A stretch of 64,000 bases of DNA from Schlesneria paludicola DSM 18645. Lineage in GTDB: Bacteria; Planctomycetota; Planctomycetia; Planctomycetales; Planctomycetaceae. Position 1 is the first letter of the stretch. Every line of letters starts with the position of its first letter. This document shows, in pieces, positions 1 to 64,000 of this stretch. The DNA lies in assembly GCA_945876035.1 (NCBI GenBank), contig CAMCMU010000005.1, positions 62,001 through 126,000 of the forward strand, in the 5' to 3' direction. A program made the translations under genes and the position numbers. The notes beneath the pieces are model-generated. The model saw only the letters and a list, made by a program, of their open reading frames with translations, was not told the DNA's origin and searched no databases.

Positions 1-775
1 GTCGTTCACCCGCAGCCAGCAACCGTTCGAGGATATTATCGACGGCAAGATTACTCGGAGCACAGGCAAGGACTCGCTCACCGCGTCTGATCGCTTGGCG
101 AATCAACTCGACAACTGCGGTCGTTTTGCCAGTTCCTGGAGGACCATGGATAACGGCGACATCGTCCGCCGCCAACGCATGGCGGATCGCCTCCCGTTGC
201 GCATCATCCAAGCCCGATCCAAAACGGAGGTCTGACGGTGGCTGAAACGTCGGAGCGACTGTTCCCAAGAGACTGCGTTTGAGCTGAGCGAGTCGGCCCC
301 GATCAGCCGCCTCCGCGCGACGAAGGGCCTCACGCTGACGTTGTCGCGCGATCTCATCGGAGGAAAGGTCGAGCCGATACGTTGGCCGATCCGCTTTCGA
401 TTCCGGAGATTCTTCCAACGCAACGATGATCGTTTCTCGATCTCGATTCGTGACGACACCGCGCCACGCGTCATCGCCTTGGGCCCGTTCTTCAGAAAGA
501 ACAACGGGAGTCCCGGGATTTAGTCGTGTCCAAGGAAGGACGAGACGCTGATCTCGCTTGGCAAGCGTCACAATCACTCGCCCACCGAATCCCGTTTCCT
601 CACCGCGAATCGTCAACCCCAATAGACTGTCACCACTCCGCTCGGCCGTTGTCCCCGTCGCCAAACGAGACCGCCTGAGCACGGCACGGGTCTCCGCCTC
701 TGCCTCTTGATCGAGACATCGAATCAACCTCTGAAAATGCGGGTCCGAGGTCTTCGGGGTTTCTGGGTTGTTCAT
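1..775 (-). CDS. SMUBP2/Dna2-like superfamily 1 helicase, N-terminal part
   Basis: The gene starts at the ATG at 773-775 and runs off the left edge, so only about 258 N-terminal residues are visible. The first ~150 residues contain a beta-barrel-like stretch typical of the region ahead of the motor domain in IGHMBP2/SMUBP-2 and related helicases. It is followed by a helical charged stretch and the motor start. The Walker A motif reads GPPGTGKTT, preceded by a Q-motif-like LDDAQREAI and followed by the motif Ia-like [15 protein letters not shown]. This order (AAA_11/AAA_12 type) indicates an ATP-dependent DNA or RNA helicase/translocase acting in the cytoplasm. It begins 7 bases after the stop of the DUF1549/DUF1553 gene, so it may be cotranscribed, although no functional link is evident. 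The substrate cannot be told from this part. Confidence 0.8.
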
Positions 776-782
776 AGGGCAG

Positions 783-3617
783 TCATGGCAGGAAAACAAA
801 TTCGTTGCTGGCAAGCAATGAGTGCGATAATTGCTCCCAACGACTCAAGTGATCCGCCGCCACGGGCTCCACCGGAGTCTGCAGGAATTCAATCGCCACC
901 GCGATCTCCTGCTCAGTTGGCGGTCGCCCATACGCTAGCTGCCAGCCCAGTTCAAGACGGTCTCGATCATTGGAGGCCGCCATGTCGAGGCGTCGCGCGA
1001 ACTGACGACTCATCTCGAGCATGAAGGGGCTGTTGAGAACAAACAACTGCTGCTGTGGCACGGTGGTCAGATGGCGTTGGTCGCTCGTCACGTTCGGTTC
1101 CGGGAAATCGAACAGAGTCAGCGTGGCATTGGGAGCGTATCGACTGATTATGGTGTAAAGAGTCCGACGACGGCCAGCCGGATTGTCCGCTTCAAACCCG
1201 TTGAGTCGACTGAAAAAATCGAATCCTTCAACCTCTTTGAGACCGGGCGTTGTCTGATCGATCGACGGGCCGCCCACCTGTGGGTCGAGCCTACCAGCGA
1301 CACTGAGCAGCGCATCACGACAGGCCTCAATATCGAGACGCCGTGGAGTCATACGCCAGAAATATTCATTGTCGGGATCGCGGGCCATATTGTCCGACTG
1401 CTGGGCGCTGCTCAATTGATAGGTCGCGGACAGCATGATTTCGCGATGCAACCATTTGATCGACCAGCCAGCCTCCATGAATTGCACGGCCAAGTGATCT
1501 AACAGATCCGGATGTGTCGGCGGGCTACCAAGTTTTCCAAAATTGCTCAGTGTCGTCACGATTCCCCGACCAAAATGATAATGCCAGACGCGATTGACGA
1601 AGACGCGTGCCGTCAGCGGGTTTTGGGGATCGATGATCGCGTTGGCTAGATCGAGTCGCGAAAATGTTTTTCCGTCCGTGGCGTCAGGCGGCTGACGGAA
1701 GATGCGAGGAAATCCTGGCGGTGCTGGTTCTCCGAGGTTTTCAGGATTTCCACGGACGAAAACCCGCATGGCTTGGCCACCTCCGAGAATGCTCGGCATC
1801 AGCGGTCCCGCCGGTGGCGGAGTCTTGATCAGGGATTCGTATGGAGCCTGACGTTCGGCGAGTTGCTGTTTCTCCAATTCCGTCAACAAACCAACGAGGT
1901 CGTTCTCGGCAACGAAAAAGGGGGCCTTGTCGCCCTTCCAGAGGACCGTGAGTAATCGCTCCTGATCGGGGGGCAGGGGAGGCGGCTTTTGTGACGAGTC
2001 GGCGAGCGGTTGCTCGGTGGCTCGGAGGCCGTCCAACGCGGTCAACACCGAACTCTGGAGACCTTCTGACTGCTGCCGCATCGTGTCGGATGTGATCACT
2101 GTCGCGGATTCTTTTGCCTGCGTTGCCACCTCGCGAAGACTCTGCAGAATCGGCTCCGGACCCGACTCTTCCAAGACCTTGATCCAACGGTTCAAGAAGT
2201 AAATTTCCAAACCCTCTTGGCGTGCGAAAGCCACCTCGTCTAAGGGCAGTTTCTGGCTTCGCAGCACAAGCATCTTCCAAGAGGCGCGCACATAGGCATC
2301 CACTTTTTCCAAGGCCTGACGGCCGAGTTGTCTCCCGTGATCATCCTTCCATTTCTTCAGAGTCGACTTCTGTTGTTCAACCTGCTCACGCCAGTTTTTG
2401 TGAGCCTCGACAATCGGCGGAGCCGCCAGCATCCGCTCGGGCCACTCGGCACCATTGTAGGCAGCTGCCAACGAGTAATAATCACGCGTCGGAATCGGAT
2501 CGAACTTGTGGTCGTGGCACCGGGCACAAGAGATGGTCAGCCCCATAATTCCACGCGACAAAGTGTCGACTCTGTCCTCCAATTCATCGGCCTTGGCTTT
2601 GGCTTCTCCGGCGGCACCTTTACGGAATTGCGGACCGAGCGATTGAAAGCCGAGTCCGGCCAGTCGGGCCACATAGTCTGTCGCCAGATCGGGCACTTGA
2701 TCACCGGCAATCTGCAAACGCACAAATTCCGTATAAGGCAGATCTTCATTCAAAGACTTCACAACCCAGTCACGATACAGATAAGCCGCCGGTGTCGGCG
2801 TGAGGAATGAATTTCCTTGGTCGTCAGCGTAGCGCGCCACATCCAACCAGTAACGCCCCCAACGTTCCCCATAGTGAGGCGACTGCAACAGCCGATCGAT
2901 TACCGTCTCGTACGCACCCGGTTCTGTGTCAGACTCAAACGCGGCACACTCTTCCGGTGTGGGCGGCAGGCCGATCAGGTCGAACGTCGCCCGACGAATC
3001 AACTCTTGTCTGGTCGCCGTCCGAACCGGACTCAGTATCCGTTGATCCAGAGCGGCCAGCACAAAAAAATCGAGTGGTTTTTTGGGCCAACGGCTGTCGT
3101 CAACATGGGGCATCACCCGCTTGCCAGGAGGTTGAAATGCCCATTGTTGACGACCGGCATCGAAGTCGACTCCCGGTTTGCCCGTGACGCGAGTGGATGC
3201 CGTTCTGTCACGCGGATCAGGCGCGCCCATGGCCACCCACGTTTCCAAAATTGCCACTTGCTCGGCGGACAGGCGTTCCTTCGGTGGCATACGCAAATTC
3301 TCATCGGTATAGCGAACCGACTTGATGAGCGGACTTTCCTCCGGACTTCCCGGCCGAATGACCGCACCGGACTCACCGCCTTCCTCAACACCAGCCCGGG
3401 TGTCGAGCCGCAGTGCGCCCTTCAATTTTCCCGCGTTGGCCGCCTCCTGACTGTGGCATTCGTAGCAATGGCTGATCAGAAGAGGCCGAACCTTGGCTTC
3501 AAAAAACTCGATCTTGCCGACGTCTAATTCGCCTGCCATGAGCGTGTTGACGCACCCAATCGCGAGCAGACAAGCCGAAGAAACGAACGTTATTTTCATC
3601 ATTTTTCCGGTTCTCAC
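783..3617 (-). CDS. Planctomycete cytochrome, PSCyt1-DUF1549-DUF1553
   Basis: The protein has 944 residues from a GTG whose last bases overlap the TGA of the upstream DUF1501 gene. ATGs at 3602 and 3599 are alternative starts and give a cleaner signal peptide. An N-terminal hydrophobic leader implies export. Residues ~38-130 form a PSCyt1 domain with a haem c motif CYECH (51-55). Residues ~175-400 are DUF1549 (PSCyt2) with a second Cxx[13 protein letters not shown], at 364. DUF1553 (PSD1) follows from about 650 to the end, with the typical [17 protein letters not shown] stretch. The linker between DUF1549 and DUF1553 is mainly helical and shows no recognisable binding domain, unlike the paralogues in this window. 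Envelope location and covalent haem are expected from the family. The reaction is unknown. Confidence 0.9.
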
Positions 3618-5164
3618 GCGATGATTTCCTGCACGATACGGCCGTGAACATCTGTCAGACGAAAATCGCGGCCACTGTAGCGGTAGGTCAGTTTTTCATG
3701 ATCCAAACCCATCAGATGGAGCATTGTTGCGTGCAGGTCATGCACATGCACGGGATTCTCTACAGCCTTGAAGCCGAACTCGTCCGTGGCTCCATAGGTC
3801 AGGCCCCCTTTCACGCCGCCGCCGGCCAGCCAGACCGTGAATCCGTGATGGTTATGGTCACGTCCATCTTTCTTTTGTGAAGTCGGTGTTCGCCCGAATT
3901 CACCGCCCCATAACACCAGCGTGTCTGCCAGCAAGCCTCGTTGTTTGAGGTCTCCAAGCAACGCCGCGATCGGACGATCCACAACCCGGGCGTGATTGAG
4001 GTGCGATTCCGTATTTCTGCTGTGATGGTCCCACGGCTGGCTCTTACCACAGTAAATCTGCACAACGCGAACTCCTCGTTCCACAAGCCGGCGGGCGAGC
4101 AGACAGTTCCTGCCATAGGTGGAGCGTTTGAATCCACCCGCGACACCCGTGGCCACCAGTTCCGATTCCGTGCCGGTCAAACCATACTCCGCCATTGTCG
4201 ACGCGGTTTCTTGGCTGGTATCGAATGCGTCCGCTGCGGAGTTCTCCATCTGAAAAGCCATTTCGAGCGATTGAATTCGGGCATTCATCGCATTCTCGGC
4301 ACCTCGGCGTTCCGTATGCATGGCGTTCAGACGTTGAATCAGGTCGAGTTCACGGCGTTGCGTGACCGGTGATAACTCCGCGTTTTGCAGAAATGGAATA
4401 ACTTCGCGGGGATTGTAGTTTTGGGGTAACGCGACTTGGCAACCCTGATAAATTCCCGGCAGGAAACGATTACTCCAGTTCGAAGGGCCATTGACCGGTT
4501 GGCCTTGCTCGCCCAATACGACAAATCCAGGCAAGTTTCCATTCTCACTTCCGAGCCCATAGAGCAGCCATGATCCGTACGACGGACGGTTCGGCTGAAT
4601 ACTGCCGGTGAACATCATCCAGTTGGAAGATTCATGAACCGGAACATCCGTTTGCATCGAACGAATCACGCACAAGTCATCCGCAAACCTGGCGACCTCT
4701 GGAAACAAATCGCTAATCTCAATTCCAGACTGGCCGCATTTCGAAAACTTAAACGGCGATGGCATGAGACCTCCGGTGGCGTTTTCCGTGGTCAGTTTCG
4801 CGGTACTCTCGGGACGCTGGCCGGCAAACGTTTCCAAAGCCGGCTTCGGGTCGAAGGTGTCGACCTGTGAGGGGGCGCCATTCATCCACAGATGAATGAC
4901 GTGCTTGGCTTTCGCAGCAAAATGAGGCCGCTGAGGCAGCAGTGGACTGGCCAGGGAACCGACAGCCCCACCCAGCGGTTCGGCGGCCGTCGCTCGGTGG
5001 CCGAGCGCCGCTGCGAGGCCCAGAGTTCCAATTCCATTGAAGCCCTGTGCCAGCATGGCACGGCGTGAGAACATCGGGTTATTCTTCTCAAAAAAACGAG
5101 GATCAGCGGCCTGCTCGAGTAGATTTTTCCAGAGATCGTGGCGGTGCAGGGGGATATTCTTCAT
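3614..5164 (-). CDS. DUF1501 exported protein (first copy)
   Basis: The protein has 516 residues from the ATG at 5162-5164. A GTG at 5200 overlapping the upstream stop is the alternative. The N-terminus carries a twin-arginine-like segment (FSRRAMLAQGFNGIGTLG) and a hydrophobic stretch ending near ATAAEP, which fits Tat export. The body is DUF1501, a family in the alkaline phosphatase/sulfatase-like fold. Visible landmarks are HVIHLWMNGAPSQVDTFDPK near the start, VIRSMQTD, and the C-terminal LWGGEFGRTP and GRDHNHHGFT stretches with metal-ligand-like His/Asp. The gene sits between a second DUF1501 gene and a DUF1549/DUF1553 gene with overlapping ends, so translation is probably coupled. Co-occurrence with DUF1549 cytochromes is characteristic of planctomycetes. 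No biochemical role is established. Confidence 0.88.
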   Translation of the reverse strand: MKNIPLHRHDLWKNLLEQAADPRFFEKNNPMFSRRAMLAQGFNGIGTLGLAAALGHRATAAEPLGGAVGSLASPLLPQRPHFAAKAKHVIHLWMNGAPSQVDTFDPKPALETFAGQRPESTAKLTTENATGGLMPSPFKFSKCGQSGIEISDLFPEVARFADDLCVIRSMQTDVPVHESSNWMMFTGSIQPNRPSYGSWLLYGLGSENGNLPGFVVLGEQGQPVNGPSNWSNRFLPGIYQGCQVALPQNYNPREVIPFLQNAELSPVTQRRELDLIQRLNAMHTERRGAENAMNARIQSLEMAFQMENSAADAFDTSQETASTMAEYGLTGTESELVATGVAGGFKRSTYGRNCLLARRLVERGVRVVQIYCGKSQPWDHHSRNTESHLNHARVVDRPIAALLGDLKQRGLLADTLVLWGGEFGRTPTSQKKDGRDHNHHGFTVWLAGGGVKGGLTYGATDEFGFKAVENPVHVHDLHATMLHLMGLDHEKLTYRYSGRDFRLTDVHGRIVQEIIA

Positions 5165-5196
5165 GGATAGCCTAGAGTGGGGATGGAGTGGACAGA

Positions 5197-6612
5197 TCAC
5201 GTGAGCACCTGCTGGACGACATTTCCATGCACATCCGTCAGACGATAGTCGCGGCCGGTGTGCCGATAGGTGAGGCGTTTGTGATCGAGACCCATCAGGT
5301 GCAAGATCGTCGCGTGAAAGTCATGAATATGGACCGGATCTCGACCGACGTTGATGCCGTACTCGTCTGATTCTCCGTGAGTGATGCCCGGCTTCACACC
5401 GGCTCCCGCCAGCCAAGATGAGAAAACCCAGTGATGGTGCTCACGGCCTTTGGCCTCTGCTGCTGCGTTGAACGGCGTACGACCGAACTCCGTCGTCCAA
5501 ACGACGAGCGTGTCCTGAAGCAGACCGCGTTGTTTCAGATCCCGCAGCAGTCCGGCGATCGGTTGATCGACGTTTTTGGCCAGCGAGGCATGCGTCAGCA
5601 TGTCGCCATGTGCATCCCAATTATCCGATGAGCCAACATCAATCAGCTCGACAAAGCGGACTCCCCGTTCGGCGAGACGACGGGCGACGAGGCATTGCCA
5701 CGCAAACCCCTGCGTACTGCCTCGCTCCAAACCATAGAGTTTCAACGTCTGATCCGTCTCCTTCGAGAGATCAAAAACTTCGGGCATCTCGGCCTGCATG
5801 CCGAATGCAGTCTCGAACGACTTCATCCGCGCGGTGAGGAGCGGATCGTCCGCACGCGACGCGAGATGGCGTTGGTTCAGCCGGGCTATCGCGTCGAGTT
5901 CGATCTCTTGCAAACGACTATTCGCGGCCCGACGCTGAATGTTCGCGACAGGCTCGGGTCCGGGGACGACGAGCGTTCCCTGATGCGCACCGGGGAGGAA
6001 GTCGCTCCCCCAGACCTGACCACCCGCATAGGGCGACTGCGGCGCAATCACGACGAACGATGGCAGATTATGATTCACCGTGCCGAGCCCATAACTAACC
6101 CACGAACCGAGGCTTGGTCGCGCGAACGTAAACGACCCCGTGTGAATGCCGAGGGTCGCTTCGTAATGGTTGGTATGATCCGATTTCATCGAGCGAATCA
6201 CGCACAGATCATCGACACACTCCGCCAGATGCGGGAACAGCGAACTGACTTCGGTGCCGCATTCACCGTGCGGCGCAAACTCCCACTGCGGTCGTTTGAG
6301 GAACATCTTGTAGTTCCCTTCGCGTCCTTGAAACTCACTGACCGGGACCGTCTTGCCGGCATCGGCAACGAGCTTTGGTTTGGGATCCCACGAGTCCACA
6401 TGCGACACGCCACCGCTCATATAGAGAAAGATGACTCGCTTCGCCTTCGGCGAAAAATGCGTCGGCTTCGGCGCCAGGGGATCCTCCGGATTCGATCGCG
6501 CGGCACCTTCGGCGAGCAACTGCGAGACGAGACCTGACAGCAGCATCGAGCCACCCGTCATGGAACGCAGCAGGTCTCGACGTGTGAGATCAAACGCCGG
6601 TCTGTGTTTCAT
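5197..6612 (-). CDS. DUF1501 exported protein (second copy)
   Basis: The protein has 471 residues from the ATG at 6610-6612. An upstream in-frame extension to 6675 lacks a better start. Residues ~8-35 contain LTRRDLLRSMTGGSMLLSG, a Tat-type signal with a twin arginine. The DUF1501 core is full length: VIFLYMSGGVSHVDSWDPKP, CVIRSMKSDHTNHYEA, VVWTTEFGRTPF and GREHHHWVFSSW are all recognisable. It is a paralogue of the next gene downstream (similar landmarks throughout, clearly diverged), so the pair probably arose by tandem duplication. Its stop overlaps a possible GTG start of that gene. Expected to act in the periplasm with the neighbouring cytochromes; the substrate is unknown. Confidence 0.88.
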   Translation of the reverse strand: MKHRPAFDLTRRDLLRSMTGGSMLLSGLVSQLLAEGAARSNPEDPLAPKPTHFSPKAKRVIFLYMSGGVSHVDSWDPKPKLVADAGKTVPVSEFQGREGNYKMFLKRPQWEFAPHGECGTEVSSLFPHLAECVDDLCVIRSMKSDHTNHYEATLGIHTGSFTFARPSLGSWVSYGLGTVNHNLPSFVVIAPQSPYAGGQVWGSDFLPGAHQGTLVVPGPEPVANIQRRAANSRLQEIELDAIARLNQRHLASRADDPLLTARMKSFETAFGMQAEMPEVFDLSKETDQTLKLYGLERGSTQGFAWQCLVARRLAERGVRFVELIDVGSSDNWDAHGDMLTHASLAKNVDQPIAGLLRDLKQRGLLQDTLVVWTTEFGRTPFNAAAEAKGREHHHWVFSSWLAGAGVKPGITHGESDEYGINVGRDPVHIHDFHATILHLMGLDHKRLTYRHTGRDYRLTDVHGNVVQQVLT

Positions 6613-6726
6613 CGCAGTTTCCAAAAGCAGTTTTGATACAGCCACCGAAAACGGAAACGAGCGCAAAGACGCCAAGAGGCGGCCTCGGCCAGGCGACGGT
6701 CCGGGCTCAGACGGCAGGTGGAATTA

Positions 6727-9700
6727 TTAGTCAACATAGAGGAACTCATTGCTGCCGATCAGTGTTCTCAAATAGGCCGCGAGCGAGCGGACTGCGACGT
6801 TGTCCATTTTTGCGGAGATCAGTTCAGTGCGATAGGCGAGAAGAAACTCCCTGGCATCGTTCCGCTCGCCCTCGCTCGGAGTACGCCCAACAGCGTCTCG
6901 CCAAGCCTGTTCAATCTGTTGAGCGGGATCCTCATTGCCGGTCTGAAGCCGAGTCGCCCACTTCTCGGAGTTCGTGTGAACAAATGGATCGTTAAGAAAG
7001 AATAACGCTTGAGCCGGGACCGTTGTACCGAGACGATCGGCGGTGGACGCGTTCGGGTCCGCGCCGTCGAACAGCGAGAGAAACGGATGTCGCTTGAGTC
7101 TCTGCGTCATGAGATAGATGCTGCGTTTGTTGTGGTCATAGACCGCACTGAATGGGCTGTGTTGCGTATATTTCCAGCTGATCGGCGACGGAAACGGATG
7201 TTCGCGCCCGGGAGTCGCGTCGAGTGCGCCGCTCACAGCGAGGATCGCATCCCGGATTTCCTCTGCGTCCAGACGTCGACGCTGGAAGCGCGTGTAGAAG
7301 TCGCGTCCAGCGTCTGGCCGTGTGGTTGCTTGTGTTTGAGTCGCATCGGCCACCGACGACTGCTGATACGTCGCGCTGAACATGATCAAGCGGTGCATCA
7401 TCTTCACCGACCAGCCACTCCTGATGAATCGCGTTGCCAAGTGATCGAGTAACTCGGGGTGCGTGGGTGGTCTTCCCCGGACACCAAAGTCATTGGGCGT
7501 CTGAACGAGTCCTCTTCCGAAGTGGTGCTGCCAAATCCGATTGACCATCACGCGTGCGGTCAGCGGGTTATCAATCCGCGTCAGCCATTGTGCGAGTTCC
7601 AATCGACCACTTCCCGACGTATCGGCCGGCAACGCATGGCGACCCAAGGCCTGGATGAAACCGCGAGACACTTCCTCGCCCGCCTGATCCGGCTGCCCCC
7701 GCATCTGCATTCTCGCATTGTGCGGCGTCCCCTCAGCCATACCATAAGCCATCGCGAACGGCCCCTCGACGATCAAGTCGGCGTGAGCCTGATTGAGTCC
7801 GGCGGGATCGAGACAGCTGATGGCACCTGCGGCACTCGATGACTCTGTCGAAACCGGGGCGATGGAGGCGTTCTGCACGCTCAGATTGTCGAACCAAATC
7901 GCCGGCCGATTCGTCTCTTTCTGATCGACTCCCTCCAACACCACGAGGTCCATCGCTCCCGACCATCCGGGAACGAACCGCTTGCCTGTGAACTCGGTCA
8001 TACGCCCCGGCAGGCCCACCTTTCCGGAAACGGTTCGTCCCTTCAGATCGAGAGTCAGTTGCATGTTCTGCCATTGGAAGGGCGGTACTGCGGCAAGGAC
8101 TTCGATCGTCTCACCACTTCGCAAAGACACCGATTCGGCCGAGATCAGAACTTCGACAGCGGGCGCAGCAGGCATCGTCCCGATCCAGAACCGATGCAAT
8201 CCTTCCGCTCCCGCCTCCGGTGCGGCCACCCGGAAGTCCAGATTCACATGCAACGTGTTGTCGGAATAAGGAACAGGCTCGAGGTAGAGTGCCTGAGTAA
8301 TCTGATACTCCCCGACGCCGCGTGATACAGTCACGCCGACCTGACCGCGCGCATACACATTCTTGAACGGGCTCTGAGATTCGGAATTCACCTCAATTCT
8401 TCCGTGATAGAGCCAAGGCGGAACGAGCACACCGTGACTGCCGCCGGCAGCTGAAGCCTGCATCTCGAAGTCGCCATCGATCTCGTGCATCGATCTAAGA
8501 ATGGCTGCCGAGACTGGCTGTTTCTGCTGCTCAAGGCTTGTCACAACAGACGCCACTCGCGCATTGTACTCACGCCATTTCGGCCGTGATTCGTGCGGTG
8601 GAATCAGCGGCAGCAAGGAGCGAACTCGATTCTTTTGCTCAGAACCCGGAAACGCATAACGACTGCTGTCGAAGATGCCGTAGAGCGCATAGTAGTCGCG
8701 CATCGAAACCGCATCAAACTTATGATCGTGACACCGCGCACAGCCGAGACTCAGGCCAAGCACCGTCTGCCCCAGCGTCTCGATCGTATCTTGAATGGTT
8801 AGGTGGTGATAGTTCTCGGAGTCAAATCCGAACCGCCGCGAGATCGCCAGATAACCCGTGCCGACCACTTGTTCCGCATAGCGTTCGGCTGAAGTCTTTC
8901 GCGCAATGAGCGTTGGCGATTGCTCCACATCGTTCTTGGATTCCGAGTCATCACGCTCTACGACCGCCTTGCGACTGATTTCCGCCAGCAGATCCCCCGC
9001 AATCTGCTCTTGCAGAAACTCATCGTAAGGTTTGTCGGCATTGAACGAATCGATCACGTAGTTACGGTAACGCCAAGCCAGCGGTACAGGATAATCCGCC
9101 GTCTCACCCGCTGTATCAGCGTACCGCACCACATCAAGCCAGTGCCGTCCCCATCGCTCACCGTAGTGAGCCGATTGGAGAAGTCGATCGATGACCGCCT
9201 CAAACGCCCGCGGCGAGGGATCCCTCTCAAACGCCTGAATCTCTGCATCGGTTGGTGGGAGCCCTGTCAGATCGAATGTGGCTCGGCGAATCCGCGTGAG
9301 TTTGTCAGCCACCGGTGCAGAATGGACGCCCTGTGCCTGTTGCCGAGCACCGATGAAGGAATCAACGCTGCTCGTGGCGCCCACGTGGTCTTGACCAACA
9401 GGCGGCGCGACATCTTGGATCGGCTCGAAAGACCAATGTGTTGTCGTTTGAAATTTCGGGGTCTTCGCCGGCCAAACTGCTCCCGATTGGATCCACGTCA
9501 CGAAGTCTGCGATCTGATCCGCTCGCAGAGCCTTGTCTTTCTCGGGCGGCATGGCGGAAACATCGGCCTGTCTCTTGATGGCCTTGATCAGCAGACTCTC
9601 CTGCGGCTGTCCCGGCACAATGGCAGGCCCCGATTGGCCCCCCTGAGCCAACATGTCAAGCGAATCGATTCGCAGTTCTCCAGAGGTCTTCGCGTCGCCA

Positions 9701-9843
9701 TGACAGCGAAAGCAGGTCCCGACCAGAACGGGTCGAATCTTCGCCTCAAAGAAATCTTCGCGTTCATCGCCGCGGCACCCGTCGCTGCTCATCGGAAGCA
9801 GCGACGCCACCAACATCCCGGCAAGGCAAATCATTCGTTTCAT
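6727..9843 (-). CDS. Planctomycete cytochrome, PSCyt1-DUF1549-beta insert-DUF1553
   Basis: The protein has 1038 residues. The ATG at 9841-9843 is preceded by GGAG at suitable spacing. It has a signal peptide (residues 1-~20), PSCyt1 with haem motif CFRCH at 44-48, DUF1549 at ~150-395 with [10 protein letters not shown] at 368, and DUF1553 at ~745-1030 ending in a typical SNEFLYVD tail. Between DUF1549 and DUF1553, about residues 470-660 (nt 7864-8436) form a beta-rich segment without CxxCH. It reads like a jelly-roll or carbohydrate-binding-like module (FWIGTMP, VDQKETNRPAIWFDNLSV). This insert makes it about 100 residues longer than the 944-residue paralogue. It lies just upstream of the DUF1501 pair on the same strand, the usual partnership. 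Haem attachment and export are inferred; the function is unknown. Confidence 0.9.
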   Translation of the reverse strand: MKRMICLAGMLVASLLPMSSDGCRGDEREDFFEAKIRPVLVGTCFRCHGDAKTSGELRIDSLDMLAQGGQSGPAIVPGQPQESLLIKAIKRQADVSAMPPEKDKALRADQIADFVTWIQSGAVWPAKTPKFQTTTHWSFEPIQDVAPPVGQDHVGATSSVDSFIGARQQAQGVHSAPVADKLTRIRRATFDLTGLPPTDAEIQAFERDPSPRAFEAVIDRLLQSAHYGERWGRHWLDVVRYADTAGETADYPVPLAWRYRNYVIDSFNADKPYDEFLQEQIAGDLLAEISRKAVVERDDSESKNDVEQSPTLIARKTSAERYAEQVVGTGYLAISRRFGFDSENYHHLTIQDTIETLGQTVLGLSLGCARCHDHKFDAVSMRDYYALYGIFDSSRYAFPGSEQKNRVRSLLPLIPPHESRPKWREYNARVASVVTSLEQQKQPVSAAILRSMHEIDGDFEMQASAAGGSHGVLVPPWLYHGRIEVNSESQSPFKNVYARGQVGVTVSRGVGEYQITQALYLEPVPYSDNTLHVNLDFRVAAPEAGAEGLHRFWIGTMPAAPAVEVLISAESVSLRSGETIEVLAAVPPFQWQNMQLTLDLKGRTVSGKVGLPGRMTEFTGKRFVPGWSGAMDLVVLEGVDQKETNRPAIWFDNLSVQNASIAPVSTESSSAAGAISCLDPAGLNQAHADLIVEGPFAMAYGMAEGTPHNARMQMRGQPDQAGEEVSRGFIQALGRHALPADTSGSGRLELAQWLTRIDNPLTARVMVNRIWQHHFGRGLVQTPNDFGVRGRPPTHPELLDHLATRFIRSGWSVKMMHRLIMFSATYQQSSVADATQTQATTRPDAGRDFYTRFQRRRLDAEEIRDAILAVSGALDATPGREHPFPSPISWKYTQHSPFSAVYDHNKRSIYLMTQRLKRHPFLSLFDGADPNASTADRLGTTVPAQALFFLNDPFVHTNSEKWATRLQTGNEDPAQQIEQAWRDAVGRTPSEGERNDAREFLLAYRTELISAKMDNVAVRSLAAYLRTLIGSNEFLYVD

Positions 9844-10013
9844 GGTCGCGGCTCCGTTGACTGGCTAGCCCGGTCGAACATACCGAAGCAAAGGCGTCCT
9901 GTCGTGAAACACGGAATCGATCGACCCACGGCAGGAGATCAACAGATCGAAACAGAGACGCAATGACATGTTTTCGAATCCTGCGGAAGGCTGATGGCTG
10001 AAAAATCCCCAGC
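9844..10013. other. Spacer between DUF1552 and DUF1549 genes
   Basis: A 170-base spacer on the minus-strand run. Apart from the GGAG ribosome-binding site just upstream of the ATG at 9843, I see no gene or convincing terminator. It may contain a promoter that separates the DUF1592/DUF1552 pair from the DUF1549/DUF1501 genes, but no clear -35/-10 pair stands out. Confidence 0.4.
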
Positions 10014-11324
10014 TCAGACCTCGTTCAGTGCCTCGGTGGCATCCCCAAACGTTTTCGGTCGGACATTCATCTTGTCCATCATTGACAGATACAGTCGGCA
10101 CATTTGGCGATTTGGCTGCTTGCGATAGTCGAGGATCCGACCACCCTGAATCCGGCCTCCACCGCCCCCGACCATGACAACCGGCAGCTCATCGTTTTTA
10201 TGTCCACCGCTCATCATGCTGGAGCACATCATCAGCATCGAATTGTCAAGGAGCGTGCGTTCCCCTTCTTGAATCGCATCCAACTTGCTGGCGATATAGC
10301 CCAGTTGCTCCACGAAGAAACGGTTCACCTTGAGCCAATCTTCGCCATCGGAGTGCGACAGCAGGTGATGAATCATGTAGTCGACATTCAGATGCGGGAA
10401 CCGCAGCGCCGAATGGTCGTTGTTGAGCTTCAGTGTCGCGATTCGGGTGGTATCGGTTTGGAATCCGAGTACAAGAATGTCACACATCAGCCGCATATGG
10501 TCGGCGATATTCTGAGGGATCCCGTCCGCCGGGCGCGCGAAGTTCGGCTTGTCCAGAGTCGGACGCCAGCCTTGCAACTCTCCTTTCTGACCCGCTTGCT
10601 CAATCCGTCGTTCGACGTCGCGTACGGAATCCAGATACTCATCAAGCTTCCGCTGATCGCTGATACTGATCTCTCGCCGAATGTCGGTCGCATCTGCGAT
10701 GATCGCGTCCAGCACGCTCTTATCACCTTTCTGCACCTCATCCTTAAACAGCCTGTCAAATGCAAGGGAGGGGTACAGTTCCAGTGGCGTCGGCGTGGTC
10801 GGAGTGGTCCACGAGATGTGTGAACTGTACAGCATCGAGTAGTTACTGTGGACCGACGGATTTGCCGCTTCGCATCCGAGGACAAGGCTCTGGACTTTCG
10901 TCGACCGGCCATAAGTCTGGGCGAGATACTGGTCAACGCTGGTGCCGGACTTAATCTCTCCACCTGGAGCCAGTGGAGCTCCGGAGAGCAGATTGCCCGT
11001 TTGGGAGCTGTGAATGTTCCCCTTTGTCGCCTCAACATTGTAAAGCCCCTGCACAAACAGCAACTTCTCGCGGAAGTCGTGTAATGGGGCAAGGACTTGG
11101 CCGAGTTGCATGGCCTTGCCTTGTCCTTTGGCCCACCATTCTTTGCTGTGATAGCCGTTACCCGAGAACAGCACCGCCAGACGGACAGGCGCTTCACTCG
11201 ACTTTTGGCTGCCGCTGATTTCGTCGCCCCAAACAGGCAGCGACTCCATCCACGGGAGAGCCATCGAGACGCCGAGACCACGCAGAAACGTTCGACGGGA
11301 GAAGTGCTGTGGCATGTGGTTCAT
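10014..11324 (-). CDS. DUF1552 exported protein
   Basis: The protein has 436 residues from the ATG at 11322-11324. A second ATG three codons on (11315) has AGGA at better spacing and is equally likely. The start carries a Tat signal, FSRRTFLRGLGVSMALPWMES. The body matches DUF1552 (family name HXXSHH). The family motif region is present as HHLLSHSDGEDW, where the final His of HxxSHH is Ser. DUF1552 genes normally sit beside DUF1587/1592/1588/1585 genes, and here the 1400-residue protein lies 64 bases upstream, so the two form one module. A periplasmic role with that cytochrome is inferred. The enzymatic activity, if any, is unknown. Confidence 0.88.
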   Translation of the reverse strand: MNHMPQHFSRRTFLRGLGVSMALPWMESLPVWGDEISGSQKSSEAPVRLAVLFSGNGYHSKEWWAKGQGKAMQLGQVLAPLHDFREKLLFVQGLYNVEATKGNIHSSQTGNLLSGAPLAPGGEIKSGTSVDQYLAQTYGRSTKVQSLVLGCEAANPSVHSNYSMLYSSHISWTTPTTPTPLELYPSLAFDRLFKDEVQKGDKSVLDAIIADATDIRREISISDQRKLDEYLDSVRDVERRIEQAGQKGELQGWRPTLDKPNFARPADGIPQNIADHMRLMCDILVLGFQTDTTRIATLKLNNDHSALRFPHLNVDYMIHHLLSHSDGEDWLKVNRFFVEQLGYIASKLDAIQEGERTLLDNSMLMMCSSMMSGGHKNDELPVVMVGGGGGRIQGGRILDYRKQPNRQMCRLYLSMMDKMNVRPKTFGDATEALNEV

Positions 11325-11388
11325 CCTGCGAAAATGAGATTAGCAATAATGATCGACCGGACTTTAGAATGACACTGGGCCTATTTTT

Positions 11389-14300
11389 TCACTCATCCGA
11401 AACGCGGTTTCGTCCACGGATCTCACGGAACTGGGGGCTGCGAACGATGGCTTCCACGACAATCGCGACGTGGTTATCGTTTTGGTTAAGCTGTTTCTGA
11501 ATCTCGGCCAACAGCGGCTCATCTGATAACTGTACCGACCGACCCAGGGCGTAGCCCAGTAGTTTTCGTTGAAACTGACCGACAAACGCTTGCCGACGGG
11601 TGGTACCAAGATAATGCTTGAGATCGGCTAGGCCGTCGACGGATGTCCCGTCGAAGAGGACTGTTTTTGTGTCAATCGGCAATCCCGCGGCATCGGTCGT
11701 ACGCAATCGACCGATGCCGTCGAAGCCTTCGAGGGCAAATCCAAACGGGTCGAAACGCAGGTGGCATTTGGCACAGGCCCGGTCACTCGTGTGCCGGGCG
11801 ATCAATTGGCGTTCCGTCAGACCTTCGGGAACAGTTTCGGAGAGCACCGGTACGTTCTTCGGCGGACGGGGCAACTTCTCGCCGAGGACCACTTCACTGA
11901 GCCAGTTACCACGCAGAATCGGGCTCGTGCGTGAGGCTCCCGATTGCTTCGAAAGCGTCGTTGCGAGAGACAGAATGCTGCCGCGTGAGTACTGGCGGAC
12001 GTTCTCCACCCGCCGCCATTCGCGCCCCATGATACCGGGGATCCCATAGTGCCGGGCCAGTTCCTCGTTGAGAAACGTGGAATCACCATCGACGAGAGAC
12101 ACCACCGACCGATCGTTCTGCAGCATGTCGGTCAAAACCAAAATCGATTCCTCGTACATCGCACCGCGAAGAGCGTTGAATGTCGGGAAGTGGCGTTCGC
12201 TCTTCTCATCCAGATGATCAAAGTCATGGATATGCAGCCAGTGACACCCAAATTCGGTCGCCATTCGGCGTATCTTGGCATCCTTCAGCATCCGCCGAGC
12301 CTGCGCGGCAACAACATCCGGATCGTGCAGTTTTCCCGCTGCGGCGAGAGACAGCAGTTCCGCATCCGGAGCGGAGGACCACAGGAAGTAACTGAGTCGG
12401 TTGGCGAGTTCATCATCGGAAACAGGTCCGGCCTTGGTTCCGGCACCCGGCTTCTCCAATCGGTACAGAAATGCGGGCGAAACGAGGACCCGAGCCAGCG
12501 TCAATCGCAAGGCTTCATCATGCGCCAGTTCCTGTACCCGCAGGCTCGCATACAGATCCCGAATCTGAGCGACATCCGTATCGATCAGCGGGCGTCGGTA
12601 CGCCTTTTTTGCAAATTCGATCACCGCGTTGAGTTGCTGCGGCTCGTTGTCGATCAGCTTTTGACGGAACGCATCGACCCGGTCTTGAACCGGTTTGCGA
12701 AGCCGCTCAAACCCTGGCATCAGGTCGGGGCGATCCTGCGTCGCATACTGGTACAGCTGAACGAAGGCCGAACTGATCTCCAACGGTTCTTGTGAAACAT
12801 ACAACAACTCCTGCCACAGCTGGTCGAGTTGGGCGGACTCCTCCGGTGTTAACATCAATCGCCGCAGCTGGTCGTCCTCACGATAAAAAAGAATCAGCGT
12901 GACAGTTTCATCGGCAGGAACAATCTGGGAGTAGCACAACGTCGGCGGAAACAGGCTGCGAAATTCCTCAAATGCCGTTTGGATTCGCTGAGCCGTTTGG
13001 CTTCCCTCTGTGACAAGCATGGCCGATGCGGTTGAGCTCGGCCCGACCGCACCGGCGGGGGTCATCTGAACTTGCAGTCGGACAGATCCTTCTTGAGCCA
13101 TTTCAGGATGCAGCAGCCCAGACGTCACGAACTCCGAACCGGCAACGAATTCTGCAGGAAGACGCACTTCAAGAATTTCCGGGGCATGCACGCACAGGTT
13201 CGCGTCTTCGGTGACACGTCCATCGCGAGATCTGCCGAAACGCATCAACGGCAGCCCCCACTTCGGCTGAGTGACCGTTGGGAGATCGGATGGAGCGTTG
13301 GCCGCGGCATTCAAAATAGGGGACAGAAACGGACCGGATAGGGACCGGAACTGTTGCACAAGGAAGGCCTCGGGAGAATCCTTGGAGAGCGTGGCGGGGT
13401 CCAATTGCAGGACGCGTTGGAGTTCATCGGCCAGCCGCAGCTTCTCTGTGGGTTCGCTCGCAGCCTGCCATTTCGAGATCAGAGAATCCACGGGAAACAC
13501 CGTCCCCACGCTCGCGCTGACCGGCTCCGAGGTGAAGTGCCAGACATCCGGATTCCCTTGGGAGTCGGCATGGGGATTGCCCGCCAGAATATCGGGCAAG
13601 ATCTCCTTCCACAGATTCCACTCGTGCTTTCCATCGCTCAGCGTCAAATCGATTGCAGTCAGATCGCACGCTTGAGTCTCTTTCGGGCTGATCACGAGGG
13701 CAATCACATCACCCGGACGCACGACGACCGAATCGAAGGACCCGACGGACAAAAGTTCGGCTCCCTTGCTCCGTCCCGCGGCAAGCTGTTGACGCGTGTT
13801 GCCACGTCGTCGTTGCAGCGACCAGAGGGTCTTGTCCCCGCAGGCGGGATCGCGATGCTGGATCGATCCTGAAATCTTGATCGTCGCGGCGATCGGGCTG
13901 CGCCAGCCGATGACAACCGCGCGTGTGGCCGAGGGATGAACGAACACACTCTGAGGCTGCATGTCGCCCGGAACACGCACACGCTGATCCGACAAATTGG
14001 CCAAGACACTGTGGCCGTCCTCACCAATCCAACCCTTGATGAAATCGGAGGCTTCAAACGACTCTTGTTTGCCAAGCATTGGAGTCCCCAACGCCTGACG
14101 ACCTCCGTTGCCAACTCCCAGATAGTCGAGCCATGCCGTCAACGCCTCGACATCGACTCCGTGCTTCTTGGCCAGCAGTGCCAACTCGATGGGCGCACTC
14201 GATTGGTCCGCTTCATGGGCCGCGGCGAGGCATTTGGCAGACTGAGCCGCGTAGCGATCTCGACTTTGGGTGACTGTGGTCGCGACGCGATCCACATCTC

Positions 14301-15591
14301 TCAGCAACAAGTCCGGCCGACCGGCCATGACAAATCGCGGTCGCTCCCAGACGGCATCGTCGTTCGCATTCCCGTCACCAGCATCGTCGGCCTGTAAGGA
14401 GAGTGAAATTTCACCCTTTTCCTCACCCGGCAACTTGACTCGAAACTCATGCCGAGAAACGAGCGGATTTACGGGGACCAGCCACGAGTGAATGTTCTCG
14501 TGAAGTCCAATCTGGCCGACTGGGTTAAACTTAAACAGGAAATTTTGCCACGGAGTGATCAACTCCATGAGCTGCAGAATTTCTGCCGAGTTTGCGGTTT
14601 TCCATTTCACTCGGAGCGGATCAATCAACAGGGACTTTGCATCCCCGTCGTTCAGCATCGTCCAGACTGTTCCGAGGTACTTCGGGCTCAGCCCGCGTTC
14701 TTTCGCGACCACTTCGATCGTCTTGGTGCCCGACGCAAGGGCCTCTCTGTCTTCAATCGTCGCCAACAGATATCGCTCAACCGAAAGCTTGCCGCTGCGG
14801 TTCGCACCCAGACGTTGCAAGTAGGCCCGCCAGTCCTCGCCCGGCTCCTTCTGAACTCCTGTCGAACCACCACCATGGCCGGTGTAACGACCGTAGAGAC
14901 CGCGAATTTTTGTCAGGTATTCATTGACCCAATCGCGTCGGGTCATGTACGTCGAGAACCGCATTCCCTCCGGAAGCAACACCGCATGGGCCGCGACCTC
15001 TTTGGCTGCGTCCAGATACTTCGTCAGCAGCGATGGCGACATGACCAGCGAATTGCCAACGTTTGTGAATCCTTCGCCCGCGGCACTATCAACAGGGAAC
15101 TCCTTCGCAACATTGAGATCGCCAATCTGAGTCAAATCCTGCAGCGTGTAGGTGTATTCCACGTTGTTCAGCCGACGCAGGACGACTGGCCCCGGATCAC
15201 CTGCATGGGCTGCGGCTTCCATCGTCAAATAGTTCTGCACCCACTGATGCATCCTCGCCCGTTCCTCGGTCGAAGGCTGGACCGCATCCTGCGGCGGCAT
15301 CTGCTCGCTGGTGAGCATCTCGCTGATCTGTTGCCACGTCTTGGGATGCTGGCGAATCTGAGTTAAGTCCACAAAAGCGGTGAGGTCGATTTCGGCTTCC
15401 GCCGTGTCTCCGCTGTGGCATTTGTAACAAAACTGCTTCAACAGCGGTTGAACGTCCGTCTTGTATGCGACATTGAGATGTGTGGTTTCATCGGCTCGGG
15501 CCGGCGATATCATGCCGAACAAACCAAGCAACAACGCGAACCATAAGCCGAAACACATTCCAAGGTGATGAATTTGACGGTTGGTTATCAT
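11389..15591 (-). CDS. Giant cytochrome protein DUF1587-DUF1595-DUF1592-DUF1588-DUF1585
   Basis: The protein has 1400 residues, starting at an ATG preceded by AGGGGG. Signal peptide about 1-33. A cytochrome-type domain with CYKCH at 55-59 is followed by DUF1587 (~130-200, VVLRRLNNVEYTYTLQDLT). A very long middle region (~210-960) contains beta-sandwich-like stretches (for example ISLSLQADDAGDGNANDD). The C-terminal block is DUF1595 (~980-1045, FAKKAYRRPL), DUF1592 (~1055-1180, ELANRLSYFLWSSAPD), DUF1588/PSCyt3 with CAKCHLRFDPFG at 1273, and DUF1585 to the end. The order is the normal one for this planctomycete family, but the middle insertion makes it unusually long. It pairs with the DUF1552 gene downstream. 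It is expected to be an exported c-type haem protein; substrate and electron partner are unknown. Confidence 0.88.
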   Translation of the reverse strand: MITNRQIHHLGMCFGLWFALLLGLFGMISPARADETTHLNVAYKTDVQPLLKQFCYKCHSGDTAEAEIDLTAFVDLTQIRQHPKTWQQISEMLTSEQMPPQDAVQPSTEERARMHQWVQNYLTMEAAAHAGDPGPVVLRRLNNVEYTYTLQDLTQIGDLNVAKEFPVDSAAGEGFTNVGNSLVMSPSLLTKYLDAAKEVAAHAVLLPEGMRFSTYMTRRDWVNEYLTKIRGLYGRYTGHGGGSTGVQKEPGEDWRAYLQRLGANRSGKLSVERYLLATIEDREALASGTKTIEVVAKERGLSPKYLGTVWTMLNDGDAKSLLIDPLRVKWKTANSAEILQLMELITPWQNFLFKFNPVGQIGLHENIHSWLVPVNPLVSRHEFRVKLPGEEKGEISLSLQADDAGDGNANDDAVWERPRFVMAGRPDLLLRDVDRVATTVTQSRDRYAAQSAKCLAAAHEADQSSAPIELALLAKKHGVDVEALTAWLDYLGVGNGGRQALGTPMLGKQESFEASDFIKGWIGEDGHSVLANLSDQRVRVPGDMQPQSVFVHPSATRAVVIGWRSPIAATIKISGSIQHRDPACGDKTLWSLQRRRGNTRQQLAAGRSKGAELLSVGSFDSVVVRPGDVIALVISPKETQACDLTAIDLTLSDGKHEWNLWKEILPDILAGNPHADSQGNPDVWHFTSEPVSASVGTVFPVDSLISKWQAASEPTEKLRLADELQRVLQLDPATLSKDSPEAFLVQQFRSLSGPFLSPILNAAANAPSDLPTVTQPKWGLPLMRFGRSRDGRVTEDANLCVHAPEILEVRLPAEFVAGSEFVTSGLLHPEMAQEGSVRLQVQMTPAGAVGPSSTASAMLVTEGSQTAQRIQTAFEEFRSLFPPTLCYSQIVPADETVTLILFYREDDQLRRLMLTPEESAQLDQLWQELLYVSQEPLEISSAFVQLYQYATQDRPDLMPGFERLRKPVQDRVDAFRQKLIDNEPQQLNAVIEFAKKAYRRPLIDTDVAQIRDLYASLRVQELAHDEALRLTLARVLVSPAFLYRLEKPGAGTKAGPVSDDELANRLSYFLWSSAPDAELLSLAAAGKLHDPDVVAAQARRMLKDAKIRRMATEFGCHWLHIHDFDHLDEKSERHFPTFNALRGAMYEESILVLTDMLQNDRSVVSLVDGDSTFLNEELARHYGIPGIMGREWRRVENVRQYSRGSILSLATTLSKQSGASRTSPILRGNWLSEVVLGEKLPRPPKNVPVLSETVPEGLTERQLIARHTSDRACAKCHLRFDPFGFALEGFDGIGRLRTTDAAGLPIDTKTVLFDGTSVDGLADLKHYLGTTRRQAFVGQFQRKLLGYALGRSVQLSDEPLLAEIQKQLNQNDNHVAIVVEAIVRSPQFREIRGRNRVSDE

Positions 15592-15662
15592 CCAAAAACC
15601 CCCTGATCATATCTAAAAAATAGTGGGCTGGGTGCTTGGCATACACTCACGGATCAACCCGA

Positions 15663-16577
15663 TCATTCGCCGATGACGCGGACGGTGGCTAACGACTGGA
15701 CCAGACGATGGTCGTCCCATTTCCAAACGACTTTTTTGTCACGAGTGACCTCGAAGACATGGGCCCCCCGGCCCTCTTGTCCGCGGAGAAAATTACCGAC
15801 GATGATATTGCCATTTTTGAGGGGTTGGATACTGGAGACCCAGGTGAGGTTCAGTTCCGGCGCGTCCCTGTCTCCAAACTCCCACACAGTCTGTTTGCCG
15901 GGTGTCACTTCGATCACGCGTTTTTGCGTGCCGCAGGAGATGAGGGTATTGCCATTCGCGAGTCGTTGCGCATCCCCGGCATTTTCCACGCCTGTATATT
16001 CCCAGACAACGTGGCCCGTGGAATCGACTTCGCGGACCGCACCTTCTCCTTCGTGCGCGGCCAGAATGTTACCGTGGGCGAGTTGATGAACGTTTCGGAC
16101 CTGAAGATGATACGACTCGTGGCTTGTCTGCAGCGGTGTGACGTGCACCACTTCGCCCTTCGAATTCACTTCCACAGCCTGCGGCGGCCCTTGTTCCGCG
16201 ACAAGCGTATTGCCATTCGCAAGCCGACTGCAACCAAAGACCTGCATCGATTGGCTGACGTAGTCAAAGACTTGGACACCCCGCGCCGTGATCTCGCGGA
16301 CGCCGGTCGGTTTGCCACCATAACCAAACAGAATGTTCCCGTTGGACTGGACCTCAAAGATCACCGTCGTGCTCGGCGGCCTGTAATCCCAAACCTGCGT
16401 GCCATTGGCATCCAATTCCAAGAGTCGGTTTGGACCCTTGCCATACTCGGCGAGCAACAGGCAATGTGTGATTGGGCCATTCTCTGCCGCCGCGTGAGTT
16501 GTGAGGGTCACTGTAAGCACGAGGAGAATGACGCCGTGTCGTGCCAACAAAAAACGGGAAGTGCTTGTGGGATACAT
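15663..16577 (-). CDS. Exported beta-propeller (NHL/PQQ-like repeat) protein
   Basis: The protein has 304 residues from the ATG at 16575-16577. An upstream in-frame extension to 16628 is proline-rich and unlikely. A signal peptide covers residues ~10-35 (LLVLTVTLTTHAAA). The rest is built of about six to seven repeats of roughly 40 residues with the pattern L-ANGNTL-----V-E-----G-VVW, for example LANGNTLISCGTQKRVIEVT and LKNGNIIVGNFL. This indicates a small propeller related to NHL or arylsulfotransferase-like repeats. No catalytic residues are obvious, so a binding or scaffolding role is possible. It is the first gene of the minus-strand run, 71 bases upstream of the 1400-residue cytochrome, and could be cotranscribed with it. 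Confidence 0.75.
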   Translation of the reverse strand: MYPTSTSRFLLARHGVILLVLTVTLTTHAAAENGPITHCLLLAEYGKGPNRLLELDANGTQVWDYRPPSTTVIFEVQSNGNILFGYGGKPTGVREITARGVQVFDYVSQSMQVFGCSRLANGNTLVAEQGPPQAVEVNSKGEVVHVTPLQTSHESYHLQVRNVHQLAHGNILAAHEGEGAVREVDSTGHVVWEYTGVENAGDAQRLANGNTLISCGTQKRVIEVTPGKQTVWEFGDRDAPELNLTWVSSIQPLKNGNIIVGNFLRGQEGRGAHVFEVTRDKKVVWKWDDHRLVQSLATVRVIGE

Positions 16578-17317
16578 TGGCGGGCCTCGTGAAGGGGGGG
16601 GCCGAATAATACACGATCTCTGAGGCATGTGCCATCGTTAATCGAGACGCGTGGCTGACCATCGCTTTGGAATTGGGAGCCGCGGTCAAAATTCACAAGT
16701 GGAGTACGCGAATACCGGCCATGTTCACAATACGGTTTGCGGGGATATAACGACGACCGCCGTCATTCGAAACCCTTGACTCATCCAACCCTGCGGATCT
16801 GTGGAATGGCCGGTGGTCGCGAAGAAAAGCATCGGTCGTCTTGAGGGTTGTCCCATGCCAGTCGTCCGCGGGGACTGATCCGCGAACCCCTCATGCCGCG
16901 CCCCGGCGAGGAATCTCAACACGTCGCCGTTTCCCAGACTGCGGCAGGAATCAACCGAACGCTGTGGCGCATCCTCTCCCACCCCGATTCGTACCGGAGG
17001 AAAGTCTGTGGGGCGAGGAGCGTCTGTGGCTTTCTCTTATTTTCCAAAATCGATCCGACCCAACACGTTTATCAATTGAAACTTCCTCAACTGGCGAGAA
17101 AATTTCATCGATCGTTAGTATCACATTCTCGTGGCGACGGCAGATGTCGCATCGTCACCGGAGACGGACTCGGCAGACACAAAAAATCCGGTCATTTGGC
17201 CTGATATATGACCGCGGAAGGCTGGATTGAATTTGGAACTGGCTTGAATCTGGAAACAGTGGTTCATATAGACACGCTGACGAATACGCATTTCCTCTGG
17301 GACGAGTACGCCACACG
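16578..17317. other. Long divergent intergenic region
   Basis: About 740 bases separate the minus-strand propeller gene from the plus-strand LamG cytochrome gene. Possible reading frames here are compositionally poor (Arg/Pro/Ser-rich) and match no family I know. The region must hold the promoters of both flanking units, but I could not pick a convincing -35/-10 pair or a stable inverted repeat. Confidence 0.5.
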
Positions 17318-20300
17318 ATGAGATATCTATCGATTGTTTGGATGGTCTGTTTGCCGTTTCTGTTTAGGTCATACGTTGCCGCCAATGACGGTCAAATCGA
17401 GTTCAATCGCGACATCCGGCCAATTCTGTCCGATAACTGCTTTCAATGTCATGGCCCCGATGAACGGGCCCGGCAGGTGGGACTGCGGCTCGACAAATCA
17501 GAACCAGCGCAAGCCGCATTGCCCTCTGGCAAAACAGCAATCGTTCCGACGAAGGTCGGCGACAGTGAACTCGTCCGCCGGATTATGGCGGCAGACCCTG
17601 CCGACCAGATGCCGCCCGCTGACAGCGGCAAGAAATTGACAGTCCGGCAGAGGGACTTGCTTTGCCGTTGGATCGAACAGGGGGCGGTGTACCAGCCACA
17701 TTGGTCGTTTGTTACGCCGAAACATGGGGTTGCGGGTTCGCGAAGCGTCAACGATCTGACATCGAACAGCGATGCGCAGCGGCGCCGTTGGAAATGGCCG
17801 CTGAACCCGATCGATGAGTTTGTTCTCGATCGACTCGAGGTCGAGGGGCTTGAACCATCACCGACGGCGAACCGGGAGCAGCTCCTGCGTCGCGTCACGC
17901 TCGATTTAACCGGCGTTCCACCGACAGTGCAGGAACTCGACGAGTTCCTGACCGATAACGCACCGGATGCTTATGAACACCTCGCCGATCGATTACTCGC
18001 TTCTCCTCGTTATGGGGAACGGATGACGCTCGACTGGCTTGATGCCGCTCGCTACGCCGACACCCACGGCTTCAACAATGACACGACACGATCGATGTGG
18101 CGTTGGCGAGACTGGACGATCAACGCCTTCAACAGCGGCATGCCCTATGATCAATTTGTCACCGAGCAACTGGCGGGAGACCTGCTTCCAAATCCGACGC
18201 TCGAGCAACAGATCGCCACCGGATTCAACCGCAATCACGTCATCAATTCTGAGGGCGGCATCATTCCCGAAGAGTATCGAGTGGAATACGTCGCCGACCG
18301 AGTTCATACCACGGCGACGATCTTCATGGGCCTGTCGATGGGCTGCGCCCGCTGTCACGACCATAAGTTCGATCCGCTCACACAGCGTGAGTACTACCAG
18401 TTCTTCGCGTTTTTCAATCAACTCGACGAGAAGGGGGAGGCGGGTCGAGTTGGCAATGCCGAACCGGCGATCAAGGCACCGACACCGGAGCAGTCCAGCC
18501 AGCAACGAGAACTGACACAGCAACTGATAGAAATCGAGTCGGATCTTCAGCAGCGTCGAATGCGTGCCGTGTCGACAATCGGAGAGTGGGAACCCCCGTG
18601 GAAAGCGGCGCGAGCCAGTGTCTCTGCCGAATTGATGCCGGAATTTCAGTGGTCTTTTGAGGAGACGACGGGAAACCCGGTGCGTGAGCGACGGGACCCG
18701 CAACGCACCGGCAAGATCAGTGGAATGATCGAATGGACGCGGGGCAAGATCGGATCAGCGATCAAGCTCGATGGAACATCTGGCGTTGATTTGGGTGACA
18801 TCGGATCCTTTGAGCGGACGGACAAGTTCTCGCTCGGTGCGTGGATCAATGTTTCGAACACTGATGCGACGACAGTCTTCTCCCGCAGGGACGAGACGAC
18901 TCCCTTTCGAGGATTTGATGTGTTGTTGGTCGATGGCAAGTTGACGGCACGACTGGTGCACCGTTGGCCTGACGAGGCCCTGCACGTCGTCACCAAAGCT
19001 GATCTCACGGTCCAAGAATGGCATCACGTCTTCGTCACCTACGATGGTTCGTCGAAAGCGGAGGGACTCAAACTGTATGTCGATGGTCAGCAGCAGGAGG
19101 TCGAGATCAAAGTCAACCTCTTAACCGAGACGACAATCACGACCGAATCATTTCGTCTTGGCTACCGCACAGGGGAGACCGATTTTCGGGGGCTGATCGA
19201 CGAGGTCCGGATCGACAACCGTGAACTGACGGCTGATGACGTACTGGCAGTCACCGAATCAGACCGCCTCGACGAAGTGCTTGCTCTGGCCACCGATCAA
19301 CGTTCCGTCGATCAGATGCAGAGCGTCGCCAAGGCCTATCTGAATCGCTTCGATCCAGAGTTCGTAAACCTCACCACGCAACGAAGCGACATCGAACAGC
19401 GGCGATCCAATCTGGAAAAGACCGCTCCCTCGACAATGGTGATGCAGGAGATGCCCCAGCCTCGCCAAACATTTCTGCTCAAACGAGGCCAGTACGATCA
19501 ACCAGCAGAGACTGTGGGCCCCGATGTTCCTGCGAGCCTACCGGCGTTCCCCAGCGACGCGCCACGCAATCGGCTCGGCTTGGCCCAGTGGCTGCTGTCG
19601 CCCGAACATCCGCTGACAGCGCGTGTCGCAGTCAATCGAGCTTGGAGCCAGTTTTTCGGCACGGGACTGGTGGAGACCGTGGAAGACTTTGGTTCGCAGG
19701 GATTGTGGCCTAGTCATTTGGAGTTACTCGATTGGCTCGCGGTCGAATTGGGGGGGGCGGCAAGCGAGGAACCGAAAGTACGGAACGATGACCCGTCCGC
19801 CGCTCCGTGTTCCACGCTCCGTATTCCCCGCGGCGACGTGAAGCATCTCCACCGCCTAATCGTAACATCAGCCACATACAAGCAGTCCTCGCATGTGACG
19901 CCGGAATTGCAGGAACGTGATCCGCTGAACAGGTTGCTCGCGCGGGGATCTCGATTTCGATTGCCGGCAGAAACCATTCGAGACAACGCTCTCGCTGTCG
20001 CTGGTTTGCTCAGTGATCACTGTGGCGGCCCGAGTGTCTCTCCGTACCAACCGGCGGGATTGTGGGACGATGTGGCCGTGGGGGCCGACTATGCAGGGAC
20101 CGTCTATCAACAAGACAAAGGTGAGAACCTCTATCGTCGGAGTATGTACACGTTTTGGAAACGGACTTGCCCTCCGCCGGGATTGAATACGTTCGACGCA
20201 CCCGAACGCGAGGTCTGCACCGCGCGTCGATCACGGACTAACACCCCGCTGCAGGCCCTCGTTCTGATGAACGACCCCACGTATCTCGAAGCGGCTCGCA

Positions 20301-20590
20301 GGCTGGCGGAACGAACCATGACAGAAGGCGGCGCAACACCGGAATCACGCATCGTTTTTGCCTTCCGGATCAGTCTTTCACGCAGGCCCTCCCTGGTTGA
20401 ATCCGGAATCTTGTTGAAGATCTACCAACAACGACTCACCCGCTACCAACACGATCCGTCTGCCGCAAAGGCACTCCTCACCGTCGGCGAATCCCTCGTC
20501 AACCAGTCCCTCAACCCCGAAGACCTAGCCGCATGGACCGCCGTGATGAGCGTGATCCTGAACCTCGACGAAGCGATCACCAAAGGCTGA
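17318..20590 (+). CDS. Planctomycete cytochrome, PSCyt1-DUF1549-LamG-DUF1553
   Basis: The protein has 1090 residues from the ATG at 17318. Signal peptide ~1-22. PSCyt1 has CFQCH at 41-45 in the common context [13 protein letters not shown]1549 spans ~160-370 with [12 protein letters not shown] at 342. A concanavalin-like LamG/laminin-G_3 domain occupies ~440-645 (nt 18635-19252), shown by [30 protein letters not shown] and [13 protein letters not shown]1553 follows from ~770 to the end. LamG domains bind carbohydrate or protein ligands, so this paralogue probably recognises a polymer at the cell surface or in the periplasm. It is divergently transcribed from the minus-strand cluster and stands alone, with no DUF1501 gene directly downstream. 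The last ~100 residues of the intergenic 3' side contain no further gene. Confidence 0.92.
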
Positions 20591-20707
20591 GCGGAATTCC
20601 CACAATCGAACCGAAGAACCACGCTCGAGCCGCAATCCCGATGCCTGTGTGTCTGTGTCTGTGTTCCACAACGCCGCCAGGATTCCACACACCATGACGC
20701 TTGACAC

Positions 20708-21475
20708 TCAAGAACCCGATCTCGGCTTGCGCAGTCGCCAAGGAACTTCTAGACCGTGACGGTCCATGATCAGCGGATCGGACAGGATGCGTTCTGTGAG
20801 CCCGTCCGCCTGCACTTTCCCTTCGTCCAGAACAACAACGCGATCGCAAAGATCGATGGCGAAGTCCAGATCGTGCGTGGCAACAATCAGCGTGCCGGAA
20901 AAATCACGCAAAATACTGAGCAACTGGCGACGTGCTCGCGGGTCAAGATTGCTTGTTGGTTCATCCAGAACAAGGACGGCTGGCTGGCACGCCAAGACGC
21001 CAGCCAGACAGACGCGTTTCCGTTCGCCGGTACTCAATTCGGACGGATTCCTCGTGGAGCAGTCTGCCAGACCAACGGCACTCAGACCGCGCTCCACTCG
21101 TGCCAGAACTTCGGCGTGGTCAAGACCGAGATTGAGCGGCCCAAACGCGACGTCGTCGCGGACGGTCGGACAGAACAACTGGTCGTCCGGATCTTGAAAG
21201 AGGAACCCCACCTGTTGCCGGATCTCGCGCAACCGAGATTTTGTGACAGCCTGTCCATTGAAGAAGACATGAGCCTCTTCATCTCGAATTGCCGGCGGCG
21301 ATGGGAGCAGCCCATTGCAGTGCATCAGTAACGTGGATTTGCCGGCACCACTTGGCCCCACGACGGCAAGCCGATCTCCGCGACAGACCGCGCAACGGAT
21401 TTCGTGGAGCGCTAGTCGCCCATTCTGGTATCGAAACGACAGACCACGAAGGTCGAGAATGATCGGCTGATTCAT
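20708..21475 (-). CDS. cbiO: Cobalt/nickel ECF transporter ATPase
   Basis: The protein has 255 residues from the ATG at 21473-21475; the frame is open further upstream, but homologues begin at about this Met. It is an ABC ATPase with Walker A GPSGAGKST, Q-loop QDPDDQLF (the QDPDxQ form is typical of CbiO/EcfA), signature LSTGERKR, Walker B VLVLDEPTSNLD and H-loop THDLDFA. It would energise uptake of Ni2+ or Co2+ through the CbiQ and CbiM components encoded just upstream on the same strand. It acts at the cytoplasmic face of the inner membrane. A 140-base gap separates it from cbiQ. No cobalamin or hydrogenase/urease genes are near, so the metal cannot be decided. Confidence 0.92.
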   Translation of the reverse strand: MNQPIILDLRGLSFRYQNGRLALHEIRCAVCRGDRLAVVGPSGAGKSTLLMHCNGLLPSPPAIRDEEAHVFFNGQAVTKSRLREIRQQVGFLFQDPDDQLFCPTVRDDVAFGPLNLGLDHAEVLARVERGLSAVGLADCSTRNPSELSTGERKRVCLAGVLACQPAVLVLDEPTSNLDPRARRQLLSILRDFSGTLIVATHDLDFAIDLCDRVVVLDEGKVQADGLTERILSDPLIMDRHGLEVPWRLRKPRSGS

Positions 21476-21615
21476 GCGTGGAAACTCAAGGCAAGGGTCG
21501 GCCAATCGAAGGCGATGAGACACAAAGTATGACACAAGAATAACCGTGGACAGCGTTCAACGTCTTGACCGATGGGATGCCGTGTTTCAACAACGTCTGG
21601 AGTCTCTGAATGGAA

Positions 21616-22284
21616 TCAGACGGCATCGTCCAGCGATCTCGCAGACCCAGCCCAGCCGCGGGCTAACATGGCACGGTGCGTCCGTTCGGCTCGTTCCATC
21701 GCCCGCAGTAAGAGAAGTCCAATCAATTGCGCATTCATGGTCCATCGCCTCCAAAACGAAACGTATCCAAAATCTCGCGCGTCTCGGGCGTTTCGCAAAC
21801 GTTTCAATTCGTCCCATAAAATGAAGAGATAGCGATACATAAACCCCAGCATGGCGACAAACACGGCAGGACATCTCCAGCGTCTCAGGACTGCGAGGAA
21901 CTCCCGAAACGGGAGCACATGGATCAGCCACAAGCCGGCCAAAAATGAAACCGTACATCGCATCCAGAGTGCAACCGTCCAACTCCACGCCTGATGATTC
22001 CCGCTGCTGACGGGAACCGAAAGTCCCAATACGAGCAGCAGTGGCACAAATAATCCCAGCCTGCGCGCGAGGTAACGAATCGTCACGCCCGAAAGACTCA
22101 ATCCGATAAAGATCAGAGTCAGCAGGAGTCCTTGTGCGGGCCAATGGTGAAGTGGAATGACGCCCGCCACCACAATGGCCAGCAGCGTCAGCCCCAGTTT
22201 CACATTCGCCGGAAGTCGGTGACAGACGGATCTTGAAGACACATCGACACCGACCGTGCGTGATCCAGGAACAGCATCATCCAT
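21616..22284 (-). CDS. cbiQ: ECF transporter transmembrane (T) component
   Basis: The protein has 222 residues, with an ATG overlapping the last 8 bases of cbiM. It has several hydrophobic segments (LGLTLLAIVVAGVIPL, LGLFVPLLLVLGLSVPV, VSFLAGLWLIHVLPF, AVFVAMLGFMYRYLFIL). The coupling-helix regions of CbiQ/EcfT proteins are seen as LRNARDARDFG and the C-terminal AMERAERTHRAMLARGWAG, close to the family's Ala-Arg-Gly signature that contacts the ATPase. It would link the CbiO ATPase to the metal-binding CbiM subunit. The overlap with cbiM shows translational coupling. Confidence 0.9.
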   Translation of the reverse strand: MDDAVPGSRTVGVDVSSRSVCHRLPANVKLGLTLLAIVVAGVIPLHHWPAQGLLLTLIFIGLSLSGVTIRYLARRLGLFVPLLLVLGLSVPVSSGNHQAWSWTVALWMRCTVSFLAGLWLIHVLPFREFLAVLRRWRCPAVFVAMLGFMYRYLFILWDELKRLRNARDARDFGYVSFWRRWTMNAQLIGLLLLRAMERAERTHRAMLARGWAGSARSLDDAV

Positions 22285-23254
22285 CGGAACCGTCCACCAT
22301 CGTCAGACGATTCCCCTGCCAACGCGCAATGCCGACCAGCACCATCGCCCCGGAAAATACAATCACCGTACCGAGCAGTCCGGCGAGGGATACCGAGTAC
22401 CAACTGGGAGAGAGAAGCGGAATCTCGTAGCCGCCGAGAAGCAGTGGAGTTCCTTGGGTTTTTAAGTCCATAAAGCCAAGCTGTTCCGAGACCGCATCAA
22501 GTCCATCGGAATAGACGCTCTTAAAGGGAGCGACCAACGCGGCAACAGCCAATGCGGCCACCATTCCGGCAACGACAAATCGGCCCACTGCGCCAATGGA
22601 ACTGGTGGGTGCCGGTGAGGGGATCAGATCCGCTCGACGCGATAGAACAAACGCCAAGACCGATCCGGTGATGATCGCTTCACCGACTCCAACGAGGCCG
22701 TGATAGAACACCATGAGCTGAAAAACGCCCTGCGGATCAAATCCGATCGACGTTGAGGACAATCCAAATTCAACACAGAACAATGCCGCTGCGGCCAGCA
22801 CGGATAGCCATGCGGCAACGACTGCCGCCGACACCGTGGATGTCATGCCGCTTCCGAACAACCTTCGCAGCGAAGCATAAATCGCATAGCCGCCCCAGGC
22901 GCCAACAACACCCATGTTCAAAATATTGGCACCGAGAGACAACAAGCCGCCGTCGTGGAACAACACCGCTTGGACAAAAAGAACCATCGCAATAGCCAAG
23001 CATCCGGCCCATGGACCCAGCAACACTGACGCCAAGACTCCGCCCAACAAGTGCCCAGAGACGGGAAGACCCAGCAACGGAAAATTGACCATCTGTCCGG
23101 CAAACACGAGTGCGGCCATCATCCCGGTTAATGGCACCGCCCTGTCTTCCAAATCAATCCGAAGCCGCCGCAACGAATAGGCAATTGCCCCGGCGCTGGC
23201 AGCGGCAGCCGCCAAGCAAACCTCCGGCCCTAAGATGCCATCGCGAATGTGCAT
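22277..23254 (-). CDS. cbiM: Nickel/cobalt ECF substrate-binding subunit, CbiM fused to CbiN/NikN
   Basis: The protein has 325 residues from the ATG at 23252-23254, chosen because substrate-specific CbiM/NikM proteins begin with MHI; here MHIRDGILGPEV, with the N-terminal His2 that coordinates the metal. Residues ~1-215 are the multi-span CbiM domain (for example QMVNFPLLGLPVSGHLLGG and FVQAVLFHDGGLLSLGANI with ligand-like His). Residues ~230-325 resemble CbiN/NikN: a membrane span, an extracellular segment with DGLD and PLLLGGYEIP, and a final span. The fusion is common in NikMN-type systems. First gene of the cbiMN-cbiQ-cbiO unit. I found no riboswitch consensus or NikR-like palindrome upstream. 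Confidence 0.9.
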   Translation of the reverse strand: MHIRDGILGPEVCLAAAAASAGAIAYSLRRLRIDLEDRAVPLTGMMAALVFAGQMVNFPLLGLPVSGHLLGGVLASVLLGPWAGCLAIAMVLFVQAVLFHDGGLLSLGANILNMGVVGAWGGYAIYASLRRLFGSGMTSTVSAAVVAAWLSVLAAAALFCVEFGLSSTSIGFDPQGVFQLMVFYHGLVGVGEAIITGSVLAFVLSRRADLIPSPAPTSSIGAVGRFVVAGMVAALAVAALVAPFKSVYSDGLDAVSEQLGFMDLKTQGTPLLLGGYEIPLLSPSWYSVSLAGLLGTVIVFSGAMVLVGIARWQGNRLTMVDGSDG

Positions 23255-23754
23255 GGACTTACTGCGCCTCTCCAAAACGAACGCGTGATTCAAGATTTAC
23301 CCGGATCGTTTCTTAGCAGATCGATCGCCTGATTCCAAACGTAACAGGGTGATCCGCGAGAGGAGTGTTGGGAGCTCTCGTCTAAACGTCGTTGCGGGGA
23401 ATGACGTGATCTCGTCCGTCGTCTGAGGGGGATCGAAGGCGGGGTCACGCCGGTGAAGACACCGAAAACGCCGACGATGCTCGAGGTCGTTGCTTCGGCC
23501 CGCGTTTCGTCTGCCGTGGTTGTCTTCGGGTGCGATGTGATTAAGACGCAAAACCCGGCTGTCAAACTCGCAGAAAGAATTCGGTCATTCGATGTCAGAC
23601 AATCGACCCGATTCTTGCTGTCATCATTCGAGGCTGTTCGCAACGTTCGGTTTCCGATGTCGATGGACCATTTGTGGCCGCCACTTTACCTGGCCGTATG
23701 TCATTGCGCAGATCGCGTGAACGAGTCCGGATCTTGGCTGTATCGCCCGTTTTG
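23255..23754. other. Divergent region between cbiM and the kelch gene
   Basis: About 500 bases without a supported gene. Short frames on both strands lack family similarity. The right end holds the ribosome-binding site of the kelch gene. I looked for a cobalamin-type riboswitch core upstream of cbiM and did not see one. No clear terminator or palindromic operator was found. Confidence 0.45.
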
Positions 23755-23778
23755 AAAGGATCGCTGATGCTCAAATAG
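23755..23778 (+). promoter_or_regulatory. Ribosome-binding site, ATG and in-frame TAG of the kelch gene
   Basis: AAAGGA at 23755-23760 lies 6 bases before the ATG at 23767, an ideal spacing. The frame from this ATG reads M-L-K and then TAG at 23776-23778. After the TAG the same frame continues without a break into the kelch protein through R-H-R-Q-S-W-S-L-G-A-L-T, which would form a normal positively charged signal-peptide start. The natural start therefore appears to be interrupted at codon 4. Confidence 0.7.
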
Positions 23779-23808
23779 CGACATCGACAATCCTGGAGTC
23801 TCGGGGCG

Positions 23809-24780
23809 TTGACCGTATTTCTGTTGCCACTAACGCTGGTGATTGGCGGCAACCGGTGTTTCGCTCTGTTTTCGGACGACGCCACGGTCCGCGTTGTCGT
23901 GAGTGAGGGGCCGGAACTCCCATCGTCGATGGCGGGGCATGTTGGCGGAATTGTTGGTCATCGGCCTGTCGTCGCCGGCGGATCGAGATGGAGCGTGGAT
24001 CAAAAAACCAAACGATGGCTTCATGAGTGTTTCGTCTTTCGAGACGGTCCTTCGCTTCCCGGTCCCTGTAGTGACGCGGCGTACGTCACCGGATCTCGCG
24101 GCCTTTACCTCGCCGGTGGCACCAACGGCAAACAGGCGAGCACTCAGGTGTTGTTCCTCGCTGACACCTCCGCCAACGCCTCGTGGCAACCTCTCGCGTC
24201 TCTTCCGCAACCTATCGAGGCCGCCTCGGGCGTTCTCCTTTCCGACAAGTTTTACGTCATCGGTGGGTTTTCTGGAGACCGGGCCAGCAGTCAAATTTGG
24301 GAACTGGATCTCGACTCACCAACCGCGACATGGACGGAACGCGCCCCGCTCCCTGCGGAGGGACGCGGCTATGCCGCCGTCACGGCGGTGGGTTCTCAGC
24401 TTTATGTGTTCGGTGGCTTCACATCACCTCCCTCTGAGCCACAAACCAAAATTTTCGGCGATGCCGATCGCTATGAGCCTGCCACCAACGTCTGGAAGCG
24501 ACTGGAAGGGTTTGACATGCCGGGATATGCCTGGACGGCGACCGCCATTGGAGAACGCCAAATCCTGTTGATAGGTCGCGTCCCCAAACTAAAAACTGTG
24601 ACTGACGAAGTCGGGCTGGTAGATCTCGAGACTATGAAGGCCCGCTCGATCGGACGTCTGATAACACCGGCCTGCTGCATGCCCGCAATGCCGAATGGTG
24701 TCAAAACTTGGTGGTTCCCGGGAGGCGATCCGGATACCAATCGCAACCGCACGACCCGGACGTCGATCCTCACGTTCTAG
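23809..24780 (+). CDS. Kelch-repeat exported protein with disrupted start
   Basis: The open frame gives 323 residues from a TTG at 23809, with GGAG about 11 bases upstream. The better start is the ATG at 23767, but TAG at 23776 stops it. The body has about five to six kelch blades with the typical double glycine and spaced Tyr/Trp: LYLAGGTNG, FYVIGGFSGDRASSQIWELD and LYVFGGFTSP followed by DRYEPATNVWKRL. It resembles the N-acetylneuraminate epimerase (NanM)/planctomycete kelch group. No sialic-acid genes lie nearby, so that activity is not assigned. The TTG product would have only a short uncharged leader (TVFLLPLTLVIGG), so export may be impaired unless the TAG is read through. It may be a recent pseudogene or a phase of a variable strain. 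Confidence 0.7.
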   Translation: MTVFLLPLTLVIGGNRCFALFSDDATVRVVVSEGPELPSSMAGHVGGIVGHRPVVAGGSRWSVDQKTKRWLHECFVFRDGPSLPGPCSDAAYVTGSRGLYLAGGTNGKQASTQVLFLADTSANASWQPLASLPQPIEAASGVLLSDKFYVIGGFSGDRASSQIWELDLDSPTATWTERAPLPAEGRGYAAVTAVGSQLYVFGGFTSPPSEPQTKIFGDADRYEPATNVWKRLEGFDMPGYAWTATAIGERQILLIGRVPKLKTVTDEVGLVDLETMKARSIGRLITPACCMPAMPNGVKTWWFPGGDPDTNRNRTTRTSILTF

Positions 24781-25145
24781 CGATCCATTTGACCCGGGCA
24801 ACCAAATCTGTCGAACGTCAAATCGGCTGAGAACACGGCACCTGCCTCCCCTTATTTTTCGTCGGAGACAGCCCATGCAACAGGCGGCGGCAGTACCGAC
24901 GCCATGGTGATCTCTGAGGATTCGGGACATTGGTGGTCAGAGAGGGGCTTGGCGAGATTAAGCAGAGCACGGCCCGAGAAGACGCTGAACGGGGGATCCG
25001 AGGCGGCTTTCATCGGCGTGCCATTCCCCACGACAGAGCCTCCTGACTATAGTACGCCACCCTTCCGCTGACTGCGGTGATGGCCTCGACCCCATTTGGG
25101 GACGACTGTTCTCACACACTCTCGAACGTTCCACGGTCCCCACCC
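24781..25145. other. Intergenic region upstream of the TauE/SafE gene
   Basis: About 365 bases between the kelch gene and the permease gene on the same strand. No supported coding frame. No convincing terminator or promoter hexamers could be picked out. Confidence 0.4.
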
Positions 25146-25958
25146 ATGATGGATGACATCGTTCTGACAGTGCTGATCTTCGCGTTTGCGGTCCTGTACT
25201 CATCGGTCGGACATGCGGGGGCGACCGGATATCAGGCGGCGATGGCGTTCATGGGTCTGGATCCGGCGGTGATGAAGATCTCGGCGTTAGTCCTTAATAT
25301 TCCCGTAGCCATCATCGGGACCGTGCGTTTCGGGCGGGCCGGTTCCCTACGGTGGCGATTGCTCTGGCCATTCGCGGTGGCTTCGGTGCCCGCCGCTTAT
25401 GTCGGAGGAATGGTGATGCTTCCCAATTTGCTCTTCAAGCAAGCCATCGGCCTAATGCTGTTTCTCGCTGCCGGAAAGTTGATCCTGCAACCGGATGAGG
25501 AGACATCGATCACGACAGCGACTCCGCCCCTGTCCCTGTCTCTGCCCGTGGGAGCTGCCATCGGCCTGCTCGCGGGCCTGACCGGCACGGGAGGCGGTGT
25601 GCTGCTCACCCCGATCCTCCTCTTCATGCGATGGGCGACGATGCGCGACGCAGCGGGTGTCTCCGTGGCGTTCATTCTGCTCAATTCCGTCTCGGGATTG
25701 GCAGGACAATCGGCATCGGTTTCGTTATTGCCCGCTCCAATCTGGTTCTGGATCGCCGCCGGAGTTGCCGGGGGCCTTGTCGGTACGCAACTCAGTTTAC
25801 GCCATTTGGCCGTTTCCACCATCAGACGAATGCTTGGTGTGGTACTGATCATCGCCGGAATGAAAATGCTTCTGAATCTCGAGAAAATCAAGGTGTCTCC
25901 ACCGGACGTCATTTCATCCACGGACTTTGTAGCCAATTTCACCCAGAAGGCCGCGTAG
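25146..25958 (+). CDS. TauE/SafE-family sulfite/organosulfonate exporter-like permease
   Basis: The protein has 270 residues from the ATG pair at 25146; the longer frame from 25077 is hydrophilic and unlikely. It has about eight hydrophobic segments arranged as two halves, each beginning with the family's Gly-rich signature: SSVGHAGATGYQAAMAFMG near residue 20, and GLLAGLTGTGGGVLLTPILL near 140. This is the TauE/SafE (DUF81) fold, inner-membrane carriers that export sulfite, sulfoacetate or related anions. The substrate cannot be inferred from the neighbours. Its last 45 bases overlap the 3' end of the oppositely oriented SUI1 gene. Confidence 0.88.
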   Translation: MMDDIVLTVLIFAFAVLYSSVGHAGATGYQAAMAFMGLDPAVMKISALVLNIPVAIIGTVRFGRAGSLRWRLLWPFAVASVPAAYVGGMVMLPNLLFKQAIGLMLFLAAGKLILQPDEETSITTATPPLSLSLPVGAAIGLLAGLTGTGGGVLLTPILLFMRWATMRDAAGVSVAFILLNSVSGLAGQSASVSLLPAPIWFWIAAGVAGGLVGTQLSLRHLAVSTIRRMLGVVLIIAGMKMLLNLEKIKVSPPDVISSTDFVANFTQKAA

Positions 25959-26264
25959 CCGTTCGAGGTGCTCGCCCTGAACTTCGAGCAACGCGCCATC
26001 GAGCGTTCCGCCGGCACCACAGGAATTTTTGAGCCGAACGAGGAGCGAGGGGAGGTCGTTCCCCTCGGCAGCCAAGCCGCGGATGACGGTCACAACCTTC
26101 CCTCTTTTTCGCCTTTCAACCGTCAACGTGGCGGTTTGTTTTGCCGGTGATACCTGCTTGCTCGACGCCAGCGGAGGTGGACAGGAGCATTCACTTTCCA
26201 GCCGATCACAGCGATCACAAATCGGTGGTCGATCCCAATCAGTTCCTGCGAACAGTCTCATCAT
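25914..26264 (-). CDS. SUI1/eIF1-like translation initiation factor
   Basis: The protein has 116 residues from the first of two adjacent ATGs (26264; the second is at 26261). The C-terminal ~70 residues are a SUI1 domain: RGKVVTVIRGLA, LPSLLVRLKNSCGAGGTL, and VQGEHLERLRGLLGEIGYKV, matching bacterial YciH proteins. The N-terminus has four cysteines (C16, C19, C26, C28 in CDRC...CSC) that could form a small zinc site. Bacterial SUI1 proteins are thought to influence start-site fidelity, but the role is not firmly known. The gene converges on the TauE/SafE gene and overlaps it by 45 bases. Confidence 0.88.
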   Translation of the reverse strand: MMRLFAGTDWDRPPICDRCDRLESECSCPPPLASSKQVSPAKQTATLTVERRKRGKVVTVIRGLAAEGNDLPSLLVRLKNSCGAGGTLDGALLEVQGEHLERLRGLLGEIGYKVRG

Positions 26265-26604
26265 TTGGGCTTTCGTTGATGTGGGCCGGTGACTACGCGA
26301 GATGACACGGCGTTACGTGGGACGGCTGTCGGTGATCCTTTTCGCGGGGAACGTTGAAAACCGTCATCCGGATTTGGTTTCACGTCTTTCAAAAACATGC
26401 AATCAAGAACATACAAGAACATAACAGACCGCAAGAGAATCTCTTATTGACATGGACAATCGTGGCAGCAGTGCTGATCCACGTGGTTCGCAACCGACCC
26501 GTAAATCATGGTTCGCTATCAGCGATAGGGCAACCCGTCAGCCGGTGTGACACTGTTTCCGAGGGCTTCCAACCAAGAAATACGGTCGTGAATACGTCTC
26601 TTAC
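26265..26604. other. Intergenic region upstream of rpmF
   Basis: About 340 bases without a supported gene, divergent between the SUI1 gene (minus) and rpmF (plus). An isolated TTGACA occurs near 26446 but is not followed by a good -10 element. The better promoter candidate lies just downstream and is listed separately. Confidence 0.4.
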
Positions 26605-26634
26605 TTGACACTTGTTTTGCGGTTCCCGTAACAT
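26605..26634 (+). promoter_or_regulatory. Candidate sigma-70 promoter for rpmF-plsX-fabD
   Basis: A perfect -35 hexamer TTGACA (26605-26610) is followed after 18 bases by TAACAT (26629-26634), which matches TATAAT at four of six positions. It lies 100 bases upstream of the rpmF ATG in a plus-strand intergenic region, where the operon promoter is expected. This is a pattern match only. Confidence 0.45.
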
Positions 26635-26734
26635 CCCGGACTTCCCTTGGGGGCAAGCGTTGCATTGGCACAAACCGTGGCGATGATTTTCGCCCGTTTA
26701 TTTTTCGTCACTCACAGTTGGAAACGACCTCAAC

Positions 26735-26914
26735 ATGGCCGTACCGAAGCGTAGACAATCTAAAGGCCGATCACGTCGACGGCGCAGCCATGATGGCATC
26801 ACACCGCCTCAATTGCACAACTGCCAGCAGTGTCAATCTCGGATTCCGACTCATGTCATCTGCCCTGTTTGCGGCTATTACATGGGACGAAAATTGATTG
26901 AAGTTAAAGGTTGA
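26735..26914 (+). CDS. rpmF: 50S ribosomal protein L32
   Basis: The protein has 59 residues from the ATG at 26735. It begins MAVPKRRQSKGRSRRRRSH, the canonical L32 start, and has the C-terminal zinc-ribbon-type pair CQQC and CPVC followed by GYYMGRKLIEVKG. All four cysteines are kept, so this is the zinc-binding form. It lies 6 bases before plsX, the rpmF-plsX linkage found widely in bacteria that ties ribosome and lipid synthesis. Confidence 0.97.
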   Translation: MAVPKRRQSKGRSRRRRSHDGITPPQLHNCQQCQSRIPTHVICPVCGYYMGRKLIEVKG

Positions 26915-26920
26915 TGCTCC

Positions 26921-27916
26921 ATGCGAATTGCATTGGACGCGATGGGTGGCGACTTCGGTGTTCAACCCAACATTGACGGAGCAATCACCGCACTGAAGGA
27001 CAACCCGGACCTCCATGTCACACTGGTGGGAGATCTTTCTTCCATCGGTCCCCTGGTCGCCAAGTCGGGGTATCCGATTGACCGTTTGCATCTTCATGCC
27101 TCCGAAGGCTATGTGGAGATGGGTGAAAAGCCGATCGAAGCCCTGCGTCAAAAGCCGAATTGTTCGATCGTCGTGTGCTGGCAATTGATGGCAACCCAGC
27201 AGGTCGATGCGGTTGTGAGTGCAGGGCATACCGGTGCCGTCGTCGCCGCCGGACTGCGGACTCGGTTGTTTCTCAAAGGGGTCAAGCGTCCCGGTATCGC
27301 AGTGGCTCTCCCGACAACCAAGGGCAAGACTATCCTCATGGATGTGGGAGCGAATCCCGGTGCACGCCCCGAGCACCTCGTCCAATACGGAGTCATGGGA
27401 TCCGTGTATTCTCGCGAGATGTTCGGTATTGAGCGGCCGACAGTCGGCTTGATGAACATTGGCAGCGAAGACGGCAAAGGAACGGACGTTCTCCGTGAGT
27501 CACATACGCTATTTTCCCAAAGTCCGTTCCGCGACCAGTTCATTGGGAATATTGAGGGTCGTGAGTTGTATACCGGCGCGGCCGACGTGGTGATTTGTGA
27601 GGGTTTCGTCGGTAATGTGCTACTCAAGGCCGCGGAGGGCTTGGCCGACATGATGATGAAAACAGTCGCGGCCGAGGTGATCGGCGCGCTGAACGTCGAA
27701 CGCGGCCTCGCCACTCAGGCATTTCAAAGTCTCGCGAAGCGGTTCGAATATCACGAAGCGGGTGGCGCCCCTCTCCTCGGAGTGGAGGGACTCTCCATCA
27801 TTTGCCACGGAGCGAGTACCGCACGCTCGATTCACAATGCGTTGCGACTGGCAACAACACTCAAAGCTCGACGAATCAACGAACAAATTGTGGACCTGCT
27901 TTCCCAAAACCCATAA
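26921..27916 (+). CDS. plsX: Phosphate acyltransferase PlsX
   Basis: The protein has 331 residues, the normal length. It begins MRIALDAMGGDFGVQPN, the family signature. Further conserved stretches are SAGHTGAVVAAGLR, ANPGARPEHLVQYG, MNIGSEDGKGTD, and VVICEGFVGNVLLKAAEG. PlsX converts acyl-ACP to acyl-phosphate for the first step of phospholipid synthesis at the inner face of the membrane, feeding PlsY. It lies between rpmF and fabD in the fatty-acid cluster and is probably cotranscribed with rpmF. Confidence 0.96.
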   Translation: MRIALDAMGGDFGVQPNIDGAITALKDNPDLHVTLVGDLSSIGPLVAKSGYPIDRLHLHASEGYVEMGEKPIEALRQKPNCSIVVCWQLMATQQVDAVVSAGHTGAVVAAGLRTRLFLKGVKRPGIAVALPTTKGKTILMDVGANPGARPEHLVQYGVMGSVYSREMFGIERPTVGLMNIGSEDGKGTDVLRESHTLFSQSPFRDQFIGNIEGRELYTGAADVVICEGFVGNVLLKAAEGLADMMMKTVAAEVIGALNVERGLATQAFQSLAKRFEYHEAGGAPLLGVEGLSIICHGASTARSIHNALRLATTLKARRINEQIVDLLSQNP

Positions 27917-28026
27917 ACACCGTTGGTTTGGCCTGCCGCAGTCCGCCGGTTCATGACGCCTTACCTTCCTCGGGTCTGCCTCGTAGCAAGCATCTTCTGT
28001 GCATGGAAATCGGAGACCCTATCGAA

Positions 28027-28938
28027 ATGAGCAATATTACGTTCTTGTTTCCAGGGCAGGGAGCTCAACATGTGGGAATGGGAAAGACCCTTTCGCAAAA
28101 CTATCCCGCCGCGCGTCGCCTGTATGACCAAGCGAATGATCTGCTGGGTTATGACCTTGCCTCAATCTGTTTTGAAGGACCGGCAGAAAAACTGAACACA
28201 ACCGTTGTCAGCCAGCCGGCCATTTTCGTCAGCAGCCTCGCAGCACTGGAAATGTTGAAGGCCGATCGCCCACACGTGGTTGAGTCATGCAAGTTTTCCG
28301 CAGGACTAAGCCTTGGCGAATACACCGCACTCACATTTGCCGGTGCCCTGAGTTTTGAAGACGGACTTCGTGTGGTGCAGGTTCGGGGCGAAGCCATGCA
28401 GGCGGCTGCGGACGCTGTCTCCTCCGGCATGGTCAGCGCCTTGCTGCTCAACCGTGACCAAGTCCAAGAAGTGCTGGACACGTCTTCGTCACGGGGTGGC
28501 ATCTGGATCGCAAACTACCTCTGTCCCGGGAATACGGTTTTGTCGGGGGAAAAAGCGGCGTGTGACCATGCCGCCGATGCGATTATTCAAGCGGGCGGCA
28601 AGCCCGTCGTTTTGGCTGTGGCTGGCGCGTTTCACACGCCACTCATGGAATCGGCGTGCGACAGGCTCAGGGAGGCATTGAGTCGTGCGGCAATTGGCAC
28701 ACCCCAAATCCCCGTCATTTCCAACGTGGACGGCCAAGCACACTCAAATCCGGACGACATTCGACAAAATTTGGTTCGGCAGATGACACAGCCCGTTCTT
28801 TGGGAGGATTCCATGCGGTGGCTCTTGTCTCAAGCAGCAGGTCCATTCTTCGAAATCGGTCCAGGGAAAGTCCTGAAAGGGCTCCTCAAACGGATTGATC
28901 GCAAAGTCGACTGTGAATCAATTAACGACTCGCCCTGA
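28027..28938 (+). CDS. fabD: Malonyl-CoA:ACP transacylase
   Basis: The protein has 303 residues from the ATG at 28027. An ATG at 28003 would add eight residues, and GGAG at ~28011 favours 28027. It begins MSNITFLFPGQGAQHVGMG, typical of FabD. The catalytic Ser is S95 in GLSLGEYTAL, and the catalytic His is in VAGAFHTPLM. The usual bacterial motif is GHSxGE; here Leu replaces the His next to the nucleophile, a form I associate with plant plastid MCAT proteins, with which it also shares IANYLCPGN. It transfers malonyl groups to ACP (AcpP is encoded 288 bases downstream) for chain elongation. Overall catalytic residues are present, so it should be active. Confidence 0.95.
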   Translation: MSNITFLFPGQGAQHVGMGKTLSQNYPAARRLYDQANDLLGYDLASICFEGPAEKLNTTVVSQPAIFVSSLAALEMLKADRPHVVESCKFSAGLSLGEYTALTFAGALSFEDGLRVVQVRGEAMQAAADAVSSGMVSALLLNRDQVQEVLDTSSSRGGIWIANYLCPGNTVLSGEKAACDHAADAIIQAGGKPVVLAVAGAFHTPLMESACDRLREALSRAAIGTPQIPVISNVDGQAHSNPDDIRQNLVRQMTQPVLWEDSMRWLLSQAAGPFFEIGPGKVLKGLLKRIDRKVDCESINDSP

Positions 28939-29226
28939 GATTGCAGTTCCCCTTCGTGGTGATTTTTCAGCGGGTTCTGAACAGATCTTGAGTCTCCTCG
29001 CACCACTACATTCGGGTGTCCACGGATTTCCGAAAAACTGTTTTGGAAGCGATGCCTGCCGAAGTTCCGAATTTTCGCAGGATTGCTGCAGTTTACACGA
29101 CCGAGGAAAGCCGTTATATCTCGCATCCACGATTTGTCATAACGTCACTCAGTGTGGTGATTCAGCCGCTCCTCGGGCGTCTGAATGAGTGTCATCTTTT
29201 TAGTATCTGCTCCAAAGGAGTGAAGC
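28939..29226. other. fabD-acpP spacer with inverted repeat
   Basis: This 288-base spacer lies where many bacteria, and I believe other planctomycetes, carry fabG; no reductase frame or remnant is visible. It contains an inverted repeat ATTCAG (29160-29165) / CTGAAT (29181-29186) with a short inner CGC/GCG pairing. This could fold as a hairpin about 40 bases before the acpP start. AAAGGAG at about 29213-29219 is the acpP ribosome-binding site. Confidence 0.45.
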
Positions 29227-29469
29227 GTGGCGTCGGTCGAAGAGGTCAAAGACAAAGTTATCGGAATCGTCAGTGAGCAACTGAACATCCCCAAAGGGGA
29301 CATTAAGCTGGAGAGTGCGTTTATTGCGGACCTCAAAGCTGATTCCCTCGATTTGGTCGAACTCGTGATGGAGTTTGAGGACGAATTTGGGGTGCAAATT
29401 CCCGAATCCGATCAGGACAAAATTCAAAAAGTTGGCGATGCTGTCAGCTATATCATGGAGAAGCAGTGA
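29227..29469 (+). CDS. acpP: Acyl carrier protein
   Basis: The protein has 80 residues and starts at a GTG with AAAGGAG eight bases upstream. It is strongly acidic. The 4'-phosphopantetheine site is Ser40 in LKADSLDLVELVM, matching the DSL motif of type II ACPs. It carries growing acyl chains for FabD, FabF and PlsX, all encoded in this cluster. The gene ends 3 bases before fabF, so the two are surely cotranscribed. Confidence 0.96.
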   Translation: MASVEEVKDKVIGIVSEQLNIPKGDIKLESAFIADLKADSLDLVELVMEFEDEFGVQIPESDQDKIQKVGDAVSYIMEKQ

Positions 29470-29472
29470 GCG

Positions 29473-30717
29473 ATGGCCAGACGCGTCGTCGTGACAGGGA
29501 TGTCGGTCGTCACCGCTCTCGGGATTGATCTCGTAGAGTTTTGGGGGGCCCTATGCGCCGGGAGAAGTGGAGTCAGTCGGCTGGAACGCTTCGATTGCTC
29601 TGACTTTAAGGTGAACTTTGGCGGCGAGGTGAAGGATTTCAAACCGGAAGATCACTTCGACGGCAAAGAAGCACGTCGGTTAGATCGATTCAGCCAGTTT
29701 GCCTTGGCGGCGGCGAAGAAAGCGGTCGCTCAAAGCGGAATCGTGTTTTCCGAGGAGTCGGATCCCTATCGCTGTGGCGTCATCGTGGGTAGCGGTATCG
29801 GAGGCCTCAACGAGATCGAGGAACAGCACGCCAAGCTGTTTGATCGGGGGCCCTCCCGTGTTTCCCCGTTGATGATTCCGAAACTGATGGTTAACGCGGC
29901 AAGCGGAAACATTTCCGTAACGTGGGGTTTGAAGGGTCCCAGTAGTGCCGTCGCCACCGCATGCGCTTCCGGTAGCAACGCCATTGGAGATGCGTTTCGA
30001 GTGATCCAACACGACGTCGCTGATGTGATGATTGCGGGTGGCAGCGAGGCAGCCATCACCCCGATGGGTCTCTCCGGATTTGCCCGCATGGGCGCGTTGT
30101 CCACTCGCATGGACGCTCCAGAATCCGCCAGTCGTCCGTTTGACAGAGATCGCGACGGATTTGTACTTTCCGAAGGTGCCGGCGTCGTTGTGCTCGAAGA
30201 ATACGAGCATGCCAGACGCCGCGGGGCACCTCTTTTTGCGGAAGTGCTCGGCTACGGAATGTCCTCCGATGGATCGCACATGACCGCTCCCGATCCCGAA
30301 GGAACGGGAGCCGCACGGGCGATGAGCTCGTCTCTCCAAGATGCTCGAGTCAATCCCGATCAGGTCGCCTATGTCAATGCACACGGCACAAGTACGCCGT
30401 TGGGTGACAAGGCGGAAACCGCGGCCATCAAAAAGGTTTTCGGCTCATTTGCTAAGAATGGCCTGTGCGTCTCGAGTACAAAGAGTCAACTGGGGCATCT
30501 GCTCGGAGCTTCTGGAGGTGTGGAATTTGTCATTGCCGCATTGTCCTTGATGCATCAAACCGTCCCACCAACAATCAACATCGAGAATCCGGATCCCGAA
30601 TGTGACCTCGACTTCGTGCCGAATACTCCAAGGTCATTGAAATTGGAACGAGTGCTGTCGAACAGTTTTGGATTTGGTGGACACAATGCGTGTCTTGTCG
30701 TTGGTCGCATTGGATAA
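29473..30717 (+). CDS. fabF: 3-oxoacyl-[ACP] synthase II
   Basis: The protein has 414 residues, the usual FabF length. The thiolase-fold catalytic triad is complete: Cys164 in TACASGSNAIGDA, the first His in VNAHGTSTPLGDK, the second His in QLGHLLGASGG. MARRVVVTGMSVVTALG at the N-terminus and FGFGGHNA at the C-terminus are canonical. It elongates acyl-ACP with malonyl-ACP in the cytoplasm. It follows acpP by 3 bases. A related but catalytically altered paralogue lies 313 bases downstream on the same strand. Confidence 0.97.
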   Translation: MARRVVVTGMSVVTALGIDLVEFWGALCAGRSGVSRLERFDCSDFKVNFGGEVKDFKPEDHFDGKEARRLDRFSQFALAAAKKAVAQSGIVFSEESDPYRCGVIVGSGIGGLNEIEEQHAKLFDRGPSRVSPLMIPKLMVNAASGNISVTWGLKGPSSAVATACASGSNAIGDAFRVIQHDVADVMIAGGSEAAITPMGLSGFARMGALSTRMDAPESASRPFDRDRDGFVLSEGAGVVVLEEYEHARRRGAPLFAEVLGYGMSSDGSHMTAPDPEGTGAARAMSSSLQDARVNPDQVAYVNAHGTSTPLGDKAETAAIKKVFGSFAKNGLCVSSTKSQLGHLLGASGGVEFVIAALSLMHQTVPPTINIENPDPECDLDFVPNTPRSLKLERVLSNSFGFGGHNACLVVGRIG

Positions 30718-31030
30718 CGTCATCAAATAAGCCGCGATCTGTTTTGTGGCGGATCGCGTGGAAACAGCTGTTGGTAAATGAAGGGGAAGCATTGTTATTC
30801 AGTTCCGTCGGTTGCATACGGCAGCCAGTTCGATTCTTCTAACGTCGATTTTAGGTCACTGAGCGGGAAGGCTACCGCTGTTTCTTGGTGTTGCTCGAAT
30901 TCCATAGTGTCCCATACCACAACAATGCTCCTGAACAATAGTCGTGGCGTTAGACCTTCTTGAGGTGAACCTCATCAGCGGTTGTTTGACGTTCCCATAA
31001 TTGTGGTCAGCGAGCACAGTTTGAGTGAAA
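30718..31030. other. Spacer between fabF and the KS-like gene
   Basis: About 313 bases with no supported gene. A short inverted repeat CGCGATC (30733-30739) / GATCGCG (30752-30758) with a 12-base loop lies just after fabF and could be a weak transcript end, but no T-run follows. The downstream gene may therefore have its own promoter, which I could not pinpoint. Confidence 0.35.
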
Positions 31031-32347
31031 ATGAACGTTCCCGAACAGACCAATCGACAGGCCGTCATCACTGGCATCGGTATTTTGAGTCCCATCGGAA
31101 TCGGTGTTGATTCTTTTTGGAAGAATTTGTCCGAAGGTCAATCCGGTGTCCATCAATGCGACCTTTTCCCGGGTTATGCCGCCCCGGATGGTGTCGGTGG
31201 TGCGGTCACCGAATTCACCGAAGAATCTGCCCGAAAGATTTATCTGAAGGATCAGCGAAAAAACATTAAGGCGATGTGCCGGGAAATTCAGCTTGGCGTC
31301 GCTTCGGCAGGCTTGGCCCTCCAACATTCCGGTGTGAAATTGGAGGCCATCGATCACGAACGTCTGGGTGTGGAATTCGGTGCGAACCTGATGTTGAGTT
31401 CCCCTGACATCCTTGCGGAGAGTTGTTCGGACTGCTGTGAAGAGGATTCTACGGTCTTTCAGTTTTCGCGATGGGGCCAAGAGGGGCTCGCAAAAATGGA
31501 GCCACTGTGGCTGCTTCGATATCTGCCAAACATGCCCGCGTGTCACATTAGCATTTCCTCGGATGCGCGGGGGCCGAGTAATTCGCTGACGCTCGACGAT
31601 GCCTCTGGCAATGCCGTCTTAGGAGAAGCAATGCGGATATTGCTGCGAGGGCATGCGGATGTGATGATCACCGGTGCCACCGGAACGACGCTCCATCCAA
31701 TTAAGACGCTTCACCTCGCTCTCTGGAACGATCTGGCGCGGACACCGGACGCCCCCGAAGCTCGCTGCCGCCCGTTTGACCTTGAGCGATCAGGACGAGT
31801 CGTTGGTGAGGGTGCCTGTACTTTCATCCTTGAAGACCGCCTGCACGCGGAAAAAAGAGGAGCAAAAATTTGGGCGCGGCTGCTGGGAACCGGCTCTTCT
31901 TGTGTCTTCAATCCTTCGGGTGTGAATGGCATGCGTCTGGCGTTGGTGAACGCCATGCGAGCCGCCTTGCGCTCTTGCGGCATGAACCCTGAAGGGATCG
32001 GCCACATCAATGCGCATGGCCTAGGAACACAGCAGGCCGATATCGAAGAAGCCAAAGCGATACTCGAAGTTTTTGGACCCGTGTTAGGGCGTCGGATTCC
32101 GGTCACCGCCCCCAAGAGCTTCATGGGAAATTCTGGAGCCGGCAGCGGGACTCTCGAATTGGCGGCCTCTTTAGTGGGCCTCAGTCATGGACTCATTCCA
32201 CAGACATTGAATTATCAGACACCCGACCCGAATTGCCCACTGAACATCGTCACCGCGCAACCGTTGGAGACCGATAATCGAATCGTGCTCAACATCAATG
32301 TTTCACGCGCCGGGCAGGCCACTGCAGCAATCGTGGAAGTTTACTGA
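31031..32347 (+). CDS. FabF-like ketosynthase paralogue without catalytic Cys (chain-length-factor-like)
   Basis: The protein has 438 residues from the ATG at 31031 (a GTG two codons upstream is possible). It is a full-length beta-ketoacyl synthase fold starting RQAVITGIGILSPIGIGVDS. Aligned without gaps to FabF, the nucleophile Cys is Asp190 (LTLDDASGNAVLGEA versus TACASGSNAIGDA). The first His is kept (His329, INAHGLGTQ), the Lys is kept (Lys362), and the second His is Asn367 (MGNSGAG versus LGHLLGA). It therefore cannot do the normal Claisen condensation. Such proteins are usually partners of an active KS, as the chain length factor is in type II polyketide synthases, though that group has Gln at the Cys site. 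It may pair with FabF or another KS elsewhere. Confidence 0.85.
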   Translation: MNVPEQTNRQAVITGIGILSPIGIGVDSFWKNLSEGQSGVHQCDLFPGYAAPDGVGGAVTEFTEESARKIYLKDQRKNIKAMCREIQLGVASAGLALQHSGVKLEAIDHERLGVEFGANLMLSSPDILAESCSDCCEEDSTVFQFSRWGQEGLAKMEPLWLLRYLPNMPACHISISSDARGPSNSLTLDDASGNAVLGEAMRILLRGHADVMITGATGTTLHPIKTLHLALWNDLARTPDAPEARCRPFDLERSGRVVGEGACTFILEDRLHAEKRGAKIWARLLGTGSSCVFNPSGVNGMRLALVNAMRAALRSCGMNPEGIGHINAHGLGTQQADIEEAKAILEVFGPVLGRRIPVTAPKSFMGNSGAGSGTLELAASLVGLSHGLIPQTLNYQTPDPNCPLNIVTAQPLETDNRIVLNINVSRAGQATAAIVEVY

Positions 32348-32406
32348 GTTCAGAAATCCGGACCGGTCCTGAATAGAGAGACCGTTGACTCCGTCATCTG
32401 GCGCTC

Positions 32407-33843
32407 TCACGGGGCGGTAGGAAACGACTTCAATGCGAATTGGGCGCCTCGATAAGCAGACAAGTGAACGCATTTCATTTTGAGGGCTTGCTGATAGAAT
32501 GCGATGGCATTCGTGTTATCACCAGCGTCGGACCTTCGTTTTGCGATGAAGTAATAGGCTTCACAAAGCTGGGGGTCCCTCAGGCTGGAATTGGAATCGG
32601 TGGCTTTGACAACGGAGTTGACGAGGTCCTGTTCCGAATTCTTCCCGATCAAAAACAAAACCAGCTGGTCGTTCCAGTCACGATCTGCGGCCGGCTTTTT
32701 GTCCAATGTCTTGACTAACGCAAGTTGTTCGTCCGAATTTTTCAGCAAGACCGACACCCAGCAACGCCACGGGTTCAGATAACGTATGCTCGCGTCCAAC
32801 GCAATCGCCTGATTGAATGCCTCTAAAGAGCCCGCAAAGTCTCCAGAAAAAAACTTTGCGAATCCGAGGTCCCCAAACGCCACAGAGTTCCGTGGATCGA
32901 TCCGAATCGACTGACCATAATCGTCAATCGCTCCGGCGGCGTTCCCCCGAGACAATCGGCAGTTACCACGAAGAAGAAGGAAGACTGGGTTCGCTGAATC
33001 GAGCTTGATCGCTTCCGTAAAATCGACTTCCGCAGCGAGAAGATTTCCAGCCGCCTGCTGCGTGACCCCGCGATTCGTGTAGGCCACGGCAAATTGGGGG
33101 TCGAGTTGCAACGCCTTATCGAAATCGACCATCGCTTCGTTCAGCCGGTTTTTCTGTTGCAGGAACAGACCTCGGTTGTTGAACACGAGGGGATTGCCGG
33201 AAAACGTCTCCACAGCGACAGAAAATGCCGCAAGAGCCTTTTCCGTTTGCTGGCGGACGACATAGACCTCGGCGAGACCGACATGCGATCCAAGATGTCC
33301 TGGAAAACTCTGGATGGCCGCTTGATAGTCTTGAATCGCGGCTTCCAGATCTCGCAGATGAACGAAGGCACCGGCGCGTTGGTAGAGCACATTCGCCCGT
33401 TGCTCAGATGTCAGAGTTTTGCGTTCCAACAGTGATGTTGCCACTTTTATGACGCTCTCTGCGGATTCTTTCCGCCCTTCAAGATTCGCAAGAGCAGTCA
33501 TGCCGTGCAGATATGGAACATAATAGTTCACTTCGTTAAGCTTCAACGACTCGCTCAACTTCAACGATGCACGGGCGTCTTCAATCCCTTTGCGAAGCTC
33601 CTGAGCGTTTCTTCGGAACACTCCAACCTCGACATGAGAAACCGCGCGCAAGTACAGGGCTCCATGGTCTGTGGGATTCCCCAGCAGAAGTCGATCCGTG
33701 ATTTCGATACACCTTGGAAAATCCCCATTCTGATACGCCACTTCCGCCTCAGTCTTCAGCGCATCAGATCCCGCTTCTTTTTGGGCGATGGCAATGCCCG
33801 TCAAACATAGAAAAAAGACGAGCCCGCGAATTGGCATAGACAT
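32407..33843 (-). CDS. Exported TPR-repeat protein
   Basis: The protein has 478 residues from the ATG at 33841-33843; a second ATG is two codons on. The frame is open to 33945 but that extension lacks a start-like context. A signal peptide (PIRGLVFFLCLTGIAIAQ) is followed by about nine to ten tetratricopeptide repeats covering most of the protein, for example NNRGLFLQQKNRLNEAMVDF and AYTNRGVTQQAAGNLLAAEV. TPRs build a helical scaffold that binds proteins, so it probably assembles an envelope complex. Divergent from the rhomboid gene, with a palindrome between them. No further partner can be named. Confidence 0.82.
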   Translation of the reverse strand: MSMPIRGLVFFLCLTGIAIAQKEAGSDALKTEAEVAYQNGDFPRCIEITDRLLLGNPTDHGALYLRAVSHVEVGVFRRNAQELRKGIEDARASLKLSESLKLNEVNYYVPYLHGMTALANLEGRKESAESVIKVATSLLERKTLTSEQRANVLYQRAGAFVHLRDLEAAIQDYQAAIQSFPGHLGSHVGLAEVYVVRQQTEKALAAFSVAVETFSGNPLVFNNRGLFLQQKNRLNEAMVDFDKALQLDPQFAVAYTNRGVTQQAAGNLLAAEVDFTEAIKLDSANPVFLLLRGNCRLSRGNAAGAIDDYGQSIRIDPRNSVAFGDLGFAKFFSGDFAGSLEAFNQAIALDASIRYLNPWRCWVSVLLKNSDEQLALVKTLDKKPAADRDWNDQLVLFLIGKNSEQDLVNSVVKATDSNSSLRDPQLCEAYYFIAKRRSDAGDNTNAIAFYQQALKMKCVHLSAYRGAQFALKSFPTAP

Positions 33844-34123
33844 GGCAAAATCTCGCAGATCAAATGGAGAACATTCCGGCGAAGCAAGTCCGGCACAACG
33901 CCACAGATTCAACTCGGAATCCCTATTTCCGTCAACATCGGTCATGAGCCGGACAGTTCTCCACGCTCGAATTTTTGCCAGTCATTCCTTGGCTGGAGTC
34001 TGAATATCAGGTCGGCACCGTCGTCCTGGAACTCCGGTACCGAGAAACCGTTTCTCCCGACAGATCCACCAGTTTGCTACGCTTCCCAATGTTCCATGTG
34101 CCTCAAGTTCCGAGTGATACGAT
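33844..34123. other. Divergent spacer between TPR and rhomboid genes
   Basis: About 280 bases upstream of both divergent genes. No supported coding frame. Its right side borders a 16-base palindrome listed separately. I cannot assign promoters with confidence. Confidence 0.4.
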
Positions 34124-34139
34124 CACGGTGACGTCACCG
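34124..34139. promoter_or_regulatory. Perfect 16-base palindrome ahead of the rhomboid gene
   Basis: The sequence ACGGTGACGTCACCGT is a perfect 8+8 inverted repeat with no spacer. It lies 34 bases before the rhomboid ATG (34174) and about 280 bases before the divergent TPR gene. Its symmetry and position fit the binding site of a dimeric repressor or activator. The regulator is unknown. Confidence 0.5.
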
Positions 34140-34173
34140 TTGGATCTTGTTTCTCGCTGTGCAGGGTCTCCTC

Positions 34174-35787
34174 ATGATTGTTCCCTACAGCACTGACGCT
34201 CCGATCTACTATTTCCCATGGATGACATTTTTTCTGATTGTCGTCAACGGCATCGTCTTCGCGATCACAGACATGGGGCGGCAAAGCGAGGGTTGGCTGT
34301 TGCAATACGGCAACGGTTTGCATCCGCTCGAATGGCTGGCATACAGCTTTTTACATTTTGGATCGATGCATCTGATCGGGAACATGTTCTTCCTGTGGGC
34401 GTTCGGAATCGTCATCGAAGGGAAACTCGGCTGGTTTGTTTTTCTGAGTCTTTATCTTGGCATCGGAGTCGCCGGCGGACTTCTGATTCAAGTCGCGATG
34501 CTTGGGCATCTGAACGCCCCCGCACGGGACGTCGCCGCGGAACTGTCCGGTGAATCCTCGGTGGTGACGCCCGCATTCGTACAGGCCGTCATTGGCGATC
34601 AGGGAGCGGATCCCGACACGCCTTCTGCCATCCATATCCCGGGAATTCCTGAGTTGAAGATTCCTCCTTTCGATAACAATGAAATCGATTCGGGTGACCT
34701 AAAAAAATATCTCCGAGCGCATTCCGGAGAAGGCGGGGCATCGCTCGTCGTCTTCGCGCTGCTGGGGATTGTGCTCGTCTGGGCACCCAAGAACGAAGTC
34801 TCGTGTTTTTGTCTCCTCGGATTTCATGTGGTCACCTTTGAATTAGAATACCTCTACTTCTGCGGCTTCAAAATTGCCTTGGAATTCTTGGGGGCTTTTT
34901 TCAGACTGCAAGGGTTCGAAGTCACCTCCGAAGTCGCCCATGCCTTGGGAGCAATTCTGGGAGTTCTGGGTGCGACTCTTTTCCTCAAATTCAAATGGGT
35001 TGATTGTGAGAACTGGGATCTGTTTGCCTATCTACAGAACCGGCACGGTAATCTGGCACGCGTTGGTGATTGGCCGGGATTAGCCATCTTTTCGAATGGT
35101 GACCACGAAAAGAACACCCCAAGACCACAAGTCCATCAAGACGAGGTCTCACAAGAACGCACACGGCGGCCGAAGAAAAAAAAGGTGAAGGAACACCTGA
35201 TTGCACTCGATTCGTTTGATGAGGAGTTTGAAGATGCGGTTGCGGAAGGCCGGCCGGTCATAACCCCAAAGGAAAAGGCCGAGAGTGCTCCCGTGGCGCA
35301 GACACCCGTTGCTCGTGGACAACCAACGTTACCATTCATTCCGCCGGTGGCGGCAAAGTCCACCCGGTCTGCCTCGGCGCATGAACTTATTTACAGTGCC
35401 CTCCACGAGGGAAGACTGGCGGAGGCCTATTCCGAATTCCTGCTGCAGCGTTCGTTGAATTCCTTATTTGAGTTGCCACAAGACCACCTGAGCGGACTGG
35501 CCGACGGATTTTTAAAGGCGCACGATGTTGAAACGGCGAGACCACTGTTGGTGGAATACATCAGACGGTTTCCTCAGAATGCCGATCGTCATCGACTCAA
35601 GTTGGCCATGGTATTGGTCACGCCGTTGACGCGACCAGGCGCTGCCCTCAAATTGCTGGTCACAATTAACCAGTCGTCCCTGTCCGACAACTATCAAAAG
35701 CTTTATGCACAAGTGGCCCGACAGGCGCAGAAAATGGTTTCAGAGGGAGTCGTCGATCAGACCGACGCCTCGTGGAATGACGCCTAG
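34174..35787 (+). CDS. Rhomboid-family intramembrane protease with C-terminal extension
   Basis: The protein has 537 residues from the ATG at 34174 (a TTG at 34147 is less likely). Hydrophobic spans begin at residue ~12. The oxyanion region HLIGNMFFLWAFG (His66, Asn70) is typical of rhomboids. The nucleophile is probably Ser190 in GGASLVVFALLG, with Leu where GxSG has its second Gly. The base is probably His256 in SEVAHALGAILG. A hydrophilic insertion of about 80 residues (~106-187) separates the membrane core halves. After the last span a cytoplasmic tail of ~250 residues contains a Lys-rich patch (RRPKKKKVKEH) and helical, TPR-like repeats. Rhomboids cut membrane proteins within or near their spans; the substrate is unknown. 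Confidence 0.82.
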   Translation: MIVPYSTDAPIYYFPWMTFFLIVVNGIVFAITDMGRQSEGWLLQYGNGLHPLEWLAYSFLHFGSMHLIGNMFFLWAFGIVIEGKLGWFVFLSLYLGIGVAGGLLIQVAMLGHLNAPARDVAAELSGESSVVTPAFVQAVIGDQGADPDTPSAIHIPGIPELKIPPFDNNEIDSGDLKKYLRAHSGEGGASLVVFALLGIVLVWAPKNEVSCFCLLGFHVVTFELEYLYFCGFKIALEFLGAFFRLQGFEVTSEVAHALGAILGVLGATLFLKFKWVDCENWDLFAYLQNRHGNLARVGDWPGLAIFSNGDHEKNTPRPQVHQDEVSQERTRRPKKKKVKEHLIALDSFDEEFEDAVAEGRPVITPKEKAESAPVAQTPVARGQPTLPFIPPVAAKSTRSASAHELIYSALHEGRLAEAYSEFLLQRSLNSLFELPQDHLSGLADGFLKAHDVETARPLLVEYIRRFPQNADRHRLKLAMVLVTPLTRPGAALKLLVTINQSSLSDNYQKLYAQVARQAQKMVSEGVVDQTDASWNDA

Positions 35788-36205
35788 CGATCGGTCTCGA
35801 GTTTCCGAAATTCCCTGACAGGGACGAGCGGAGGTCGCGGCCTGTGGAAAGATTGTTCCTCGGCCTACTCGCCTCCGCTGCCTGACATCGACGTCATGGA
35901 GTCCGATCGAATATCGTCCTTCGACTACGGATCAACTCGGATGGGATCCTCGTGGGGTTGGTTCTGACCCCTTTTCAAGGGAGTCTGAGGGGCAGGCTTC
36001 CCGTTTGGCGGAGAGGCATTTCCCTCAGACCAAAGGCACTGAGCGAGCGACTTCCTGCCTGAGTGGTCAAGATGCAAATTCGCGGGGCAACACCGCCCCA
36101 ATCTCAGTCGCGATCAGCAACACAATTTTCCGAAGCGGTTCGGTCTGAATGATCGAGGGAACAACGCAGCGGGAGCCAGAGCCATGGGCAAGGACAAGAC
36201 CTACA
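35788..36205. other. Convergent intergenic region with inverted repeats
   Basis: About 418 bases between the convergent rhomboid and purine nucleoside phosphorylase genes; no gene seen. It holds GGGGT (35954-35958) / ACCCC (35967-35971) followed by TTTTC, a possible short intrinsic terminator for the rhomboid transcript. It also holds a 9-base perfect inverted repeat GTCTGAGGG (35983-35991) / CCCTCAGAC (36022-36030) with a 30-base loop. GGGGC-6-GCCCC also occurs closer to the PNP stop. Together they probably end transcription from both sides. Confidence 0.4.
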
Positions 36206-37030
36206 TCAGGCGAGTTGTTCAATCACGCGTGGAATGAGTTTGGCGAGTTTTTCGCCACCCTTAGCAGCATTGGCGAGAATCTTCGATAACTCAGCCCGTT
36301 CCAAACGATCGGGCAGGCACAGGTCCGTCACGACAGAGAATCCAAGAACCTGCATCCCCGCATGGACGGCGACCAACACTTCGGGGACCGTTGACATGGC
36401 AACCACATCCGCTCCAAAAGCCTTGAGCATTCGATACTCGGCACGCGTTTCTAGGTTCGGACCGGGAACAGCCACGAAGACCCCCTGAGGAAGATGAATT
36501 CCCAATTCCAGTGCAGAGGAACGAGCGAGGGCGATGAGTCGCTTCGTGTACGGCTCGCTCAAATCGGGCCAGCGAGGACCGAGGCTGTCGTCGTTCACAC
36601 CACGCAGGGGATTGTCGGGCAGAAGATTAATGTGATCTTCAATCACCACCACGTCGGCTAAGTCCAACTGCGGATTGATGCCACCCGCGGCATTGACCAC
36701 CAGCAGTATCTCCGCTCCCAAAGCCTTCATGACACGAACAGGAAACGTGACATGCTGTAGCGAATAGCCCTCGTAATAGTGAAAACGCCCCTCCATCGCC
36801 ACGACGGGAACACCTCGCAACAAGCCGCACACCAATCGACCAACGTGTGACGAGGCCGTACAGACAGGAAAATGTGGAATCTCGGCGTAAGGAATCGCCG
36901 CTTGTTGATCAATCTGCTCCACAAGCCCGCCCAGACCCGTCCCGAGGATCAAACCAACTCGAGGACGTCCCGTCCACGAAGCTCTAATGAAACCTGCCGC
37001 TTGACCAACACGTTCGGCTAATCCTTCCAT
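36206..37030 (-). CDS. punA: Purine nucleoside phosphorylase (trimeric PNP-I)
   Basis: The protein has 274 residues from the ATG at 37028-37030, preceded by GGAGG about 11 bases upstream. The longer frame to 37081 is unlikely. Conserved PNP-I stretches: [15 protein letters not shown] (phosphate site), [41 protein letters not shown], and [33 protein letters not shown], with the nucleoside-binding Glu and Asn context. It splits inosine and guanosine (and deoxy forms) with phosphate to free base and ribose-1-phosphate for salvage in the cytoplasm. It stands alone, oriented away from the poly-Asp gene upstream. Confidence 0.95.
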
Positions 37031-37211
37031 AAACAGATTTTCCTCCGATAGAATATTCGGAAACAAAATACACCGACTCACTGTCTTGGGAGACTGTAAG
37101 TCGGTGTCAATTCACTTCGCAGAAACGCTGATTGCAACCGATCCTAAGTCGGCGGCGGCAATTTCGTTCACCGTGATTCGGGACAAGCGAATCGATACAA
37201 GCCATCCCAAA

Positions 37212-37496
<285 letters not shown>

Positions 37497-38018
37497 CAAT
37501 TATAACCTCAAAAAACTCTGACTATGGACGAGATGCCAACCAACAGGCATCAAATGATGTCTCTCGAAAACAGACGCAACCACTGGACAAATCGAATTTG
37601 CCGCCCACAATTTCGGCGATCTCCAGAAGGACAATTCTTACAGGTACCACCCGCAACATCGCCGACTGGATAGCCGAGACTCAAATACTTGTCAAGCGAG
37701 TCACCATCGGGCGAATGAAAATACGATGAAATGATCGGCCGAACAATTTCGCAGCTGATCGGAATCGATGGACAGAAGTCAACGAAACACAACTCAACTG
37801 ACATCCGTCGATACATCCCGAACGATGCAACTTGTCGGCATCTTGGAATCACCGCGGAAGAACGAGAATGGGGACAGCGGCCGACGCAATCCGAAAAAGC
37901 AAGACTCTTGCGCCCCGAACGGCCAGACACTCTAGGAGGAAACCGATACTCCAAGAGGAAGCCCGAGAGAACTCTGACTTGGTCGCTTACTCGATAATTG
38001 CTCCGCGGCTGGAACCTG
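37497..38018. other. Intergenic region between poly-Asp gene and Bat operon
   Basis: About 520 bases upstream of the Bat operon leader, divergent between the poly-Asp gene and moxR. Overlapping frames on both strands have no family similarity and unlikely composition, so I call no gene. Promoters for both directions are expected here. Confidence 0.4.
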
Positions 38019-38065
38019 TTTCCGAGACCTGATGTTTCCGCTGAAACTTCGGAAACTTTTCCGAA
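38019..38065. promoter_or_regulatory. Cluster of TTTCCG boxes and palindromes upstream of moxR
   Basis: Four copies of the box TTTCCG or its complement occur within 47 bases: TTTCCGA at 38019, TTTCCG at 38035, CGGAAA at 38050 and TTTCCGAA at 38058. The last two form the palindrome TTCGGAAA-CT-TTTCCGAA (38048-38065). GTTTCCG (38034-38040) and CGGAAAC (38050-38056) form another inverted repeat. The cluster lies about 200 bases before the moxR start and looks like an operator array for a regulator of the Bat operon. An AT-rich stretch with an imperfect inverted repeat (AATAACA at 38117, TGTTATT at 38149) follows and may be the promoter region. Confidence 0.4.
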
Positions 38066-38265
38066 ATCGCAGACTCCGGAAGAGCAACACAGTATGCTGC
38101 GTCCGAGGCCGAAAAAAATAACACCAAAAACTTGCAGTGTTGTTGTTTTGTTATTAACTTTTAGTCCCCGTCGGTGTCCTGTGGTGATGATCGGTACCGC
38201 TGGGAACATCCGCCGACCGATCGTGACACACGTGCTCAATGGAACGGAACCTTACCGAACGACCC

Positions 38266-39255
38266 ATGCTTGCAGACATTCAACAACTTAAGGATCGCGT
38301 TGCGGAGAAAGCCGACCTGATCCATCGGCTTAACGGCGAGATGAGCAAGGTGATTATTGGCCAAGAGCAAATGATTTCCCGTTTGCTCATTGGGCTATTG
38401 GCGGGTGGGCATGTCCTGCTGGAGGGTGTTCCAGGACTGGCCAAAACCACGGCGATTACTTCGTTGGCGCGCGCTTTGTCCGTCCGTTTTCAGCGGATTC
38501 AGTTCACGCCCGACCTGCTTCCCGCAGATCTCGTCGGGACGATGATCTATGTCCCATCCACAGGCTCCTTCACGACTCGCAAGGGACCGATCTTTGCCAA
38601 TCTCGTTTTGGCTGACGAAATCAACCGAGCACCCTCCAAAGTGCAATCGGCGTTGCTCGAAGCCATGCAGGAGCGTCAGGTCACCGTCGGTGACGAAACG
38701 TTTCCGCTCGAGAAGCCTTTCTTAGTTCTGGCCACACAGAATCCGATTGAGCAGGAGGGAACATATCCTCTCCCGGAAGCGCAGGTGGATCGGTTCATGC
38801 TCAAGGTCAAGATGACATATCCTAAGCCGGCCGAGGAACGCAAGATCTTGGACATGGCATTGGACGGAACCACGAGACCGATTCAGCCGGTCTTGACTGC
38901 GGAGGACATCTTCGCCATGCAAGATGTGGTCCGCATGATTTATATTGACGAGCAGGTGAAAGATTACATTGTGTCGATCATTCGGGCCACACGTGATCCG
39001 CGTTCGTTCAAACTGGACGGGCTAGCACCCTTGATCGAGTTCGGCGCCTCACCCCGTGCAACCATCTTTTTGGGGACCGGAGCCCGGGCATTGGCCTTCC
39101 TACAAGGCAGGGCTTATGTCACACCCCAAGACGTAAAAGACGTGGCCTATGATGTGCTTCGGCATCGAGTGATCCTGACCTACGAAGCAGAAGCAGAACA
39201 AAAAACCAGCGAAGACGTGATTCGCGAGATTCTCGCGGCCGTTCCTGTTCCGTAA
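38266..39255 (+). CDS. MoxR-family AAA+ ATPase
   Basis: The protein has 329 residues from the ATG at 38266; an ATG at 38239 would add nine. Walker A GVPGLAKTT, Walker B LVLADEINRAPSKVQSALLEAMQERQVT (MoxR signature), sensor 1 LATQNPIEQEGTYPLPEAQVDRF and a C-terminal lid domain are all present. MoxR ATPases act as chaperone-like machines that, with the following DUF58 and VWA proteins, assemble or activate periplasmic or membrane complexes and are linked to stress tolerance. It is the first gene of the operon; the next gene starts 11 bases after its stop. Confidence 0.95.
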   Translation: MLADIQQLKDRVAEKADLIHRLNGEMSKVIIGQEQMISRLLIGLLAGGHVLLEGVPGLAKTTAITSLARALSVRFQRIQFTPDLLPADLVGTMIYVPSTGSFTTRKGPIFANLVLADEINRAPSKVQSALLEAMQERQVTVGDETFPLEKPFLVLATQNPIEQEGTYPLPEAQVDRFMLKVKMTYPKPAEERKILDMALDGTTRPIQPVLTAEDIFAMQDVVRMIYIDEQVKDYIVSIIRATRDPRSFKLDGLAPLIEFGASPRATIFLGTGARALAFLQGRAYVTPQDVKDVAYDVLRHRVILTYEAEAEQKTSEDVIREILAAVPVP

Positions 39256-39266
39256 GGCAACCACCG

Positions 39267-40154
39267 ATGTCAGAACAGACCGTTGCCGAGATTCTCCGTA
39301 AGGTGCAGCGAATTCAAATCGTCGCTAACCGGTCGGTCAATGATCTACTGGCTGGGCAGTACCGTAGTGTGTTTCGCGGTCGTGGCATGGAATTTGACGA
39401 GGTCCGCGAGTACCAACCGGGAGATGAAATTCGGACGATTGACTGGAATGTCACCGCACGTGCTGGAGCACCGTTTGTCAAACGATTCAGCGAAGAACGA
39501 GAAATGACGGTCCTGTTTCTTTTGGACGTGTCCGCATCAGGGGCATTCGGTTCCGGGCGGCAGTCCAAACTGGACGTGATGGTCGAGATGGTCGCTCTGC
39601 TGATGTTTTCCGCGTTGAAGAACAACGACAAGGTCGGTTTGCTGCTATTTTCCAATGCGATTGAGCGTTATTACCCGCCGAGAAAGGGTCGCTCCAACGT
39701 CTTGCGATTGATTCGGGAAATGATCGCTATCCCGCCAGTTTCTCGAGAAACACAACTCGACACGGCCCTGCAGTTTCTGAATCGCGTTCAAAAGCGGCGT
39801 GCCGTGGTCTTCCTGATCAGCGACTTTCAGGCCGTCGCATCACGACAGGCGTTAGCCTTGACGCATCGTCGACATGACTTGGTTGCCATGACTGTCTCTG
39901 ACCCTCGCGAACGCGAACTTCCTAATGTCGGGTTCCTCAATCTGCGTGATGCTGAGACGGGTGAGATTGTGGAAGTGGACACCCGTCATCCCCGAGTTCG
40001 AGACCTCTTCCGAGAACAGACGACTCGTCGGGCCGAGCAACTGTCTTCACGGTTGCGGCGTACGGGAATCGACGAATTGAAGATCAGCACACAGGAACCG
40101 TACACCATCAGTCTCAAGCGATTCTTCGAGTCACGTGAAAAACGATTCCACTAG
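39267..40154 (+). CDS. DUF58 domain protein of the Bat operon
   Basis: The protein has 295 residues. It contains the DUF58 signature YQPGDEIRTIDWNVTARAG followed by FVKRFSEEREMTVLFLLDVSASG, a degenerate VWA-like fold with an Asp-x-Ser-x-Ser MIDAS-type motif. No membrane span is visible, so it should be cytoplasmic. DUF58 proteins nearly always follow MoxR genes and are thought to bind the ATPase. It lies 11 bases after moxR. Confidence 0.93.
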   Translation: MSEQTVAEILRKVQRIQIVANRSVNDLLAGQYRSVFRGRGMEFDEVREYQPGDEIRTIDWNVTARAGAPFVKRFSEEREMTVLFLLDVSASGAFGSGRQSKLDVMVEMVALLMFSALKNNDKVGLLLFSNAIERYYPPRKGRSNVLRLIREMIAIPPVSRETQLDTALQFLNRVQKRRAVVFLISDFQAVASRQALALTHRRHDLVAMTVSDPRERELPNVGFLNLRDAETGEIVEVDTRHPRVRDLFREQTTRRAEQLSSRLRRTGIDELKISTQEPYTISLKRFFESREKRFH

Positions 40155-40177
40155 CGAAACATTGAATCCACCAAACC

Positions 40178-41557
40178 ATGAATGATTCCAAGACCAAACC
40201 CATGCTGTCTCTGGGCGACCCGCCCGGAAAACGAGTTCTTCACGCCCAAAACCATTCGACCCGCTGGTTCTTTGTCCTGTTTCTTCTGCAACTCTTTACC
40301 GTGGTATCGTTCTTGGCGATTGGCAGCCACCGTAACCGTCCCACGGTTAGCGGGGCGGGACTCTTGGAGACCAACGCAATGCGCTCGACCGCAATAGCCT
40401 TGGAAGATCGCGGGTTAAAATCGGAAGCCGCCGGTGTGTGGCGTGATTATCTGCATCGCAACCCGGGAGCAACCGATCGAACTGAGGTGCTTTATCGAAT
40501 GGGCTGTCTGTCCATGGAGTCGAACGACTTTAGTCAAGCGGTCACGGCGTTCGTCGGAGCCGAACAGGGGATGACCAAGGATCACGAATTCAGCAAACCG
40601 GTGGGTCTCCGAATTATTGAATGCCTGAGACGCCTAGGGCAGTACGGGGAAGTGGGCCGCGAGTTGTCGCGACAGACCGAAACCAACGCTGATCGAAACC
40701 GACAGGGAAACGTACTGGCAACGTTTGCCGGCGAAACATTCACGGACACGGATCTCGATCAGACGATCGAAAGAACCGTCGATCAGATTCTCGTACGGCA
40801 GCCGCCGGGGAGTTCCCAAACAACTCGCGAACAACTGTTAAAGCACTACGAATCCCCCGGAGAACGACAGCGTCAGTTCCAGGAAATTCTCCAGCGAGAA
40901 CTCTTCAGCCGGCGGGCACGCGATCTGAAACTCGACCGAGAAGAATCGTTCGTTCGTTCGCAAGAATTCGTGGCGACCCAACTGCTGTCGCAAGAATTTC
41001 TTTCACGGGAACTGCGAACCATTCAGCCAACGGATGTCGATCTTGAATCGTATTACTCGACGCACCAAACCGATTATCGTCGCCCCGAATCAGCGACGCT
41101 GACTGTTCTTCCGATCGCTGAAAACCAGTCGGCCGAGGAACTGCAAAAACAGATTCTGTCGGCGGAAGAATTTCGACGACTTGCCAACGAAACCAACGGA
41201 AAAACGCCGACGGCTTCGACAACGATCGTTCGTCATCAAAGGCATTCGATGCTCGGTGACACCGAGCCGTTGTTTGATCTGATTGAAGGAGACTGGACGA
41301 AGACCCCTCTTGCAACCAACAACGGAAAGGTGTTCGTACTCGTCGAGTCCAAGACAGCCGAAGAGACGCGGCCCCTCCGCGAAGTCCGGTTCCAGGTCGA
41401 GGCAGATTATCGACAGCGTAAACAACAGGAACTGTTACAGCGACTCTTCGCTGAATTGATGGAACTCTACGACGTGAAGATACTCGCCATGCCCGCGGAA
41501 AAAACATCAGACGGCGAGTCCGCGTCCGGTCGCAGAGGTGTGGAGACGAATCCATGA
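40178..41557 (+). CDS. Membrane-anchored SurA/parvulin-like protein in the Bat operon
   Basis: The protein has 459 residues. A single membrane span lies at ~29-50 (WFFVLFLLQLFTVVSFLAIG). Residues ~70-180 contain TPR-like helices (AIALEDRGLKSEAAGVWRDYL). Residues ~190-310 resemble a SurA N-domain, and ~310-440 a parvulin (PpiC) domain: LESYYSTHQTDYRRPESATLTVLP, then HSMLGDTEPLFDLIEGDWTKTP and the usual REVRFQVEADYRQRK helix. If so it is a periplasmic peptidyl-prolyl isomerase or foldase. Such a protein is not a standard Bat operon member. Its stop overlaps the next start by 4 bases (ATGA). Similarity is judged by eye and the isomerase activity is inferred. Confidence 0.65.
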   Translation: MNDSKTKPMLSLGDPPGKRVLHAQNHSTRWFFVLFLLQLFTVVSFLAIGSHRNRPTVSGAGLLETNAMRSTAIALEDRGLKSEAAGVWRDYLHRNPGATDRTEVLYRMGCLSMESNDFSQAVTAFVGAEQGMTKDHEFSKPVGLRIIECLRRLGQYGEVGRELSRQTETNADRNRQGNVLATFAGETFTDTDLDQTIERTVDQILVRQPPGSSQTTREQLLKHYESPGERQRQFQEILQRELFSRRARDLKLDREESFVRSQEFVATQLLSQEFLSRELRTIQPTDVDLESYYSTHQTDYRRPESATLTVLPIAENQSAEELQKQILSAEEFRRLANETNGKTPTASTTIVRHQRHSMLGDTEPLFDLIEGDWTKTPLATNNGKVFVLVESKTAEETRPLREVRFQVEADYRQRKQQELLQRLFAELMELYDVKILAMPAEKTSDGESASGRRGVETNP

Positions 41558-42606
41558 GTTGGTTCGCCCGTTCCGCGACGACTGTTGCAGTTGTTTTTTT
41601 GACCATCGCTCCGATCATCGCTCTCGTTTCGGGATGCGGATTCCTGAGCAATGCGGGGAAAAAAACAGACGCAGCGGCGAAGGCCTCCGAAGACCTAGCC
41701 GATTCCGAAGCTGTGACATCGACGATCGAACGTGGCCCCGTTAAGGTGACTGTCGAGGTCTCACCCGCAAAGCCGCGGCTGTCCGATTTACCGCAACTGA
41801 GACTCACGATTCGCGCCGAGAAGGGGGTTCGCATTGACAAGCCACCGTTCGGGCAGGCGTTCGGTGAGTTTCTCATTCGTGATTTTCACGAACCGCTTTC
41901 ATCCGTTGACGGCAATCTCGAGATCACTCGCCAGGTCTATGTGCTGGAACCGACTCAGTCCGGAAAGTTGACGATTGCACCGATCGTCGTGACCTTTAAC
42001 GACGATCGACCCCAAGGGGATCACCGGCAACATTCAATCGAAACCGACGCGATCACGGTGGACGTCAGTACGGTACTGGACTCGGATGCTCCGTCGCTGG
42101 CCAACCTGCGACCAAATTCCGAGCCGGTCGAGTTACCGTCTCCGAGCAATCTGTTTTGGGGGTGGCTCGTTGGATCCACGCTGGCGACCGCCACCGGCGC
42201 GTGGATCTTTTGGCGGATCCGACATCGATCCGGGATGCGAGAAGCGGAGCTGACCGCGCAGGAACTGGCCTGGCTGGAATTGGAGCAACTCGTCTGCGCA
42301 GATCTTTCTCGGACCGACATTAAACGTTTTTATGTCGAGTTGACCGGAGTGGTGCGTCGTTACATTGAGCGTTCCACCGGCATTCACGCACCGGAACAGA
42401 CGACCGAAGAATTCTTACATGAAATTGCCAGCAACAACCACTATGCCGATGCAGAGCAACAGCGATTACGAGACTTTCTTCAGTCAGCGGATCTAGTGAA
42501 GTTTGCCGGATATCAGCCGTTGGACTCCGACATTGAAGGCAGTTTCGAGCGAGCCAAACGCTTCATTGGTCTCCAATCGACAGTCCCGCAGGAGACCGCT
42601 GCGTGA
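41554..42606 (+). CDS. DUF4381-like lipoprotein of the Bat operon
   Basis: The protein has 350 residues. A lipoprotein signal peptide ends at Cys28 (ALVSGC). Residues ~50-165 form a BatD-like Ig-type beta domain (VKVTVEVSPAKPRLSDLPQL, VYVLEPTQSGKLTIAPIVVTF). A membrane span lies at ~195-215 (FWGWLVGSTLATATGAWIFW). The cytoplasmic C-terminal part, with LEQLVCADLSRTDIKRFYVELTG and RYIERSTGIHAPEQTTEEFL, matches the DUF4381 tail found between DUF58 and BatA genes. The start overlaps the previous stop, and its stop overlaps the BatA GTG, so translation is coupled through the operon. Confidence 0.8.
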   Translation: MSWFARSATTVAVVFLTIAPIIALVSGCGFLSNAGKKTDAAAKASEDLADSEAVTSTIERGPVKVTVEVSPAKPRLSDLPQLRLTIRAEKGVRIDKPPFGQAFGEFLIRDFHEPLSSVDGNLEITRQVYVLEPTQSGKLTIAPIVVTFNDDRPQGDHRQHSIETDAITVDVSTVLDSDAPSLANLRPNSEPVELPSPSNLFWGWLVGSTLATATGAWIFWRIRHRSGMREAELTAQELAWLELEQLVCADLSRTDIKRFYVELTGVVRRYIERSTGIHAPEQTTEEFLHEIASNNHYADAEQQRLRDFLQSADLVKFAGYQPLDSDIEGSFERAKRFIGLQSTVPQETAA

Positions 42607-43673
42607 ACGGTTTGCGATTTCAAGATCCACTCTGGCTGCTTCTGTTGATTCCCGTCGTTGGCTTGGGATTACTGGCAGTGCGACGTCAGCGACGCATTGC
42701 GGTACTGTACTCAAATGTCGAATTGCTTCGCGGTTTGCCGGTCACACTGGCGCAACGAGTCCGGCGCGTTCTGCCTTGGATCCGAATTTTCGGAATGGCG
42801 CTGATCGTCGTCGCTCTCGCTCGTCCTCAACGCGGGCGTGCCGAATTTCGCATCCGCGCCGAGGGCATTTCTATTGAAATGTGCATCGATCGATCGGGTT
42901 CGATGCAGGCACTCGATTTCCCGGTGGACGGCAGAAGAGTCAATCGCTTGGAGGCCGTGAAGCACGTTTTTCGCGAATTTGTGACCGGGGCACGTGGCTT
43001 TCGAGGGCGGCCTGATGACATGATTGGACTTGTCGTGTTCGGAGGATTCGCCGATGCCAAATGTCCGCTGACGCTGGATCATGGCACCTTGATTCAGGTG
43101 CTAGAGACGGTCAAGATTCCCGAACCAATCACGGATGGCCAAGGCCGTGTGATCAATGAGCGGTTGCTCCAGGAAGAGCAGGCCACTGCGATCGGAGATG
43201 CCGTCGCCGTCGCTGTCGATCGCCTGAAAGACGCCAAGTCAAAGAGTAAAATCATCGTCCTTCTGTCCGATGGCGAAAATACCGCTGGGGTCATCACACC
43301 GACGGAGGCGGCGGAGACCGCTGCCGAGTTCGGCATTCGCATCTATTCCATCGGAGTTGGGTCGACGGGGACCGCTCCGTTTCCGACTGTCGATCTGTTT
43401 GGTCGAGAAGTCCTGCAGGCTCGGCCTGTGCGCCTCGATGAAGCGGCGTTGACAGAACTCGCACAGAAGACCAACGGCCGGTACTTTAACGCTCAGAACA
43501 CCGAAGCCCTTCAGCAAGTCTATTCCGAGATTGACCGTCTGGAGAAAACTGAGACGGAAGGACGGCTTTACACGGAATATCGTGAGATCTTTCAGATGCT
43601 GATGCTTCTCGGATTGATCTGTCTCTGTCTGGAAATCGTCCTGACATCAACTCGCTTTCGGTCGCTTCCCTAG
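42603..43673 (+). CDS. batA: VWA-domain membrane protein BatA
   Basis: The protein has 356 residues, starting at a GTG that overlaps the previous stop. Two N-terminal membrane segments (~10-25 and ~60-76) and one at the C-terminus (~330-352) frame a von Willebrand A domain. The metal-binding MIDAS is complete: Asp96-x-Ser98-x-Ser100 in CIDRSGSMQ, a later Thr and the Asp in LLSDGENTAG. It binds a divalent cation and partner proteins in the periplasm. Together with BatB, BatC and BatD it forms the aerotolerance-type complex first described in Bacteroides and Leptospira, where it aids oxidative-stress survival. Confidence 0.92.
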   Translation: MNGLRFQDPLWLLLLIPVVGLGLLAVRRQRRIAVLYSNVELLRGLPVTLAQRVRRVLPWIRIFGMALIVVALARPQRGRAEFRIRAEGISIEMCIDRSGSMQALDFPVDGRRVNRLEAVKHVFREFVTGARGFRGRPDDMIGLVVFGGFADAKCPLTLDHGTLIQVLETVKIPEPITDGQGRVINERLLQEEQATAIGDAVAVAVDRLKDAKSKSKIIVLLSDGENTAGVITPTEAAETAAEFGIRIYSIGVGSTGTAPFPTVDLFGREVLQARPVRLDEAALTELAQKTNGRYFNAQNTEALQQVYSEIDRLEKTETEGRLYTEYREIFQMLMLLGLICLCLEIVLTSTRFRSLP

Positions 43674-43689
43674 GAGTGAACTCAAGACA

Positions 43690-44718
43690 ATGATCTGGGA
43701 AACACCGGCATTACTGTTCGCCTTCTGGCTTGTTCCTGTCCTAGGTGGGCTGGTCGTCTTTGCTCATCATCGGCGTCGCGCGACGGCCCTGTTGTTTGCA
43801 GATCCCCAGATGATTGACAGGTTATTCCCCGTATTGCAGACTTCCCGAATGGGGTTGAAGACGGTCCTGCTGATGGGGGCCTTGGCCTGCCTGATCGTCG
43901 CGGCGGCTCGACCCCGATATGGTGTGTTTTTCGAAGACGTGACATCCCGCAGCGCGGATCTCTTTGTCCTACTCGATGTCTCTCGGTCGATGCTGGCCGA
44001 AGACGTGGCACCCAATCGACTCGAAAGAGCCAAGTCCGACATTCGTGATCTACTGCAGAAGCTCGCAGGAGACCGAGTCGGTTTGATTGCGTTTGCCGGC
44101 GCGCCTGTGGTGCTGGTGCCTCTGACAACCGACCACGGTTTCTTTCAAACAGTCCTTGCGGATGTCGGCCCCGGAAGCGCACCTCGGGGAGGCAGCCTGA
44201 TTGGAGATGCCATTCGCAAAGCGATGGAACAAATGCAGGAAAGACAAGACCACGATCAGGCCATCGTGTTAATTACGGACGGCGAAGACCAAGATTCGTT
44301 TCCGATCGAAGCTGCAAAGCAGGCGGCGGAACGTCATATTCGAATTATTAGCGTTGGCCTCGGTGATGTCGGTGAAGGTGCCCGAATTCCGCAGCGTAAG
44401 GAGGACGGCAGTTTGAGTTTTGTGCAACATGATGGCCAAGAAGTGTGGTCAAAAATGGATCAACGGACTCTCCAAGAAATTGCGTTGGCGACGTCGGGGG
44501 CCTACGTGCCAGCCCAGACGCGCGCCTATGATTTGGGGCAGATCTATGATGAGCACCTCGTGAAGATGACCCGAGGGGAAATACGATCCGAGAAACGCAA
44601 ACGCTTCCGTGAGCAGTTTCAATTGTTTGGAGGCATCGGCCTGACACTGTTGTTGCTCGAAATGATGATCTCGGAATATCGCACCGCGACGACTTCAAGA
44701 GCGGAGGCCATCCCGTGA
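43690..44718 (+). CDS. batB: VWA-domain membrane protein BatB
   Basis: The protein has 342 residues. It has the same layout as BatA: membrane segments at ~8-25 and ~57-73, a VWA domain with MIDAS Asp96-x-Ser98-x-Ser100 (LLDVSRSML), ITDGEDQDS, and a C-terminal span (~312-328). It lies 16 bases after batA; the sequence GGAG ahead of the ATG can serve as ribosome-binding site. BatA and BatB are paralogues that usually occur side by side. The stop overlaps the GTG of the next gene. Confidence 0.92.
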   Translation: MIWETPALLFAFWLVPVLGGLVVFAHHRRRATALLFADPQMIDRLFPVLQTSRMGLKTVLLMGALACLIVAAARPRYGVFFEDVTSRSADLFVLLDVSRSMLAEDVAPNRLERAKSDIRDLLQKLAGDRVGLIAFAGAPVVLVPLTTDHGFFQTVLADVGPGSAPRGGSLIGDAIRKAMEQMQERQDHDQAIVLITDGEDQDSFPIEAAKQAAERHIRIISVGLGDVGEGARIPQRKEDGSLSFVQHDGQEVWSKMDQRTLQEIALATSGAYVPAQTRAYDLGQIYDEHLVKMTRGEIRSEKRKRFREQFQLFGGIGLTLLLLEMMISEYRTATTSRAEAIP

Positions 44719-46592
44719 AGCACTGCAAACAATCCGTCGACTTTGGAGGCATCACGAGACTCGGGCCTCTTCGCATCCCTCGTGGCTTTCCAGACCCCGT
44801 CGTAATGTTGATGCTGGTGACGGCCGGCGTTTCATTGGGATTTGGTCCGTCATCGATGGCCATCACAAAAGTCCGCGAGGGGATTCGGCACTACAAACTG
44901 GGTGCCTACGATGCCGCAGGAAAGTCGTTCGCAGAAGCGGATGTGGCGGCTCCGGAGAATCACGTGATTGCTTTCGACCGTGCTTGTGTTCTCGCCGCTG
45001 CGGATGATGTCGAGAAAGCTCGGGATTTATTCCGTCAGGCATCACTCTCACGCGATTCGGCACTGACGGCGAAGGCCCATTACAATTTGGGTAGTCTTGC
45101 GGCCAAGCAGGGGCGTGCAACGCTCAGTCCAGATCCCCTCGCAGCCAACACAGAACAACGGCAGCAGGGGGTTGCCCAGTTGCTCACGGCGGTCGGTCAC
45201 TATCGCGACTGTCTGAAGATCGATTCGAATCACACAGATGCCAGGTACAACTTGGAGTTGATTCGACAGTTCATCAAATGGATCCAGTCACAATGGGAAC
45301 AACGCGACCGGGAGAAGACACGCCAGGAGACGGGAGTGCTCGAGTTCCTCGCCATGATTGAACAGCGACAGGCGGCACTTCGGTCGGTCACCAGAGTCCT
45401 GTCGGTTGAGCAGGATTCGCCGCAACGGCGTCAGGCGGTCCGGGACACACAGGAGTCTCAGAAGCGTCTCGAGGAAGAGATTCCGGTACTTCAAGAAAAA
45501 CTGCGTCAACAACTTCAAGCACCTCAACAGCAAACATCGGCGGCCGATAAAACCGCCATGGAACAGGCTCATGAATTGTTAACCGGCTTCACCAACGAGG
45601 CTGGTGCGCGAATGCTCAAAGCGGCGGCCGAAATTGACGCCGGACGATTGCTAGACGCTGAAAATCCACAGGGGGATGTTCTGAACGCGTTGAACCAAGT
45701 GTTCATGGCCCTCTCACCTTTTACGGGTCTCCTACAGCGATCCTTGGCTGAGCAGGAGTCACTTGTTCAAGCGTCTGAATCATGGATTGGGTCCGAGGAG
45801 ACTGAACCGGTGGGTGAATCAGACGACGCCGTGTTCTCCAAGAATCAGCAGGCTCGTGATGCCACACGACAGGATCACGCACCGCCTCCGAACCCTGAAC
45901 CCGCCGACACAACCGTATCTTCGCTCGATTTCGTGGACGTTGCCTGGCGACAATCTCGCGTGACTGACTGGAGTCAGATCCTGATTTTGAAGGCTCGCGC
46001 CGAGTTGGATCAGTTAAATTCTCAAGCGGCCAGCCCTCCCATCGGGGAACTAACGCCCGTCACTCCGGACACTCAACCACTAGATCCAGCGGTTAGGAAT
46101 TCGAGTGCCGAGGCCACATCCGCCGCCGACCCCGCGGCTCAGCGTGAGGCCATGAAAACGGCCTATCAAAAAGCGCTGGAACTGGGACCCATCGTGGTCC
46201 AGCATTCGGAATCGGCAACAAACCACCTGAGAAACAAAAACAGTCCTTTGTCACTTCCCGATCAACAGGAATGTTTGCGACTTCTCAAGGACATTGCCGA
46301 ATCGCTGCCTCGTCAGGAACAATCTCCACCGGATCCCCAAAAGCCAAATCCGGACGGAAAGGATCCGGGTGACAAATCGCAGAACACGCCAGGTGATCCT
46401 CCCCCTCGCCAAGACAATCAACAACAGGAAAATCCATCTTCCGCAGAGAAGCCGCAGGACGGTCAGTCGGCAAAGGAGCGGGCGATTTCTGTTCTCCGTC
46501 GGGCACGAGAACGAGAACGGAAACATCGCGAGTTACAAAAACAGCTGGACCAAATGGTCGGTGGCCGCGTTCAAGTGGATCGAGACTGGTAG
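44715..46592 (+). CDS. batC: BatC-like TPR protein
   Basis: The protein has 625 residues from a GTG overlapping the batB stop. A hydrophobic leader lies at ~25-50 (VVMLMLVTAGVSLGFG). Residues ~55-180 hold TPR motifs typical of BatC (HYKLGAYDAAGKSFAEADV, AKAHYNLGSLAAKQGR). The rest is long, Gln/Pro/Glu-rich and low complexity, including coiled-coil-like stretches (~215-280), and ends with charged ARERERKHRELQKQLD. It is over twice the length of simple BatC proteins. It probably scaffolds the VWA proteins in the periplasm. The next gene begins 5 bases after its stop. Confidence 0.85.
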   Translation: MKHCKQSVDFGGITRLGPLRIPRGFPDPVVMLMLVTAGVSLGFGPSSMAITKVREGIRHYKLGAYDAAGKSFAEADVAAPENHVIAFDRACVLAAADDVEKARDLFRQASLSRDSALTAKAHYNLGSLAAKQGRATLSPDPLAANTEQRQQGVAQLLTAVGHYRDCLKIDSNHTDARYNLELIRQFIKWIQSQWEQRDREKTRQETGVLEFLAMIEQRQAALRSVTRVLSVEQDSPQRRQAVRDTQESQKRLEEEIPVLQEKLRQQLQAPQQQTSAADKTAMEQAHELLTGFTNEAGARMLKAAAEIDAGRLLDAENPQGDVLNALNQVFMALSPFTGLLQRSLAEQESLVQASESWIGSEETEPVGESDDAVFSKNQQARDATRQDHAPPPNPEPADTTVSSLDFVDVAWRQSRVTDWSQILILKARAELDQLNSQAASPPIGELTPVTPDTQPLDPAVRNSSAEATSAADPAAQREAMKTAYQKALELGPIVVQHSESATNHLRNKNSPLSLPDQQECLRLLKDIAESLPRQEQSPPDPQKPNPDGKDPGDKSQNTPGDPPPRQDNQQQENPSSAEKPQDGQSAKERAISVLRRARERERKHRELQKQLDQMVGGRVQVDRDW

Positions 46593-46597
46593 AAAAC

Positions 46598-49423
46598 ATG
46601 ACGTACGACACTCCCCTGCAATGGCCAGAGACAGACGGCCGAGTGAAGCCTGTTGATCCCTCCCCGTGTTTCCAGCAAATGCCGATTCGTCGGCACGCGA
46701 GCGGCCTTCGATGTGGTCCATTGACGGTGACGATGCTGCCACTGGTCTACTGTGTGGCACTTTTCTGGTCTTCCCCCGCTCACGCTGCACCCCGGCCGGA
46801 ACTCATCGTGGAGACGGATGCCACGGAGATCTATGAAGGCGAATCCGTTCTCTATCGGGTCACACTGAATCATGTCGACAACCCAAGTCCACCATCACTG
46901 GATGGATTCGATGAGTTTCAGATCGGAGTCCTTGCCGAGCAGACTTTGGATTCGCAGCAGGTCACAATCATCAATGGTACGCGACACGAAATCGTGCGGC
47001 GGGGAAGACAATATAACTATCGATTGACACCCCGACGGAGCGGCGAGTTGACAATTCCATCACCCAGCGCGAAGGTCGCCAATGAGGTTTTGAGGGGAAA
47101 AGAAGTTCGAATGCTCGTTGTCGCCGCCGAAGTTCAGGACGTTGTCGTGATGCAGCATGCCGTGGATCGTACGACGGTCTATCCGACTCAGCCGTTTACG
47201 CTCACGCTGTCCATTTTTGTCAAAGGTCTGCCAGCCGAATTCCGTCAACGTGATCCCTTAACGATTCAGCCAAAGCCTCCCGTACTGAGCCTCCCTTGGC
47301 TGGACGATGATCAAATTCCTACGGGAATTCAAGCCGAAAAAACGTGGCGAGAAATTCTCGAATCCCTTGTCAGTCGCCGCGGTGCCGGATTTCAACTGAA
47401 CAACATCGGCGGTGCATCAGCGTTTTCGCTGTTTGAGCAAGAGACCATTCGTTTTCATCCGCAGCCTACCAAGGTCACTCGGAAAGATCGCGGTGGCCAA
47501 GATGTTGAATACTGGGAGTACCAATTTCGCCGCACGCTAATTCCTCAAAAACAAGGAACCTTCGAATTCGGGCCCGTGACACTCAAGGGGACGTTTGCCA
47601 CCGCCATTGAAACAGGAACTCTGAAGGGCGAAAAAATTTATGCGGTTGAGAAAAAAATTGAGGTCACTGTCAAGGACGTTCCTCTACAGGGTCGGCCGGA
47701 TTCGTTTTGTGGAGCGATTGGTACCTTTGGTTTGAGGTCTGAACTGTCACCCACTTCATCCCGAGTGGGCGATCCCATGACTCTCACGCTTCTGTTGACC
47801 GGCCGAGGAACTGTGGCGGAAGCGAAGCCACCAGACATTGCCGCAGTCGCGGGAATTCCGGGAGCGTTTCGGACCTATGAAGCCACGGAGGAAATCAGGG
47901 CCGAGACACACATTTTCACCTATGGTTTGCGCCCGCTAGCTCCCGGAATCACAGAATTCCCATCCATTTCGATGTCTTATTTCAATGTGGATCGTGATCA
48001 ATATGTCACGGTTTCGACGGATCCCATTCCCGTTTCAATCCGGGAGGCCGAATCGCTCCTGAACGAACAGATCGTGTCCTCATCCACTGCAGAATCAAAA
48101 TCGTCGGAGGCGTTGCAGGTCAGTCAGGCCGGACTGCTGGCCAATGACAACCGTCTGTCCGCACTCCACAATGACTCGGTCTTGATCGTCCCTTGGCTGA
48201 TGCTGTGGGTTGGAATGCTTGCGACCTATGCCACCTTCGCCGCGGCTATTGCTTGGACACGTTACCGACACGGTGATCCCGCTGTTGTTCGCCGGCGCGG
48301 TGCCGGGAGACAGGCGCGCATCACATTGCGTGAGGTCGCGTTCCTGAATCCGTCCAGTGAATCGCGGGCAATCTGCGATGCTCTGCGGCGAGCCATTGTG
48401 GGATTGATCGCCGACTATCTGAATGTTCCTCCGGCAGGGCTGACGCCTCGGGATGTCGATGACAATCTCGAAAGACTTGGTGTTGATCCCACTCGTCGCT
48501 TGGCCATCCACCAATTTCTGCAGGCCTGTGATGCCGCTCGCTATGGTCTGGCCGCCGAGGATTTCGAACGGCTCGAACACCAATGCATCTCACTGGTGAA
48601 TGACCTTGATCTGATCCTTAAAAAACAGCGGCGCGGCAAGTCTGGCAGGATAATTTCCGCCGGCCTGCTTTGCGGATTGGCCGTTGTCGCAGGTTGTACG
48701 GCGGCCGTTGATGCAAATAGGCTGCACCAATTTCAAGCCGCTGAGCAGGCGTTCGCCAAGTCGTTAACGCAAGACGAATTCGTTCGTGTTGCCAGTCAGT
48801 ACCAGCAAATTCTCGATTCCGGACTGAAATCAGGTGCGGTCCTCTTCAATCAGGGAAATGCTTGGATTCGTGCGGGAGAGGTTGGCAGGGGAATTGCGGC
48901 CTATCGTCAGGCAAAACGATTCCGTCCGAGAGATCCCTCTCTGGATGCGAATCTGCGAAATGCAATCAAAAATGTCGGCGGTCCTGAGGAATCAAGATCA
49001 CCCCAGAATGGTTTTGCAGGCTACATCTTCTTTTGGCAGGATTGGTGTAGCTATTCGGAGAAGCTTCTGGTGACAACCACACTCTTAGCAGCGATACTGT
49101 GCGCGGCCCTGTCGATGCAATTGTTCTCCGCAGGGACGATCTCGAAACGATGGCGGACGGCCGGAACGGTGATTTTTTTCGTCTTTTCTTTTTCCACTTT
49201 CCGTGATTGGATGCAGATTGAGCGGAGTGTTCACGGAATCGTGATCTCTGCGCCAATTGTGGCCCGAAAGGGGGATTCCGAGAATTACGAAACGGCCTTC
49301 AACCGGCCCCTCCCTGAAGGGACCGAATTTGTGGTACTGGAGCAGAGGAACGACTGGTTGCATGTTCAACTTGCCGGTTCAGGAGTGGGCTGGATTCCCT
49401 CTCGCAATGCGCAGATCTGGTGA
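46598..49423 (+). CDS. batD: BatD-BatE fusion protein
   Basis: The protein has 941 residues; the true signal peptide may start at Met28 (nt 46679) with LTVTMLPLVYCVALFW and an AHA cleavage site. Residues ~65-510 are BatD Ig-like domains. A membrane span near 530-550 (LIVPWLMLWVGMLATYATFAA) is followed by a cytosolic helical domain (~570-680). A second hydrophobic stretch then ends in an internal lipobox-like LAVVAGC (Cys700). After it come BatE-type TPRs (EFVRVASQYQQIL, VLFNQGNAWIRAGEVGRGIAAY), two more spans (LLVTTTLLAAILCAALSM and WRTAGTVIFFVFSFSTF) and an SH3-like domain at the end (VVLEQRNDWLHVQLAG). It closes the operon. BatD and BatE are often separate genes. Confidence 0.85.
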   Translation: MTYDTPLQWPETDGRVKPVDPSPCFQQMPIRRHASGLRCGPLTVTMLPLVYCVALFWSSPAHAAPRPELIVETDATEIYEGESVLYRVTLNHVDNPSPPSLDGFDEFQIGVLAEQTLDSQQVTIINGTRHEIVRRGRQYNYRLTPRRSGELTIPSPSAKVANEVLRGKEVRMLVVAAEVQDVVVMQHAVDRTTVYPTQPFTLTLSIFVKGLPAEFRQRDPLTIQPKPPVLSLPWLDDDQIPTGIQAEKTWREILESLVSRRGAGFQLNNIGGASAFSLFEQETIRFHPQPTKVTRKDRGGQDVEYWEYQFRRTLIPQKQGTFEFGPVTLKGTFATAIETGTLKGEKIYAVEKKIEVTVKDVPLQGRPDSFCGAIGTFGLRSELSPTSSRVGDPMTLTLLLTGRGTVAEAKPPDIAAVAGIPGAFRTYEATEEIRAETHIFTYGLRPLAPGITEFPSISMSYFNVDRDQYVTVSTDPIPVSIREAESLLNEQIVSSSTAESKSSEALQVSQAGLLANDNRLSALHNDSVLIVPWLMLWVGMLATYATFAAAIAWTRYRHGDPAVVRRRGAGRQARITLREVAFLNPSSESRAICDALRRAIVGLIADYLNVPPAGLTPRDVDDNLERLGVDPTRRLAIHQFLQACDAARYGLAAEDFERLEHQCISLVNDLDLILKKQRRGKSGRIISAGLLCGLAVVAGCTAAVDANRLHQFQAAEQAFAKSLTQDEFVRVASQYQQILDSGLKSGAVLFNQGNAWIRAGEVGRGIAAYRQAKRFRPRDPSLDANLRNAIKNVGGPEESRSPQNGFAGYIFFWQDWCSYSEKLLVTTTLLAAILCAALSMQLFSAGTISKRWRTAGTVIFFVFSFSTFRDWMQIERSVHGIVISAPIVARKGDSENYETAFNRPLPEGTEFVVLEQRNDWLHVQLAGSGVGWIPSRNAQIW

Positions 49424-49545
49424 ATCACGACCGACGTCGCTGGCACATTTTTTGTCCGTGGATTGAATTTCAAGAAGAGTCTGCCACGGTCTCCCGCTTG
49501 TTGATAAGGTAGAGCGAAGAGTGCACGAGGATGACCGATACGGTC
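49424..49545. other. Spacer after the Bat operon
   Basis: A short spacer between batD and the HtrA-type gene. No gene and no clear terminator hairpin with T-run is seen. A good promoter follows and is listed separately. Confidence 0.4.
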
Positions 49546-49574
49546 TTGAGCGACTTGAGAAAAGAATCTATAAA
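49546..49574 (+). promoter_or_regulatory. Candidate sigma-70 promoter for the HtrA-type gene
   Basis: TTGAGC (49546-49551) and TATAAA (49569-49574) are separated by exactly 17 bases, an excellent match to the sigma-70 consensus (four and five of six positions). It lies about 168 bases before the ATG at 49742, leaving a sizeable 5' untranslated leader. Pattern match only. Confidence 0.5.
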
Positions 49575-49741
49575 TTTCCAGACCTGACCCGCCGACGAGG
49601 CCTCCATTCTCCCTGTGGCTGAATTGGGCGTGAAAGACGTCTTTATCGAATAGCGAACGCTCTCTGAAACCATTCGGAAAGAGCGTGGTCCCGACTCGAT
49701 GGCAAGAGCCCTTCGTGTCCTGTCTTTTGGTGAGGTGCTTC

Positions 49742-50911
49742 ATGCGATTGGCTATGGGATGTTTTTTTTCCGCCGTGCTAGGAAGCCTGTTCACCATCTG
49801 GATTATCAGTCCCCCACGAGGGTCGTTCGCCGTTGCGGAGGAAGGATCGAGCCAACAGATTGGCAGATCGCCGATCGAACAACTGCATCCGATTTCCTCG
49901 CGGACTTTTGATTCTGAGGGCCTGACACCGGAAGAGTCCGTCAACGTCTTGGTCTATGAGGCGGTCAATCGGGGCGTTGTGAATATCACCGCCAAATCGG
50001 CAAAGACCGAACGCCTGTTGCGTGTCGAACAGTCGGAAGGTTCCGGCTCCGGATCGATCATCGATGCCGACGGGCACATCCTGACGAATTATCACGTTGT
50101 GGCCGGCGCAAAAGAAATTGCCGTTTCTCTCTTCAACGGCAAAACTTACGATGCCACATCGGTGGGCTCGGATCCGCTGAACGATGTGGCGGTCATTCGG
50201 ATCGATGCGCCTGATGACGAATTGTTTCCGGTGACTTTTGGTGACTCTCGGGATCTGCGGGTTGGCATGCGCGTCTTCGCCTTAGGAAATCCATTTGGTC
50301 TTGAGCGGACACTGACAACCGGAATTATCTCGAGCCTGAATCGATCGTTGCAGATTCGTGAAAATTGGAAAATCAAGTCGATCATTCAGATTGACGCCGC
50401 CATCAATCCGGGAAGTTCCGGTGGACCGCTGCTGGATACTCACGGCCGGTTAATCGGGATCAATACCGCCATCGCCACGACCTCGGGACAGAGTTCCGGA
50501 GTGGGGTTTGCGATCCCCGTGAGCATGGTTGCACGCGTCGTTCCGCAACTGCTGAAGCATGGTCGATTCATTCGACCCGAAAGCGGCATCGACAAGGTGT
50601 ACCAGACAGAAAATGGTTTGCTGGTTGCGGAAGTTCGCGCCAATGGACCTGCGGAGAAGGCTGGATTACACGGTCCCAAACTCACAAAGGTCCGCCGCGG
50701 CCCGTTTGTTGTCACCCGTGTCGATCGAACAGCCGCCGACCTGATTGTCGGAATCGATGAGGAAAAGGTCGCCACCGCCGAAGATTTATTGAGCTACATC
50801 GAAGCCAAGCAACCCGGTGACGAGGTCGTGCTGACCGTCGTTCGCGATGGACGCCGTGTCCGCGTGAGTCTCATCCTTGCCAGTGCTGACACACTCGACA
50901 AAGTGGAATAA
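49742..50911 (+). CDS. HtrA/DegP-type serine protease with one PDZ domain
   Basis: The protein has 389 residues from the ATG at 49742 (a GTG at 49685 is less likely, since it would precede the signal). A signal anchor covers ~1-30. The trypsin-fold domain (~65-280) has catalytic His118 in TNYHVVAGA, Asp148 in DPLNDVAVIRI and Ser226 in NPGSSGGPLLD (usual GNSGGP, here with Ser before the nucleophile). A single PDZ domain spans ~290-385 (ENGLLVAEVRANGPAEKAGL). It is expected to degrade or refold misfolded periplasmic proteins. It has its own likely promoter and directly follows the Bat operon, a sensible stress-related neighbourhood. Confidence 0.92.
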   Translation: MRLAMGCFFSAVLGSLFTIWIISPPRGSFAVAEEGSSQQIGRSPIEQLHPISSRTFDSEGLTPEESVNVLVYEAVNRGVVNITAKSAKTERLLRVEQSEGSGSGSIIDADGHILTNYHVVAGAKEIAVSLFNGKTYDATSVGSDPLNDVAVIRIDAPDDELFPVTFGDSRDLRVGMRVFALGNPFGLERTLTTGIISSLNRSLQIRENWKIKSIIQIDAAINPGSSGGPLLDTHGRLIGINTAIATTSGQSSGVGFAIPVSMVARVVPQLLKHGRFIRPESGIDKVYQTENGLLVAEVRANGPAEKAGLHGPKLTKVRRGPFVVTRVDRTAADLIVGIDEEKVATAEDLLSYIEAKQPGDEVVLTVVRDGRRVRVSLILASADTLDKVE

Positions 50912-50967
50912 AGTTCCTCAAATTCGATTTCTGCTTCGACTACAGTCCATTTTCCGGAGAGCACGTG

Positions 50968-52473
50968 ATGTCCGCCCGATTGATGTTTCGAAGGGAAAAC
51001 TTCGTTTTTTGTGACTTCCTTCGGTCGACTTCATATTCGGCGTGCCTGATTCTATGCGGCTGTTTCGACTCAAACCCTGCTCCGGAAAGCGGCACGATTG
51101 TTGTTCCTTTCAAAGGACAGGAAGTCGAGTTACTCGCGCCCAAGTCCCTTGGTTTGCCGGCACTCTGGGAGGTCATGCTGCAAGAATGGTCCTCTCAAAC
51201 AGGCGCGAATATTCGGTGGACCGAATATTCGGTCGAAGACGAACCGTTGTTGGCCAAAATGCTGGAACAAACATCGAGCTCAGGCGGACGCGTTGCGCTG
51301 CTGCCTTTGCCGCGTTTGAGTGACGTGGAACAGAGTCTTGCACCTCTCTATCCAGAGTCACAACTGGGATTGGAATCCAAGGACATTTTCAAGGGACTCC
51401 GTGACCGAATCATGTCGCGAAATCGATTTCCCATCGCGATTCCATTGGAGGCCCCGGTCCTCGTTTGTTATTTCCGTCGAGATCTGCTCCAAGCCGCTGG
51501 TCTGAAACCGCCGCAGACTTGGGAAGACTATCAAACCCTTCTCGACTCGATGGATCGCTGGGCAACGGGCCTGACTGCTGTCGAGCCATTGGGCCCCAAG
51601 TACCGAGCGACGACATTTTTTGCGAGGTCGCTGGCGTATGCCAAGCACCCCGAAAACTATTCGGTTTGGTTTGATCTGGAAACGGGAGAATCACTCGTTC
51701 AATCACCCGGATTTGTGGCAGCTTTAGAAGCGTCGCAGCGGGCGTGGAAAGTGATGCCCTCTTCCATCCGTGAAATGAGTCCGGACAGTTGCCGTCTTGC
51801 GGTTCTGGAGGGACGGGCTGCTTTGGCAATCGGATACGAACCCACTACCGCAGAGGTCGTTTCACCTCAAGTTCGGCGGGCACCAGGTCTCGAAATCGGG
51901 ATCTGTCGCATACCTGGCACTCGACGTGTCTTTAATCGCAATTCGATGCGTTGGGAGCAGTCAGAAGCGGGTCAGGTTCATGCCCCCGGACTCTGCGGAA
52001 TGAAGGGACTTGTTGCAGGAGTCACGCTTCCCACAGCAGATTTCAGCGGCGCAGTCGCCTGTTGGAATCTACTGAAGACCTTGGTCGAAATTCAATTTGA
52101 TTCTTCCTGGGCGACGCTTCCGAAGACACCCTGTCGGGAATCGCAGGCGATCAGCGCCATCAACTGGCACGAGAATGGATTGGTCTCAGAAGAGGCGAGC
52201 CAGTATGTGGACACGGTCGCACAGACTCTCCGAGACACGCAGGTGGTGGCCGATCTACCCCTGCCGCGAGCGGACGAATTTCGCTCTGCAACCGAACTCG
52301 CCATTCTTCGGGTTCTTCAGAATGAGTCGGAACCCTCAGAGGCGTTGTCGGATCTGAAACGTGAATTTGACCGACTGGCAACCGAATTTGGAATCGACAA
52401 ATTTCGGGCAAGTTACCGTCGAGGTTTGGGCTTAGGATCCGAAAACACTCTCGGTCTTAGCCCCGTCGAATAG
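50968..52473 (+). CDS. Extracellular solute-binding-protein-like lipoprotein
   Basis: The protein has 501 residues from the ATG at 50968 (a GTG one codon earlier also fits). A lipoprotein signal ends at Cys32 (LILCGC). The remainder resembles family 1 extracellular solute-binding proteins: TNIRWTEYSVE-type N-lobe, VLVCYFRRDLLQAAGLKPPQTWEDYQTLLDSM and LEGRAALAIGYEPTTAEV are typical hinge and lobe segments. Such proteins normally deliver sugars or other solutes to ABC permeases, but no permease or ATPase gene is adjacent. It may serve a distant transporter or act as a sensor. The substrate cannot be named. Confidence 0.7.
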   Translation: MSARLMFRRENFVFCDFLRSTSYSACLILCGCFDSNPAPESGTIVVPFKGQEVELLAPKSLGLPALWEVMLQEWSSQTGANIRWTEYSVEDEPLLAKMLEQTSSSGGRVALLPLPRLSDVEQSLAPLYPESQLGLESKDIFKGLRDRIMSRNRFPIAIPLEAPVLVCYFRRDLLQAAGLKPPQTWEDYQTLLDSMDRWATGLTAVEPLGPKYRATTFFARSLAYAKHPENYSVWFDLETGESLVQSPGFVAALEASQRAWKVMPSSIREMSPDSCRLAVLEGRAALAIGYEPTTAEVVSPQVRRAPGLEIGICRIPGTRRVFNRNSMRWEQSEAGQVHAPGLCGMKGLVAGVTLPTADFSGAVACWNLLKTLVEIQFDSSWATLPKTPCRESQAISAINWHENGLVSEEASQYVDTVAQTLRDTQVVADLPLPRADEFRSATELAILRVLQNESEPSEALSDLKREFDRLATEFGIDKFRASYRRGLGLGSENTLGLSPVE

Positions 52474-52576
52474 TCCGGCAATGATGCCCGATCGTGTTTC
52501 AGAACTGATCCGGTCGAAACGGAAACACGGCGGCGTTCCTCAACCCCGGAATCACTTCCGTGATACCGGAATTCAC

Positions 52577-52846
52577 TCAGTCCGTCTGTGCAACAGCGCC
52601 TTCCATGGGCAGTACGTTGATTCGCCGACCTTCGCGATCAAAAAAAACGTGGCCCTCAACGAGGGTGTACAACGTGTAATCACGTCCCATCCCCACGTTC
52701 TTGCCCGGATGCCACTTTGTTCCGCGTTGACGAATCAGGATGTTCCCGGGGATGACGTACTCACCGCCGAATTTTTTGACGCCCAATCGTTTTGCGTTCG
52801 AGTCACGACCGTTGCGACTCGATCCCTGCCCCTTCTTGTGAGCCAT
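52577..52846 (-). CDS. rpmA: 50S ribosomal protein L27
   Basis: The protein has 89 residues. It begins [17 protein letters not shown] and continues with [23 protein letters not shown]-type sequence, the canonical L27 with its flexible N-terminal tail near the peptidyl-transferase centre. Length is normal. Usually rplU (L21) lies just upstream; I find no L21 in the 546 bases upstream here. The gene is thus isolated, convergent with the solute-binding gene. Confidence 0.97.
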
Positions 52847-53392
52847 CTCTCAATATCCCATATGTTCTAGGCGTGACGACGGTAAGCGACCGCCTGACAG
52901 ATCGACAGCGGTATTTCCAGTGTTATCGAATCCCACGAAAAACGCAACCTCCGTCGCCGAGATATCCGATCTTGGTTCGCGATTTCGCCCACAGACACCG
53001 AGAATTTGTACAACACACACCGAACCGCCTCTCCGAAAAAAAGCTTGTTTTGACGGAATTACGACATCGCCGTGGGGAGACTCGCCGAACACAAGGGCCT
53101 AAAACCACAACAGTTTGTGAATTTTCCGCGTTCTTGGACGGACTCGATATCATCAGGGATTTTTTGGCCAGATCCCTGATGTCAACGACCGAGCCCCCTC
53201 CCACCCCCCCCGCAACCGTCAGCTGAAACAAAACCTTTTGTTGTGCACAGCGGCATCGTTATCGCTGGCAGGAATACTGTCGAACGGGAGCGGCTCGGTT
53301 GCAGGGACGCGGTGCAAGCCGATATTCTTCTCGGTGCTTTGAAATTGCGTTCAACACCATTTCGCAACGTCATCCGACATTAAAGATTCCCT
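52847..53392. other. Divergent region between rpmA and the Cys-rich gene
   Basis: About 546 bases; no L21 gene or other supported frame. It contains a perfect 10-base inverted repeat CATCAGGGAT (53151-53160) / ATCCCTGATG (53172-53181) with an 11-base loop, about 305 bases upstream of rpmA and 210 upstream of the plus-strand gene. A weak palindrome ACAAAA-CC-TTTTGT lies near 53228. No T-run follows the hairpin on either strand. Confidence 0.5.
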
Positions 53393-53869
53393 ATGGCCAA
53401 CTCGGCACTTGATCGACGCGATTTTCATCGACTGACGATCGCCGCACTGGGGGGCATGGTTGCCGGCGCGGCAAGTGGTTGTGGAGGCCAAGCGGGCCCA
53501 GCAACCCCGACAACGGCGTCTGCAATCTCCCTGACAGAGCTGACCGAAGTCGAGAAGCTGATCATCGACGAACCGCATGTCTGTCGAGGGTTGAATTCGT
53601 GCCAGTCGCTGGGTCGCAGCCAAGATAATGACTGCGCCGGATTGGGGACGTGCGCCAGCATCGCTGACGCCACCTGTGGTGGCCACAACGCATGCCAAGG
53701 GCAGGGGGGTTGTGGCGAACATCCCGGCATGAATTCGTGCAAGGGACAGGGGGGATGTCACGTTCCACTCATGGACGACGCGTGGACCACGGCGCGTCGC
53801 GCCTTTGAAGCGGCGATGAAAAAAACTGGCAAGAACTTCGGCACAGCACCCGAAAAGCGGCCAGCGTAG
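53393..53869 (+). CDS. Cys-rich Tat-exported lipoprotein
   Basis: The protein has 158 residues. The N-terminus has a twin-arginine signal (DRRDFHRLTIAALGG) ending in a lipobox, AASGC with Cys30, so it is probably exported folded and lipid-anchored. Residues ~60-125 contain repeated Cys units of the form C-x-G-x-x-x-C and CxGQGGC, for example HVCRGLNSCQSLG, NACQGQGGC and NSCKGQGGC, about eleven to twelve cysteines with several His. This is a copper- or zinc-binding-like arrangement reminiscent of the CKGQ(N/G) motifs of DUF2282/bufferin proteins, though I cannot assign it to that family. It precedes mog by 40 bases and could share its transcript. Confidence 0.7.
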   Translation: MANSALDRRDFHRLTIAALGGMVAGAASGCGGQAGPATPTTASAISLTELTEVEKLIIDEPHVCRGLNSCQSLGRSQDNDCAGLGTCASIADATCGGHNACQGQGGCGEHPGMNSCKGQGGCHVPLMDDAWTTARRAFEAAMKKTGKNFGTAPEKRPA

Positions 53870-53909
53870 TTGCGTCTCGAAATTCGATATTCCAAGGCAT
53901 CCACAAACT

Positions 53910-54440
53910 ATGATCGCCCGGATTGGGATCGTCACCGTATCGGATCGCGCCAGTCGTGGAGAGTATGATGATCGAGGTGGTCCTGCCATTCGGGACTACT
54001 TCGCAGACGTCCTCACCTCACCGTTTGAATCGGTGGAGCGAATCATCCCGGACGAAGTCGCCGTCATTGAAGACACGTTGCGAGAGTTATGCCAAGCGTG
54101 TGATTGTTGTCTTGTGGTCACCACAGGAGGAACGGGACCCGCTCTGCGTGACGTGACCCCCGAGGCGACAGAGGCCGTCTGTCACAAACTTCTGCCCGGT
54201 TTTGGTGAGCTGATGCGTCGTGTCTCACTGGAGAAAGTTGCGACGGCAATCTTGTCACGGCAGACCGCCGGTATTTGTGGCAAGGCACTGATCGTGAACC
54301 TTCCCGGCCAGCCCCGAGCCATCAAAGAATGTCTCGATGCCGTCATGCCCGCCATTCCGTACTGCATTGACCTTTTGAACGGCCCGTATCTCACCACCGA
54401 CGCAGAAAAAGTTGTCACGTTTCGTCCCAAAACGAAGTGA
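53910..54440 (+). CDS. mog: Molybdopterin adenylyltransferase (MoaB/Mog family)
   Basis: The protein has 176 residues, normal for the family. Conserved landmarks: IGIVTVSDRASRGEYDDRGG, the nucleotide-binding TTGGTGPALRDVTPEATE, SRQTAGICGKALIVNLPGQP and AIPYCIDLL. The enzyme adenylates molybdopterin before metal insertion by MoeA, in the cytoplasm. MoaB and Mog cannot be separated reliably from sequence alone. No other molybdenum cofactor genes lie nearby. Confidence 0.93.
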   Translation: MIARIGIVTVSDRASRGEYDDRGGPAIRDYFADVLTSPFESVERIIPDEVAVIEDTLRELCQACDCCLVVTTGGTGPALRDVTPEATEAVCHKLLPGFGELMRRVSLEKVATAILSRQTAGICGKALIVNLPGQPRAIKECLDAVMPAIPYCIDLLNGPYLTTDAEKVVTFRPKTK

Positions 54441-54880
54441 TGACACATCACTCGCGGACTCGATGCCTGTCCTGCGAAAAACCCTTGCGGCTGCGTCGAC
54501 GGACCCGTAGAAACGCCGACGCCCACTTGGGCAACAGCGGCCCACGTCTGAACGTGTCTGAATCCGAGGCCATCCCCAACAGAACCGTTCTTAGAAGCAA
54601 TTTCATCGGCGGAACCCGTGGGAGATCTGGCTTCCGCTCAGACCCCGATGAGTTGCACGACGATACGCCCGCCGAATGACTTTCCTGCCAACACTTGCCG
54701 GTCGTTGGCGAACGAGATTACTCTGTGGCCCAGAGTCCATCCGACATCACGAGGGTGAACATTGGTCGAGGACTCGAACGTGACCACAAGGATTGAAGCA
54801 CAAACATCGCGAGAACCCCTCAGAGTGTCTGTTGAACGGTTCTCCGAATGTCCGCCGATGACTCGCAAGGAACATCAAAA
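54441..54880. other. Intergenic region upstream of the FmdB-like gene
   Basis: About 440 bases without a supported gene. Short frames are compositionally poor. No promoter, terminator or repeat worth naming was seen. Confidence 0.4.
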
Positions 54881-55132
54881 ATGCCAACATACGACTATCG
54901 GTGCGAAAAAAATTCTCGCACCGTTTCCGTGCAACATAGTATGAAAGAGACGATCAAGACTTGGGGTGAGCTCTGCCAGAAGGCGGGGGTAGAAATCAGT
55001 GGCACTCCGAGTGATGCTCCCGTCGAACGGATCATTTCGGGTGGCATTTCGCTGCCGATAGCCAGTGCTTCCGCGACGCTACCCATGGCGGGCTGCTGCG
55101 GTCACCCGACCAGTTGCGGGCACGGACATTAA
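54881..55132 (+). CDS. Degenerate FmdB-type zinc-ribbon protein
   Basis: The protein has 83 residues from the ATG at 54881. It begins MPTYDYRCEK, the exact family start of FmdB-like (CxxC-x-CxxC) regulatory proteins. Each zinc knuckle has lost its second cysteine: C8-E-K-N11 and C32-Q-K-A35. Residues ~50-58 (VERIISGG) still follow the family. The C-terminus ends with a Cys/His cluster, CCGHPTSCGHGH, which could restore metal binding in another way. Many planctomycetes carry FmdB proteins of unknown function. The neighbouring genes do not indicate its role. Confidence 0.75.
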   Translation: MPTYDYRCEKNSRTVSVQHSMKETIKTWGELCQKAGVEISGTPSDAPVERIISGGISLPIASASATLPMAGCCGHPTSCGHGH

Positions 55133-55226
55133 AGCCGACACCCGGGAATGCGTCTTGCGGAAATGATTTCGGGTCCGGCCCATCCGTCAACTCGCTCGCA
55201 CCGTTGACGATTCCTTCGGACGAAAG

Positions 55227-56105
55227 ATGGCGACATTGACCGGCTCACGAATCACCGACTTGCTTCATGCGTGGATTGCTTCACGTGTTGAGCCTTCGGC
55301 GATGACTTGGCTCAATGAGCGTGCTGAGGCTATCGCCACAGGGGACAAGAAACACCTGTTTTTTGGCTTCGGAATGGTCCCACGCCGGGTCGGCAAATCG
55401 GAGACGCTGCTGACAGATCTGGAAGCGGCCGAGGCCGCGGCCGTTCGTCCCGGTTGGAATCCGCGAACGTGGAGTCTTGACCAACTCGCACGGGCGTTCC
55501 TCGTACTGAACTTCCCTGCGGCTGATGCTGCGGCTTATGTGCAAATACTCGATCCGTTGTTCCAGATGGGCGAGGTCGGCGAATTGGTGTCACTGTATCA
55601 GACATTGCCACTTCTCCCGCACCCTCGGAGTCACGTTCTGCGAACCGCAGAAGGGATTCGGAGCAACATCAAATCGGTGTTCTGCGCGATCGCGCATCAG
55701 AATCCATTTCCGGCTGAACAACTCAACGACGAGCAATGGAATCAGCTGGTCCTGAAATGCCTCTTTATCGATGTCTCGCTGGACCCCGTGGTGGGGATCG
55801 ATCGTCGCGCGAATGCCGCACTAATGACGATGCTGGTCGATTTCGCCCACGAGCGCCGCGCCGCGCATCGGTCTGTTCCACCAGAATTGTGGCGTTGCGT
55901 CGGCCCCTATGCCGACGAACGGGGAGTGAATGATTTGAGGCAGATGTTGACGACCGGCGCGCCGGCGGAACAACAAGCGGCGGCCTTGGCTCTCCACCAA
56001 TGTCGATCTCCGCTGGCTTCAACAATCCTAGGCCAGAGACCGGATCTTGCCAGGTCCGTGACCTCGGGCGAACTCACGTGGAAAAACCTCATTCCACCGA
56101 GTTAA
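55227..56105 (+). CDS. EboA-domain protein (orphan)
   Basis: The protein has 292 residues. I recognise the EboA pattern: WLNERAEAIATGDKKHLFFGFGMVPR near residue 28, SLDQLARAFLVLNFP, MGEVGELVSLYQTLPLLPHP, TAEGIRSNIKSVFCAIAHQNPFPAEQL, KCLFIDVSLDPVVGIDRRANA and MLVDFAHERRAAHRSVPPELWR. EboA is one of the proteins of the ebo gene cluster, which is thought to move specialised-metabolite precursors to the periplasm. The other ebo genes (eboB, eboC UbiA-type, eboD and so on) are not adjacent in this window. No signal peptide or membrane span is visible. Recognition is from memory of the family and was not checked by search. Confidence 0.65.
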   Translation: MATLTGSRITDLLHAWIASRVEPSAMTWLNERAEAIATGDKKHLFFGFGMVPRRVGKSETLLTDLEAAEAAAVRPGWNPRTWSLDQLARAFLVLNFPAADAAAYVQILDPLFQMGEVGELVSLYQTLPLLPHPRSHVLRTAEGIRSNIKSVFCAIAHQNPFPAEQLNDEQWNQLVLKCLFIDVSLDPVVGIDRRANAALMTMLVDFAHERRAAHRSVPPELWRCVGPYADERGVNDLRQMLTTGAPAEQQAAALALHQCRSPLASTILGQRPDLARSVTSGELTWKNLIPPS

Positions 56106-56418
56106 CACGTCCCAGATCCAGAGTCTTTTGGGGCGAATGAAGCGTTTCATCATCTCTTCTCCCACGGTGGACTCGACGGGCCATCCCGTCAGTCGACGCT
56201 CATTACACGACTGTTCTGTGAATGGCGGAGACCTGTGCGGTGAGATCACGGAGGATAGACCCCGCTTTCGCTGGCTCCAACGTCTTTGTCACCCCCCTCT
56301 CTCACTGTTCGCACTCCTTGCCCAGCCTATCGGCATTGGTTATCTTCTGAACTAGATTTTTCACCCCACTAATACTTTATTCCACCCACGATTGAGTCCG
56401 AACACAGGATCATCACCC
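56106..56418. other. Spacer before the PQQ-repeat genes
   Basis: About 313 bases without a supported gene. The stretch just before the ATG is AT-rich (AACTAGATTTTTCACC, CTAATACTTTATTCC) and probably holds a promoter, but no convincing hexamer pair is clear. Confidence 0.35.
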
Positions 56419-58989
56419 ATGCTGCCGCGACCTTGGATTTCCAGTCTGCTCAGCCTGTTGTTTTTCATGGACGTTTCGGCTTTCGCACAAGGAAGACAGA
56501 CGGCCGACCCACTCGACTGGCCCTATTGGCGCGGCCCTGAAATGAACGGGATCTCACGAGAGAAGGGGCTGCCTGACACCTGGACTCCCGATGGTGAGAA
56601 CCTGATTTGGAAAAACTCCGAGTTGGGAACACGCTCCACGCCAATCGTGATGAATGGCAAACTTTACACAATGGTGAGGCACAACCCCGCGACGAAGGAA
56701 GAGGCTGAAAAGGTTGTCTGTGTGGATGCCGCGACAGGCGTCAAAAAATGGGAGAGTGTCTTTAACGTCTTCCTCTCCGATGTGCCCGATACCCGCGTCG
56801 GTTGGTCGAGCGTTGTCGGTGACCCCCTGACCGGCCACGTTTTTGCTCTTGGAGTCTGCGGATATTTCCAATGCCTTGATGGCGAGACCGGTCAGACGAT
56901 CTGGTCGCACGCGATGAGCGAGGAGTACGGCCTGCTCAGTACCTATGGCGGCAGAACCAACTATCCGATCGTCCATGAAAATCTAGTCATCGTCAGCGGG
57001 GTCGTGATTGGTTGGGGTGAGATGGCTCGTCCGACGTATCGCCTCATTGCATTCGACAAACGCAATGGGCAGGCCGTCTGGTTTCAAGGGACGAAGCCAC
57101 TACCAGAAGACACAACCTACAGCGGTCCCGCGATCTCGGTCATCCAAGGGCAGACTCAATTGGTTGTGGCGGCGGGGGACGGCAGCGTTTACAGCCTGCA
57201 GCCGCGTACCGGAAAGATGATCTGGAACTACGATGTCTCGCTGCGCGGTATCAACACCGCCCCCACGATCATCGGCACGCAGGTCATCTGTGGCCACAGC
57301 GAAGAAAACTTAGATCACACCGCCATGGGTGCCCTCTTTGCTCTCGATGCCACTCAGTCTGGTAACATCACGAAATCGGGTGAGATCTGGAGAACGAAAG
57401 AGCAGTTCATTGGCAGGACCGGCCCCCTCGTGATTGGTGACCGGATCTACTCGGTCGATGACGGCGGCATCTTTTTCGTCAACGACTTGAAGACGGGCGC
57501 GATCCTCGGCAAACAGAAAATCGGCACCATGGGTCGCGGTAGTCCGGTCTATGCGGACGGCAAGATCTATGTCGTTGATGGCAATGGTCGCTGGTTCATT
57601 TTTAGGCCCGATGATGCCAAGGGGCTGAAGAAGATTCACCAACTGCGACTCGAAGACGGCGACGTGAATGCCTCACCAATCATCTCTCACGGCAGGATCT
57701 ATCTTGCCTGCGAGACGATGATGTATTGCATCGGCCTGAAAGACGCGAAGCCTGCCGCCGACCCGATCCCCGCACCGACTGCAGAAACAGCGGTGGACAG
57801 TGATCGACAGCCCGCCACCGCGTTGATCGTACCTGTTGAGTCACTGCTCAAGCCGATACAAAAGCAGGCGTTCTCCGTGAGGCTCTACAACGCCAACGGC
57901 CAATTCCTGAAGGTGGCCGAGGCCAAGGACGTGACGTTCTCGATTTCCGGGCTCGGCACTATTGACCCCTCCGGAAAATACGCCGGACCTGGTGGCAACG
58001 TCCACGCGGCCGTATTGGTCAATGCTGAGGTTGGTGGACTGAAGAGCCAGGCACGCATTCGCGTTATTCCCGAAATCACATCGGAGACCCCTTGGTCGTT
58101 CGACTTCAACGACGGCCTCGTTCCTGTGACGGGTGTCGGCATGCGATACCGTCACATTTCGATCGACCACGACTACTTCACAGCATTAACGAAAGAAGAC
58201 CCGCTGGCCGCAAAGCTCTATCTTTTTCTGACGACTCAATTCACGAACTTTCCCGCTCCCAAAACGACCTTCGATGACTCCACTCCTGCGCAAGCGTTTA
58301 CGGGACTGAAGCGTTACCTCGGACTGATCGAGGCCATCACCAGCCAAGACCAAGGGAAAGAGAAACTCGATCCCTCGCTCAAACGACTACAAGACGATGG
58401 TGTCATCGCCAAGTGGAATTGGACTGCCAACGAAAAGATTCCAATACAGTTGATTGTGGAGCGGGGAACTCGCAAGATCACCGGCAACGGCGTGATGTGC
58501 AAGATCACGACGATCCCCAAGGGGACCAAGAGTCAGGGTTGGTTAGGGCACCCCGACTCAAAGGGCTATGTGATGCAAGCCGACTTCATGGCCAGCAACG
58601 TCGCCGTTGGTGCCGATGCGGACAAAAACTCGAAACTCCCCGACGTCGGCCTGCAGAACCAGCGGTATCGCTTCGCGATGCTCGGTGCCAGCCAGCATCT
58701 CAAACTGTACTCATGGTTCCCCCACGATAAAAAGTCACACGAAGTCCCCTTCGCTTGGGAAGCGGGTCAGTGGTATACCCTGAAACTGATCGTCGTCTTG
58801 GAAGATCGTGACGGCCAAAACGTGGCCGTCTGTCGCGGCAAAGCCTGGAAGAAAGCAGACAAGGAACCCTTACCGTGGTTAATCGAGTGGACCGATGCGC
58901 CCGCCAATCTGACTGGAAGTCCAGGCCTTTTTGGCAATGCTAAGGACTCGGAAATCTTTGTCGACAATGTGTCGGTCACGCCTCAATAA
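56419..58989 (+). CDS. PQQ-type beta-propeller protein with C-terminal beta domain
   Basis: The protein has 856 residues from the ATG at 56419 (a TTG at 56392 is less likely). Signal peptide ~1-25. It then has the start typical of planctomycete PQQ-like proteins, DWPYWRGPEMNGISREKGLPD. About eight blades follow (~45-450), with the propeller strand pattern in KVVCVDAATGVKKWESV, YFQCLDGETGQTIW and GSVYSLQPRTGKMIWNYD. Residues ~490-560 form an Ig-like domain. The last ~270 residues include a beta-sandwich region (WSFDFNDGLVPVTGVGMRYRH and a LamG-like end). PQQ itself is not proven: family members often lack the cofactor. It lies just upstream of a second PQQ-repeat gene. Confidence 0.85.
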   Translation: MLPRPWISSLLSLLFFMDVSAFAQGRQTADPLDWPYWRGPEMNGISREKGLPDTWTPDGENLIWKNSELGTRSTPIVMNGKLYTMVRHNPATKEEAEKVVCVDAATGVKKWESVFNVFLSDVPDTRVGWSSVVGDPLTGHVFALGVCGYFQCLDGETGQTIWSHAMSEEYGLLSTYGGRTNYPIVHENLVIVSGVVIGWGEMARPTYRLIAFDKRNGQAVWFQGTKPLPEDTTYSGPAISVIQGQTQLVVAAGDGSVYSLQPRTGKMIWNYDVSLRGINTAPTIIGTQVICGHSEENLDHTAMGALFALDATQSGNITKSGEIWRTKEQFIGRTGPLVIGDRIYSVDDGGIFFVNDLKTGAILGKQKIGTMGRGSPVYADGKIYVVDGNGRWFIFRPDDAKGLKKIHQLRLEDGDVNASPIISHGRIYLACETMMYCIGLKDAKPAADPIPAPTAETAVDSDRQPATALIVPVESLLKPIQKQAFSVRLYNANGQFLKVAEAKDVTFSISGLGTIDPSGKYAGPGGNVHAAVLVNAEVGGLKSQARIRVIPEITSETPWSFDFNDGLVPVTGVGMRYRHISIDHDYFTALTKEDPLAAKLYLFLTTQFTNFPAPKTTFDDSTPAQAFTGLKRYLGLIEAITSQDQGKEKLDPSLKRLQDDGVIAKWNWTANEKIPIQLIVERGTRKITGNGVMCKITTIPKGTKSQGWLGHPDSKGYVMQADFMASNVAVGADADKNSKLPDVGLQNQRYRFAMLGASQHLKLYSWFPHDKKSHEVPFAWEAGQWYTLKLIVVLEDRDGQNVAVCRGKAWKKADKEPLPWLIEWTDAPANLTGSPGLFGNAKDSEIFVDNVSVTPQ

Positions 58990-59124
58990 CGTTGAATCGC
59001 AGCGGACTCAAGGGCTGCCCCACGCCACTTTTTGGATCCTGACAACCTCTTTAACTCCATCAAAGCGGCTCCGCCGCCCAAGGACGCGGCGATGAATCGC
59101 CGTTGTCCAAACAAGGAATTTTTC

Positions 59125-60837
59125 ATGAAATCGCTGTCTCTCTTCGTTGCGATCTCTCTGCTCGCGGTCGGTCTGGCTTCCGCCGCCGACACGTTCCAAC
59201 CGACCGATACCGCTTTGAACCTCATCGGCAAAATGAAGGTCGGCAAGTATGACTGGCCTCAGTGGGGTGGATCGTCCCATCGCAACAACACTCCGGCGGG
59301 AACGGGCATCCCCCACGAATGGAACTTGGAAACGGGTGAGAATGTTTTGTGGGCTGCTCCGCTCGGCTCGCAAACCTACGGCAATCCTGTCGTGGCGAAC
59401 GGCAAAGTGTTCGTGGGGACCAATAACACGCACGGCTATCTCAAACGGTATCCCGCCAAGATTGATCTGGGCTGCCTCATCGCCTTCGAGGAGAAGACGG
59501 GCAAGTTTTTGTGGCAGGCATCGTCGCCCAAGCTACCGAGCGGACGCGTGAACGACTGGCCCCAGCAGGGAATCTGCTCGACCGTGTTCTGCGACGACAC
59601 ACGACTGTGGTACAACACCAGTCGTGGCGAAGTGCTGTGCCTCGACGTGGAAGGCTTTCACGACAGTGAGAACGACGGACCGTTCAAAGCCGAAGCGAAC
59701 GAGAACAAAGGTGAGGCCGACATCCTCTGGCGTTACGACTTGATGGGCGTTTTGGGTGTCTTCCAGCACAATATGTGTTCGTGTTCGGTGACCTGCGTCG
59801 GAGACTACTGCTTTGTCGTGACCGGCAATGGCGTGGACGATGACCATATCAACATTCCCGCCCCGAACGCTCCCAGTTTTATCTGCCTCGAGAAGAACAC
59901 CGGCAAGCTGGTCTGGAGCGACAAGTCGCCCGGCCTCAACATTCTTCACGGGCAGTGGTCCAGTCCACTCTGCTTCGAGGCGGGTGGTCAGGCGCAGGTT
60001 GTCATGGGCGGCGGCGACGGCTGGATCTACAGCTTCGATCCCGCCGGTGACGGCCAAGGTGGACCTCGATTGCTGTGGAAATTTGACGGTAATCCCAAGG
60101 AATCAATCTACCTTCTGGGCGGTCGTGCGACACGCAATCACATCATCGGAACCCCCGTGTTCTACGATGGCAACGTCTATTCCGGCGTGGGTGAAGATCC
60201 TGAACATGGTGAAGGGGTGGGCCATTTCTACTGCATCGATCCGACCAAACGCGGCGATGTCAGCCTCGAACTGGCCGTCAATTCCGATGGTCAAGTCATC
60301 CCGCCACGACGGCTGCAATGTGTTGACACAAAAAAGGGTGAGAAGGCCATCCCCAATCCGAACTCCGCCGCCGTCTGGCATTACGATTCTGTAGACCGCA
60401 ATAAAAATGGCAAGAGTGATTTCGAAGAGACCATGCATCGCACGATCGGCAGCGCGGCGATCAAGGACGATCTGCTATTCATCTCAGACTTCGCCGGGCT
60501 AGTTCACTGCCTCGACGCAAAAAAGACGAACAATGGTAAACCGGTTGTCTACTGGACGCACGACATGTTCGCGGCAGCTTGGGGCTCCGTGCTGATCGTC
60601 GATGGCAAGGTCTACATCGGCGACGAAGACGGCGACATCACTATTTTTGAGCTCTCGAAGGAACTCAACATCATGGCCGAAAACAATATGATCAACTCGA
60701 TCTACAGCACTCCGATCGTCGCCAACAACACGCTGTTTATCTCGAACAAGAGTACCGTCTTCGCACTCCAGCACGGCGCCAAGCTGACGGGTGGAGTCAA
60801 ACAGGGCTCGACAGGCGGCGGAGGCGACAGCGAGTAA
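59125..60837 (+). CDS. PQQ-type beta-propeller protein (second)
   Basis: The protein has 570 residues from the ATG at 59125, with AAGGA eight bases upstream; the frame is open to 59032 but the later ATG starts a clean signal peptide (SLSLFVAISLLAVGLASA). The body is about eight propeller blades, starting YDWPQWGGSSHRNNTPAGTG and continuing with VVANGKVFVGTNNT, LIAFEEKTGKFLWQASS, GDEDGDITIFEL and STPIVANNTLFISNKSTVFAL. This is the arrangement of planctomycete PQQ-binding-like repeat proteins. It is exported and its activity is unknown. It follows the first propeller gene by about 135 bases and is probably in one transcription unit with it. Confidence 0.87.
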   Translation: MKSLSLFVAISLLAVGLASAADTFQPTDTALNLIGKMKVGKYDWPQWGGSSHRNNTPAGTGIPHEWNLETGENVLWAAPLGSQTYGNPVVANGKVFVGTNNTHGYLKRYPAKIDLGCLIAFEEKTGKFLWQASSPKLPSGRVNDWPQQGICSTVFCDDTRLWYNTSRGEVLCLDVEGFHDSENDGPFKAEANENKGEADILWRYDLMGVLGVFQHNMCSCSVTCVGDYCFVVTGNGVDDDHINIPAPNAPSFICLEKNTGKLVWSDKSPGLNILHGQWSSPLCFEAGGQAQVVMGGGDGWIYSFDPAGDGQGGPRLLWKFDGNPKESIYLLGGRATRNHIIGTPVFYDGNVYSGVGEDPEHGEGVGHFYCIDPTKRGDVSLELAVNSDGQVIPPRRLQCVDTKKGEKAIPNPNSAAVWHYDSVDRNKNGKSDFEETMHRTIGSAAIKDDLLFISDFAGLVHCLDAKKTNNGKPVVYWTHDMFAAAWGSVLIVDGKVYIGDEDGDITIFELSKELNIMAENNMINSIYSTPIVANNTLFISNKSTVFALQHGAKLTGGVKQGSTGGGGDSE

Positions 60838-61171
60838 CGAAATAGGACTGAGTCGCGTCTCTGTTATCACACCTCCAACCCTGACTTGGGGGGTGGATTG
60901 AAGATCTGCGTTGTGACTCGGTTTACCAATGGGAGTGTCGGTGGCCGGCGCGATTCGATGGCGTTGGGACGAGCCGTTGTCTTCTGCCGAATATTTTAAA
61001 AAAAGGGCACTGCCAGGGAGCCGTTGTGGGACAGTACAAGAACTCACGGTAATCGTATCACCTGCGGGAGTCGTCTCTCCGTCGACAATTCGAACAGGCC
61101 AAACCGGAAGTTGCTACAGTGCTTCGATTGTTCCTGAGGCTCTAAGGACATCGATCTCGAGGGTTCGTAGT
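60838..61171. other. Spacer between propeller and last DUF1549 gene
   Basis: About 334 bases with no supported gene. A G-rich stretch after the propeller stop (ACCTCCAACCC...TGGGGGGTGG) could pair imperfectly but is not followed by a T-run. No clear promoter was found. Confidence 0.35.
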
Positions 61172-64000
61172 ATGCTTGGTCATCGACGGTCATACCTGAC
61201 GCTCGGGACGATCCGTGCCATGATCGCATGGGTTCCGATGATGGCGGCGCAATCCGCTGAAATCTCGTTGCCTGCCGGTTCGGCTGTCGAGTTCGATCGT
61301 GACATTCGGCCAATTTTGATGAGTCGATGTTTCGACTGTCATGACAGTCAGACGCAGCAGAGTCAACTGCGACTGGATGATGTGACTGGAATTCTCCGAG
61401 GTGGTGATTCTGGCGAACCGCTTTTTGTCTCGGGCAGCAGTTCGGACAGCCTGATCATCCAGCGAATCACCGCCGAGAATTCGCCAGAGCGGATGCCTCC
61501 CGAAGGTGATCGAGTGACTGCCGAACAGGTAAACCTGCTGCGTGCATGGATCGACGCTGGAGCAAGCATGCCGGGGAAACAAGCCGCACAGGATTCGCTG
61601 AAGCCTCGGACTGATCATTGGTCATTTCAGCCCGTCAAACGTCCAGCGGTCCCGAGTCGCGGCGATGCCTTCGCCGCGAACGCGATCGATGATTTTGTAC
61701 TCGCCAGATTAAAAGCGAAACATCTCGAACCCTCCGCACCGGCCAATCGGCTGACACTGATTCGACGACTGTACCTTGTCATGCATGGCTTGCCGCCGAC
61801 TCCGCAGGAAGTGGCGGATTTTGTCGACGACACGGAATCCGATGCCTACGCTCGATTGGTGGATCGTGTGCTCGCCAGCCCGCATTCTGGAGAACGATGG
61901 GCTGGGCATTGGATGGATGTTGTGCGTTACGCCGATACCAATGGTTACGAGACCAACAAAGAGCGAAAAACGGCCTACCATTACCGTGACTACATCATTG
62001 AGTCATTCAATGCGGACAAGCCATACGATCAGTTTATCCGTGAGCAACTTGCAGGGGATGCGTTGGGAGCGGAGGCCGCGACAGGATTTCTGGTGGCCGG
62101 AGCCTACGACGTCGTCATGGGTCCGGACATCAACCTTAAGCTGGCCCAGCGTCAAGATGTGTTGGCAGACATGATCAGCACCACCGGAACCGCCTTTTTG
62201 GGCCTGACGGTCGGCTGCGCGCGGTGCCACAATCACAAGTTCGATCCCATCCTGCAGAAGGACTACTATTCGATGCAGGCCATCTTCGCCGGGACAAAGC
62301 ACGCCGAACGGCCGTTCCGTAAGACTGCCGACGCGTGGACGATTCGAGAACTAGCGAATCTCACCGAAACCGAGAAAACGGCAACGCGCTTGCTCGAAAC
62401 CTATCAACAGAAAGGGGCAATTGCTTCGGCGTCAGACGTGGCAAACACCGTGCGCGCCCCAATCAATGCGAGACTCAATGAAGAAAAATTTCACACCGTC
62501 CAAACCGACACCGTTCGTTTCAAGATTACGGCCAGCAGTTCTTCCGAGCCCGCAGTCGATGAATTAGAAATCTACGATGACAACGGTCGAAACGTCGCCT
62601 TGGCTTCGTGTGGCGCTGTGGTGAGCGCATCGGGGACTCTGTCAGGCCATGCGATTCACAAACTCGAATGCGTCAACGATGGATCCGTGGGGAACGATCA
62701 TAGCTGGATTTCAGACACTCCCGGAACAGGTTATGTGCAGGTTGTGTTACCAACAAAAACTACGATCAATCGGATTGTCTGGGGACGTGATCGAACAGGG
62801 CGATTCACCGATCGAGTGCCGACAGAGTATCAGTTTGAAATCGCTATTGAGCCGGGGAAGTGGTTGACCGTAGCCAGTTCCAATGACCACGCACCGTCTC
62901 CTGACTCGACAGACACGCAAGCATTTCTCAATAAGCTTTCCGCAGCTGATGCCACAGCGGCAATCACGCTTCAACAGGATTTACGAACCCTTCAAAGTCG
63001 AATCTCTGCTCTGACACAGATGGAAAAAGGATGGCTTGGAACTTTTGCTCAACCGGACAAAACGCATCGACTCTATCGAGGAGAACCGCTGCAGAAGCGT
63101 GAAGTCGTCACGCCCGATGCCTTGAGTGTTCTTGGCACGCTCGGACTCTCCGTCGATGAGCCGGAGCAGCGGCGGCGGCGGCGGTTAGCCGAATGGATTT
63201 CCAGTCCACGACATCCGCTCACCGCGCGCGTGATGGTGAACCGCGTCTGGTACTACTTGTTGGGGCATGGCATTGTCGATACGCCGAGTGATTTCGGGAT
63301 CAACGGTTCTAGGCCGACTCATCCAGAACTGCTCGATTGGCTGGCCGACGAATTTGTGAAACGGGGATGGGCGATCCAGCACATTCAGCGATTGATTCTA
63401 CTCTCGTCCACGTTTCAGCAAGACTCGACACCACAAGAGGAGTCGCTGGCTCTGGATGCGGCCGGCCGATTTTTCTGGCGATACACCCCGCGGCGGTTGG
63501 AAGCGGAGGCGATCCGCGACAGTATTCTCAGCGTTTCAGGGTCGTTAGATTCGAAGATGGGGGGCCCCGGGTTCTACCTCATGGACGTCGTGGTCGAGAA
63601 CGTGATGCACTATTTTCCCAAAGTGGATTACACCTCGGCTGAATGTCGTCGAATGGTTTATCTGTTTCGGATTCGTCAGGCGACAGACAGTGTGTTCAGT
63701 TCCTTCGACTGCCCTGATGGAGGCCAGGTGATGCCCAAGCGGAGTCGATCAACCACACCACTTCAGGCGTTGAATCTTTTCAACAGCACGTTCACTCTTC
63801 AGCAGGCGGAGATTCTTGCCGCACGTTTACGTCACAGCGCAGGGGAGACACCTGACGCTCAGGTCGTTCTGGCATTCGCTTTGTTCTTCTCTAGATCTCC
63901 TGATGCCGACGAACGAGACGTGTCTGTGACCTTAATTCGAAATCATGGAATTGAGTCTTTCTGCCGAGCCCTGTTCAATGCCAGCGAATTTCTTTTCATT
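61172..64000 (+). CDS. Planctomycete cytochrome, PSCyt1-DUF1549-discoidin-DUF1553 (3' end cut)
   Basis: At least 943 residues from the ATG at 61172, open to the window edge; the last visible residues (NASEFLFI) are the usual near-terminal DUF1553 sequence, so only a few residues are missing. The leader is short (signal ~10-30). PSCyt1 has CFDCH at 53-57. DUF1549 spans ~165-375 with GCARCHNHKFDP at 348. Between DUF1549 and DUF1553, residues ~440-573 (nt 62489-62891) look like an F5/8-type (discoidin) domain: VDELEIYDDNGRNVALAS, then HKLECVNDGSVGNDHSWISD and GYVQVVLPTKTTINRIVWGRD. DUF1553 begins ~670. Discoidin domains bind carbohydrate or lipid head groups. It is the fourth such paralogue in the window. 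Confidence 0.9.
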   Translation, partial: MLGHRRSYLTLGTIRAMIAWVPMMAAQSAEISLPAGSAVEFDRDIRPILMSRCFDCHDSQTQQSQLRLDDVTGILRGGDSGEPLFVSGSSSDSLIIQRITAENSPERMPPEGDRVTAEQVNLLRAWIDAGASMPGKQAAQDSLKPRTDHWSFQPVKRPAVPSRGDAFAANAIDDFVLARLKAKHLEPSAPANRLTLIRRLYLVMHGLPPTPQEVADFVDDTESDAYARLVDRVLASPHSGERWAGHWMDVVRYADTNGYETNKERKTAYHYRDYIIESFNADKPYDQFIREQLAGDALGAEAATGFLVAGAYDVVMGPDINLKLAQRQDVLADMISTTGTAFLGLTVGCARCHNHKFDPILQKDYYSMQAIFAGTKHAERPFRKTADAWTIRELANLTETEKTATRLLETYQQKGAIASASDVANTVRAPINARLNEEKFHTVQTDTVRFKITASSSSEPAVDELEIYDDNGRNVALASCGAVVSASGTLSGHAIHKLECVNDGSVGNDHSWISDTPGTGYVQVVLPTKTTINRIVWGRDRTGRFTDRVPTEYQFEIAIEPGKWLTVASSNDHAPSPDSTDTQAFLNKLSAADATAAITLQQDLRTLQSRISALTQMEKGWLGTFAQPDKTHRLYRGEPLQKREVVTPDALSVLGTLGLSVDEPEQRRRRRLAEWISSPRHPLTARVMVNRVWYYLLGHGIVDTPSDFGINGSRPTHPELLDWLADEFVKRGWAIQHIQRLILLSSTFQQDSTPQEESLALDAAGRFFWRYTPRRLEAEAIRDSILSVSGSLDSKMGGPGFYLMDVVVENVMHYFPKVDYTSAECRRMVYLFRIRQATDSVFSSFDCPDGGQVMPKRSRSTTPLQALNLFNSTFTLQQAEILAARLRHSAGETPDAQVVLAFALFFSRSPDADERDVSVTLIRNHGIESFCRALFNASEFLFI

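Follow-up and report, generated by a model that had tools for sequence, protein, structure and literature searches.

The window, by which we mean the whole stretch of 64,000 nucleotides from Schlesneria paludicola DSM 18645 analysed here, carries a fatty-acid cluster on its plus strand. In this cluster plsX (FA_synthesis family, 26921..27916), fabD (acyl transferase domain, 28018..28938), acpP (29227..29469) and a canonical fabF (29473..30717) follow one another on the same strand, and after a gap of 313 bp they are followed by the gene that we call copy A (31031..32347). By translation, copy A encodes 438 amino acids, and we describe its product as a putative KS-beta, a chain-length-factor-like pseudo-ketosynthase. 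An alternative in-frame GTG start lies at 31025, 6 bp upstream. Terminator-like sites number 7 over 29100-32700, where shuffling predicts 4.3 (sd 2.3), and one such site (30862-30879, plus strand) falls in the gap between fabF and copy A; these numbers give no guidance on cotranscription with fabF. The neighbour at this locus, fabF, encodes a possible alternative partner for copy A; no active KS-alpha stands alongside.

On the minus strand a TPR-repeat-like gene, judged so by eye, faces copy A (32407-33945), and a similar gene occupies the equivalent place in several genomes of the genus and family. Further along the window, a 95-aa ORF on the minus strand (37212-37499) consists largely of aspartate runs and ends in an Asp stretch and a final Glu.

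A full-length ketosynthase with a changed active site

The residues of copy A were placed by alignment to the window's own FabF and to solved FabFs. Asp190 (codon GAT, 31598..31600) occupies the position of the nucleophilic Cys163/164 of FabF and Asn367 (32129..32131) that of the second His, with the first catalytic His, His329 (32015..32017), and Lys362 (32114..32116) retained, all on the plus strand. The pattern of four residues reported by an earlier sequence-only reading is thereby confirmed, for Asp190 down to the codon. That reading had also called the match to FabF gapless, which is correct around the active-site motifs only; across the full alignment the two differ by insertions (438 vs 414 aa), and identity to the window's own FabF is 31%. 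Its description of a full-length KAS-II-like protein inside a fatty-acid cluster agrees with the length, with the fab neighbours and with the detection of both ketosynthase domains (Pfam, 9.8e-29 and 2.3e-20). Against TIGR03150 copy A scores 251.4 bits, below the cut-off of 493.75 that the adjacent FabF passes with 610.6 bits, and it lacks the combination of Cys-His-Lys-His tetrad and GFGG loop by which a FabF or KAS II is recognised. The Gln of Gln-type chain length factors (CLFs) is absent as well, Asp standing at that site.

The predicted structure of copy A has the KAS fold (pLDDT 95.5), with a Foldseek TM score of 0.92 to 1kas by target length. Foldseek and VIA-align both placed KAS II structures first. 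In Z, KS-alpha chains taken from KS-CLF pairs (1tqy_A, 6kxd_A) followed closely; the 50 matches listed were mostly KAS II, and nothing follows from the fact that no chain among them was named CLF.

Relatives of copy A and the PLW signature

To describe the relatives we assembled 90 ketosynthase-type proteins without the full Cys-His-Lys-His (CHKH) tetrad, copy A included, and compared them with 92 tetrad-bearing rows. The 90 are made up of 63 non-redundant proteins and 27 from further loci, 26 of the latter outside the window's family (L347 belongs to it). Our first survey of relatives kept ORFs of 380-620 aa and the survey of further loci those of at least 330 aa, with partial copies (such as L030, L044) dropped; the tally of 182/244 in the parent survey includes active ketosynthases and is no count of KS-beta. 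Of the 40 stretches behind the further loci, one consisted of a 10-base placeholder; among the remaining 39, 12 held only tetrad-bearing ketosynthases (L312-L314, L316, L340, L343-L345, L348-L351).

Alignment of the pseudo-ketosynthases revealed a signature, PLWLLRYLPNMPACHI, at residues 158-173 of copy A (31502..31549, plus strand). The stretch PLWLLKYLPNMPACHI is conserved, and its P-L/M/I-W-L/M/I-L/I core is found in 88/90 pseudo-ketosynthases and in 13/92 tetrad-bearing rows, none of them a KS-alpha or the window's own FabF. Judging from FabF structures, we take this stretch to sit at the dimer interface, where it would reach the partner's acyl pocket. The motif alone does not mark a dead enzyme, since the 13 proteins (L312, L313, L314, L316, L112, L114, L115, L117-L119, L121, L124, L125) combine a PLWLLKxLPNM-type stretch with an intact Cys-His-Lys-His tetrad. 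At L312-L314 and L316, and in a family designated f19, one PLW-bearing active ketosynthase stands in tandem with another active ketosynthase, an arrangement that may preserve the stage preceding loss of the Cys. Elsewhere in the protein, TAPKSFMGNSGAG of copy A is closer to the TAPKS(M/L)xGRLxAG of Gln-type CLFs than to SSTKSQLGHLLGA of FabF.

Many pseudo-ketosynthases occur in tandem with active ketosynthases

Outside the window's family many of the pseudo-ketosynthases examined stand in tandem. An active CHKH ketosynthase lies within 1 kb of the pseudo-ketosynthase in 22/27 further loci; these stretches were hand-chosen from the matches listed, so that neither this figure nor the 24/27 acidic residues at the Cys column of the same sample is a random-sample rate. 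In several families of the window's class (L054-L056, L058, L059, L087, L113, L129-L136) the active ketosynthases in tandem with them belong to one clade, and pseudo-ketosynthases of Phycisphaerae (L063, L064, L067) are in tandem with active ketosynthases of the same clade. Tandem pairs are also present in L065, L094 and L106-L108. For other members of the window's class (L050-L053, L057) no active ketosynthase was found within the examined stretch. The pair in L065 (8001-10700), a record titled Alphaproteobacteria bacterium, is of the Phycisphaerae type with E at the Cys place and Met at both His positions, and probably reflects a mislabelled bin or a transfer.

Some tandem pairs have further biosynthetic neighbours. 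Among the 10 neighbours scanned around the pair in G052 (L083) we found two FabA/Z-like dehydratases, an ACP, an alpha/beta hydrolase and a GH3-type enzyme, and no reductase; several of these neighbour protein clusters recur in L084, L085, L087 and L095. The alpha/beta hydrolase lies beside KS-alpha (L082:8410-9357, L083:9093-10151), with the same protein cluster in L082, L083, L085, L086 and L087, and could serve in product release.

In the window's family the arrangement is different: copy A, KS-alpha and a second paralogue, copy B, are unlinked, and there are usually one KS-alpha and two beta copies. Copy B of the genome under study (G000:C73) is 44% identical to copy A, has Glu at the Cys place and keeps both His residues. 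It adjoins a pyrroline-5-carboxylate reductase (proC-like) gene, as does its orthologue in G003 and not that in G032, i.e. in 2/3 genomes looked at. At the locus of the genome's KS-alpha (G000:C2) there are a short-chain reductase (SDR), an ACP and two FabA/Z-like proteins, both of which retain the His and Glu of the FabZ motif, and no pseudo-ketosynthase. A highly reducing type II PKS would bring together KS, KS-beta, ketoreductase, dehydratases and ACP in one cluster; of these, no KS-beta was found at G000:C2, and no reductase among the neighbours scanned in G052. Across 31 family genomes, copy A, copy B, KS-alpha and FabF were each detected in 30, and copy A, copy B and KS-alpha together in 28, counts that rest on E-value cut-offs, so that a miss may reflect the cut-off or a draft assembly.

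Common descent of the pseudo-ketosynthases

Copy A shares common descent with the tandem-encoded pseudo-ketosynthases. After removal of near-duplicates at 78% identity (166 to 122 rows), the 63 pseudo-ketosynthases formed one clade in a quick tree (SH-aLRT 99), and in a more careful tree 34 chosen pseudo-ketosynthases, including the exceptions with N and Q at the Cys column, did the same (100/99). A 68-row tree was computed without the odd members L321, L317, L328, L043 and L336, the Gln-type CLF and matching KS references, and L012, with ORFs of at least 560 aa cut to their last 470 residues. Here KS-beta is one clade (100/97) that joins two Streptomyces reducing-type KS-beta (90/98); both together join the PLW-bearing active ketosynthases (90/95), and KS-alpha in turn groups with the ketosynthases from those two Streptomyces clusters (89/92). 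When most of the omitted sequences, Gln-type CLFs and odd members, were included, all dead ketosynthases came together with only 55/90, and the grouping of KS-beta with reducing-type KS-beta was absent from the best tree without being rejected (p-AU 0.471). The link to known KS-beta proteins therefore varies with sampling and is weak when these sequences are included.

KS-alpha or FabF as the possible partner of copy A

Because copy A and fabF are adjacent in many family genomes, FabF has to be considered as the partner. According to this explanation the adjacent housekeeping FabF would have gained copy A as a partner that regulates it or sets chain length, and the heterodimer would tune membrane fatty acids. 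The position of copy A 313 bp behind fabF in an acpP-fabF cluster speaks for it, as does its linkage to fabF, same strand and no more than 1.5 kb away, in 14/20 family genomes with both genes on one contig. In the other 6/20, however, copy A is apart from fabF or on the opposite strand and has nevertheless been retained (linkage was scored by eye in 31 genomes: 14 near, 6 apart, 9 on different contigs and 2 without one of the genes). The tandem relatives, moreover, sit with a different ketosynthase clade. Mirror-tree analysis gives FabF no preference either: after removing PlsX the correlation was 0.347 for copy A with KS-alpha and 0.317 for copy A with FabF (26 genomes), and all six partial correlations were positive (0.32-0.50), so that KS-alpha and FabF are not separated as partner. 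Finally, the interface stretch reads PNMPACH in copy A and PNMPAGH in the genome's own KS-alpha, but VNAASGN in its FabF; several other KS-alpha proteins differ from PNMPAxH (e.g. L054, PGTASAH). Taken together, we regard a pairing with FabF as unlikely. We infer that KS-alpha (G000:C2) would be the partner in the heterodimer, mainly because the tandem relatives pair with the KS-alpha clade and, more weakly, because of the shared PNMPAxH stretch.

An acidic residue at the position of the nucleophile

The acid that replaces the nucleophile is conserved. At the Cys column 84 of the 90 proteins without the tetrad have Asp or Glu, copy A included, none has Cys, and the six exceptions carry G, A, S, S, N and Q. 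Among the rare pseudo-ketosynthases L321, L328 and L332, which have Asn, Gln or Ser for the acid, L328 has Gln like the classical CLFs. Asp190 is hence no peculiarity of a single genome, which would have spoken against the sequence-only reading, and the subclass suggested there is supported in that dead, CLF-like ketosynthases with an acid in place of the Gln form a conserved group. In the non-redundant set of 63, copy A included, the column contains E 39, D 21, G 1, A 1 and S 1 times. Orthologues of copy A within the genus have D, except L011 with E, and the rest of the family mostly has E; in the family sample the residue is acidic in 29/30 A copies and 30/30 B copies, and KS-alpha has Cys in 30/30. 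Of the columns that are well filled, two alone, positions 85 and 190, combine at least 90% acidic residues with shares above one fifth for both D and E.

The residues around it have fared differently. As aligned, the 90 proteins retain the first His in 60 cases, Lys in 72 and the second His in 15 (Asn stands there in 54), Thr270 in 5, Thr305 in 13 and Phe400 of the GFGG loop in 9 (counted in the 90-row alignment; the F400 column of the 63-protein analysis is one Phe upstream). The 46 KS-alpha rows, picked by their Cys motif and thus having Cys by selection, keep the first His, Lys, second His, Thr270, Thr305 and Phe400. On a tree of the 63 proteins built without the active-site columns, the Cys column underwent at least 15 changes, only 3 of which left the acidic class; the first His changed 13 times, the second His 15 times and Lys 3 times. 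Since Lys changes slowly as well, the acid is not alone as a conserved vestige of the former active site.

Such conservation raises the question of a new reaction with Asp or Glu as nucleophile or base, a different chemistry that the sequence-only reading had considered. In its favour, conservation is stricter for the acid than for the first His (84/90 vs 60/90), and the many changes at the column stay almost entirely within the acidic class. As aligned, however, most members have lost the second His, Phe400 and both Thr270 and Thr305, and one third have lost the first His, which leaves little of a shared active site; six members do without the acid altogether. Ordinary condensation is very unlikely for this reason, and so is one shared new reaction; we consider the latter highly improbable, and the suggestion of a different reaction is not supported. 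That copy A might be a decaying, functionless duplicate of FabF, as its lost catalytic residues could suggest, can hardly be maintained and is refuted as far as conservation can show: the gene is full length with its motif conserved, is found in 30/31 family genomes at E 1e-122, and is under purifying selection (omega 0.036-0.053, median 0.044, in 7 usable pairs within the genus; fabF median 0.026 in ten pairs), which also answers the concern that selection on it might be relaxed.

Discussion

We think it likely that copy A is a non-catalytic, CLF-like KS-beta that dimerises with an active KS-alpha to set chain length or specificity. In the mechanism that we propose, KS-beta would retain the ketosynthase fold, with the nucleophile, the second His, the Thr residues contacting phosphopantetheine and the GFGG loop gone, and would pair with KS-alpha as a heterodimer. 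Residues of its interface, the PLWLLKYLPNM stretch, would enter the acyl pocket of the partner, and chain length or specificity might thereby be set in a reducing type II system of KS-alpha, two FabZ-like dehydratases, ACP and reductase. At the dead elbow, the carboxylate would either bar malonyl and acyl groups from the pocket or hold the pocket structurally. A structural or pocket-closing role of the acid is probable, as a carboxylate would be expected to disfavour malonyl binding; this role, like any effect on chain length, is inferred.

A more tentative idea, which we consider rather doubtful, is that the family possesses a split synthase in which one KS-alpha pairs with either copy A or copy B, and copy A possibly with FabF as well. 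Swapping the silent subunit would then switch the product, and the carboxylate would close the pocket. If this were true, pocket closure by the carboxylate would set these proteins apart from classical chain length factors with their Gln.

The presence of copy A, copy B and KS-alpha in 28/31 family genomes points to what is probably a core lipid or envelope chemistry, in a phylum with unusual lipids that lack a good explanation. A KS-beta assignment of copy A would add a conserved acidic form to the known KS-alpha/KS-beta scheme. The 13 PLW-bearing relatives with an intact tetrad may reveal how a KS-beta arises, and the system would be suited to testing whether a ketosynthase can be reprogrammed by exchange of its silent subunit.

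The substitution itself has been in print since 2009. In a study of ladderanes Rattray (PMC2649909) tabulated Asp163 and Glu163 for the Rhodopirellula baltica FabF paralogues RB3714 and RB4527 and took them for deviant paralogues of the kind seen in Kuenenia; the portion of that paper available to us draws no link to KS-alpha/beta. RB3714 and RB4527 may be orthologues of copies A and B. A connection with ladderanes was considered because of this study, but no anammox locus was identified here. Planctomycetes are listed among the phyla with KS-CLF pairs in a further paper, at least in the part accessible to us (PMC10132072), whose main text contains neither 'cysteine' nor 'glutamine'; general background is given in excerpts of PMC8358021, PMC10698177 and PMC4982196. 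Titles and the beginnings of abstracts, with few subscription journals covered, yielded no paper that gives these planctomycete proteins an assignment, or that deals with acidic KS-beta proteins as a family or with their separation from KS-alpha. Judged by sequence, this putative acidic KS-beta family spans planctomycete bacteria.

With FabF (KAS II) copy A has the fold in common and lacks the Cys, the second His and the GFGG motif. Loading KS-Q domains carry Gln at the Cys site, and both they and copy A have thus exchanged Cys for a polar residue; copy A and its relatives have Asp or Glu instead, in a free-standing protein rather than a module. With the KS-beta/CLF subunits known from type II polyketide synthases (the actinorhodin and ishigamide KS-CLF pairs are examples), copy A shares the KAS fold, the lost nucleophile and the lost GFGG loop; subunits of that kind are encoded in tandem with an active ketosynthase, as are most of the further relatives of copy A examined. 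Lys is kept in both, whereas the second His has become Asn in copy A and Arg in the Gln-type CLF. At the Cys column, Asp or Glu is found here, Gln in two reference CLFs and Ala in two Streptomyces reducing-type KS-beta. Unlike in KS-CLF pairs, the gene in the window's family is unlinked from KS-alpha and is present in two copies.
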